Positions 1-41,689 of a stretch of DNA of 41,689 bases are shown one piece after another (the first letter of the stretch is position 1; each line of letters opens with the position of its first letter). Under the pieces are notes generated by a model. It searched no databases. It was not told the origin of the DNA and was given only the letters and a program-made list of their open reading frames with translations. The translations under genes and the position numbers were made by a program. The DNA lies in contig JASMLW010000618.1 in NCBI GenBank assembly GCA_030748485.1, forward strand, positions 1 to 41,689, in the 5' to 3' direction. The DNA comes from Pirellulaceae bacterium. GTDB taxonomy: Bacteria > Planctomycetota > Planctomycetia > Pirellulales > Pirellulaceae.

Positions 1-159
1 AAAACGAACTCGCCGCCGGTTCACCCGGGCCGCTTGCTGCAACAGATGCATGGCTCCCCACGGAACGACTTGGAACCGGTTGCGGTTCAGCAGGTGGATC
101 ACGATCGGAATCACGCAGGCGAGAGCGCCGAAGGCGAGCGAGATGTTGACAAACGTCAT
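1..159 (-). CDS. BatA-type N-terminal membrane domain protein (3' end outside window)
   Basis: Only the first 53 codons lie in the window; the frame stays open to base 1. The start is the ATG at 159. Its N-terminus is one hydrophobic helix followed by IHLLNRNRF and [13 protein letters not shown], the typical signature of the BatA/aerotolerance N-terminal domain, in which a first membrane helix is followed by a conserved HLLNR box. In planctomycetes such proteins are usually large (600-800 residues), with a periplasmic vWA-like part and a second membrane helix. The start codon lies 14 bases after the stop of the DUF58 gene on the same strand, so it is the last visible gene of the MoxR/DUF58/BatA operon. 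Family membership is well supported by the N-terminus; the rest of the protein cannot be seen. Confidence 0.85.
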
Positions 160-173
160 CGTTGTTGCGTCCT

Positions 174-1085
174 CTAACGCTTGCGGAGCGTGCGACGGCG
201 AGCGATCAAGTAGTTGGCCAGCGAATCGGCGTACGGCTCATCGGTCACGGTGGGAATCAGCGAGATGCGGTGACGCCGGCAACCTCTTTCCAACTCGTCG
301 CGGAATCGCGCCAGGTTGTCCAGGTAGATGGTGCGCAGGTGCGCCGGGTCGACCAATTGTTCAGCTCCCGCTTTCTCCAAGCATTCGAACTTTGTCCAGC
401 CGCGGAAGGGAAACTCCAGTTCGTCGCGATCCCAAATCTGAAAGATCAGCACTTCGTGATTGGCGTGCCGCAGACTTGCCAGCGAACGGAGTAGTTTGCT
501 CGCGTCGCAAAAACAATCACTGATGAGAATCAGCATGCCGCGTCGCGGCAGTTTCGGAGCGACTTCCAGAAACAGACCGCTCAGTTCGCTCTCGCCACCC
601 GTTTCCGCCCCCGCCATTTCGGATATGAGGACTCGCAAGTGACGCGGTCGCGAGCGAGCTGGAATGATCCGCCGTACTCGTTCGTCAAACGTGATTAGCC
701 CGACGCTGTCCTGCTGTTGGACGAGCAGGTGCGCCAGGCACGCTGACAACCGAGTTGCGTATTCCAGTTTGTTGTGATCCGCGCCACTGCCGCGATACCC
801 CATTGAGCCGCTGCGATCGAGTAACAAAGTGGCGTGTAAGTTCGTCTCTTCTTCGAACTCGCGGATGTAGAAGCGATCCGTCTTGCCGAAGACCTTCCAG
901 TCCAATCGCCTGATTTCATCGCCCGGCACATACTGTCGATGCTGTTTGAATTCGGTCGACTGGCCCTTGAGCGGCGAGGCGTGTAATCCGGATCTCAAAC
1001 CCTCGACAACCTGGTTCGCGAACAGCTGCAGGTCGGCCGTCTTCTCCAGGTCTGCGACAGTCAGGAAGTCAGTGAGCATCGTCAT
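174..1085 (-). CDS. DUF58 domain protein (MoxR-associated, vWA-like)
   Basis: 303 residues. The DUF58 core is clear: [19 protein letters not shown] (about residues 52-70), then a vWA-like beta strand ending in DRSGSM (D90, S92, S94), which looks like a MIDAS metal site. The segment LILISDCF further on is the next vWA strand. No membrane segment or signal peptide is visible, so it is probably cytoplasmic. DUF58 proteins accompany MoxR ATPases and BatA-like membrane proteins in a chaperone-like system proposed to insert metals or mature periplasmic/membrane complexes; the client here is unknown. It lies 83 bases downstream of the MoxR gene and 14 bases upstream of the BatA gene. A second in-frame ATG at 1079 is an alternative start that changes only two residues. 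Confidence 0.93.
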
Positions 1086-1168
1086 TCGCTTGGTCTCGTT
1101 TTGGATCCCGGCGGCGATTCAGGGCGATTCAGGGGGATTTCGGGGCGACTTGGAAAACGGGCGGCGGA

Positions 1169-2263
1169 TTAGACGAGCGCGTTGGCGGCCCCCCGCGGAG
1201 CGGCGGCCAAGATCTCGCCGACGATCTGGTCCACGGTGTAGCCCTGCGCCTCGGCGCTGAAGGTCGGGACGATGCGATGCCGCAGCACGGGGAGTGCGAG
1301 CGCTTCGATGTCGTCGATCGTGACGTGATACCGCCCTCGCAACAGCGCTCTCACCTTGCCGCTGGAGATCAGGCATTGAGCGGCGCGCGGTCCCGGTCCC
1401 CACTCGACGAACTCCCGAACGAGCGGCGGGGCTTCGCTCTCTCGCGGTCGACTCATACGCACCAGGTCCAAAACGAACTCGTAGACGTGGTCTGGGGTCG
1501 GAACTCGGCGAACGATTCGCTGGCAGGCGACGATCTGCTGCCCGGTTAGCACGGCCTGCAGTTCTTCCGTTACCGCGCCGGTCGTTTGTTCGAGGATTTG
1601 ACGCTCTTGATCTCTGGTCGGATAGTCGACGCGAACATGAAACAGAAAGCGGTCGCGTTGAGCTTCGGGCAACGGGTAGGTGCCCTCCTGTTCGATCGGA
1701 TTCTGAGTCGCCAGGACGAAGAACGGTTCATCCAGTTCGTACGTCCGTCCACCGACTGTAACCGAGTGCTCCTGCATGGCCTCAAGCAGTGCGGCCTGGG
1801 TTTTGGGCGGCGTGCGGTTGATCTCGTCGGCGAGAATCATCTGCGCAAAGATGGGTCCCTTCTCGAAGACCAGTTGCCGCGCGCCGGTGCCCGAATCCTC
1901 TTGAATGATGTCCGTGCCGGTAATGTCGGCCGGCATCAGGTCGGGCGTGAATTGGATGCGGCGAAAAGACAAGTCGACCGCGTCAGCCAGCGAACGGACC
2001 ATCAGGGTCTTTGCCAGACCGGGCACGCCTTCCAGCAGGCAGTGTCCGCGCGCCAGCACGGCGATCAACAGCTGTTCGAGCACTTCCGACTGCCCCACGA
2101 TTCGCTTGCCAATTTCCGTCGTCAGGCGGCGGTACGCGCGGACCAGCTGCTTGGCCAGGTCCAGGTCGCGCTCGTCCACGTTTGAGTCGAGATCGGCGCT
2201 GTTCAGCTCGGCGTCGTGCGGAGCCGGGGGCTCCGGTGGGCGGGGGAAAACGTCTTCGATCAT
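1169..2263 (-). CDS. MoxR-family AAA+ ATPase
   Basis: 364 residues from the ATG at 2263, chosen because GGAG lies nine bases upstream and because the frame upstream of it reads as non-conserved sequence. Walker A is GVPGLAKT (79-86) and Walker B is LADEINR (144-150), followed by [11 protein letters not shown] and the [22 protein letters not shown] stretch with its sensor residues, all diagnostic of the MoxR branch of AAA+ ATPases. A proline- and acid-rich N-terminal tail of about 30 residues precedes the ATPase core. MoxR proteins act as hexameric chaperone ATPases with DUF58/vWA partners, and the next two genes on this strand supply exactly those partners. Codon use is like that of the neighbours. 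Confidence 0.95.
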
Positions 2264-2376
2264 CGCGGTGTACTCCACTTGTTGCGTTGAAAGTGCGGGG
2301 GTAACTCGATTGGTTGCAATGGAATTCGCAGTGCTGGCGAAATCCGCGACGCGAAATCCACAAAACTGGCGGAGCA

Positions 2377-2715
2377 CTAGCGGACGTCCGCAAAGGAAAC
2401 TCGATAATTGCGAGCGGCGTTTTCACTCGGCTCGTAAACGACTTTGTTGGGTCCGTAGATCGCTCCGCTGGGAGCGATGGCGGGAACTGCGCGATGATTG
2501 GTTGGCTGGCCTGACGGGGCCGACGATGCGGGGAATGGCTCGGCCGCGTCGGAGCCGACATACGTGATCGCGGCGTAGGATTTCCCCTGCGGTTCGAGCA
2601 AGAACTGTTGGCGGCAACGCGGGCAACTCCGCACTTGTTCCGTGAGTTGCCGGCTGCGGACAGCCACTTTTCGCCGGCACGCCGGACAGACCACCTTGAC
2701 CTCCGCGGTCTCCAT
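2377..2715 (-). CDS. Small zinc-ribbon protein
   Basis: 112 residues from the ATG at 2715, which has AGGGG eight bases upstream; an in-frame GTG at 2724 is less well placed. The N-terminus carries two CxxC pairs, CPAC (C10, C13) and CPRC (C31, C34), giving a four-cysteine zinc ribbon of the MJ0042/rubredoxin-like kind. The remaining 70 residues are low complexity, rich in Ala, Ser and Pro, with no recognisable fold. It is first in a minus-strand series leading into moxR after a 113-base gap, so co-transcription is possible. Many planctomycete proteins begin with such ribbons; function unknown. Confidence 0.75.
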
Positions 2716-2869
2716 CGTGACCACCCCTGGATGTGTGATTAACTCGGCACCTAGATGAACGGCAGGGCATAACGGCCGCGAGGCGCTGTCGCCTGGCAGC
2801 TACAGTTGTTCACTCGTTTTGACTACACTTACTGGCGCCCCGACATTCCTCTTACGCATCACGCAATCC

Positions 2870-4069
2870 ATGCGAAGCATCCCTCTCGTTCTCCCGTTTG
2901 TCGCCTTGACGTTTCTATGTTGGGGCAACTACGGCCCACTGATGCACGAGGGCCAACACGGGATGGGCGACAGCAGCCTCCGCCCCTTCATCTGCGTGGG
3001 GATGGCCTATTTCCTAATCGCCGTGCTGGTGCCGCTCGGCGTGCTCAACACACAGGGCGAGTCGGGGCGTTGGACGATCTCGGGGGCTTTCTGGGCTCTC
3101 ACGGCGGGAGTCGTCGGCGCGGTCGGCGCCTTGGGCGTCATCATGGCGTTCAAATTCCGCGGCAGTCCCGTCTATGTGATGCCGTTGGTCTTCGGCTGCG
3201 CGCCGGTCGTCAACACGTTTGTCACGATGTTGATGGCGCGGACCTACAAAGAAGCTCGTCCGATTTTCTACGGCGGTGTAATCATCGTTGCTCTCGGCGC
3301 GGCGGGCGTAATGTATTTCAAACCCTCCTCCGTCAACATCAGCGTCACCGAGAACGACGGACAGATCACGGTCATCAAGAAGAACACGACCGACGGATCG
3401 GAAACCAAGTGGGTGGCGGCTTCGCTTGACGAATTGCAGACCGATCCGAAGAAGAACGTCGCCTACAAACTCTACTTGCGTTTCAAGGGTCCCTCGCCTC
3501 AACAGTTCCTGTTGGTGCTGGCGTCGATCGCCACGACCGCTTTGTGTTGGGGCTCGTATGGCCCCGTGTTGCATCGCGGGCAATCGAGGATGGAAGGCAG
3601 TCGTATGCGGCCGTTTCTCTGCGTCGGCTTAGCCTACTTCGCGATCGCCGTCATTGCGCCGCTGGCCATCTTGTCGGCTTATGACGAGCCGGGTGAGTGG
3701 TTTCAGCACGATTCGGCGTGGGGGATCTTCTGGTCGTTGGGAGCGGGAGGAGCCGGCGCGGTAGGCGCGTTGGGGATCATCTTGGCGTTCAATTTCGGCG
3801 GCAAGCCGATTTTCGTCATGCCGCTCGTCTTCGGATGCGCGCCCGTCGTCAACACTTTTACGACGATGCTCGTGCAGGATACGTTCGGCCAGATGCAGAC
3901 GCCTTTCATCGCCGCGCTCGGACTCGTTATCTTCGGCGCGGTAACCGTTCTCTTGACCGCCCCCAAATCCGGTCCCAAACCGGCCGCGAAGGGGGCCGAA
4001 AAGCCGGCGAAAACGAACGACGCGGCTGGCGATCGGGACGCCGGCGGGAAGTCGAGCGACGGCGAATAA
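2870..4069 (+). CDS. DMT/EamA-like membrane protein made of two near-identical halves
   Basis: 399 residues from the ATG at 2870 (an upstream TTG at 2819 is possible; neither has a good Shine-Dalgarno). Residues about 1-145 and 205-350 are clear internal duplicates: each has a CWGxYGP...GQ motif, then RPFxCVGxAYF.IAV, a GAVGALG helix, and PLVFGCAPVVNTFxTML, with about five membrane helices per half. A ten-helix protein of two repeats is the topology of drug/metabolite (EamA-like) transporters. The halves are joined by an unusual hydrophilic segment of about 60 residues, and the C-terminal 30 residues are Lys/Ala-rich and soluble. Substrate unknown; assignment to the DMT superfamily rests on topology and repeat structure only. 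Confidence 0.8.
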   Translation: MRSIPLVLPFVALTFLCWGNYGPLMHEGQHGMGDSSLRPFICVGMAYFLIAVLVPLGVLNTQGESGRWTISGAFWALTAGVVGAVGALGVIMAFKFRGSPVYVMPLVFGCAPVVNTFVTMLMARTYKEARPIFYGGVIIVALGAAGVMYFKPSSVNISVTENDGQITVIKKNTTDGSETKWVAASLDELQTDPKKNVAYKLYLRFKGPSPQQFLLVLASIATTALCWGSYGPVLHRGQSRMEGSRMRPFLCVGLAYFAIAVIAPLAILSAYDEPGEWFQHDSAWGIFWSLGAGGAGAVGALGIILAFNFGGKPIFVMPLVFGCAPVVNTFTTMLVQDTFGQMQTPFIAALGLVIFGAVTVLLTAPKSGPKPAAKGAEKPAKTNDAAGDRDAGGKSSDGE

Positions 4070-4134
4070 CAAGGGGCGGGCGAAGCCGCCGATTAACAAG
4101 ACCCCCTGACCGAATCGCATCGCCGAGAGTTGCC

Positions 4135-4485
4135 GTGTCACCCGAGGAAGCCTACCTCAAACTCGAGCCTCTGTTCTGCCACGTCTGGATGGTGCGCACG
4201 TTTCTCAGACATTCTGAAGAGGCGGAGGATGACGATGACCTGAGCGACGTCCACCGCACGCTGTACGACGTGATGCACGCGCTAGGCGCGCCCAGCCTGG
4301 ACGGAGACGCGGCAGGCTACCTAAAGGCCTGCAAGAAAAAACTCGGCAAACTCCGCGCCGCCAACGAACTGTTCCAAGAGATCCAGCCCGAGATCTCGTC
4401 ACACACGAACTTCCGGATGGCCGCCCAGTCTCTCGCCGCCGCTGTCCAGCAAATCGAAGCCGTCGTCGCGCAAGCCACTGCGTAA
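4135..4485 (+). CDS. Conserved-looking small helical protein, unknown function
   Basis: 116 residues from a GTG at 4135, with a weak GAGAG five bases upstream. The open frame reaches much further back but overlaps the transporter gene in another frame, so this start, 65 bases after the transporter stop, is the sensible one. The protein is acidic in the middle (EEAEDDDDLSD) and predicted all-helical, with no cysteines in a metal pattern and no membrane segment. I do not recognise the family. Its stop lies two bases from the stop of queF on the opposite strand, so the two genes converge with no room for a separate terminator. GC3 use fits a real gene. Confidence 0.6.
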   Translation: MSPEEAYLKLEPLFCHVWMVRTFLRHSEEAEDDDDLSDVHRTLYDVMHALGAPSLDGDAAGYLKACKKKLGKLRAANELFQEIQPEISSHTNFRMAAQSLAAAVQQIEAVVAQATA

Positions 4486-4487
4486 AC

Positions 4488-4847
4488 TCAACCGTCCCGC
4501 AGGTGATCCACCGTCACGGTTGTCGTGATTCCACCGCGAGCGCTGAACTCCGCCCGCAGTTGCATACGGCGCGGCGCTAGCTCGGCAACCAGGTCGTCGA
4601 GAATCGTGTTCGTGACGTTCTCGTAAAAAATGCCGTCGTTGCGAAATGTGTGCAAGTACAGTTTCAGGCTCTTCAACTCGACGCACTTCCGGTCGGGTGT
4701 GTAGGTGAGTATGAGGACGCCGAAATCGGGCTGCCCCGTTTTCGGACAAACCGATGTGAACTCAGGACAGACGATCTCAATTTTGTAGTCGCGGTCTGGA
4801 AACTGATTGTCGAACGTCTCCAGGACATCGCGCCGCTGATCGGCCAT
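4488..4847 (-). CDS. queF: NADPH-dependent 7-cyano-7-deazaguanine reductase QueF
   Basis: 119 residues, the short (YkvM-type) QueF length. The start at 4847 has AAGGAG six bases upstream, the best ribosome site in this region. QueF reduces the nitrile of preQ0 to the amine of preQ1 in queuosine synthesis, through a covalent thioimide on cysteine. The conserved block [14 protein letters not shown] holds the nucleophile C34 and D41, and LKSLKLY is the NADPH/substrate segment. The position of the usual FHE motif reads FYE (Y75-E76), so the conserved His is Tyr while the Glu is kept. Its pathway partner queE lies 255 bases away in the opposite orientation. Confidence 0.96.
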
Positions 4848-4914
4848 GGGGGGCTCCTTTTCGCAATCGGACCATTGTGTCATGATGGCCGTTCGCCGCA
4901 AGTGGCAGTGTCAC

Positions 4915-5031
4915 AGTAGGTCCCGCCTGCCGGGCGGGACTTCGCGACGAAGTCGCGAGGGGTGTAAGCTGCAAGGTCAGTTGGTAGGTCCCGCCTGCCG
5001 GGCGGGACTTCGCGACGAGGTCGCGACGACG
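4915..5031. repeat. Two copies of a double-hairpin dispersed repeat
   Basis: Two related units begin at 4915 and 4983, about 68 bases apart, in the queF-queE divergent gap. Each has the core GTAGGTCC, then a perfect stem CCCGCC-TGCC-GGCGGG, then a second stem TCGCGAC-GA(A/G)-GTCGCGA. The same architecture, with CCTGCC/GGCAGG in the first stem, recurs as a tandem array at 35126-35562, so this is a dispersed family in the genome. Two adjacent hairpins resemble REP/BIME-type elements. The units lie within the presumed 5' leader/promoter region of queF and queE and may affect transcript stability or termination. Confidence 0.85.
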
Positions 5032-5101
5032 GCAGCCGTGCTAAGAACACGGGTCACCAACAAACCGAGCTACCACAATCCACTCGTCTGTTGAGTAGCG
5101 G

Positions 5102-5785
5102 ATGCAAGTCGCGGAAATTTACAAATCGGCGCAAGGAGAAGGGCGTCTGACGGGCGTCGAAAGTGTCTTTGTGCGCGCGTCGGGTTGCAATCTTCGCTGT
5201 TGGTTTTGCGACACTCCATTTGCTTCCTGGCGGCCCGAGGGAGACGACCTCTCGGTCGATGAAATCGTCAGCCGTATCTTCGAGTGGGACTGCGAGCACA
5301 TCGTGCTGACCGGCGGCGAGCCGATGTTGTTTTCCGAATTGACTCCGCTTTGCCAGCGACTGCGAACGGCCGGCCGCCACATCACGATCGAAACGGCCGG
5401 CACGCTGCACTTGCCCGTGCAGTGCGACTTGATGTCGATCAGCCCGAAAACCGCGAATTCCGCGCCGGATCGAGCCGAGCAGCCGCGGTGGCGAGCTCGC
5501 CACGAACAGACCCGCTGGGCTCCTCTCGTGCTGCAACGCTTGATGTCCGAACACGACCATCAGCTCAAGTTCGTTGTCGATACGCCCGACGATTGCGACG
5601 AGATCGAACAACTTGTGGAGCAGTTGAACGCCGCTCGCCAGCGCGTCTATCTAATGCCCCAGGGCGTCACACCCGAACAACTTGCCGATCGCGGCGACTG
5701 GCTCGAGGCCGAATGCCGGCGGCGCGGTTTGCGCTTCTGCCCGCGCCGGCAAATCGAATGGTTCGGGCTGACAAGAGGCACGTAG
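5102..5785 (+). CDS. queE: 7-carboxy-7-deazaguanine synthase QueE (radical SAM)
   Basis: 227 residues. QueE converts 6-carboxy-tetrahydropterin to 7-carboxy-7-deazaguanine, the ring-contraction step on the way to preQ0, using a [4Fe-4S] cluster and S-adenosylmethionine. The cluster motif is CNLRCWFC (C29, C33, C36; CxxxCxxC), the SAM-binding GGEP is at 71-74, and IYKSAQGEG at the N-terminus is the usual QueE substrate/SAM entry motif. The start at 5102 has only a weak GAG upstream. The C-terminus ends with the conserved FCPRRQIEWFG block. It is near queF, its downstream pathway enzyme, but on the opposite strand; queC and queD are not in the window. Confidence 0.96.
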   Translation: MQVAEIYKSAQGEGRLTGVESVFVRASGCNLRCWFCDTPFASWRPEGDDLSVDEIVSRIFEWDCEHIVLTGGEPMLFSELTPLCQRLRTAGRHITIETAGTLHLPVQCDLMSISPKTANSAPDRAEQPRWRARHEQTRWAPLVLQRLMSEHDHQLKFVVDTPDDCDEIEQLVEQLNAARQRVYLMPQGVTPEQLADRGDWLEAECRRRGLRFCPRRQIEWFGLTRGT

Positions 5786-5836
5786 TGTCGCGCATTGGCG
5801 CGCCGGGTCGAATCGCGTGGAGTTCTGTCGAGTCGA

Positions 5837-6604
5837 CTATGCGAAGTGCACGCATCCGCTGAGCGCGTCGGCGAGCGGGTTGTCGTCCGGACCGCAGTAG
5901 CCCAGGTGCAGGCGCCGCCGCCATCCCTCAGCGTAGTCGAACGTCGTCGACATGCGCCCGCACTCGGCGTCCAGGTCGCGTAGAGTCTGGAGGTACGAAT
6001 CGTGCCCTTGGCTCTCATCCAACCAGCGCTTCTGGCTGACGTGTTCGGCGAGCATCGCCGTCTTGCGTTCGACGACGTCGCCGACGTCGATAAAGAAGTC
6101 GGGAATGACGGGATTCCCGAGCGGGTCTCGGTGAGAAAAAGGCTGCGCGTGGTAGACCGTCACCGGTTGACTCGTCGGTTCGCAGTGCGGCTGGACTGGG
6201 AAGTTCGGCATGCCGCGAGCGAACGCCGCCGTGACGGCGAGCCGGCAGGCGTTCATGTGATCCTCCATGTAGTCGGCCGGAGAGTGCGTCAACACGATCT
6301 GCGGTTCGACTTGCCTGACGGTCGCCGCGACCAGGCCGAGCAACTCGCGGTTGTAGAACACCTCGAGATCATTGCAGATACTCTCGTGATACGTCGCGCC
6401 GATGCTGTGGGCCGCGGCCATCGCTTCCGTCCGCCGCATGGCCACGATCGTTTCGACGTCGTACTGGGTCGTGCCGCAGCAGCCGTTGGCCAGGTTCATG
6501 TAGTGCGTCGCGTAGCCGGCCTCGCCGAGCTTCATCAAGGTTCCCGACATGAAGAACTCGATGTCGTCCGGGTGAGCCGCAATGGCCAGAACGCTCTTCG
6601 CCAT
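5837..6604 (-). CDS. PIG-L family N-acetyl-sugar deacetylase
   Basis: 255 residues of the PIG-L/LmbE fold, zinc-dependent enzymes that remove acetyl groups from N-acetylglucosaminyl compounds (as in BshB, MshB). The N-terminal AHPDD (H11, D13, D14) is the zinc/catalytic motif, and THSPADYMEDHMNA (about 106-119) carries the second conserved DxxxDH with the third zinc ligand H116. Length is typical. No signal peptide, so cytoplasmic. The substrate cannot be told from sequence. It lies 37 bases downstream of the ABC permease gene on the same strand and could be its last co-transcribed gene. It converges with queE across 51 bases. Confidence 0.93.
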   Translation of the reverse strand: MAKSVLAIAAHPDDIEFFMSGTLMKLGEAGYATHYMNLANGCCGTTQYDVETIVAMRRTEAMAAAHSIGATYHESICNDLEVFYNRELLGLVAATVRQVEPQIVLTHSPADYMEDHMNACRLAVTAAFARGMPNFPVQPHCEPTSQPVTVYHAQPFSHRDPLGNPVIPDFFIDVGDVVERKTAMLAEHVSQKRWLDESQGHDSYLQTLRDLDAECGRMSTTFDYAEGWRRRLHLGYCGPDDNPLADALSGCVHFA

Positions 6605-6641
6605 GACATGATTCCGTGAAGGTGATCGATCCGCGACGGGT

Positions 6642-9600
6642 TCAGTCGCCCCGCAGCGCGGCTAACAAGGGAGCTTGCAGGGTTGCTCGAACGGAGGTCA
6701 AACTAGCTAGAATGCCGACAGCGAACACGACAACCGGCACGCCCGCCAGATAGGCGAACGGTGGTTTGGCGCCGCCGAAGATCATGTGTGGAAGCACGGC
6801 GATTGCGGCCGCGATGACTCCGGTCGCCAGCCCGCCCGCCAGCAACAACACGTTCTCGAGCAGCACCATCTGGACGAGCCGCCCGCGGCGAAAACCGCCG
6901 GCCTGCAACACGGCCAACTCGCCGCGACGCTCCATGACATTGCGGAGTTGAACGGCCGCCAGGCCAAACGTCCCCAGCAACAGCCCCAGGGCTCCGAGAC
7001 TCTGGAAAGTACTCAAATAGGTGTTCTGGACCGCGAGCAGATCCGTCAGAATCTCCGCGCTGCTCTCGGTGTCAAATCCTTGATCGCCCAGACGATCTTC
7101 CAACAGGGCCGAGACCGCGGTGCTCTTGTCGGCCGGTGTTCGCAGCAAGAAGTACCGGTAGCCGTCGACATTCTGGAACTGTGTTTCGAACTCGGCCTCA
7201 CCGATCAGCAGGCTCCCTTGCAGCACGCTGTTGTCGAGCAGTCCGGCGACACGAAACTTGAGCGTTCCGAAGCCGTCGTATTCGGCCTCAAACTCCTCGC
7301 CGACGCCGCGGTAGAGATGCAGGCTGTACATCGCGGTGTTCTTGTCGAGTATGACTGGGATCGCTGCACCTGGCGCGACTGGTTTTTCGAGCAGCCGCCA
7401 CGGATTGGCCTGCTGTGCGGGCGTTTCCGCAGCGGACCCGGCGAACTGAAAAGCGACGGGCTGGTCTCGATCGAAATACTCCAGCATTGCGTCTGTCACA
7501 CCCAGGACGCGCGGCGCGGACGCCTGGTAGAGGTTGCGGCAGCTGGCGTCGTCGCCCGGTTTGAATCGCAGAGAAAGAACGGTCGATCCCGTCAGGACAT
7601 CGGCGTCTTGGGCAAGCAGCTCGCCGCGTTCGTCGAGGTTGTTCAGGTCGGCGTAAACGGGTTGCGAACTTGTCGCCACCATATTGAAACCACCGGAACC
7701 TTCCTCCGTCGGGTCGAGCCGAAAGGCGCTCATCGAGATGATCAGAAAACTAGCGACTCCCATCAAGAAGATCGTCAACGTGCTCCGCCACGGGTTGCGA
7801 GCGGCGTTGCGCGTCGACAGTCGGAACATGGTCAGCCGGTTCGTCGCCGGCAGACCGGCTCGCATCTGACTGCCCAGCACGAACAGAATGCTGAACAGCG
7901 TCATCGTGCCGCCGCCGACGAAGCTGCCGGCCTGCGCCATGCCGCCCAGTTGAGTTGCCAGGACAAGCAGGCCGACGGCACCTAGCAGCAAGGCCGCCGC
8001 CGCAATCCTCCACCCCAGAGTCCCGCCCGCTCGTCGACCAACGGAGTCTTCCGTCCGGCCGGCGAGAAGTCGGCGAACTGAGACCTTCCGCGTCTGGCGG
8101 ACTCCAAACCAAATGGTCGCCACCGACACCACGACGCCGCCCACGAATCCGCCGATCATGCTGACCGGCCCGAGGTGCATCTCCAGGAACGGGGTGACGA
8201 CGGCTCCCACCCAGACGGTCGTCAGGCCGTAAAGCATGGCTTGGGCGTACGCGATGCCCGCGACGACGCCGAGCACAGCTCCGCCCGCCGCGACGATCGA
8301 GCCCTCGAGCGCGAAGAGCCGAGTTACGCTGCGCCGCCGCCAGCCGATGGCGAGCAGCAAGCCGATCTCCTCACAGCGCTGCTCGACTCCCAACCGAAAC
8401 AGCAAGTAGACCAGCGCCAGCGCGGCGAAGATGATGAAGAAGCTGAGCGACAAAAAGAGGACGTCGAACGGAGTCGTTCCTGAAGATGCTTGGAGCTGCT
8501 GTCGCTTGATCGGCAGGAATTGCAGGCCGAGGTCGAGCCCCTGTCGATCGCGCTCGTCGAGAAACGCGGCGGCGAGCGCCTCCCGTGTGACGCCGTCGCG
8601 AACGGGAATTCGATACGACGTGGCGTTGCCGAAACGGCTTCCCCACAGCTGCCGCGCATCCGCCGCGCTGACGATGACTTTCGGCGTGGTCCGGTGGGCT
8701 TTCCAAAAATCGTGGTCCGGCTGCCGCAATCTCCCGATGTCGAATGGAAAGGGGACGTCGAGGTTGTTGATCGAGTCCTTGTCGGTGATCCCCTCCACGC
8801 GCGGAGTAAAGTCGGGATCGTTCAGCAAGCGTCGCGGCTGATCGTAGACCGGCGGCTTCTCGTTGTCGTACGGCTCAGCCGGTTCGATGAGCGGGTAGAC
8901 GCCGCGGACAATGAAATCGGCTTCCGCCGTCTCGGTCTTGCCGTGTGTGGTTTCCGGTTCGAAGTATGTAATCGAGATTGAGTCGCCAGGTTTGACGTTC
9001 ATCTCCCGCGCCGCCCAGTCGGTCAAAACGCACTCGCCCATCGGCAGCACTTCTTCACCGAGTAGTGGGAAGTTGGCGGAAGTGTCGATTCCGCTCACCA
9101 TCGAATACGGAATCTGGCGAGTCGGATCGATGACTCCCGCGGGCGAGATCGTGTTCACGAAATAGGTCATCACCGGCTGGCCGCCGAGTCGAGCGAAGGC
9201 CGCCTTCGCGACCTGCTCCGCTTCGTGCGTGATCAACATCGCCTCGGACGTGAAACTGAAGTAGTCGAACGCAACTTGCTCCGACTCACCTGCGCCGCTC
9301 GTCTGGCGGATGCGATCCAGCCGGAATCCGAGATCCTCGATGCGCGGTGCGAGCCGCTCTTGCAAGGCGAGCCCAGCGGCCTCGCTCGAGGCAGCCGTCG
9401 TCTTTGTCGAAACCAAGAGCGCGTTGGCTCGCGAATCTTGATCGAGCGCGTCTTGCAGATAGGCGAGCGAAACAAACGCGACTTTCGGCAGGCTCTGATT
9501 TGGATGGAGAGTAAATCGACCGAGCCCCCGATTGGGCACGACATCGACGACCTCCAGCCCGGGCAGTCCTTGCACGGTGTCGGACTTGCGGCCCAGCGCG

Positions 9601-10169
9601 CTGTCGCCCGGGACGTCGAGGTCTTTGGGCAGTCGCACGGTCACTTCACTTCCCGCCGCAGCCGCGAACTGATCGGCCAGCTGCCGGTTGAGCACGATCT
9701 GATCGTCGCCCGGCGTCTGCTGAGGACGCACGTCGTCGCCCCAATCCCAGAAGGACTCGTCGACCGCCACCAGCAGCACGTTTCCCGCCCGCTGCACCGC
9801 GCCGGCGACTTTGTGTTCGACCGTCGCGTTGGGAAAGATGAGGGCCGGCAGCGCGCGGTCGAAGTCGGCGGCGAAGGCCGACTCGCTCGCGACCTCACTA
9901 GCCAACTCGGCGCGGAAGAAGTGTTGAGCCACCAAAACGTGATCGATGCGGCCGAGACGTTCGAGTGTCAGGACTCGCAGACTCCCCCGCACCGACGCGC
10001 CCACGATCAGAGCTCCGGTGAGGACAGCGGTGGCCGCCATCACACCGAGCGCGACCGACAGATGCATGCGCCTGTTCTGCACGAGGCTGCGGCGAATGAG
10101 CCGTGGCCAGGATAGTGCCGCCGACTGAGACGCCAGTGGCTTTTTCGTGGCGGAATTCTCTGCGCTCAT
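6642..10169 (-). CDS. ABC transporter permease, FtsX/MacB-like, two FtsX domains
   Basis: 1175 residues from the ATG at 10169, which has AAGGAG seven bases upstream. An N-terminal membrane helix (about residues 35-58) is followed by a very long extracytoplasmic region, an FtsX domain with several helices near 570-720 (FIIFAALALVYLLFRLGVEQR, EEIGLLLAIGW), a second soluble region, and a C-terminal FtsX domain near 1050-1170 (RGELAVLQAGGF, LLENVLLLAGG). This is the layout of large planctomycete and lipoprotein-type (LolC/E-like) permeases, in which two FtsX modules sit on one chain. With the ATPase 44 bases upstream it forms a complete transporter. It probably moves lipoproteins or lipids or does envelope mechanical work; the substrate is unknown. 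Confidence 0.92.
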   Translation of the reverse strand: MSAENSATKKPLASQSAALSWPRLIRRSLVQNRRMHLSVALGVMAATAVLTGALIVGASVRGSLRVLTLERLGRIDHVLVAQHFFRAELASEVASESAFAADFDRALPALIFPNATVEHKVAGAVQRAGNVLLVAVDESFWDWGDDVRPQQTPGDDQIVLNRQLADQFAAAAGSEVTVRLPKDLDVPGDSALGRKSDTVQGLPGLEVVDVVPNRGLGRFTLHPNQSLPKVAFVSLAYLQDALDQDSRANALLVSTKTTAASSEAAGLALQERLAPRIEDLGFRLDRIRQTSGAGESEQVAFDYFSFTSEAMLITHEAEQVAKAAFARLGGQPVMTYFVNTISPAGVIDPTRQIPYSMVSGIDTSANFPLLGEEVLPMGECVLTDWAAREMNVKPGDSISITYFEPETTHGKTETAEADFIVRGVYPLIEPAEPYDNEKPPVYDQPRRLLNDPDFTPRVEGITDKDSINNLDVPFPFDIGRLRQPDHDFWKAHRTTPKVIVSAADARQLWGSRFGNATSYRIPVRDGVTREALAAAFLDERDRQGLDLGLQFLPIKRQQLQASSGTTPFDVLFLSLSFFIIFAALALVYLLFRLGVEQRCEEIGLLLAIGWRRRSVTRLFALEGSIVAAGGAVLGVVAGIAYAQAMLYGLTTVWVGAVVTPFLEMHLGPVSMIGGFVGGVVVSVATIWFGVRQTRKVSVRRLLAGRTEDSVGRRAGGTLGWRIAAAALLLGAVGLLVLATQLGGMAQAGSFVGGGTMTLFSILFVLGSQMRAGLPATNRLTMFRLSTRNAARNPWRSTLTIFLMGVASFLIISMSAFRLDPTEEGSGGFNMVATSSQPVYADLNNLDERGELLAQDADVLTGSTVLSLRFKPGDDASCRNLYQASAPRVLGVTDAMLEYFDRDQPVAFQFAGSAAETPAQQANPWRLLEKPVAPGAAIPVILDKNTAMYSLHLYRGVGEEFEAEYDGFGTLKFRVAGLLDNSVLQGSLLIGEAEFETQFQNVDGYRYFLLRTPADKSTAVSALLEDRLGDQGFDTESSAEILTDLLAVQNTYLSTFQSLGALGLLLGTFGLAAVQLRNVMERRGELAVLQAGGFRRGRLVQMVLLENVLLLAGGLATGVIAAAIAVLPHMIFGGAKPPFAYLAGVPVVVFAVGILASLTSVRATLQAPLLAALRGD

Positions 10170-10213
10170 CCGTCGACTCCTTCGGTCCCGCACATCGCCG
10201 CTTGCAACCGCGG

Positions 10214-10900
10214 CTACCCGCCATTGGTTTGTTGAACGAGACGACCACTGTCGATTTCCATCACTTGACTCATCGAGTCGGACAGTTCGCGACTGTGTGT
10301 CACGACGACCAACATCGTTTGCTCTTCCCGCTGTATTTCGATCAGCAGTTCGCCGATCTCGCGGGCCGTCGAGCGGTCGAGACTGCCGGTCGGTTCATCG
10401 GCCAAGAGCAGTTTGGGGTGTTGGATCAAGGCCCGCGCGACCGCGACCCGCTGTCTCTCGCCGCCCGACAACTCCGCTGGACGATGATCCACTCGGTCCG
10501 TCAATCCGACCCGTTCGATCAACGCCCGCGCCCGCTCGATGCAGCTCGACGAGGGGCTGCCTTGGGCCAGCGCCGGCGTCAGCGTGTTCTCCAGTACGGT
10601 CAACTGCGGCAAGAGGTGATGATCCTGGAAAACGATGCCGATGTTCTCGTTGCGAAACCGGGCCAGCTCGGGCTCCGACAATTCGAACGGGTCTTGCCCG
10701 CCCAGCGTGACCGTTCCGGACGTGGGGTTATCGAGCGTGCCGAGGATGTGCAGGAAAGTGCTCTTCCCCGAACCGCTGGGGCCGACGATCGCCACGTTTT
10801 CGCCCAAGGATAAGGTCAGCGAGGCCCCCTCGAGCACGACGAGTGGATCGGTGGGGGTGGGAAACTCTTTGCAGATTTTCTCAGCAATCAGGTCTTTCAC
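10214..10900 (-). CDS. ABC transporter ATP-binding protein, LolD/MacB type
   Basis: 228 residues from a GTG at 10900. Walker A is GPSGSGKS (40-47), the Q-loop lies in GIVFQDHHLLP, the signature is LSGGERQ (144-150), Walker B is LLLADEP (164-170), and the switch His is in VVVTHS. Length and the spacing of motifs match the LolD/MacB/FtsE class that drives FtsX-type permeases, and the permease gene follows after 44 bases, so both are probably one operon reading leftwards. The ribosome site is weak. The promoter should lie within 10901-11037, where I see no convincing -35/-10 pair. Confidence 0.95.
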   Translation of the reverse strand: MKDLIAEKICKEFPTPTDPLVVLEGASLTLSLGENVAIVGPSGSGKSTFLHILGTLDNPTSGTVTLGGQDPFELSEPELARFRNENIGIVFQDHHLLPQLTVLENTLTPALAQGSPSSSCIERARALIERVGLTDRVDHRPAELSGGERQRVAVARALIQHPKLLLADEPTGSLDRSTAREIGELLIEIQREEQTMLVVVTHSRELSDSMSQVMEIDSGRLVQQTNGG

Positions 10901-11037
10901 AATACGTTCCGCCGACGGGCTCGGTCGCGTCGCCTGGGCAGAGTGATCGCGTCACCGACGCGCGCTGCAAGGAGGTGTGCACGACCAAGACCGAATCGAG
11001 TGAGCACCGCGGTTCGCGAATTCAATCACGTTCCGCA

Positions 11038-11070
11038 CAAATCAGCTGAACCGCCAATGTGGCTGATTTG
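11038..11070 (-). terminator. Stem-loop just past the prenyltransferase-like gene
   Basis: A perfect nine-base inverted repeat, CAAATCAGC at 11038-11046 and GCTGATTTG at 11062-11070, separated by a 15-base loop. It begins ten bases beyond the stop of the minus-strand gene at 11081, a sensible place for a terminator. No T-tract follows on the minus strand, so an intrinsic terminator is not proven; it may instead protect the 3' end of the message. The rest of 10901-11080 holds nothing else I can name. Confidence 0.4.
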
Positions 11071-11080
11071 CTCAAGCAAC

Positions 11081-12013
11081 TCAACTGGTGGGCGCGTGAA
11101 GTAGGGCCAGCGAGCCGATTCCGTAAAACGTGTATTCGACGTCGGTCGCCGGATCGAGAGCGGCTCCGTGAAATCCGCCTCCGCCAATCGCCAGACTATT
11201 GATGTAACGTTGGACGAGCGGCAACTGGAGTTCGTGGAGCGCCTGGAGATCGCCGAGCGTGACAATCGCTGTGAAGGTGCTCAGCAAATCAGCGAACGGA
11301 ATCCGCGTGTTGGCTCGCAACCCTCCTTCGTCGGTCTCCATTTCGAGCAGGAAATCGATCGTCTCGTCGCAGATTTCCTCAGTCAGGTCGCCGTGGATCC
11401 GCAGCAGTCCGATCGCGGCCGCGGTCGGATTCGCCCCCGCTCGTTTGCTCGCCCGCATTTCGTGAAAGCCGCCCCCCTCGGCGCGTTGGGAGAGCACGAA
11501 CCGCACCGCGTCGGCCGGCTGGGGGATGGGCCGTTCGAGCAGCTGCAGGCAGAGCGTGACGAGAAATGTGTGGTAGGTGCTGCTGGCGGCCCCCTCCGCT
11601 CCTTTGGCGTAGCCACCGTCATCGCGGCGAAGTTTCTCCATGGCGTCGGCGACGTTGTCCCGCCAGCCGTCCTGAGCGTCGGAGAAAATGTCGATGCCGG
11701 CCGAAATCTCGAGCAGCGCCGCGCTGTACATCAACGAGAGAAAATCAACAATCGACTCGCGGCCCGTCAACCTGCCTCGCAGGAAGGCCGCGGCCCGCTC
11801 GGCGACCTCACCGTACAGCTCGCCGAGAATCGACAGACTGCGGAGTCCGAAGCCGGTGTAGTACAGATCACTGTCTCCCTCGCGACCGGCGAAGCCCCCA
11901 TCGGCGCGCTGTTGTTGCAGAACGAAGTTACCGTGCAGCCGGCGGACTTCCTCCGGCAACGCGGCGGTTCCGGTCGCCAAGCGGATCGTCAATTCTTCTA
12001 GATAAGAGAGCAT
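11081..12013 (-). CDS. Prenyltransferase-beta-like / squalene-oxidase-repeat protein
   Basis: 310 residues from the ATG at 12013; the frame upstream overlaps the thioesterase gene and is not used. The protein is a chain of alpha-alpha repeats with the signature Q..DGGF.G at several points (QQQRADGGFAGREGDSDLYYT, RRDDGGYAKG, RAEGGGFHE, ETDEGGLRA, IGGGGFHG). This is the alpha/alpha toroid shared by the beta subunits of protein prenyltransferases and by terpene cyclases. No DXDD motif is seen, and the zinc ligands of protein farnesyl/geranylgeranyl transferases are not obvious, so enzyme activity is uncertain. It follows the thioesterase gene by 43 bases and lies near the cyclase and polyprenyl synthase genes. 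Confidence 0.8.
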   Translation of the reverse strand: MLSYLEELTIRLATGTAALPEEVRRLHGNFVLQQQRADGGFAGREGDSDLYYTGFGLRSLSILGELYGEVAERAAAFLRGRLTGRESIVDFLSLMYSAALLEISAGIDIFSDAQDGWRDNVADAMEKLRRDDGGYAKGAEGAASSTYHTFLVTLCLQLLERPIPQPADAVRFVLSQRAEGGGFHEMRASKRAGANPTAAAIGLLRIHGDLTEEICDETIDFLLEMETDEGGLRANTRIPFADLLSTFTAIVTLGDLQALHELQLPLVQRYINSLAIGGGGFHGAALDPATDVEYTFYGIGSLALLHAPTS

Positions 12014-12056
12014 CGGGCGATCGAATGGGACATCGGGCTGCTGGAGACGGCGGGCT

Positions 12057-12482
12057 TCAGGGTGTTTCAACGTAAGGGGCGAACCGCTGGCGGAGCTCGT
12101 CGGAAATTGGAATTGATCGCAGCGGCCGCGGCGGTTCGACTCGACAACGGACGACGTTGATCCTGCCCGTGGCGATTGGGCGATCTCCCGCTGTGAAGGC
12201 GAACGCGTAGGCGGCGCTGGAGCGTCCCAGTGGTTCCACTCGCGGCTCGATATCCAGCACCTCCTCGAATCGCACGGCTCCCGTGTAGTCGCAGTCGGCA
12301 TGGACTCGCGGCCAGCTGACAACTCCTTCGTTATCGCGGGTGACAACGCTGGCGCCGAGCGACCGCGGGAACTCGTGCTCGACCTCCTCCATCATCCTGA
12401 AGAACGCCGAGAAGTGCATGATGCCCGCCGCATCGGGGTCGCGGAATTCGACTCGCCGCTGGGTGCGAAATGGGGAGGACAT
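12057..12482 (-). CDS. Acyl-CoA thioesterase, 4HBT/YbgC-like hot-dog fold
   Basis: 141 residues. The N-terminal motif VEFRDPDAAGIMHFSAFFRMMEE corresponds to the 4-hydroxybenzoyl-CoA thioesterase active-site helix; D17 is the likely catalytic Asp, followed by the G-x-x-H/Y segment. Length and motif order match the YbgC/FadM class, which hydrolyses acyl-CoA thioesters; substrate unknown. No signal peptide. It is 72 bases downstream of rpsR and 43 bases upstream of the prenyltransferase-beta-like gene, all on one strand. The start at 12482 is the only reasonable one. Confidence 0.9.
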   Translation of the reverse strand: MSSPFRTQRRVEFRDPDAAGIMHFSAFFRMMEEVEHEFPRSLGASVVTRDNEGVVSWPRVHADCDYTGAVRFEEVLDIEPRVEPLGRSSAAYAFAFTAGDRPIATGRINVVRCRVEPPRPLRSIPISDELRQRFAPYVETP

Positions 12483-12554
12483 CGGCGGACTCGAGGCGGC
12501 GCAAAAAACAAGCCCGCCGGAATGCAGCGGGCCTGAGTTGGACTATTTGGCGGG

Positions 12555-12827
12555 TTACTCTCCCGTGTAGGGCATCAACGCCATGAAACGAGCTCGTTTA
12601 ATGGCGGACGTCACCGCGTGCTGGCTGGCCGCGCAACAACCGGTCTTTCGCCGGCCGACAATTCGACCGTGGCGGTTGATCAACTTTTTCAGCAAATCCA
12701 CATCCTTGTAATCGACGTACATCGGTCGAGGTCGCTTGCCGTCGACGAAGAGCGGGTCCTTCTTCTTGGTGCGAGTTTTCGTCTTGTTTCGTCGACGTGT
12801 TCGGCTCTTGCCCGTTGGTCGCGGCAT
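12555..12827 (-). CDS. rpsR: 30S ribosomal protein bS18
   Basis: 90 residues from the ATG at 12827. The basic N-terminal tail (RPTGKSRTRRRNKTKTRTKKK) is followed by the S18 core: VDYKDVDLLKKLINRHGRIVGRRKTGCCAASQHAVTSAIKRARFMALMPY. The last part (RKTG..A..Q..V..AIKRAR.MALMPY) is diagnostic. S18 binds 16S rRNA and pairs with S6 on the small-subunit platform. It is solitary here, without rpsF, ssb or rplI neighbours, which is unusual compared with many bacteria. There is no Shine-Dalgarno before the ATG, which is common in planctomycetes. Confidence 0.97.
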   Translation of the reverse strand: MPRPTGKSRTRRRNKTKTRTKKKDPLFVDGKRPRPMYVDYKDVDLLKKLINRHGRIVGRRKTGCCAASQHAVTSAIKRARFMALMPYTGE

Positions 12828-12883
12828 TTGAGAATCTGAATGTTTGGGTACTGGTGGTGTAATCGAAAATATGGGAAACGGCC

Positions 12884-12911
12884 ATTCTACGAAATCACCT
12901 GAGACCCGCAA
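12884..12911 (-). promoter_or_regulatory. Candidate sigma-70-type promoter of rpsR
   Basis: On the minus strand a -10 box TAGAAT (12884-12889) matches five of six consensus bases. TTGCGG (12906-12911) stands 16 bases upstream as a weak -35 box. Transcription would begin about 50 bases before the rpsR start codon. Consensus match only. Confidence 0.4.
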
Positions 12912-12967
12912 CCCCAGGCGAGGAACGGATTTTGCCTTGGCCGCCGCTCGACTCCCGACCGCTGGGC

Positions 12968-13019
12968 TCACCTTGTCGGCTCACCTTGTCGGCTCACTTC
13001 ATTGGTTCACTTTGTCGGC
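12968..13019. repeat. 13-bp tandem repeat, four units
   Basis: Four consecutive 13-base units start at 12968, 12981, 12994 and 13007. The first two are identical (TCACCTTGTCGGC), the third is diverged (TCACTTCATTGGT) and the fourth differs by one base. It lies just beyond the stop of the polyprenyl synthase gene and upstream of rpsR, in the only gap between them. No coding role is visible. Confidence 0.85.
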
Positions 13020-13044
13020 GTACTGCGGCGCCGACGAGCGGGCG

Positions 13045-14895
13045 TCAGGTTCTTTCCGCGGTGATTGCGGGAGCCGCATCGATCGTCGGAAACGCCATGG
13101 GGCCGGCGTCTTCAGGGGGGCGATCGAGAACCGTGTCGATGAGGTAGTGAAGTAAACGGCGAAACTCGTCAGACTTCACATCGTCGGCGATTGCTTCGGC
13201 GCGTTGGTGGTGCTTCTCGACCAGACGGTCAGCTTTTTCAAACACGTTGGCCTGATTGTACAACTGACGAACTCGCCGCACGCGGTGCTCGGCCGTCGAC
13301 TCGTCGTCGTCGATCAGCTGGCTCAGTTCGCGCTGGTCGGCCGCCGGCAGCCCGTCGAGCGCGAGGGCCCAGAGCACGGTGGGCCGCCCGCCGAGAATAT
13401 CACCGCCCGCCGCCAGTTTGTTGTCGTTGTCGCCGCGCCAGTCTTTGAGGTCATTAAGCACCTGGAAGGCGACCCCCAGGTTTCTCGCGAAGGCTCGAAT
13501 CGGAGCCTGGTATTGCTCGACCGAACCGGCCAGGCGAGCACCGCAATAGAGGGCTGCTTCAAACGCCGGCGAGGTCTTCAACGCATAGATTTTCAACGCG
13601 TCGATCGGCTTCAGGCGTTTGTTCAACGAGTCGCGCCAGAGCAGCTCGGCGCCTTGCCCCTCGCACAACTTCATGTGCGCTTCGGCCAGACAGTTGAGGA
13701 TATCGGCGCACGTTTCCGCACCTAGCGCGGAAGATTCGCGACTGACCAGGCGATAGCCGAGCCCGATGAGGTAGTCGCCGACATTGATGGCCGTCGGCAC
13801 GCCGTGTTTGCAATGCAGCGTTTCTTCGCCGTAGCGAAACTCGTCGTCGTCTTCAATATCATCGTGAACGAGCGAAGCCTTGTGGAACGTCTCGATCGAC
13901 ATGGCCGTCCGCTTGACGGCGTCGGGCAACTGACGAACTTGCTCGGCTCCGTCACCGAGCGTGGCGTTTCCACCAGTCAACGCGTCGTAGACGGCTAACG
14001 TGATAAACGGTCGCGAGTGCTTGCCGCCCTTTGCCAGGAAGTCGTACGCCAAAGCCTCGGTCGCGGCGACCGGATCGAGACCTCCGACGCCTTGGCCGTT
14101 CATTTCCGCTAAACGCGGACCGCCGCGCAGTCTGGGAGCCAGCCGATCGAGCTCGTCGTCGCCGAACATCCGCGCCGCGCCGCGCATCAAGTGCACGTAG
14201 TTGCGCGTCTGCTGGGCCGGCTGCTGGTGGGCGACCTTGATCATGTCGAACACCCAGTCCTCGTCGACCGCCGTGTTGCGACAGTCGCTCGACAACAGCG
14301 GCGTGGCCATGCAGGGGATGCCGGCCAAGAGGATCTTGTCGATCGCTTTCTCGAGCACGTTCAAACAGGCGACGCCGACGATCGCGTCGACGTGACCGCT
14401 GACGATGATCTTCAACACGATCGGTGAGCCCTCAGCCACCAACACCTTGTAGCCCATCTCTTCCGCGATGGCGCGGAAGTCGGCGATGCTGCACGCGCCG
14501 CAAGTCTTGCAATCCAAACCGAACTCGTCGTAGTCCGCCGGGCAACCCTCGGCGTGCTTGAGGCAGTGGGGCAGCAGAAAGAGCCTCCGCTGGGGCGGAA
14601 TCCCCGCCACCTGATCGCGCCAAAACTCAGTCGCCAACATCACCATCGTCCAGCCGACAAAACTTTCCGGCAGCCCGGCGTCGTTGAGTATCTGGCGGCA
14701 GATCGTCTCCATTTCGTCCTTGGTGAGCGGACGCTCCTTGTCCAATTCGGCGGCGATCGTCGCGCAGGTTTGCCGCAGTTGGTCGCGTTGAGCCTTTGTA
14801 TCGGGAACCTGCTTCAGGTGAGCCGTCTTGCGGCGTCTGGAACGGCGTTTGCCCGGAGTGGGCGTAGACGCTGTTTCCGAGGGTGCTGTTGCCAA
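13045..14895 (-). CDS. DUF116 - polyprenyl synthetase fusion protein
   Basis: 616 residues from a TTG at 14895, supported by AAGGA seven bases upstream. After a basic 35-residue tail, about 50-270 form a DUF116 domain: [20 protein letters not shown] then [11 protein letters not shown], with a cysteine cluster that could hold metal, and [13 protein letters not shown]. From about 285 to 600 the chain is a class I polyprenyl diphosphate synthase, with first aspartate motif HDDIEDDD (about 344-351) and second motif NDLKDWRGD (about 480-488). Such synthases extend allylic diphosphates with isopentenyl diphosphate. Both parts look intact. The cyclase gene lies 71 bases upstream on the same strand, suggesting product transfer to it. 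Confidence 0.93.
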
Positions 14896-14966
14896 GGTGC
14901 TGTCCTTCGATGTCGTCTCAATCGCCCGGGAGGGTGGGGCGGTGGCGGGCTGTTTTGGATTTGATT

Positions 14967-16802
14967 CTAATCCACTCGGCGACGGATTGCTCGGCCTAAG
15001 GCGGAGACCGAGTAGATCAGTGGATAGAGCCGCTCATGATACCACAGCTTGGCGAAGTAGAAACCGATCGGAGAGCGGACCCGATGACCGCCCGATTCGG
15101 CCAATTCAACCAAGTGAAGCAGTCCTCTCTCCAACGCGACAGTGAAATCTGTGTCCGCCGGCGACGCCAGCAAGGCCTCGACGGCAAGAGCCGTTTCTTC
15201 GGTGCTGCTAACGACTTGGCGGCGCTCGGGGTCGGCCGACACCCCGCCTCCCCAACCCCCATCCGCGTTCTGGTTCGTCGCCAACCAGTTGAAACCCCGC
15301 TGGGCGGCCAAGGTATTGGTTTTCCCGCAGTCCCGGTACGCCATCAGCGTCTTCGCCGTGCCGTAAATCGGATTCTCCTCTTTTGGGTGGTCCTGGTTGC
15401 CGAACCACAACGGCTGCCAGGAGCCGTCCGCCGCCTGCCGCCGCTCCAGATAGCGCCAACCGCGAGCGGCGGCTCGTCCCGCTCGCCGCGCAAGCGCCGG
15501 TGGCATTTCGGACTGCCAGGCATGGAACGCGCGGAGCGCGTGGGCGGTGAGGTCGGCTCCACTGCGGTCGAACGGCAACTTGCCCCACCCGCGACAGAAC
15601 GTCGGCCATCCGCCGTCGCGATTCTGCAGCTTGAGTAGCCAGTCGGCTCCGCACGCGGCCGCGTCTCGCATCCGCTGTTTGCCCGCTTCCCCGCACGACG
15701 CTCCGTCGCGCCAACTGGCGAGGGCGAGCAGCGCCGCCGGTGTGTCGTCCGCGTCGGGAACCGCGCCCGACAGATTCGTCCAGCCCCAACCGCCCGGGTC
15801 GGCTCCCGTGAACGGATGTCGCTCCGTGTTCTGGCAGTCGAGCAACCACTCCATCGTGAGCTCCGCGTCCGGCAGGGACGCCAAGTCATCTCCGCCACCC
15901 GCCAACGCGGACAGCGATAGAGATGTGTTCCAAGTGGCTAGATTCGTGTCGATCGGCCAACTGCCGTCGGCGCGGACGCTCTCCCGCAGAAACCTCACTC
16001 CCGCCGACACGACTTCATTGTCGACCTGCCCGGCGCCGACAAGACTCATCACAACGAAGCTGGTCAAGGGGACCGCCTCGAGGTATCCGCCGCTGGCCGG
16101 TTGGATCCGTTCGAGCACTCGCAAGCTGGGCGCGACGGCGGCGGCGCGGATCCAGCGGAGCGGGGGAAACCAAGGCTTTTGATGAGCAAATTTCACTTGT
16201 CCCACAGCGACCAGGGCGGGAATCGCGTAGCTGACAACCGGCAGCCGCAGAAAACGATAGAACGACTGCGGGAAACAGGCCAACTCAAACGGCAATGATG
16301 AAACGTCCGACCATAACGCCAACTCGGCGAGCGCGCAGTTCGTCAGAATCGGAACGGCGAACGTCTTGTCCTTGCCGTAACGGGCGCGGAGGGCGTCCAG
16401 CCTGCCAGCTCGATCGACGTACGCGTCGCCCGCGGCGATCAACTCGCGATGCCGATCGGCGTTTCCGGAGAGGTGGAGTGCGGCCACGGCCAGCATCGTG
16501 GTGGCCACATTCGAGTAGCTCAGGTCCGTGTCTCCCCAGCCCCCATCCTCATTGGCGTGAGCGGCGAGGTAGTCCACACCGGCGTCGACGAGATCGCTGA
16601 GCTTCGATTCGTGCGGGCGAGCCGATCGAACAAGCGACAGGGCGCTGATCGCCGTGGCGGTGGAGAGTGCCGAAGTAGCCAACTCACCCGTCCAAACACC
16701 CGCCTGGCGCTCGGCCAGAAGGTCCCCGCGAGCCGTCTGATAGGCCGACTGCAACCGGTCGGTGGACAGTTGAGATTGGCTAGTAACCGAAAGCGGATTC
16801 AT
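14967..16802 (-). CDS. Class II terpene cyclase, squalene-hopene-cyclase-like
   Basis: 611 residues from the ATG at 16802 (a weak GGGA upstream), slightly shorter than squalene-hopene cyclases. Repeated QW-type motifs occur along the chain (ANEDGGWGD, ADPGGWGWTN, QNRDGGWPTF, QAADGSWQP, QNADGGWGGG). The acid motif of class II cyclases is PDADDT at about 345-350, in the same context as the DVDDT of squalene-hopene cyclase; the middle Asp protonates the substrate. No membrane-spanning helix, consistent with monotopic attachment. The DUF116-polyprenyl synthase gene follows after 71 bases. A C30 hopanoid-type or a shorter prenyl substrate is possible; the usual squalene-synthesis genes hpnCDE are not in the window. 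Confidence 0.88.
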   Translation of the reverse strand: MNPLSVTSQSQLSTDRLQSAYQTARGDLLAERQAGVWTGELATSALSTATAISALSLVRSARPHESKLSDLVDAGVDYLAAHANEDGGWGDTDLSYSNVATTMLAVAALHLSGNADRHRELIAAGDAYVDRAGRLDALRARYGKDKTFAVPILTNCALAELALWSDVSSLPFELACFPQSFYRFLRLPVVSYAIPALVAVGQVKFAHQKPWFPPLRWIRAAAVAPSLRVLERIQPASGGYLEAVPLTSFVVMSLVGAGQVDNEVVSAGVRFLRESVRADGSWPIDTNLATWNTSLSLSALAGGGDDLASLPDAELTMEWLLDCQNTERHPFTGADPGGWGWTNLSGAVPDADDTPAALLALASWRDGASCGEAGKQRMRDAAACGADWLLKLQNRDGGWPTFCRGWGKLPFDRSGADLTAHALRAFHAWQSEMPPALARRAGRAAARGWRYLERRQAADGSWQPLWFGNQDHPKEENPIYGTAKTLMAYRDCGKTNTLAAQRGFNWLATNQNADGGWGGGVSADPERRQVVSSTEETALAVEALLASPADTDFTVALERGLLHLVELAESGGHRVRSPIGFYFAKLWYHERLYPLIYSVSALGRAIRRRVD

Positions 16803-17156
16803 GCGTGAATTCCCAGTTAAACAGCAGCCGATCAAGTGTAGATAGCCGTCAGTGCGATCACAACCTGGACGCCAACTGGCCCTGCCCGGCCGCCCCGATT
16901 TCCGATCCCAGGGGGCGCCGGCCGAAACGGACGATTCTCGTCCGCGGAATGGCAACTCGATCGACCCAACTCAATCGCGCCAAACGGGGCGAAAAACGGG
17001 GCGAAGCAAGTCGCCAACGGGTGACGTCTCGCGCCGCGTTTGTCGTGAAGAATCTGTCTGGCTTCTGCGCCGAAAGCACTCTACAATCGGAACTCAATTT
17101 TGCGGTGACCGCCTCCCTTCGCGAGGCGTCCTTTCGGATGAGCGTGCGAAATCACA
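16803..17156. other. Divergent intergenic region
   Basis: 354 bases between the cyclase start (minus) and the metallopeptidase start (plus). Open frames crossing it have no family resemblance and I reject them. A TACAAT at about 17089-17094 could be a plus-strand -10 box for the metallopeptidase gene, but no good -35 accompanies it. Nothing else was seen. Confidence 0.5.
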
Positions 17157-18287
17157 ATGGCGAAACGACGCGCCGTTCGCAATTCCAAGACGGCCCAACA
17201 ATCCCGGAAAGCGGCGACGCGATCAACGAAAGTTGTCGCGAAGTCACTTCGTGGACTCAACGGCGCAGCTAATCACCAGCCCGCCTGGACGCGCTTGTCC
17301 GATAGTGAATTGCTCGACGTCCGCATCTGCGATCTGGGCGTTCGTCTCGAGGGCACCGTGCTCGAGACTCGCGTTCAGCGAATGTACGATGAACTGGCGG
17401 CCCGCAACATCTGTTTTCGGCCGCATTGCTGGTTGAGCGACGATTGGTTTTCCCCCGACGGCGTTCCCGGCATCGGGATTCCGTTTTACATGGCGCACCC
17501 GCGGCTGACTCGCCTGGAACGCAACCAGATGTTTGAAGTCGAGGGGGGCACTCAAGAGTGGTGCATGCGCATCCTCCGCCACGAAGCGGGGCATTCGATG
17601 GACACGGCCTACCGTCTCGGCCGCCGCCGCCGTTGGCAAGACGCATTCGGCAAGCCCTCGAAGCCCTATCCGGAACACTACCAGCCGAAGATGTACAGCA
17701 AGAGCTACGTGCAACATTTGGAAGCTTGGTACGCGCAAAGCCACCCGGCTGAAGACTTCGCCGAGACGTTCGCAGTTTGGCTGCGGCCGCGTTCGCGGTG
17801 GCGCGTGCAATACGCAAATTGGCCGGCGCTGCACAAGCTGGAGTACGTCGATGAGTTGATGGACGAGATCCAGGACACCAAACCCAAGTTTGTCTGTCGC
17901 GAGCGCGTCGACCCAGTCCGCAAGATTCGCAAGACATTGCGGGAGCACTACAGCGAGAAGCGCGAGCGATACTGTGTGGGCGGCGACACGTTTTACGACC
18001 ACGACCTCAGACGACTCTTCTCGGACTCGCCCGAGTGCGCCCGCAACGGTTCAGCGGCGGCCTTCTTGCGGCGCTCGCGCAAGGAACTCAGGCAAGTCGT
18101 CGCCGAGTGGACCGGACAATACCAGTACACGATCGACCAAGTTCTCTCCGAAATGATTGAGCGGTGCCGGGCGCTGCGGTTGCGGTTGGATCGGCCCGAA
18201 CAGACGGCCAAGCGCGACGCCCAGTTGATGTTGACAGTCCAAACCATGAACTTCTTGCACCGGGGGCGCAACAAGATCGCCCTATGA
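17157..18287 (+). CDS. Putative zinc metallopeptidase (HEAGH)
   Basis: 376 residues. A lysine/arginine-rich N-terminal tail precedes a domain with RHEAGHSMD (H142, E143, H146), a gluzincin HExxH site. Some 55 residues later comes PAEDFAETFAVWLRP, giving the downstream Glu ligand in the pattern xxED(W/F)AETFA that I associate with the putative zinc-binding metallopeptidase family (PF15887-like). It lacks a signal peptide and is therefore probably cytoplasmic. The TGA stop overlaps the ATG of the ATP-grasp gene by four bases (ATGA), which implies translational coupling and a joint function. Substrate unknown; the domain call is good and the exact family tentative. Confidence 0.8.
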   Translation: MAKRRAVRNSKTAQQSRKAATRSTKVVAKSLRGLNGAANHQPAWTRLSDSELLDVRICDLGVRLEGTVLETRVQRMYDELAARNICFRPHCWLSDDWFSPDGVPGIGIPFYMAHPRLTRLERNQMFEVEGGTQEWCMRILRHEAGHSMDTAYRLGRRRRWQDAFGKPSKPYPEHYQPKMYSKSYVQHLEAWYAQSHPAEDFAETFAVWLRPRSRWRVQYANWPALHKLEYVDELMDEIQDTKPKFVCRERVDPVRKIRKTLREHYSEKRERYCVGGDTFYDHDLRRLFSDSPECARNGSAAAFLRRSRKELRQVVAEWTGQYQYTIDQVLSEMIERCRALRLRLDRPEQTAKRDAQLMLTVQTMNFLHRGRNKIAL

Positions 18288-19309
18288 GAAAACTCCGCGT
18301 CTTGGTCTTGATGGACGAGGAGCTGATGCCGCCCGACGATCTCAGCGGTTTCAGCGAGGAGGAGGTTCTCAACTGGAAGGCTGAATACGACGTCGTCGTC
18401 ACGTTGGGCGAACTCGACCAGCACGTGCTGCAGCTCGGTGTCAGCAACGATCTGGGCGTGATCCGCAACGCCCTGTTGGAGTTCAAGCCGCACATCGCCT
18501 TCAACATGTTGGAGGAGTTTCACGGCGTCGCGATCTACGACCAGCACGTCGCCAGCTATCTCGAACTGATGCGGCAGCCGTACACGGGCTGCAATCCACG
18601 CGGGCTGATGCTGGCGCACGACAAAGCGCTGTGCAAGAAGCTGCTGACGTTTCATCGGATTCGCACGCCGGACTTCATCGTGTTTCCGCGTGGCCGCGTC
18701 GTCCGCCGACCGCGCCGCCTGGAGTTTCCTCTGCTCGTGAAGTCGGTCAGCGAAGAAGCTTCGTTCGGCATCACGAAAGACTCACTCGTCTACGACGACG
18801 AGTCACTGATCGAGCGAGTCTCATTTGTTCACGACGAAGTCGAGACGGACGCGCTGGTGGAGGAGTACATCGAGGGCCGCGAACTCTACGTCGGTGTGAT
18901 GGGCAACCGCCGCCTTCGCACGTTTCCGACCTGGGAGATGCTGTTCAAAAATATCCCCGACGACATCCCCAACATCGCCACCGCGCGCGTCAAATGGGAC
19001 CCGACCTACCAAAAGAAACTCGGCATTGTCACGCAGGCCGCCAAGGATCTGCCTGAAGGAGCCGACGAGAAGATCGCCAAGTTGTGCAAACGCGTCTACC
19101 GAGTTCTCTGCTTGAGCGGCTACGCGCGGATGGACTTGCGGATGAAAGACGACGGCGCCGTCTACGTTCTCGAGGCGAATCCCAACCCCAACATCGCCTA
19201 CGGTGAGGACTTCGCCGAATCGGCCGAAACGGTTGGCATCTCGTACTCGCAATTGATCCAGAAGATCATCTACGCCGGGATGAAGTACCAGCCGGAATGG
19301 CGCGCGTGA
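18284..19309 (+). CDS. ATP-grasp ligase, D-alanine-D-alanine-ligase-like
   Basis: 341 residues from the ATG at 18284, which overlaps the stop of the preceding gene; the longer open frame is ignored. Early MRKLRVLVLMDEELMP and VAFNMLEEFHG give the N-terminal Rossmann-like part. PYTGCNPRGLMLAHDKALCKKLL is the D-Ala-D-Ala-ligase-type region after which the central ATP-grasp domain begins. FPLLVKSVSEEASFGIT is the ATP-binding Lys/loop segment, and YVLEANPNPNI carries the Glu and Asn Mg2+ ligands. Such enzymes join a carboxylate to an amine through an acyl phosphate. It is more likely a peptide or amino acid ligase than a cell-wall Ddl, given its partner peptidase and the lack of mur genes. Confidence 0.88.
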   Translation: MRKLRVLVLMDEELMPPDDLSGFSEEEVLNWKAEYDVVVTLGELDQHVLQLGVSNDLGVIRNALLEFKPHIAFNMLEEFHGVAIYDQHVASYLELMRQPYTGCNPRGLMLAHDKALCKKLLTFHRIRTPDFIVFPRGRVVRRPRRLEFPLLVKSVSEEASFGITKDSLVYDDESLIERVSFVHDEVETDALVEEYIEGRELYVGVMGNRRLRTFPTWEMLFKNIPDDIPNIATARVKWDPTYQKKLGIVTQAAKDLPEGADEKIAKLCKRVYRVLCLSGYARMDLRMKDDGAVYVLEANPNPNIAYGEDFAESAETVGISYSQLIQKIIYAGMKYQPEWRA

Positions 19310-19327
19310 CGTTTTGCCCGCGGTCGC

Positions 19328-20608
19328 CTATTGCTCGGTCTCGGTGATCCGCGCGAGTTCGCTTTGCCGCTGCGCCTCGCCCCGCGTCTCGCGCCAATTG
19401 TCAGGCTCAAAGTGCTTCGTGTAGGCTCCGTAGTCGTGGAAGGCGATTCTCTTGGCCAGGCGGTACGCCCAGGACCGTTCGGGAATCTCGCCGCCGGGGT
19501 TGTATTGGGACGGCCGCGGCTGCATGGCTCGCAATTCGTCAGCCGCACTGCCGCGGGCTGTGCTGTCGCGCGCTCCGTGTTTCTCGATCAATTCCTCCAA
19601 CACGTCGGGCCGCTCCAGCGCGACGCAGCCGCGCGTCGACTCGGCCGCCAGCCGCCTGAAATCGCGGAGAAACTCGGACTCGTTGAACGTCTCCCGCAAC
19701 GACTTCTCGTCGTAGATCGAATCCTTGGCGAATTGGATGATCGGGCACGGCTCGATGTCGCCCCAGGGGCTGATGTGATGCGTGAAGCCGATCGCGGCCG
19801 GGCAGAGCGCGTTGCCGTCGGCGTCGTGGTAGGCGTCGATCACGATGATCGGCTTCGTCACTCGCGCGTCGACAACGAACTGTCGCGCGTAGCGCTGCTG
19901 CTCCGGCGTCAGCGACAAATCGGCGCAGGGATCCGGGCCGACGGGCCGATAGATGTGGAACCAACAGTACAGCACGCCCATCTCGATCAACCGATCGACC
20001 CAGGCGTCCGTCATCAGGTCGTCGATGTTGGATTGACAGACGCTCGTGCATACGCCCGTCATCACCTTGTTGTCGAGACAATGCCGCAGTCCGGCCATCG
20101 TGCGGCTGTAGACGCCGTCGTGTCCGCGCCGCTCGTCGCTGACGATTTCATCCCCTTCAACGCTGATCAACGGCGTGACGTTGCCCAGACGCCGCAGTTC
20201 TTTGGCTACGTCAGCCGTGATGAAATGGCCATTCGTGAAGACCTGAAAGTAGACGTCGGGGTGGTTGCCGAGGATCGTCAGCAAGTCGGCGTGCATGAAC
20301 GGTTCGCCGCCCAGGATGCCGAAAAACGAATTGCCCGCCCGCTTGGCTTCATCGATCATCTCGTCCATCGCGGCGACCTCAATCTTCTCCTGCTTGGCCG
20401 CCACGTCCACCCAGCACCCCTGACAGCGGAGGTTGCAACTATTGATCAGTGAAATGTAGAGATACGGTGGGAAGAACTCGCCCCGCTTCAAGCGGCTCTT
20501 GTGCCGCTGCACCGATCGCAGCCCTTTGACGCCCATGTTCCAGAACAGTTTCCAGAGCAGCCGTTTGTCCGTCTCGACAAGGAGCCGTTTGGCGAGTCGC
20601 AGGTACAT
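19328..20608 (-). CDS. Radical SAM enzyme with C-terminal extension
   Basis: 426 residues from the ATG at 20608, which has GAGG nine bases upstream. CNLRCQGC (C58, C62, C65) binds the SAM cluster, GGEP is at 100-103, and ISVEGDE and the following strands complete the barrel. Cysteines in the C-terminal half (NALCPAAIGFTHHISPWGDIEPCPIIQFA) lie where SPASM-type auxiliary clusters occur, resembling the HxxxxWGxxxPC region of such enzymes. A charged tail of about 110 residues follows. The substrate is unknown. It is the last gene of the series propeller, small peptide, GcvH-like, ferredoxin and radical SAM, 76 bases after the ferredoxin stop; that ferredoxin could supply electrons for SAM cleavage. 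Confidence 0.9.
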   Translation of the reverse strand: MYLRLAKRLLVETDKRLLWKLFWNMGVKGLRSVQRHKSRLKRGEFFPPYLYISLINSCNLRCQGCWVDVAAKQEKIEVAAMDEMIDEAKRAGNSFFGILGGEPFMHADLLTILGNHPDVYFQVFTNGHFITADVAKELRRLGNVTPLISVEGDEIVSDERRGHDGVYSRTMAGLRHCLDNKVMTGVCTSVCQSNIDDLMTDAWVDRLIEMGVLYCWFHIYRPVGPDPCADLSLTPEQQRYARQFVVDARVTKPIIVIDAYHDADGNALCPAAIGFTHHISPWGDIEPCPIIQFAKDSIYDEKSLRETFNESEFLRDFRRLAAESTRGCVALERPDVLEELIEKHGARDSTARGSAADELRAMQPRPSQYNPGGEIPERSWAYRLAKRIAFHDYGAYTKHFEPDNWRETRGEAQRQSELARITETEQ

Positions 20609-20684
20609 GTCGCGTGTCCTCAGCCGTTTGTGAGCTGCAACGGTCGGCCGCATCGATCCGCCGGCGGGCCGTTCGCGAAGCACT

Positions 20685-21794
20685 TCAAAGGTCCATTTGG
20701 TCGAGTTCGTCGATCAGTTCGTCGAGTTCGTCTTTCTCTTCTTCCGCATCCGCTTCTTCGCGTTGAGCGTGGACGGGGACGGCGAGCGCGTCGCGGCCGG
20801 CGAGCAGCAGTTGTTCGTCGCGCTCTTGACCCGCAACGTCCACCGCATCGGGCGAGCCGAACAGTAACGACAAATCGATCTTCATGCTTCCGGACGAGTC
20901 CGTGGCGCCCGCGATGTTGGGCGTCTTGTGTTGCGGAAACATGATGGCGTTCTCCGGGCAGACGCGGCTGCAGGCGGGACAGCCCTTGCGGCAGTTGTCG
21001 GGTTGTTCGACCAAGATCGTCTCGGCCACATCGACCCCGTAGACTCCAAACAGACAAAAGTCGACGCACTCCATGCAATTCGTGCAACGACTGAAATCAA
21101 TCACCGGATACCACCGGCGACCAGCTTCCGCTTCGTTCCGTTGAGGCTCGGCCGGACCGCGACTTGTGGTCGCTCGAGCGGAGCCGTTGCCACTCCCGTT
21201 CGCTTCGCCACTACCGCGATGTTGTTCCCGCCCATTGCCGCTTGAGTTGTCGAGCGGCAAGGCCGTGTCGTTGGTCGGATTCTCGAAGCGGGCCCGCTGC
21301 TCGGCAGTCGCGCCACCCAGATCGATCTGCATCACCTGGACGCTGTTCTCGTGATGAATGCGCTTTATTTCATCGACGAAGTCCGCCACCGAATCACTGG
21401 CTCGTAGAGGCACGCAGTAGATCGTGCGATCGGGAATCTCCAAGTCGTCGGCGACGCGCGGCTTGTCTCCCGATTCCTCGAGCGCGTCGCTGTCGTCGTC
21501 TTCGCCCGCGGTGCGCAATTGGCTCGCCCCTACATGACCGCGGATTCCATTGCGGTCGAGAGTCCAGTGAGCCGCGCGGGGAAACAGCCAACTGACGACA
21601 ATCATGTCGCCCTTGATTCCCTGTAACGCCAGCATCCCCGTGCCGTCGCCGCGGAGGTCGTAGAGGTTGGGGATCACCGTCACATCGATCCCGGTCTCGA
21701 ACATGAGTGTCGTGACCAAGTCTTCTTCCAACTGCCGCTTCGCGGGGTTGTTGCTCTGCCCCTGCGAAATGACGACCGCGATGCGTTTGGCCAT
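20685..21794 (-). CDS. Ferredoxin-domain protein, 2[4Fe-4S]
   Basis: 369 residues. The first 165 residues form an alpha/beta domain beginning MAKRIAVVISQGQS. A low-complexity Gly/Ser/Asn linker follows, then a ferredoxin module near 237-275 with CTNCMECVDFC and CRKGCPACSRVC-P: eight cysteines for two cubane clusters, the second motif spaced CxxxCxxCxxxCP. The C-terminal 80 residues are very acidic (DELDELIDELDQMDL at the end). No signal peptide, so cytoplasmic. It is sandwiched between the GcvH-like and radical SAM genes (71- and 76-base gaps). A role as electron donor to the radical SAM enzyme is an inference. The N-terminal domain is unidentified. Confidence 0.88.
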   Translation of the reverse strand: MAKRIAVVISQGQSNNPAKRQLEEDLVTTLMFETGIDVTVIPNLYDLRGDGTGMLALQGIKGDMIVVSWLFPRAAHWTLDRNGIRGHVGASQLRTAGEDDDSDALEESGDKPRVADDLEIPDRTIYCVPLRASDSVADFVDEIKRIHHENSVQVMQIDLGGATAEQRARFENPTNDTALPLDNSSGNGREQHRGSGEANGSGNGSARATTSRGPAEPQRNEAEAGRRWYPVIDFSRCTNCMECVDFCLFGVYGVDVAETILVEQPDNCRKGCPACSRVCPENAIMFPQHKTPNIAGATDSSGSMKIDLSLLFGSPDAVDVAGQERDEQLLLAGRDALAVPVHAQREEADAEEEKDELDELIDELDQMDL

Positions 21795-21865
21795 GGTGAA
21801 GAACTCTGTGGGTGGCGTTCAAGGAACGGAAAGAAGTGGATGGGAGGGACGCACCGCCGATGTTA

Positions 21866-22330
21866 CTAGCTCAGTTGTCCCTTGATTGTACGCTGGGTCA
21901 CTTCCCAAACGCTTTCCAAGTGTTTGACGTATCCTTCCGGGGAGAGCAATGATTCCCCATCGCTCGCCATGTCAAAAAGCCATCCCTGTTCGTATTTGTC
22001 GACGTTGATCGCCGACGGGTCCGACAACAACTCGGCGTTGAAAGCGCTCAGCACGCCGCCGACCGGGGAGAACAAATCGCTCTCCGCCTTCTTGCTTTCA
22101 ATCGCCCCGATCTGTTGTCGTTCATTCAACGCCGCGCCCTCGTCGACGGTCCAGTCGAGGAAGTAAACATCTTGCAGCAACCGCACGGCGTACGCCGTGA
22201 ATCCAAAACGGAATCCAAAACGGAATTCACTGTCGTTGTGGGGTTTCGCCCACATGTGGTTTCTGGCGTATCGTCGGTCGCTCGGTATCACTGCTTCGTA
22301 CTCGCCCATCATAAACACCAAGTCGCTCAT
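21866..22330 (-). CDS. Glycine-cleavage H-like lipoyl carrier protein
   Basis: 154 residues. The central part matches the H-protein fold: RRYARNHMWA, FGFTAYAVRLLQDVYFLDW, then GAIESKKAESDLFSPVGG, where K81 falls at the lipoylated lysine of the ESVKA motif, and DPSAINVDKYEQGWLF at the end of the barrel. H proteins carry a lipoyl arm that moves between enzymes. No gcvT, gcvP or lpd is nearby, and the partners here are a ferredoxin and a radical SAM enzyme, so the protein is unlikely to serve ordinary glycine cleavage. A 12-base tandem duplication (22201-22224) adds four residues, giving FRFGFRFGF. Its ATG overlaps the stop of the small upstream gene (ATGA). Confidence 0.88.
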   Translation of the reverse strand: MSDLVFMMGEYEAVIPSDRRYARNHMWAKPHNDSEFRFGFRFGFTAYAVRLLQDVYFLDWTVDEGAALNERQQIGAIESKKAESDLFSPVGGVLSAFNAELLSDPSAINVDKYEQGWLFDMASDGESLLSPEGYVKHLESVWEVTQRTIKGQLS

Positions 22331-22482
22331 GTGTAGCGCACTCCCTGGTGTTCCGGCTCAAAGTAGACGGGCGGCGCCTCGCCGACGCGGAGCAACCTCC
22401 GGCGACCGAAGAACTGCGAGAACGGTGGGTGGTTGGAGATGAAACAGCCACCCACTTCGGTCGTAGTGGACTTGGCCGCCAT
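22327..22482 (-). CDS. 51-residue conserved-looking peptide, coupled to GcvH-like gene
   Basis: A short frame with strong support: GAGGA lies six bases before the ATG at 22482, the gene starts two bases after the propeller stop, and its TGA overlaps the ATG of the GcvH-like gene (ATGA). The sequence has a small polar start, then GGCFISNHPPFSQFF, then a basic stretch and an acidic/aromatic end. The segment xxxFISNHPPFS recalls the FVSNYPPFSxW block near the start of oxygen-independent coproporphyrinogen-oxidase-like radical SAM proteins, though the resemblance is short. It could be a small subunit, a substrate peptide of the nearby radical SAM enzyme, or a relic. The single Cys, C13, is notable. 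Confidence 0.65.
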   Translation of the reverse strand: MAAKSTTTEVGGCFISNHPPFSQFFGRRRLLRVGEAPPVYFEPEHQGVRYT

Positions 22483-22484
22483 CT

Positions 22485-23816
22485 CTATTCCTCGTCCTTC
22501 TTCCCGAAGCAGTAGAGCACTCCTTCGTCGCTGCCAATGACGAGACGCCCGCTGGCGATGGCCGCCGAAGCGACGAAGCCGCCCTTGACTTCGTGCTCCC
22601 ATACCGACTCGCCGCTCTTCAAATCGACGGCGTACAGCCGGCCGTCTCCGGCGCCGAAGTAGACGCGTTCGCCGCAGATCACGGGCGAGCAGTCGATGCG
22701 AGACTTTACGGGTAATTGCCAGACTTGCTCGCCGCTGATCGTGTCAAAGGCGCGCAGCCGCCTGTCCCGTCCGCCCACGACGACCAAGTCGCCCTTGACC
22801 GCCGCCGAACTGCGGAAGCCTTGAGCCGCGCGGGGATCCTCGAACGTCCAAGCCGTTTCGGCCTCCCGCCAATTGACGCCAAAGAAGACACCTGCTTCGG
22901 TGCCGAAGTAGACGTAGTCGCCCTGGACGGCCGGCGTCACACCCGCCGGCGATTGAATCTCGACACCCCCAGACGCTTCGCCCTTCTTCAAATCGATGAT
23001 GTGCAGCCTGCCGTCGCAACCGGCTACAAAGCAGCGGTCCTCAACAACGGTGGGAGTGCAGCGGATCTGATCGTCGATCTGATGTTTCCACGCCACCTCC
23101 CCAGTGTCCGCGTCAAGGCAGTAGAGCGTTGCGTCCTGCGAACCAAACAACACCTTGTCGCCATAGAAATTCGCGCCCGAGTCGATCTCCGCCATCGACT
23201 CGAATGTCCACAACGGATCGCCGCCCGCTTTCGCGTCGTAACAGTAGAAGATTCCGTCGAGGTCGCCGACGAATAGTTTTCCGTCGCGGATCGCCGGCGT
23301 CGCAATGAATCCGAGTGGTGTCGACGCTTGCCAAATCAACTCGCCCGTGCCGAGTTGCTGAGCGCGCACTTCGCCGTACGAGTCGGCCGTGTAGACGACG
23401 CCGTCGTCGATTACCGCCGCCCCCTCGAAGCCGCTCTCCTCGAATTCAGTCTCCCAGATCAATTCGAGTTCGTCGGGTAATTGCGAGGACGACACTCCCG
23501 TCGAGTAGATGTCGCCGCGGAACACGGGCCACGAATCGGCCGGAGCCCCGTTGCCCTGAGGAATGATCGAACCGGGCTCCTTCTTGGTCCCCGTTGTCGA
23601 AGCCCCCGCGTCGTCCCGCGGGCGTTCGAATGGGTTGGTGGTGAGCGAGTCGTTCCCGGTGGTCGTTTGCGATCCCGTGCTCGACGAACCTGTCGTCTGG
23701 GAGTAAAGCACTTGAGGTGGTCGCGACGCCGGGGGAATGCAACCCACCGCGACGACGGTGCAACCCAGCGTCAGATAGATGGCGACTGAATGCATGGTCC
23801 TTCGCCGGTCGTTCAT
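22485..23816 (-). CDS. PQQ-like beta-propeller lipoprotein
   Basis: 443 residues from the ATG at 23816, with GAGGA six bases upstream. The N-terminus is a hydrophobic signal ending VVAVGC, a plausible but non-ideal lipobox, followed by a Ser/Thr-rich linker, so it is probably exported and lipid-anchored. From about 95 onward, repeated blades of the PQQ-like type occur (GVVYTADSYGEVRAQQLGTGELIW, LFVGDLDGIFYCYDAKAG, VLFGSQDATLYCLDADTGEVAW, VYFGAGDGRLYAVDLKSGESVW, LVIGSDEGVLYCFG), seven or eight in all. These propellers usually act as binding platforms (BamB-like) rather than as dehydrogenases. It is first in an apparent operon with the 51-residue peptide, GcvH-like, ferredoxin and radical SAM genes. 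Confidence 0.9.
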   Translation of the reverse strand: MNDRRRTMHSVAIYLTLGCTVVAVGCIPPASRPPQVLYSQTTGSSSTGSQTTTGNDSLTTNPFERPRDDAGASTTGTKKEPGSIIPQGNGAPADSWPVFRGDIYSTGVSSSQLPDELELIWETEFEESGFEGAAVIDDGVVYTADSYGEVRAQQLGTGELIWQASTPLGFIATPAIRDGKLFVGDLDGIFYCYDAKAGGDPLWTFESMAEIDSGANFYGDKVLFGSQDATLYCLDADTGEVAWKHQIDDQIRCTPTVVEDRCFVAGCDGRLHIIDLKKGEASGGVEIQSPAGVTPAVQGDYVYFGTEAGVFFGVNWREAETAWTFEDPRAAQGFRSSAAVKGDLVVVGGRDRRLRAFDTISGEQVWQLPVKSRIDCSPVICGERVYFGAGDGRLYAVDLKSGESVWEHEVKGGFVASAAIASGRLVIGSDEGVLYCFGKKDEE

Positions 23817-23961
23817 CGGTATTCCTCAAAAAGGGGTGCCATCGAATGCCCGCGCTCTTGCGAACTGGATGCGGTTCTGGAGTTAAAGGTGTCAGGCGAG
23901 AGATGCCGCCACCCCAGGCAGGAATCGGGGCGAACAGGCGTCAATCTGGTGGGAAAGTCGG

Positions 23962-23976
23962 TTCAGTATAAACGAA
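23962..23976 (-). promoter_or_regulatory. Promoter-like element shared with 25518-25532
   Basis: On the minus strand TTCGTTTATACTGAA contains TATACT, a good -10 box. TTGATC stands 15 bases upstream, a somewhat short spacing. It lies about 145 bases before the propeller gene start. The identical 15-mer recurs before the gene at 25487, in both cases preceded by CGGGCC. The rest of 23817-24115 shows nothing else of note. Confidence 0.4.
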
Positions 23977-24115
23977 ACCAGGCCCGATCAACACCTACGG
24001 GTCGACTGGTAAGTGCAAGGGCGGACTGGCCGACAACTCCCGTCGCGCAGGCGTTTTGCTCGCGGGTTCACAGATGGCGCGCCGAGCGGCGTCGCTGCGA
24101 TCCGTGATCGACCGG

Positions 24116-24976
24116 TCACGCGCGGCGCCGCAACCAAGCCACCAAACACGCGGCCAATTGGTCGTGAACGCCGCTGTACAGGTGGTCGGCGTCGTCGATG
24201 CAGGCGACCTCGATCGATTGCGGCGAATCGAGCTCTGCGATCGCCTCGGGCAAGCCGTCGAACGCCGAACTCCCCCGCTGCAATTCAAGCGCGCCGTAGG
24301 TGGCCAAGACAGGGCAGGGCAACTTGTGGATGAACCGCATGATGTTGTAACGCTCTTGATCGCCGTACTTATCGATGTACGCCGAGGCGGCGATGAGCAG
24401 CGGGAACGGAAACGTCGCCGAGATCAACTCGCCACCTCGTCCCTCTTCGATCCGCTGCTGAGCCGCACCGATCGTCGCCAAGAACTCATCGCGTTTCGCG
24501 CTCTGGCTGAATACGCGATATGAGAGTCTCGGCGGAGAGAAGGCGGCCACGAGGCGGACCGCGTCCGAGGGCTCGTGCGCCTGCGCGTACAGCGACTTGA
24601 TCGCTCCCAAACTGTGGCCGATCAGACCGATCGATTGGGCGCCGCGTTTTCGCAAGACTTCAACCCAGGCCGCGATGTCCCAGCGGCACTCGTCGACGAT
24701 CTCGTAAGCCGCGCCAAGTGGCCGAGATCCGCCCGGTGTATGACCGGCGTAATGACCGTCGTGGCCCCGCGTGTTCACTCGCAACACGTCCACGCCCAGC
24801 GACAACAGCGGAGTCGTCAATCGTTCGAATAGTCCGGATCCGTAGAAGTTGGAACCGACACCGTGAACAGCAATCACGGCGTCCACGCACACCTGCGACG
24901 GTTGGTCGGTCGCACTCAGCGCTCCGTCTAATCGGACGCCGTCCACGGTTCGCGCTTTGATCAGTTCGACTTGCAT
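24116..24976 (-). CDS. Alpha/beta hydrolase
   Basis: 286 residues. The oxyanion region HGVGSNFYGS (38-47) and nucleophile elbow GHSLG (S122) are clear, and CIDDADHLYSG near 261-271 supplies the likely catalytic His. Length is typical of a single-domain serine hydrolase of the esterase/acyltransferase type. The segment RVNTRGHDG after the third strand resembles that of AB-hydrolase-1 enzymes that act on acyl esters. No signal peptide. It follows the gene at 25035-25487 by 58 bases on the same strand and may be co-transcribed with it. Substrate unknown. Confidence 0.9.
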   Translation of the reverse strand: MQVELIKARTVDGVRLDGALSATDQPSQVCVDAVIAVHGVGSNFYGSGLFERLTTPLLSLGVDVLRVNTRGHDGHYAGHTPGGSRPLGAAYEIVDECRWDIAAWVEVLRKRGAQSIGLIGHSLGAIKSLYAQAHEPSDAVRLVAAFSPPRLSYRVFSQSAKRDEFLATIGAAQQRIEEGRGGELISATFPFPLLIAASAYIDKYGDQERYNIMRFIHKLPCPVLATYGALELQRGSSAFDGLPEAIAELDSPQSIEVACIDDADHLYSGVHDQLAACLVAWLRRRA

Positions 24977-25034
24977 GTCAAGACATCGCCGCGATCAAAA
25001 AGACTCACTCGTCGTCGGCAAGCTCGGTCAGCTG

Positions 25035-25487
25035 CTAATTTCGCGCCTGGCTGCTCAACTGAGACAGCACTTGCAAGACGCCATTGAGATGAGCCAAACG
25101 GGGGCCGTAGCGGTCGACGAATTCGTTGAGTAGAAAGTCGCCGTCGCACAGACAATCTTCGTTATCGAGAATGTCTTCCGTGAGGCTCTCGAGGAACTGA
25201 GTCTGGACTCGACTCAACGACTCGGCGGCCAACTTGCAACCGTTCGCCAAGTGGGGATTGGCTTCGCGCCACTGCCCTAGTTCGGTCGCTCGCTGACGTT
25301 GTGATGCGCTGAGCTGCGTGGTCAAATCCTCCAGCAACTCGTTCTGCTGCTCCTGAGCCCGCAGCATCCTTCGCAGCAAGACGACGATCACCTGACTGTC
25401 GTCCTTTTCCCTTTCGGAATCCGGACCATTCGGGTCCGCGCTGACATCCATTCGGAAGAAAGACGCATGCTGTGGATCAGTTGACAT
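25035..25487 (-). CDS. Hypothetical coiled-coil-type protein
   Basis: 150 residues from the ATG at 25487 (GGAG ten bases upstream). The longer open frame is rejected because its extra N-terminus is Arg-rich shadow sequence and the promoter element at 25518 lies inside it. Residues about 35-70 (VVLLRRMLRAQEQQNELLEDLTTQLSASQRQRATEL) form a likely coiled coil, followed by a helical domain with LLNEFVDRYGPRLAHLNGVLQVLSQL. No membrane segment or metal motif beyond a CLC pair. I do not recognise the family; it looks like one of the small conserved planctomycete proteins. The alpha/beta hydrolase follows after 58 bases. Confidence 0.65.
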   Translation of the reverse strand: MSTDPQHASFFRMDVSADPNGPDSEREKDDSQVIVVLLRRMLRAQEQQNELLEDLTTQLSASQRQRATELGQWREANPHLANGCKLAAESLSRVQTQFLESLTEDILDNEDCLCDGDFLLNEFVDRYGPRLAHLNGVLQVLSQLSSQARN

Positions 25488-25517
25488 GTTTGGGCTGCTC
25501 CAGGTGTCGTGAGATAT

Positions 25518-25548
25518 TTCAGTATAAACGAATGGCCCGAGATGTCGA
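25518..25548 (-). promoter_or_regulatory. Candidate promoter of the gene at 25035-25487
   Basis: On the minus strand TCGACA (25543-25548, five of six -35 bases) and TATACT (25521-25526) are 16 bases apart, and the start codon is 34 bases downstream. The -10 lies in the 15-mer TTCGTTTATACTGAA (25518-25532), identical to 23962-23976. Confidence 0.5.
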
Positions 25549-26206
25549 GCAGCACGTCCACGTCGAGACGGAGCGCGGGCCTTTTCGCGGCGCGCCGATT
25601 CCACCGGCTCATCGCCCCGACACGGCCCGGCCAGTCGGGCGTTCACACGTAGTGCTCGTCTCCCGCATGCGGCAAGTCGCCCATCGACGTTGTCCGGCCG
25701 GTTCCTTCACGGCTGAAAACAGCTGAATAATGCGCAACTCGAAAGTCGCAAGGCCCTGGACACCACACAGTAAAACGCGGTCGGTAAGGCGGACTGCGTC
25801 AAGTTCGAAACGCGGGCGAACAGTGAACGCCTGACCAACCGCGCCGAGCGCCGGCCGCCGCAACATCGCTGCGGGAGGCTCTCGCTCGAATCTCCTCTCG
25901 CCGCCGCCTGTTTGCCGCGCCGGCGCCGACTCCCACCGAGTTCCACACCCAGTTCCACACCGAGCCCCAACGCGTCTAAGTGTCTGCCACTTCGTGTGTA
26001 AGAGCGACAGGATCGGCGAAGCTTCCAAAGAGCTCAATTCGAGTGATTTGCACTTGCCGTCGGGCGGACGCCTCGCTCGCCTCACCGGAAAGCTCACCAG
26101 TCATCGCTAAAGTCGGTCCCGTCCGGCATCCGATGGATCTCGAAGAGCGCGTTGCGTCCCGCGTCCGCAACGCCACACGTCGACTCAGCGACTGATGTGA
26201 GGCACG
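25549..26206. other. Gene-poor divergent region
   Basis: About 660 bases with no convincing gene. A minus-strand open frame (25609-26097) is compositionally a shadow without family features. A short plus-strand frame ends at 26195 with DLEERVASRVRNATRRLSD, which recalls the first helix of BON domains, but no other BON features follow, so it may be a relic. No repeats, RNA gene or strong promoter were found apart from the element at 25518-25548. Confidence 0.5.
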
Positions 26207-26765
26207 ATGACTGCTAGCAGTCCCAAGTCATTACCGAGTATCGGGTTCTTGACAATCGTCGACGCCCAGGAACAGGGTCTGTTTGGCGGTTACCTGGTTC
26301 TCAATCTCGTGGGGCGTCCGCTGGAGTTCTACTGCACGGCCCCCGTGCGGCCCAATCGAGCCCAGGAGATTCTCTACGGGGCGACGCTGAAACCGTTTCT
26401 GTTTGGCGAGCAGATTGGGCAGACTCTCTTCAAGAAGTCGAAACTGAAGCCGGTCGCCGTCTGCACCGATCGGGAGGATGCTTTGGCCGTGCGGGACCAC
26501 ATTGCCACGCCGGTCATGTTGGCGGCCGATGTTCGGGCCGGCGATGAGAGTGGCCAGACTGCGGGTCGATCTCATCGACTGGACGATGCTCACCCGACTC
26601 CGAGCCGCCTGGTGCGTTTTGAGCTCGCCGCGCAGCGTGTCAGCGTTCGCCGCGATTTTGCCGACGACCAACGTGTGATCGAGGCGGCGTGGGATCCCAC
26701 CGCCCATGACCTGGACTTGAACGAACCGTTTGAGCGGATTCGCGAAGCGATTGACGAGGCTCGGC

Positions 26766-26785
<20 letters not shown>
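26207..26785 (+). CDS. Hypothetical protein upstream of SNF2 helicase
   Basis: 192 residues from an ATG at 26207. The first part (GFLTIVDAQEQGLFGGYLVLNLVGRPLEFYCTAPVRPNRAQEILYG) is a beta-rich domain, then QIGQTLFKKSKLKP and a VCTDREDALAVRDHIATPVMLAADV stretch look like an alternating alpha/beta continuation. The C-terminal third is charged and helical. No motif I can assign. Its last 20 bases overlap the start of the SNF2 gene in another frame, so the two are surely co-expressed and may work together in DNA metabolism. Codon use agrees with a real gene. Confidence 0.75.
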
Positions 26786-28514
<1,729 letters not shown>

Positions 28515-28534
28515 ACCAACGGCGACATCCCAAA

Positions 28535-30013
28535 CTACTCAGCCGGGATTTCGTTGAGCGTGTAATACGCGTCGTTGTGCACCAGCTTCTCGCCCGTCGC
28601 GCTGCGCACTGGTGCGAGATTGAATTCGTGCACATGTCCTTGCACTAATCCGGCGACTTGCAGTCGCGCCTGCAAGCCGTTGTCCGAGACTGTCGCTTTG
28701 ACAACGCGGGGAGTCGTTTGATCGACTTCGGGACTGCCGTAGCCACGGTGGTAGATGTGGGTGAACGTCGACAACGCGTACGATGCGGGATCACCGGCGG
28801 TGGCCGGATCGACGGGCTTGGTGAAGGTGACGAGAAACCCGTCGCTTTGCGCATTGATCTGTTTGATCTCAAACGGAGTCTTGCCCGTCCAGTCGAGCCG
28901 TTGGATGGCGAACTCGCGCGGTCCCCGCACGGGCCACCCGCGATTAGTGCCGCCCACGATCAGGTCGCCGCGGGGTGTGAACTGGCAAGCCAGCAAGCCG
29001 GTCGCCAGTCCTTCGCGGAAGGGATAGCAGGCTCCTTGCCAGACTCCGTTGACGCGTTCCGTCGTGGCTCGCATCACGACGCTGAGACTGAAGTCGCAGA
29101 CGAACATCTGGTTTTCAAACGGCCCGAACTTCCCGCCGGTGCGGTCGACCATGAATCCCGAGATCGACCGCCCCATCTTGATGTAGGGAAAGACAACCGC
29201 ATACGGCACCAGTTCTTTGACCCGTCGACGTTCGGTCAATAATCGCGACCCGGAATTCGGCTCCACCGGCTTGTCGCCCATGTTCTTCGCCAAGTCGTAC
29301 CAGTTGAAGCTGACGGGGTGTCCCATGAAGCCGCCGGGCTGCAGCACTTTGAGTGAACACGAACCGTTCCAAGGACCTTGACTCTCCGCGTAGAACATCA
29401 CGCCGTGTTCGTTGGGACCGATGCCGCACGGGCTGCGGATGCCGCTGCAAATGGGAATCGCCTTACCTTGAGGCGTGACCTTGAGACACCAGCCGCGAAA
29501 CGGCGCTTCGGAGTGATACGACTTCGACAGGCAGAGCGCGACCCAGACGTTGCCGTCCCGATCGGGCTTCGACCCGAAAGCGAATTCGTGGTAGTGGCGA
29601 AAGCCCCAGACATCGTTGAGCGTCTCGAATCGGTCGGCTCGCCCGTCACCATCCGTATCCGTGATGCGACTGACTTCGGTCTGTTGAGTGATGAAGAAAG
29701 AACCGTCCCGGTACGACATGCCGAGAATCTCATCGAGCCCGCTGGCGAAACGTCTGTAGTTGAGTCGCGGGTTCTCGTCGAACGCGCCATCGACAAGATA
29801 AATGTCGCCTCGCCGCGAGCCGATCGCCAATCGACCGTCCGGCAGCACGTCGAAACTGCCGGCTTCGATTCCGGCGCCTTTGGGGATCGGCAATTCGACA
29901 ATGCGGTAGTACTTGGCTTCTTCCTCAGCCGTATTCCAGTACTCGCCCAACCTCTGAGCGTAGAGACTTCCGCAGCACGTCGCGACGAGCGTCCAGACCA
30001 AGCACCGCAACAT
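28535..30013 (-). CDS. Secreted glucose/sorbosone-dehydrogenase-like propeller protein
   Basis: 492 residues with a Sec signal peptide (hydrophobic 4-18, ending SLYAQ). The rest is a beta propeller of the PVC-type sorbosone/glucose dehydrogenase-like class: FDVLPDGRLAIGSRRGDIYLVDG, then EILGMSYRDGSFFITQQTEVSRITDTDGDGRADRFE with its calcium-loop-like D.DGD.RAD, and GSKPDRDGNVWVALC. A C-terminal domain of about 100 residues with Fn3-like strands follows. The exact oxidised substrate, if any, is unknown. The gene begins 11 bases after the cytochrome gene stop on the same strand, so it is in an operon with it and acts in the periplasm. Confidence 0.88.
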   Translation of the reverse strand: MLRCLVWTLVATCCGSLYAQRLGEYWNTAEEEAKYYRIVELPIPKGAGIEAGSFDVLPDGRLAIGSRRGDIYLVDGAFDENPRLNYRRFASGLDEILGMSYRDGSFFITQQTEVSRITDTDGDGRADRFETLNDVWGFRHYHEFAFGSKPDRDGNVWVALCLSKSYHSEAPFRGWCLKVTPQGKAIPICSGIRSPCGIGPNEHGVMFYAESQGPWNGSCSLKVLQPGGFMGHPVSFNWYDLAKNMGDKPVEPNSGSRLLTERRRVKELVPYAVVFPYIKMGRSISGFMVDRTGGKFGPFENQMFVCDFSLSVVMRATTERVNGVWQGACYPFREGLATGLLACQFTPRGDLIVGGTNRGWPVRGPREFAIQRLDWTGKTPFEIKQINAQSDGFLVTFTKPVDPATAGDPASYALSTFTHIYHRGYGSPEVDQTTPRVVKATVSDNGLQARLQVAGLVQGHVHEFNLAPVRSATGEKLVHNDAYYTLNEIPAE

Positions 30014-30024
30014 TTCGAACTCTC

Positions 30025-32835
30025 CTACCAGTGGTACTCTAAAGTTAAGGACGACTTGCCCGCCGGTATCTCAACCGGGATGCGCAGCTGCTGGCCGTTG
30101 CCGGCTTTGACGATCCGCGCCGTGCGATCTCCGCTGACATGTATCCGCAGTCGCTTGCCCACCGAGAACACGCCGTCGCCTCTGTCCGCGATGTTGGCGT
30201 CCGCCGCCGCGCGAAACACGACGGGGCGACGTCCTTCCGTCGACGCGAACGTCAGCGTTCGTTTGATCCAAGCTCGACGAGGTTCGTCGCCGTCGCCGCC
30301 GCTGCTCATGTCGATTGGGGAATCGGTGACATCGATATTGTCGAAGCGGTAGAGGAAAGTCGGGCGGCGGAGTTTGTCGAGAACGTAACCTTTGAAGCGA
30401 TGATGGGGGGGGCGGCCTTCGTCGACGACCCACGGTTTCTCCGCATCGTCTAATTCGGGCCCCTTCGGGAAACGCAGATGATCCGAGCCGAGGGGTCGGA
30501 CAGTGCCGTGCCCCTGGCTCCGCCAAACACCCGACGGGTCGGCGAACTTGCCCTTCCAAATCATCGCCAGTCGCAGCTGTTCGGCGTCGAAGGCCAGATT
30601 GACCCGCCGCGGGTAGCCAACGCCGATGCCGCGCTTGCCGATTCCCTGGTAGCTGCGGCGGAGCATCACCGCCTCGTCGGTCGCGACCAACTCGATCGGC
30701 TCGCGACGCAGTCCGCGCGGAACGCGGGCCTGACGCCCGTCCAGCAAGTACCGCCACATCGCCTCAATCTGCAAGTCCGTGTTTCCCTCCAACAGGTCTT
30801 GCCGGATCGCGCGACCGCCGGGCCAGAACGAAGGCATTACCGTATTGGGGCTCAGCTTCTGCGGGTCGCGCATGTAACGATAGAACCAGCCCTTGTGCAG
30901 GCGGTCGGTCATCTCGGTGAGGTCGGCGGCGGGCATCGTCGACGCTCGCTTCTGCTGAAACGTATGGCAGGCGATGCAGTTCAATCCGCCCACTCCCGCC
31001 ATCTGATGTCCCGCGTTGCGAATCTCCTTTTCATCCTTCACCGGTGCGTACGACACGGGCGCCGCTTCGTCGACGCGCTGAAATAGATCGATCAGGTGAG
31101 CCACGTTGTCGACGCCGTACTGCGGCATCCGCGTCATCATGTACGGGCGCACCGAACGGCCGCTAACCAAAACCTCCCGCATCCACTTGGGTCGCAGTTT
31201 GGAGCCGACATCCGTGAGCGGTGGCGGGATGCGACCTTGAGGTCCCAGGTTCGGGTTCGCCGTGTGAAAGAACTCATTCCGCTCCGCCCCGATTCCCCCT
31301 AACTCGCCCCGCTGATGACAAGCCGTGCAGCGCAGCGCGGTGAGCGTCATGTCGATGCGGTCGGCCTCACCGATCGGTTCGAGCGGAGACTGCAGCGCTG
31401 TCACCATCGCGCTGCGCTGCCGATCGGAGAGTTGATAGGCGGGCCACTTTCCAGGTTTGCCGGACAGACAGCCCTTCGTCGCATTGTCCGCCGCCAGTTG
31501 AGCGTGTTTGATTGGACGGCGGTTTTTGTCCAATGCATGGCACTCCGCGCACCCGAGCTGTTCAAACTGCAGGCGTCCGGCGGCCACCTTCTCGGCATCC
31601 AGTTCGAACTGCGAGACAAATGCCGGCGCAGGAACGCTCAACAGATAGCCGGCGATGTCCTTCGCTTCGAAGTGAGTCAACTTCAGGTTCGGCATGCGGC
31701 CGCCCGGGCGGGCCGCGTGAGGATCCTCGAGGAACTCACGCAGACTGTTTAAGTTGTACTTTCGGGTGACGTCACCCAGTGGAACTGAACTGTCCGCCAG
31801 GGTTTCCAGACCTTCGTCGTTTCGCGGCGAGTGGCACGCCGCGCAACCGACCGTGTGGAACAGTGTTTTCCCTTCCCCCTCAAAAACGAACGGGCTTGGG
31901 CGATTGAACTTCTCCGGGCGAAGCGACGCCACGAAGTGCGTCAGTTGATTGGCGGCCGCAACGCGCTCTCGCTTGCTCAACGAACCCAGTACGTCGGGCA
32001 TCCGAGCGCCCGGTTTGGTCTTATGAGGCGAGTGCAGAAGCTGTTCGATGTATTCAGGGTCCAACCGGCCGGCGCTCCACATCAAGTCGGGAGCCTCTTG
32101 CGGCGGCGGGCCAAAGGTCGTCGCCGCTGTGACGGCGTCGCCGCCGTGGCAGGCTCCGCATTGGAAGTGATCGATGAGCACCAAGCCGTGGAGCCGCGCG
32201 TCAATCGTTCCGCCGCCCGATTGCACGCGGCTGGCTCCGCCTCCCGCGCCGCGGATTTCCATCACGTAGCGCACCAGGTCGAGAAAGTGTTGGCGGCTCG
32301 GCAGTTCGTCCACCATTCCATCCGGCATCGACGACTTCGGCTGCGTCAACTGCTCCTCGATGTCGGCCAGTCGAAGGGTGATGAGCCGTCGTTCCTCAAT
32401 CGCCTCGCGCAGCACGATGACGGCGGGTGTTCGCCGTACGATTCGACCGCTGTGCTTTCTGCCGCGGACCGTGACGACCGAGATGGTCTCGAAGCCTTTG
32501 GCGATATCCTTCGACGGGTTCAACAGCGACTCGACCAGATACGCGTCGGTTACCTGGTTCTTGAGTTGAGTTAGATCGGGGCCCAGCAGATCGGCTCCGC
32601 CGGGCGAGTGGCAGTTCGCGCAGGCCAACTTCTGTTGAGGGAACAAGATTGCCCCGCGCACGGCGTCGCCTTTTTCGCGAGCCGCTTCCGCCAATGCGGC
32701 GGCGCCCTCAGACATCAATTGTTGCGACAGCTTTGGCGCGTCACCCGCCTGTTGGCCGATTGCCGCTGAGCAAGCCACAGCCAAGTACGCCAAGCTGCTC
32801 GACAGAGAAACGGCGAGAGACCGCGAGAGCATCAT
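30025..32835 (-). CDS. Secreted hexahaem-type cytochrome c (PVC-type)
   Basis: 936 residues with a signal peptide ending near SAAIGQQA. Six CxxCH haem-binding motifs are visible: CANCH (72-76), CGACH (about 227), CAACH (about 328), CAECH (about 430), CTACH (about 503) and CIACH (about 620). Several lie in modules with the L.GPDL or MP.L pattern of PVC-type cytochromes, with methionine axial ligands such as in GARMPDV and GRMPNL. The last 300 residues are beta-rich without haem motifs. Proteins of this kind pass electrons from periplasmic sugar or alcohol oxidation. It lies between the ThuA-fusion gene (71-base gap) and the sorbosone-type gene (11-base gap), giving one operon. Confidence 0.92.
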   Translation of the reverse strand: MMLSRSLAVSLSSSLAYLAVACSAAIGQQAGDAPKLSQQLMSEGAAALAEAAREKGDAVRGAILFPQQKLACANCHSPGGADLLGPDLTQLKNQVTDAYLVESLLNPSKDIAKGFETISVVTVRGRKHSGRIVRRTPAVIVLREAIEERRLITLRLADIEEQLTQPKSSMPDGMVDELPSRQHFLDLVRYVMEIRGAGGGASRVQSGGGTIDARLHGLVLIDHFQCGACHGGDAVTAATTFGPPPQEAPDLMWSAGRLDPEYIEQLLHSPHKTKPGARMPDVLGSLSKRERVAAANQLTHFVASLRPEKFNRPSPFVFEGEGKTLFHTVGCAACHSPRNDEGLETLADSSVPLGDVTRKYNLNSLREFLEDPHAARPGGRMPNLKLTHFEAKDIAGYLLSVPAPAFVSQFELDAEKVAAGRLQFEQLGCAECHALDKNRRPIKHAQLAADNATKGCLSGKPGKWPAYQLSDRQRSAMVTALQSPLEPIGEADRIDMTLTALRCTACHQRGELGGIGAERNEFFHTANPNLGPQGRIPPPLTDVGSKLRPKWMREVLVSGRSVRPYMMTRMPQYGVDNVAHLIDLFQRVDEAAPVSYAPVKDEKEIRNAGHQMAGVGGLNCIACHTFQQKRASTMPAADLTEMTDRLHKGWFYRYMRDPQKLSPNTVMPSFWPGGRAIRQDLLEGNTDLQIEAMWRYLLDGRQARVPRGLRREPIELVATDEAVMLRRSYQGIGKRGIGVGYPRRVNLAFDAEQLRLAMIWKGKFADPSGVWRSQGHGTVRPLGSDHLRFPKGPELDDAEKPWVVDEGRPPHHRFKGYVLDKLRRPTFLYRFDNIDVTDSPIDMSSGGDGDEPRRAWIKRTLTFASTEGRRPVVFRAAADANIADRGDGVFSVGKRLRIHVSGDRTARIVKAGNGQQLRIPVEIPAGKSSLTLEYHW

Positions 32836-32906
32836 TCGATTGTCCGATCGGATTCGCAGACGTGAAGTTTCGTGAAGAGTCGTGTGACGGAGAGCGAGAG
32901 TTCGCC

Positions 32907-35045
32907 TCAGCGGTAGGCCGCCGGCTTCCGCGGGACGACGCCGAGTTTCTCATAATTGAATCCACTTTCCAGTGGTCGATACTCGCCCACGTACTCGACG
33001 CTGCTGTCAGGGCGGATCTGTTTCTCCATGCCGAGACACCAATACGACGCGTTGACGGTCAGCCGTCTCAGCCCGGCGCTTTGGTAGTCTCGGGCGCTCC
33101 CCATCGTGACATGAAAGACCCGCGCCGTCTTGCCGGTTGTTCCCGTCCACGACTTCGTCCAGGCGATCGGCAGCGGTTCTTTCTCCCGGTTGGGTCCGTC
33201 CGTGGGTCGTCGCCCGACGAGCGGTTGTCCGAGAACCAGCGCGCGGCAGTTGGCGGGAAGGCTTTTCCCTTCCGGATATGTTCGATAAACGTCCGACGGC
33301 CCCCAGATGTCTTTGACGCCTGTGAGGATCGGGTGGCTCTTCGCCTCTTCGATGAAGATGCCGCGCGTCGAGTCGGCGTGCCAACGGCCGTGGTGCTTGC
33401 GGAAGGAGCCGCCGAGCACGTCTTCGCCAAAGCGGACTCGCTTGCCGTCTTTTTGATAGGGGAAGTTCTCCAGAAACCCGTGGTTCGCCGTACGAATGCC
33501 GATGATCGGTCTTCCCGAGTCGATGTATTTGATCACGTGTTGTATCTGCTCGTCCGGCAGTGTCAGCAATCGACTGAAGAGGATCATCAAGTCGGCGCTC
33601 GCCAGATGCTCGAGTCCGGGGATGTTGTGCGTGACTGTCTTGTCCTGCCAGCGAATCTTCTGCGTCGGATCGACTTCATTCTTATCGTTGACGGCGAACA
33701 GCACGGTGCAATGGAATCCGTGGTGATGCGACAAGATCTTGGCCAGCATCGGCATCGACTGCTCACTGCGGTACTCTTGTTCGGCCGCGATGAGCACGAT
33801 GTGTTTGCCGCGGCCAGGACTCGTCTTCGTCGAGTCGTTCCTCCCTGCGTACGTCAGCCACCGCGGGCTGTCCGGAACGGGGTGCGACGAGACGCTGTGT
33901 TTTTTCCGCAGCCGCGTCCAGTAGTTTTTCCAGTACTTGTCGTAATAGTCGTAGGCGGCGTTTTCAATGTGTTCGGGATCGACAACGCGCGGCGAGGTTT
34001 TTGGATCAAAACCATCGAGGTGATCCTGGCCGGCTCGCTTCCGCGGCGAGACGAAACGCCACTCCGATTCGCCCAACACGTCCGCACAGAGCTCGGCCAG
34101 CGCCGGATCGTAGGCTTGCAGTTGGGCTCGCGTGTGAATGTGATTGTGGTCGTGGTCCATCGTGCGGTTGGTGTTGTACCAGCACTGCACGCCCTCGGCC
34201 CAATACTCGGCGCGGTTCCTATGCGCGTAACATTCTTTCTCGCCGCCGAACACAATTAGCACTTTGTCTTGTTTGGAGACTTTCACTTTCGAGTTCGCCG
34301 GTTTGCCGTTGACCGTGATGTCGCCGCCGTCCAGACAGCGTTGGATTAGATCGGGTGATTGGTCGGGGAACGACTTGACGAGGGCGTCGAGCAGGCTGAC
34401 GGGCGTTTTGCTTTTGACGCGGCGATACCGTTGAGCGGCTCGGCCATCCATCCAAATGCCTTTGGCTCGCGCTCGTTGAAAAACTTCGGTGAGTCGTTTC
34501 TGCAGCGCGTCGTCGAATCCGGCTCCGTGAATCACGTGGCCAAACTCGTGGATCAGAATGCTCTCCAACTGCATTCCGCCTTCGTACTCGAGGACATCCT
34601 CTTCGGCGAAGACGACGGTCGGTCGCTTATTGATGCGAGTCAGGAATCCGCGTTGTCTCCAGTTGTAGAAGTCGAGTTCTTTGCCGGTCTTGTCGGTCTT
34701 GAATTGGGGCACATCGGATGTCAGTTCGCGATGTCCGATCAGGATGCAGAGCACTTTGTTCTCGCGGATCCGCGCGGCGATCGCTTCATCGATGCTCTTC
34801 ATGATCATGTCGAACTGATAGGCGGCTTCGCGATGCGCGTGGTCGGAGACTTGATCGGACGTGGCGATCAAGATGTCTTGGACGAGCGTGCCTTTCTTGT
34901 AGAACTCGCGTTCCAGGCCGTACTCCTTCGCCAGCTCGGCGGAGATCGGCGAAATCTCGTAGTCCGCCGCGGCCACTTTGACACCAGCGAAGGCGAGCGC
35001 GATCGATATGGACAAGATCAGAGTCGGCCGTTTCGATTGGACCAC
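32907..35045 (-). CDS. Secreted HExxH peptidase-like / S4-like / ThuA fusion protein
   Basis: 712 residues from a GTG at 35045 with GGAG nine bases upstream. A signal peptide (to about AAA, residue 27) is followed by a metallopeptidase-like domain with HEFGH (166-170) and a later RAEYWAEGVQCWY (E280 or E284), the expected third zinc ligand. Between them, residues 214-266 (SLLDALVKSFPD...GDITVNGKPA...KVSKQDKVLIV) resemble an S4 RNA-binding domain, such as the start of RluD-type pseudouridine synthases. From about 420 a ThuA-like domain follows (HIVLIAAEQEYRSEQSMPMLAKIL, GRPIIGIRTANHGF). ThuA is a glutamine-amidotransferase-like fold found in sugar metabolism. It is first in the operon with cytochrome and sorbosone-type genes. 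Confidence 0.85.
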   Translation of the reverse strand: MVQSKRPTLILSISIALAFAGVKVAAADYEISPISAELAKEYGLEREFYKKGTLVQDILIATSDQVSDHAHREAAYQFDMIMKSIDEAIAARIRENKVLCILIGHRELTSDVPQFKTDKTGKELDFYNWRQRGFLTRINKRPTVVFAEEDVLEYEGGMQLESILIHEFGHVIHGAGFDDALQKRLTEVFQRARAKGIWMDGRAAQRYRRVKSKTPVSLLDALVKSFPDQSPDLIQRCLDGGDITVNGKPANSKVKVSKQDKVLIVFGGEKECYAHRNRAEYWAEGVQCWYNTNRTMDHDHNHIHTRAQLQAYDPALAELCADVLGESEWRFVSPRKRAGQDHLDGFDPKTSPRVVDPEHIENAAYDYYDKYWKNYWTRLRKKHSVSSHPVPDSPRWLTYAGRNDSTKTSPGRGKHIVLIAAEQEYRSEQSMPMLAKILSHHHGFHCTVLFAVNDKNEVDPTQKIRWQDKTVTHNIPGLEHLASADLMILFSRLLTLPDEQIQHVIKYIDSGRPIIGIRTANHGFLENFPYQKDGKRVRFGEDVLGGSFRKHHGRWHADSTRGIFIEEAKSHPILTGVKDIWGPSDVYRTYPEGKSLPANCRALVLGQPLVGRRPTDGPNREKEPLPIAWTKSWTGTTGKTARVFHVTMGSARDYQSAGLRRLTVNASYWCLGMEKQIRPDSSVEYVGEYRPLESGFNYEKLGVVPRKPAAYR

Positions 35046-35125
35046 GAGATGAGTCTCCGCAAGGCTGCGTTTAGCGCGAACACGACGGGCTGCGCATTAG
35101 ACCCGTTATTCAGCCGCCTTCAAGC

Positions 35126-35562
35126 CCAGTAGGTCCCCAGTAGGTCCTGCCTGCCGGGCAGGACATCGCGACGAAGTCGCGACAATCGACGCTGCATCGT
35201 TTAGTAGGTCCTGCCTGCCGGGCAGGACATCGCGACAGAGTCGCGACAATGGACGTTCCATCGCTCAGTAGGTCCTGCCTGCCGGGCAGGACATCGCGAC
35301 GAAGTCGCGACAATCGACGTTCCATCGCTAAGTAGGTCCTGCCTGCCGGGCAGGACATCGCGACGAAGTCGCGACAATCGACGTTCCATTTGCTACACCG
35401 CGGCGATTTGATTCGACGCTGAGCACGAATCCGGCGGCTTCTTTTGGGTTAACCCGCATTCGACGGCCTTGGAAGGCCATCGTACATAAGCAGGTCCTGC
35501 CTGCCGGGCAGGACATCGCGACAAAGTCGCGACAATCGACGTTCTATTCGCTACACCGCGGC
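35126..35562. repeat. Tandem array of 64-bp double-hairpin repeats
   Basis: Four consecutive units begin at 35139, 35203, 35267 and 35331, an exact 64-base period. A partial AGTAGGTCC precedes them at 35127, and a fifth unit follows at 35489 after 94 unrelated bases. Each starts AGTAGGTCC, holds a stem CCTGCC-TGCCGG-type/GGCAGG and a second stem TCGCGAC-GAA-GTCGCGA, then a unit-specific spacer ACAATCGACGTTCCAT. The fourth and fifth units share a further tail ending CTACACCGCGGC. A related two-copy form lies at 4915-5031. The array fills the gap between the ThuA-fusion gene start and the cassette-like genes. A few substitutions between units show drift after tandem duplication. Confidence 0.93.
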
Positions 35563-35644
35563 AGTTTCTCAACCTTCTTCGATCCCCCACGCGCAAAATC
35601 CATCTCCCCTCCGGACAAGAAACGGAAAGAACCGGCGAGGGAAT

Positions 35645-35673
35645 TTGACGCTGCCCGAAAATACATACAGAAT
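35645..35673 (+). promoter_or_regulatory. Candidate promoter before the LMW-PTP gene
   Basis: TTGACG (35645-35650) and CAGAAT (35668-35673) are 17 bases apart, 69 bases before the start codon at 35743. The -35 matches five of six consensus bases, the -10 four of six. The region 35563-35742 has otherwise no repeat or gene. Confidence 0.35.
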
Positions 35674-35742
35674 GCGCCCCAGGGCCAGCAAGATTTATCG
35701 CCCGGCCGTTTTGGTTGACTCTTTCTTGTGCGTGAAGATGTC

Positions 35743-36207
35743 ATGGCGATAGATCCATACAAGCATCAGCGCGAGAAGAAGTGGCGATACGTTTACACTC
35801 GATCCGACAAGCTTCATCGTGCCAAGCAGCTCGGCATCGAGTATCCGCGACAACCGGCGTCCCAACTCTTGGATGAAGAATCAATCAACGTCCTTTTTGT
35901 CTGTTCCATGAACAGGTGGCGCAGCCCAACCGCGGAAAGGGTGTACGCCGATCACGAACGGATCAATACACGGTCGCGCGGCACAAGTCAGAAGGCGCGT
36001 CGTACGATCTCCGCAGACGACATCAAATGGGCTGACGTCATCTTCGCAATGGACGACAAACATCGACAGCAGCTTCAATCGCGATTTCCCGGCGAAATGG
36101 CTTACGCCGAAATCCATGTCCTTGACATCCCGGACGATTATCAATTCATGGATCCAGAACTGATTCAATGCATCAAAGACGCGGTCGGTGAGTTGCTGGC
36201 CGATTGA
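35743..36207 (+). CDS. Low-molecular-weight protein tyrosine phosphatase family (COG4551-like)
   Basis: 154 residues from the ATG at 35743 (GTG at 35728 also possible). The phosphate loop is VCSMNRWRSPTAE, with C54 and R60 in the C(X)5R spacing of low-molecular-weight PTPs, and DIKWADVIFAMDDKH matches the later conserved helix. VLDIPDDYQFMDPEL ends the domain in the COG4551 manner, which I recall as predicted tyrosine phosphatases. About 45 basic residues precede the core. Small, alone, with AT-richer codon use than the upstream operon, it is the first gene of the cassette-like series. Physiological target unknown. Confidence 0.88.
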   Translation: MAIDPYKHQREKKWRYVYTRSDKLHRAKQLGIEYPRQPASQLLDEESINVLFVCSMNRWRSPTAERVYADHERINTRSRGTSQKARRTISADDIKWADVIFAMDDKHRQQLQSRFPGEMAYAEIHVLDIPDDYQFMDPELIQCIKDAVGELLAD

Positions 36208-36264
36208 GACAACCAGCGCCAAACCGTACTCTGACAAGATCTACGCGGAGTAGCGGAAGCCGAA

Positions 36265-36352
36265 ACAGAACAAGGCGTCGAACGCGAACGGGCGATCGCG
36301 TCGGTCCTGCATGGTCCAACGTTGCTCGCCGCGACTGTTCGCTCGGTAGAAT
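36265..36352. repeat. Degenerate attC-like site (a)
   Basis: 88 bases after the LMW-PTP gene. It starts ACAGAAC then AAGGCGTCG, and the inner arms GCGAACGGGCGA and TCGCCGCGACTGTTCGC are imperfectly complementary with a bulge, as in integron attC stems. It ends GTAGAAT, a poor match to the GTTRRRY core. It shares AACAAGGCGTCG exactly with site (b). A degenerate attC is an inference from form and context. Confidence 0.4.
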
Positions 36353-36411
36353 CGATTGTCCGCCCAGTGATCTCAATCGTGACGCCGCAACTTGACTCGG
36401 AGCTATGAGTA

Positions 36412-36840
36412 TTGTCAGCCATCCGAATTCTAGCGATCTGCGTTTTTCGCCACGGATCGAAGGTGCTCGTTGCCCAAGGTTTCGATGCGGTAAAGGAGGA
36501 ATCGTTTCTTCGACCGCTCGGCGGCGCCGTCGAATTTGGTGAGCTTGCGGCCGACGCACTGCGGCGAGAAATTCGCGAGGAACTCGCTGCCGAGATCGCT
36601 GAAGTAGTGCAAATCGGCGTACTCGAAAACATATTCACGTATCGAGGGCAACCGGGACACGAGATTGTACTCGTCTTCGATGCTCGATTTGTCGATCAAG
36701 AGTTTTACCAGAAGGACTCGTTAGCAATTCACGAGGAAGACATTTGGGATGGGCCAGCTCGATGGGTCGATCTGAACGACGATTTGCCGTTTGACCTGTA
36801 CCCAGATGGCCTTGCGGCCTTGCTTAGAAATGCGGCATAA
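36412..36840 (+). CDS. NUDIX hydrolase
   Basis: 142 residues from a TTG at 36412 with GGAG nine bases upstream; an ATG at 36405 is out of frame. The NUDIX box is complete: GGAVEFGELAADALRREIREELAAEI fits Gx5Ex7REUxEExGU apart from the last Gly, replaced by Ala. Such enzymes hydrolyse nucleoside diphosphates linked to another moiety; the box alone does not tell the substrate. The gene ends inside the start of attC-like site (b), its TAA being part of GCATAAC, exactly the arrangement of integron cassettes. Neighbours are unrelated small genes on the same strand. Confidence 0.9.
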   Translation: MSAIRILAICVFRHGSKVLVAQGFDAVKEESFLRPLGGAVEFGELAADALRREIREELAAEIAEVVQIGVLENIFTYRGQPGHEIVLVFDARFVDQEFYQKDSLAIHEEDIWDGPARWVDLNDDLPFDLYPDGLAALLRNAA

Positions 36841-36905
36841 CAAGGCGTCGCATCGGAGCACCCTCATCTTTTGAGCCGCGCGCCCGGTGAACTTGGTCGT
36901 AATGC
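36835..36905. repeat. attC-like site (b)
   Basis: 71 bases. GCATAAC (fits R'' RYYYAAC in six of seven positions) is followed by AAGGCGTCGCA-TCGGAGC. The 3' side ends GCCCGGTGAACTTGGTCG then GTAATGC. The inner arms TCGGAGC and GCCCGG, and the outer arms GCATAAC and GTAATGC, pair with one mismatch each around a mispaired spacer, the form of an integron attC. It begins at the NUDIX stop codon. The best of the four candidate sites. Confidence 0.55.
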
Positions 36906-36929
36906 GTCACGTTGCTACGGAACAATCCG

Positions 36930-37631
36930 GTGGCCACAATCGAAGTTCGCGAGAATCAGATCGAGTATCACGGACATACGCTTCGTGTTCTCGCCGTCCA
37001 CATCGACCACCAACTTGTCTCGGATTCCTTCGCGTTGTTCGACGCCTCATCGGAAACGGTTGCGTCGCACATCTGCGCAGAATGCTACGCCGCGGCGGGT
37101 GGCGAACTTGCGACCTGCGGCCACTATGACATCGCCGTTCGCAGACGCGAGGACACGATCTATTGGTTCTTGGCCGATCACGAATACGTCAGCCCGTTGA
37201 TGCAGGACGTGCCGCTGAATCATGTGTGGTCGTTCCCGCTTGAAAACTATGAACGCCAACTGAACGCCAATGCGTCAGGCTTACCCGATTTCAATTTAGC
37301 CGACATCCACTTGGTGCTGCGTCGCGCGACCATCTACCGGGCGGAACTTGGCCTCTTCACGATCCCCGATGTCGATGATGACCCGCAGGGTCGGCTGTTG
37401 CTCGATGTCGTCGCGCGATCGATCGCAGCCGACGATTTGGCGATTTGCCCTCCGCCAGACCGCTATCGCACGATCAGGATTGGTATTGAAACCGACGGGG
37501 TACCGGAGACGGTGGTTGAAGTTGGCATCGTGAATCAGCGGTGCGCCATGCGGTTTGTAGCGCATCCATCGTTTCCGTTGTGGTTGACTTGTGGCGAGAT
37601 CCAACGCAACGTTGCATCGATCGCAACATAA
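36930..37631 (+). CDS. Unknown cassette protein with small Cys/His cluster
   Basis: 233 residues from a GTG at 36930; a TTG at 36912 would add six residues and neither has a strong ribosome site. The N-terminal half has VASHICAECYAAAGGELATCGHYD, with C-x2-C and a later CGH that might bind zinc. The rest is beta-rich (YWFLADHEYVSP, LVLRRATIYRAELGLFTIP, TIRIGIETDGVPETVVEVG). I do not recognise the family. It lies between two attC-like sites, and its stop TAA belongs to ACATAAC, as for the NUDIX gene. A protein of this size and context is typical of integron cassette products of unknown function. Confidence 0.65.
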   Translation: MATIEVRENQIEYHGHTLRVLAVHIDHQLVSDSFALFDASSETVASHICAECYAAAGGELATCGHYDIAVRRREDTIYWFLADHEYVSPLMQDVPLNHVWSFPLENYERQLNANASGLPDFNLADIHLVLRRATIYRAELGLFTIPDVDDDPQGRLLLDVVARSIAADDLAICPPPDRYRTIRIGIETDGVPETVVEVGIVNQRCAMRFVAHPSFPLWLTCGEIQRNVASIAT

Positions 37632-37737
37632 CACGTCTTTGCACGGGAGTCGTCGACGCGTGCCGCCGCTTCCGTTCGTTTCACATAGTGCCGAGCTTAA
37701 TGGCGCAATGGCGACCCGGCGAACGTCAACGTCAGGC
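37626..37737. repeat. attC-like site (c)
   Basis: 112 bases. ACATAAC overlaps the stop codon of the preceding gene, then ACGTCTTTGCACGGGAGTCG. The 3' side ends TGGCGACCCGGCG and, after a spacer, GTCAGGC. The arms CACGGGAGTCG and CGACCCGGCG are complementary with bulges. GTCAGGC is one base from the GTTRRRY core. Confidence 0.45.
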
Positions 37738-37746
37738 AGCAAGAGA

Positions 37747-38283
37747 ATGACCGCACCGTCATTTACATATTGTCCACATCCGGAACGATCAGGTGCGATC
37801 GAACCATCGGACGAAGTCTGTTCCTGCTGCAATACGGCGCGCGGATACGCGTACGCTCTCGACATCGTTTCGGACGACCTGCCGGATTCGTTTCGTGAAG
37901 TCTGCCCCTGGTGTATCGCCGACGGTTTGGCCGCGTCAAATTACGGCATCGTATTCAACGATCCAGATGTCCTTGCTCAGCGGGGACTCGCCAAGGACAT
38001 CATCGAAGGAATCACTCTTCGAACACCGTCTTATTCTTCATGGCAAACGGCAGCGTGGGAATGCCATTGCGACGACGCTTGTGAGTTTCACGGCGATCTT
38101 ACAGTTGAAGAAGCGCATGCCCCAGACTGGCAAGCTGTGGCGGAAATGCTCAACTCCTCCGTGGCGTCTGCTCAGAAGACGTGGCCGGAATACGCCGCGC
38201 GCTACGTTCCAGCCGATCCTTCAATCTTCAAATTCGTCTGTCGACACTGCCAGAAGGTCACATACCAAATCGACACGCCGTAG
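37747..38283 (+). CDS. CbrC / UPF0167 family protein
   Basis: 178 residues from the ATG at 37747, nine bases after attC-like site (c); the open frame extends upstream but that part is the site itself. The family signature is at the start: FTYCPHPERSGAIEPSDEVCSCCNTARGYAYA, then CPWCIADGLAASNYGIVFND. The pairs CxCC, CPWC and later FVCRHCQK may bind zinc. CbrC of E. coli is linked to colicin E2 tolerance; its biochemical role is not settled, so no function is claimed. UPF0167 genes occur in mobile cassettes, which fits the context. Confidence 0.88.
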   Translation: MTAPSFTYCPHPERSGAIEPSDEVCSCCNTARGYAYALDIVSDDLPDSFREVCPWCIADGLAASNYGIVFNDPDVLAQRGLAKDIIEGITLRTPSYSSWQTAAWECHCDDACEFHGDLTVEEAHAPDWQAVAEMLNSSVASAQKTWPEYAARYVPADPSIFKFVCRHCQKVTYQIDTP

Positions 38284-38325
38284 AATCCACTGGACACCCA
38301 AGCAGTTTTCCCTCAAGTCGTTGGT

Positions 38326-38373
38326 CACTCGACAACGTCTGGGCCGCGAGCCCGATGGTCCTCAACGTTATGC
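38326..38373. repeat. Partial attC-like site (d)
   Basis: The 3' side is good: GCCCGATGGTCCTCAACG then GTTATGC (38367-38373), six of seven with the GTTRRRY core. The 5' side is poor; only the small hairpin TGGGC-CGCGA-GCCCG is evident and there is no RYYYAAC after the CbrC stop. Probably a decayed or truncated site. Confidence 0.35.
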
Positions 38374-38400
38374 CGCTAGACAAGCCGAGGTTCGTGATTG

Positions 38401-38850
38401 ATGATCCAACTGACATGGGACGACCTACTCATCCAAAACATCACCGCTGACGATGCGATTGCGTGGATGGCGGAATGGCCTGAAGTCGTCGCCGGCCGTT
38501 TCCATCCTGTCTTCATCTCCAAGTTCGGCGATTGGTTCTTGCGGCGGCCGGATGGCGCCACTGAATTGCTCGATGTCCTCGAAGGCACACATTCAACGAT
38601 TGCGAGTACGACGACCGAATTCGATGCGATGGTCAACGATGTCCAGTGGCAAGAAGAGCATCTACTATCTTGGCTCGTCCACCAATTACACGAAGATGGG
38701 AAGATCCCCGCCGATGGTCAATGCTACGGCTTCGCGCCGCATCCCCGGCTTGGCGGTCCGATTGATCGCGCCAATGTCATGATTCTTGAAATAATCGTGT
38801 GGCAGACAATCTGTTCGCAGGCCTTTAACCCAACCTATCCGTTGACCTGA
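38401..38850 (+). CDS. Tdi1/DUF1851-like small protein, possible immunity protein
   Basis: 149 residues from the ATG at 38401. The central block FHPVFISKFGDWFLRRPDGATELLDVLEGT, followed by LSWLVHQLHEDGKIPADGQCYGFAPHPRLGGPIDRANVM and WQTICSQAF, resembles T6SS immunity Tdi1/DUF1851-like proteins. This is from memory of the family and not checked. No toxin gene is adjacent. It is the last complete gene of the cassette-like series; no attC-like site follows. Its stop at 38850 falls inside the open reading frame of the SWIM gene, in a different frame, which marks the junction with the retron region. Confidence 0.7.
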   Translation: MIQLTWDDLLIQNITADDAIAWMAEWPEVVAGRFHPVFISKFGDWFLRRPDGATELLDVLEGTHSTIASTTTEFDAMVNDVQWQEEHLLSWLVHQLHEDGKIPADGQCYGFAPHPRLGGPIDRANVMILEIIVWQTICSQAFNPTYPLT

Positions 38851-38978
38851 GCGCCTTCGACCTGGAGGGGACTCCGGTTTGTGGTACGACGAATATCGAC
38901 TTCAGCCAGACACTGCACGAGAGCGTCGAACGTTTCCGCAGTTATCGAACGACACGCATCACGATCGGGCAGGAGGCC
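38829..38978 (+). other. Upstream in-frame, coding-like extension of the SWIM gene without a start codon
   Basis: In the SWIM frame the reading frame is open from 38829 (after a TAA at 38826) to the GTG at 38979 and contains no ATG, GTG or TTG. Its translation (AFDLEGTPVCGTTNIDFS, LHESVERFRSYRTTRITIG) looks like structured protein, with about 70% G or C at third positions. This suggests that the SWIM gene lost its real 5' end at or near 38829-38853, where the cassette gene ends. Confidence 0.55.
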
Positions 38979-40250
38979 GTGAAGATCTCGTCGGCCGGCG
39001 AGCAGGACGTACTGGAAAAGCAAATCAAGGTTCCAGATTCATGGATGCGGGGGTTCTTGCAAGTGCAGTCGTCGACGATGTTGCCGATGGACTCGTTCAA
39101 GTTGACCGCGATCGACTTGTACAACATTCTGAGGCATCTGCGCTTGAACGGCGATCAAAAGGGGCGGCGACGCGGGTTGCGAGTCGAACTTGTGCCGGGT
39201 GAGAGGCCGCGCGTCGTACTCGAGCCATGGGAGACGGTCATTGAGACGACCGCCGAAATCTACCAGGGCCGACAGGCCAAAGTGACTCGCGTCTGGGGGC
39301 GGCGGCGACTCATGCTGCTCCGCCGAATGTTGCCGTTTGTTGAGGAGGTCGACGTCCATCTGCTGGGCAGTGGCCTGCCAAGCTTCTGGATTCTGCGCGC
39401 GGGTCCGATGACGTTTACGCTCGGGCTGACCGGCTTTACCGCGGCGAACTGGTCGCAAGCTGTGAATTTTGACTTGCTCATGCCGCGCAAAAGCCAGGGT
39501 GGCGACGGGTTGCGGAAGATTGTCAAGCATCTTGGCGAACAATGGTCGAATGATCGTGACGGTTTGACGAAGGCGACCAAACTAAAGGGAGCGGAATTGA
39601 TCGAGTCGTTGCAACTCGGCTGCCAACATGGACAGATCATGTACGACCTGCCCAGCGACCGATTCCGCTTGCGACCGCTGACAAACACGCCGCTCGACAT
39701 CGAACGATTCGAGTTTCGCAACGCGCGAGAGCGGTTGGCGCACGACCTGGTGCACCGCAAGGACGCCGTATCGATCGTGACGGAGAATCGGATTCACGGG
39801 ACCGGCCTGGAGCTAACGGGGAAAACGGTGGTCGCCGAGGACAAACGCGAGTACCGGCCTCAGCTGCTGTTGAGCGACGAGGGGTTTGTCAGCCGCGCGG
39901 AATGCACGTGCAATACGTTTCGTCAACAAGGTTTGAAAGGAGGACCGTGCACCTGCCTGATTGCCCTCCGACTGACGCATGCGATGCGTGAGAAACGGAG
40001 GCGGGAAAGCGGGCGGGCGTTGAAGACGGTCACTGTCGAGACGCGTACATACAGCAAACGCGAGAACGACCTCGAGCAGGTGGTGCAGATCTCGCTCAAT
40101 CGCAAACGACTGAAGGTCCGTTGGGGAACGGCCGGCGAATCGATGCGGGTCCAACAGCTGCAGTTCGACTCACTCGAGGCGGCTCGGAGCGAGTATGTCG
40201 AACGCGTTGGCAAGTTGGAGGAAGGCGGCTACTTGGACGCGTCGACCTAG
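38979..40250 (+). CDS. SWIM zinc-finger protein (WHSWIM-like retron accessory), probably 5'-truncated
   Basis: 423 residues if begun at the GTG at 38979, where AGGAGG precedes by only two bases, too close for good initiation. The frame continues as coding-like sequence upstream, so the true protein was probably longer. Conserved parts: VPDSWMRGFLQVQSS early; a winged-helix-like stretch near 195-245 (GAELIESLQLGCQHGQIMYDLPSDRFRLRPL); and the SWIM finger CTCNTFRQQGLKGGPCTC (C309, C311, C324, C326), in which the usual final His of CxCxnCxH is Cys. It lies 28 bases before a retron-type reverse transcriptase, the partner arrangement I recall for type XIII (WHSWIM) retrons. Confidence 0.8.
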   Translation: MKISSAGEQDVLEKQIKVPDSWMRGFLQVQSSTMLPMDSFKLTAIDLYNILRHLRLNGDQKGRRRGLRVELVPGERPRVVLEPWETVIETTAEIYQGRQAKVTRVWGRRRLMLLRRMLPFVEEVDVHLLGSGLPSFWILRAGPMTFTLGLTGFTAANWSQAVNFDLLMPRKSQGGDGLRKIVKHLGEQWSNDRDGLTKATKLKGAELIESLQLGCQHGQIMYDLPSDRFRLRPLTNTPLDIERFEFRNARERLAHDLVHRKDAVSIVTENRIHGTGLELTGKTVVAEDKREYRPQLLLSDEGFVSRAECTCNTFRQQGLKGGPCTCLIALRLTHAMREKRRRESGRALKTVTVETRTYSKRENDLEQVVQISLNRKRLKVRWGTAGESMRVQQLQFDSLEAARSEYVERVGKLEEGGYLDAST

Positions 40251-40278
40251 CTCGCACGTTTCGAGAAGAGAGATCTCC

Positions 40279-41571
40279 ATGGCACGACAACGAAGTAATC
40301 TGGACGAGATTTTTCGCGGCATCGAAGAAGCCGGGAGCATCGACTCATACGTCGACGCCCAACTCCGCGACCGCGGATTCCTGATCGAGCGGAGGGCGAC
40401 GGACGATATGTCCAAACGCGAACTGGCTCGATACAAACAGCAGCTCAAAGACGAGGCCGCCGAGAGACGAAGACTGGCGGCGGACGCGTGGCGAGCCTAC
40501 AAGACGCGCAACATTGTCTTCTTGGGCGAGGGCGTTTTTTGGAACGACGCGCTCGACTACGACCGCTGGGATTTGGAGAACGCCGAGTCGCGGGCCGCCG
40601 AAAACGAGCTTCCTCCGCTAACGAGTCCGCGACAATTGGCGGAGGCTCTGGAACTCACGATCTCGGAACTGCGGGGCCTCGCCTATCATCGCGACGCCGC
40701 CACGTCGGTGAACTATCGACGGTTTACGATCCCCAAACGCGACGGCGCTGAGCGTGCGATCTGGGCTCCGCTGCCAAGGTTGATGAAGTCGCAGCGATGG
40801 ATCCTCCGCAACGTGGCCGAGAAACTGCTGGTGCACGGCGCGACACACGGTTTCTTGGCCGGTCGGTCGATCTTGACCAACGCCAAGGTCCACGTCGGAT
40901 CACAGATCGTGCTCAAGGTTGATGTCAAGGACTTCTTCCCGACGGTGACGTATCCGCGAGTGAAGGGCGTGTTCAGGCGCGCCGGGTATCGCGAGCAGAT
41001 TGCCACGCTGCTGGCTCTCCTGTGCACTGAGTCGCCTCGCGAAGTCGTCTGCGAGAACGGCAAGACGATGTACGTTTCGTTGGGACCGCGATGCTTGCCG
41101 CAAGGCGCGCCGACAAGCCCCGCTCTGACGAACGTGATTTGCTTGAGAATGGATCGACGACTATCAGGACTCGCCAAAAAGTTCGGTTGGCGCTATACGC
41201 GTTACGCAGATGACATGACGTTTAGTTTTCCCACCGGCGCAGATGGGGCTACGAAACTCGGCGCGCTGATGGGACTGATCAGGCGAGTTGTCGCCGACGA
41301 AGGGTTCACCGTTCACCCCGACAAGACGCGAGTCGCGAGATCGGGCGGACGGCAATCGGTAACCGGGCTCGTCGTCAACGGCGACGGCGCGCCGCGCGTC
41401 CCCCGCAAGATGCGGCGGAAAGTGCGGGCCGCCGTTCACAACGCCAAACAGGGCAAGCCGCTCAAAGGTGACGAAACTCAGTCAACCATCGAAGGCTACA
41501 TCGCCTACATCGCGATGACCGACCGCGCGCTGGCGGACCGCTTGTTGACCGATTTGCTTGGAGAAGAGTAG
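40279..41571 (+). CDS. Retron-type reverse transcriptase
   Basis: 430 residues from the ATG at 40279. The palm is complete: LKVDVKDFF (212-220), LPQGAPTSPALTN (273-285), YADD (309-312) and, in the C-terminal part, VTGLVVN (361-367), the VTG motif of retron enzymes. NAKVH (201-205) fits the NAxxH motif specific to retrons. A charged N-terminal extension of about 110 residues (NLDEIFRGIEEAGS, then a likely coiled coil at 43-75) makes it longer than the usual 300-330 residues. Retron enzymes prime cDNA from their own RNA at a branching guanosine; the RNA gene was not found here. Only 28 bases separate it from the SWIM gene. Defence function is inferred from family. Confidence 0.95.
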   Translation: MARQRSNLDEIFRGIEEAGSIDSYVDAQLRDRGFLIERRATDDMSKRELARYKQQLKDEAAERRRLAADAWRAYKTRNIVFLGEGVFWNDALDYDRWDLENAESRAAENELPPLTSPRQLAEALELTISELRGLAYHRDAATSVNYRRFTIPKRDGAERAIWAPLPRLMKSQRWILRNVAEKLLVHGATHGFLAGRSILTNAKVHVGSQIVLKVDVKDFFPTVTYPRVKGVFRRAGYREQIATLLALLCTESPREVVCENGKTMYVSLGPRCLPQGAPTSPALTNVICLRMDRRLSGLAKKFGWRYTRYADDMTFSFPTGADGATKLGALMGLIRRVVADEGFTVHPDKTRVARSGGRQSVTGLVVNGDGAPRVPRKMRRKVRAAVHNAKQGKPLKGDETQSTIEGYIAYIAMTDRALADRLLTDLLGEE

Positions 41572-41631
41572 CTGGAATCGCGAGAATTCAACTCGGTCTC
41601 GTCGAGCGACGTCAACTCCCCGCGTCGCACC

Positions 41632-41689
41632 TGTCGCGACTAGCGACAAGCGCCAACGTAGCCACAAGCGCCAACGTAGCCACAAGCGC
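41632..41689. repeat. Hairpin and 18-bp tandem repeat downstream of the RT gene
   Basis: TGTCGC-GACTA-GCGACA (41632-41648) is a perfect six-base stem. It leads directly into an 18-base repeat (CCACAAGCGCCAACGTAG, first copy CGACAAG...) present two and a half times before the window ends. It begins 60 bases beyond the RT stop, so it may include a terminator or part of a retron RNA; the window ends too early to tell. Confidence 0.7.

Follow-up and report, generated by a model that had tools for sequence, protein, structure and literature searches.

A GcvH-like carrier, a ferredoxin and a radical SAM enzyme are co-inherited in Planctomycetota and share gene clusters with polyprenyl synthase and terpene cyclase genes

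The window analyzed here, a 41,689-nucleotide stretch of DNA from a Pirellulaceae bacterium, carries a row of minus-strand reading frames that an earlier note described as an operon of five tightly spaced genes. From right to left, these are a PQQ/BamB-like propeller gene (22485-23816; PQQ_2/BamB-like propeller, Pfam 2.7e-42), a 51-residue frame (22327-22482), the gene for a GcvH-like lipoyl-carrier protein that we call GcvH2 (21866-22330; GCV_H, Pfam 2e-18), the gene for a two-cluster ferredoxin with an N-terminal alpha/beta domain, FD (20685-21794; Fer4 matches, Pfam), and a radical SAM gene encoding 426 residues from a conserved ATG (19328-20608; Radical_SAM, Pfam 1.8e-12). Going along the row, the first two frames are separated by 2 bp, the next pair overlap by ATGA, and the remaining spacers measure 71 bp and 76 bp; the 76-bp figure takes the conserved ATG at 20608, not the GTG at 20683, as the start of the radical SAM gene. 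The tight spacing therefore stands as described, as do four intact genes (propeller, GcvH-like, ferredoxin and radical SAM), but the 51-residue frame reads as a gene remnant.

At the spot occupied by this frame, all 27 close relatives that have the carrier gene encode a full-length counterpart, a HemN/HutW-like radical SAM protein of ~435 residues. Residues 1-24 and 25/27-51 of the frame match opposite ends of that gene, which lie ~1.2 kb apart in the relatives, while ~385 residues of the protein are missing here. On this alignment, the frame is an in-frame deletion stub made of the fused leftover ends of an enzyme gene and no peptide gene, and the peptide drops out of the system to which it had been assigned. 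The stub also shows decay, with 5 of 18 otherwise invariant columns altered compared to at most one in any relative, and a genome search found no intact HemN-like copy elsewhere in this genome. Because the remaining ends carry these changes and no intact copy was found, we consider it unlikely that the frame is merely an intact HemN-like gene that collapsed during assembly. Although a short frame near a radical SAM gene is seen in many RiPP loci, the idea that the peptide is a RiPP precursor on which the radical SAM enzyme acts is refuted by the comparison with relatives, none of which encodes a peptide at that spot. It has virtually no chance of being correct, as all that the frame holds is the two termini of a 435-aa enzyme, joined by a deletion. 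The stub is a caution that short "peptide genes" near radical SAM genes may be leftovers of larger genes.

The deleted gene belongs to the same superfamily as HutW/ChuW, HemN and HemW (183, 183 and 167 bits, respectively), although its relatives score below every curated cut-off. Its intact counterparts form, together with the propeller, what we refer to as module A, which usually follows genes for an AMP-ligase, an aldehyde-dehydrogenase-fold protein and an Fe-alcohol dehydrogenase. In 22/22 relatives with both genes on the stretch examined, the propeller gene is the immediate upstream neighbor of the HemN-like gene, and the HemN-like protein was found in 39/39 sampled relatives. The pair also occurs in relatives that lack the carrier, ferredoxin and radical SAM genes (the triad, or module B), and the HemN-like protein and propeller were rejected as core members of the carrier system on these grounds. 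The propeller bears a lipoprotein-type signal, as judged by eye, and had been taken to suggest an envelope link; for the triad specifically this link is doubtful, because the propeller follows the HemN-like gene where the triad is absent. The proposed operon thus joins two modules, A and B: the carrier, ferredoxin and radical SAM genes are indeed inherited jointly, but the set as a whole is composite, since the propeller and HemN-like genes recur without them.

GcvH2 shares with GcvH (PF01597) its fold family and the ExxKA motif of the lipoyl lysine, K81 (codon at 22088-22090, minus strand). Across 14 orthologues this lysine never varies, and it shares an alignment column with the lipoyl lysine of the true GcvH encoded in this genome, making it the predicted lipoylation site. 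However, the two proteins are only ~30% identical, GcvH2 scores 75 bits against TIGR00527 (cut-off 115.85), and in a phylogenetic tree, an analysis that the earlier note had called for, GcvH2 proteins branch as a clade of their own, separate from the true GcvH proteins of the genomes that carry them. The genome's real gcvH sits on another contig, adjoining gcvPA, while gcvT and gcvP are absent next to GcvH2 and never adjoin it in the loci read. The description of a GcvH-like protein that keeps its lysine site without gcvT/gcvP, and that is distinct from the glycine-cleavage H protein, is borne out by its separate clade and its own neighborhood. That GcvH2 could be a second, differently regulated H protein for glycine cleavage or one-carbon metabolism is very unlikely: it is of the same family and retains the lysine, but it falls in a separate clade under the GcvH cut-off, away from gcvT/gcvP, and its presence or absence tracks FD and the radical SAM enzyme instead. 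From the separate clade, the kept lysine and this co-inheritance, we conclude that a lipoyl-dependent redox or modification role, as initially suggested, fits the data.

Since most relatives have two radical SAM proteins adjoining the lipoyl-domain protein, and a LipS route of lipoate assembly exists in bacteria (PMC10332631), we considered whether the radical SAM proteins might build the lipoyl group on GcvH2 in the manner of LipS1/LipS2. This strikes us as highly improbable. The genome encodes a canonical LipA (354 bits) that is available for lipoylation, so its replacement by a LipS pair would be needless, and the HemN-like partner has been lost here while the triad is retained.

FD contains eight invariant cysteines (C237, C240, C243, C247, C268, C272, C275 and C279). 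Its N-terminal domain, modeled with high confidence, adopts a generic alpha/beta fold for which a fold search returned no significant match. The radical SAM enzyme, numbered here by its 451-aa frame and not from the 426-aa ATG start, has its CxxxCxxC motif at residues 83/87/90 and conserved cysteines at C294, C313 and C353. It falls below the cut-offs of HpnH (TIGR03470; 35.3 bits, cut-off 225.05), NirJ2 (68.5 bits, cut-off 500) and AhbC (57.1 bits, cut-off 650), and its resemblance to the tetrapyrrole enzymes NirJ/AhbC is as strong as that to HpnH.

These resemblances raise a tetrapyrrole explanation, in which the HemN-like protein and a NirJ/AhbC-like radical SAM enzyme would make or alter a heme-type cofactor with the help of the ferredoxin and the propeller would receive it. 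The curated families closest to the radical SAM enzyme include NirJ2, NirJ1 and AhbC/AhbD (58-69 bits), and those closest to the deleted gene include HutW/HemN (183 bits), yet all these scores lie far under the cut-offs. Moreover, the HemN-like protein is universal among sampled relatives, independent of the triad, whose stable partners are prenyl/terpene genes. We regard the tetrapyrrole explanation as rather improbable.

The prenyl/terpene genes lie farther left in the window (13045-16955), and the carrier, ferredoxin and radical SAM genes belong with them, a tie to polyprenyl synthase and terpene cyclase genes that the first reading overlooked and that points to lipid biosynthesis. F10 (14967-16955, minus strand) encodes a squalene-hopene-cyclase-like class II cyclase, identified by its orthologue's match to SQHop_cyclase_C (5.6e-38), its DXDD motif (DADD at residue 401) and its linkage in relatives; its true start is probably further inside the frame, as relatives match from about residue 60. 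F14 (13045-14895, minus strand) encodes a DUF116 domain fused to a polyprenyl diphosphate synthase (polyprenyl_synt 3.9e-43, DUF116 2.5e-39) with DDxxD at residue 345. Both motifs, DXDD and DDxxD, are retained. A frequent neighbor, F26 (11081-12346, minus strand), encodes a prenyltransferase-type alpha-alpha toroid protein (Prenyltrans 1.1e-13); in the distant genomes L094, L199, L201 and L208 it lies within the cluster.

Within the order, 39 of 40 genomes have either all three triad genes or none of them. Across 294 Planctomycetota genomes, FD was found in all 59 with strong radical SAM matches and F14 in 58 of these, while FD and F14, present in 69 and 68 genomes, respectively, co-occur in 66. 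Module B runs with F14 and F10, to which distant families add a G3E GTPase and Pirellulales a chorismate-lyase-fold protein (F21). Contiguous runs of GcvH2, G3E GTPase, FD, radical SAM, F10, F14 and F26 occur in distant families (L201, L208, L199, L209, L197 and L198), and an almost complete row of both modules in L114, L134, L140 and L187, although the radical SAM gene lies far from GcvH2 in many Pirellulales. Because a few genomes carry F14 or F10 but lack the triad, the role of the triad in the lipid pathway may be an accessory one.

Some clade-2 genomes (L091, L093, L094, L198 and L199) also carry a NifS-like gene, F39, in the cluster, and GcvH-like proteins such as LbpA are able to serve sulfur oxidation (PMC6067878). 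Both observations favor a sulfur-handling explanation in which GcvH2 would be an LbpA-like or persulfide carrier, the radical SAM enzyme would insert or move sulfur, and the clade-2 NifS-like cysteine desulfurase would supply it. LbpA of the sHdr sulfur-oxidation pathway is likewise a GcvH-like lipoyl protein outside glycine cleavage with its own redox partners (PMC6067878), but GcvH2 is instead partnered by FD, the radical SAM enzyme and prenyl/terpene genes. Given that the conserved neighborhoods we read contain no hdr-type or lipoate-ligase genes and that NifS is missing at most Pirellulales loci, we judge a sulfur role unlikely.

A radical SAM gene adjoining a class II cyclase family gene is also a feature of hopanoid loci, where the radical SAM enzyme HpnH acts after squalene-hopene cyclase. 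The cyclase here, however, scores 112 bits against a hopene-cyclase cut-off of 431, and the cluster adds a lipoyl carrier, a ferredoxin and the DUF116-polyprenyl synthase.

We tentatively favor, at a little short of even confidence, a reading in which GcvH2 is a carrier lipoylated at K81 that has left glycine cleavage and acts with its dedicated ferredoxin and the radical SAM enzyme to produce a probably cyclized lipid derived from a polyprenyl chain. F14 would make the chain, and F10 would cyclize it via protonation. The radical SAM enzyme, reduced by FD, would then change a bond on the chain or its head group, a step during which the lipoyl arm of GcvH2 could supply or accept electrons or hydrogen, or carry a small group. 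While the gene families, the conserved lysine and cysteines, the carrier's own clade, the co-inheritance and the shared clusters are direct observations, we infer the lipoylation, substrate, reaction and product. In Pirellulales, the chorismate-lyase-fold protein, AMP-ligase, aldehyde-dehydrogenase-fold protein and Fe-alcohol dehydrogenase may build an aromatic head group, conceivably by way of 4-hydroxybenzoate and then the aldehyde or alcohol. The best fold matches of F21 are the DUF98 protein AF1396 (TM 0.77) and E. coli chorismate lyase (TM 0.62), a chorismate-lyase/DUF98 fold also common to UTRA regulator domains, whereas its sequence matches PF01947 weakly (E 0.005 in 1/8 members). The F21 and ligase/alcohol dehydrogenase genes lie outside this window.

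Few pathways are known to use lipoyl carriers, and Planctomycetota have unusual cell envelopes. It is possible, though we hold this broader claim with less assurance, that lipoyl-GcvH2, FD and the radical SAM enzyme constitute a new use of H-protein lipoyl carriers beyond glycine cleavage and LbpA-type sulfur oxidation, an ancient machine widespread in Planctomycetota that would perform a radical step on a polyprenyl or cyclized terpenoid lipid, possibly with an aromatic head. A search confined to the open-access literature found no paper that brings GcvH, radical SAM and ferredoxin together in Planctomycetota; the papers on DUF116 that it turned up are unrelated. That module B has stayed with genes for a polyprenyl synthase and a terpene cyclase predicts a new membrane or redox lipid in Planctomycetota, and its cluster supplies concrete gene targets in cultured species such as Blastopirellula marina DSM 3645 (L136), which has a radical SAM - F10 - F14 - F21 locus.

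Domain searches of contig C618 (from an 8.7-Mb Planctomycetota source genome in 649 contigs, 95.9% complete and 6.2% contaminated) agreed with the earlier note on the propeller protein (22485-23816), the GcvH-like carrier (GcvH2, 21866-22330), the ferredoxin protein (FD, 20685-21794) and the radical SAM protein (19328-20608), whose start at ATG 20608 is backed by relatives' proteins that begin there. A 51-codon frame (22327-22482) gave no domain match. All five frames were found on the minus strand with the spacing described, namely 2 bp, an ATGA overlap, 71 bp and 76 bp in order from the propeller gene. Just outside the interval of that note, on the same strand, lie genes for a squalene-hopene-cyclase-like protein (F10, 14967-16955), in which the class II cyclase motif DXDD is retained, and for a fusion of DUF116, a cysteine-rich domain, to a polyprenyl diphosphate synthase (F14, 13045-14895), which keeps DDxxD. 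Metallopeptidase (Peptidase_Mx) and D-Ala-ligase-like ATP-grasp genes, overlapping by frame on the plus strand (17157-19309), separate these two from the radical SAM gene.

The 51-codon frame had been taken for a peptide gene of its own, a view that did not survive comparison with relatives. Tblastn at the GcvH-like loci of the 27 relatives with this gene, which belong to other genera in its family and order, returned two separate matches ~1.2 kb apart, one to residues 1-24 and the other to residues 25/27-51; in a few loci one end lay past the contig or under threshold. These are the two ends of a ~435-aa member of the HemN/HutW radical SAM superfamily (Radical_SAM 5.6e-21, HemN_C 1.2e-4), which carries CRKRCKFCYF and scores 183 bits to HutW and HemN, under their cut-offs. 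In 27/27 relatives its gene immediately precedes the GcvH-like gene, on the same strand (0-249 bp, measured by tblastn ends). At ≥50% identity the protein is present in all 39 sampled relatives and absent only from the window's own genome, where the best match is 25% identical. An assembly join of an intact HemN-like gene is disfavoured, as the stub deviates at 5 of 18 columns invariant in 21 relatives, while any one relative deviates from the others at no more than one. This pattern points to an old in-frame deletion of the HemN-like gene, with drift of the stub since then.

The genes of the proposed five-gene operon are indeed adjacent in the window, but they belong to two modules that abut in Pirellulales. 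Module A runs AMP-binding ligase (F15), aldehyde-dehydrogenase-fold protein (F16), Fe-ADH (F7), propeller and HemN-like protein, and is kept whole or partly without the GcvH-like protein in G015, G023, G025, G027, G037 and G038. Module B comprises the triad of GcvH2, FD and radical SAM with F10, F14 and often a prenyltransferase-type toroid (F26). A locus from a distant family, L201, holds the whole row GcvH2, G3E/CobW GTPase, FD, radical SAM, F10, F14 and F26, its radical SAM protein being only 39% identical; most of this row recurs in varied order at L208, L199, L209, L197 and L198. The GTPase lies between GcvH2 and FD in distant clusters (L091, L094, L199, L201, L208, L209), and some distant versions include a NifS-like cysteine desulfurase; sulfur transfer is a weaker reading of the triad. 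Near-complete sets of both modules, with a chorismate-lyase-fold protein (F21), occur at L114, where only a propeller match is missing, L134 (Pirellulaceae bacterium KatS3mg110), L140 and L187. The triad is scattered in many Pirellulales, with the radical SAM gene (L095-L110), and sometimes FD, far from GcvH2 (L034, L057, L058) yet kept in the genome.

The GcvH-like, ferredoxin and radical SAM genes are inherited together in relatives. Among 40 genomes, 39 from relatives plus that of the window, they are jointly present or absent, missing from the same eight, with G028, which lacks the radical SAM gene only, as sole exception; this count takes in four genomes (G010, G014, G030, G039) whose distant GcvH2 (24-27% identical) adjoins FD and radical SAM. 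Across 294 Planctomycetota genomes, FD was present in 59/59 with a strong radical SAM match (E 1e-117 or better; Fisher P 6e-52) and F14 in 58/59 (P 1e-49), and FD (69 genomes) and F14 (68 genomes) coincided in 66 (P 2e-59), P values that overstate independence because the genomes are related. The four weakest radical SAM matches (E 1e-62 to 1e-64) were excluded after inspection as a separate group; counting them gives 59/63 for FD. A few genomes have F14 or F10 without the triad, which counts against a strict link. It is isoprenoid genes that stably accompany the lipoyl-carrier triad.

Eight cysteines are invariant in FD and are predicted to hold two 4Fe-4S clusters; its N-terminal alpha/beta domain varies between clades and gave no significant match in a structural search. 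The radical SAM protein carries CxxxCxxC plus three other conserved cysteines, and scored far under cut-off against the curated relatives NirJ2, AhbC, GeoRSP and HpnH; tetrapyrrole chemistry is likewise a weaker reading. Most likely, GcvH2 would serve a radical SAM reaction on a polyprenyl or terpenoid lipid, fed by the ferredoxin, to which it would bring redox equivalents or a carried group, a reaction and product that we infer from gene content, conservation, clade and linkage. A search of open-access literature found no description of the triad with this isoprenoid gene set. In Pirellulales, F21 (L104:11833-12387 and orthologues) adjoins F14; it was not found in the window. The F21 query had no significant Pfam match, and its predicted structure (pLDDT 92) matches the DUF98 protein AF1396 (TM 0.77) and E. 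coli chorismate lyase (TM 0.62), a modelled fold also common to UTRA effector domains. The chorismate-lyase-like, ligase, aldehyde-dehydrogenase-fold and alcohol dehydrogenase proteins could possibly make an aromatic head group in this order.

K81 of GcvH2 and its ExxKA context are invariant in 14 orthologues, and K81 lines up with the lipoyl lysine in the same genome's true GcvH, encoded on contig C336 beside gcvPA. A tree of 58 H-type proteins places the 28 GcvH2 from Pirellulales together (93/84), with the distant L201 copy joining them (98/92), and puts 20 true GcvH from the same genomes in a separate group (97/97). The clade-2 carriers and the second, fast-evolving GcvH of G007 (L231) are long branches of unsure placement. 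The GcvH-like protein stands apart from the genome's H protein, as the earlier note supposed, and an additional glycine-cleavage role is a weaker reading than lipid chemistry. The genome encodes LipA (354 bits), so GcvH2 may be lipoylated in trans. Elsewhere in the window, 5102-5785 (plus strand) encodes a small radical SAM protein that is QueE-like by eye (queuosine precursor synthesis).
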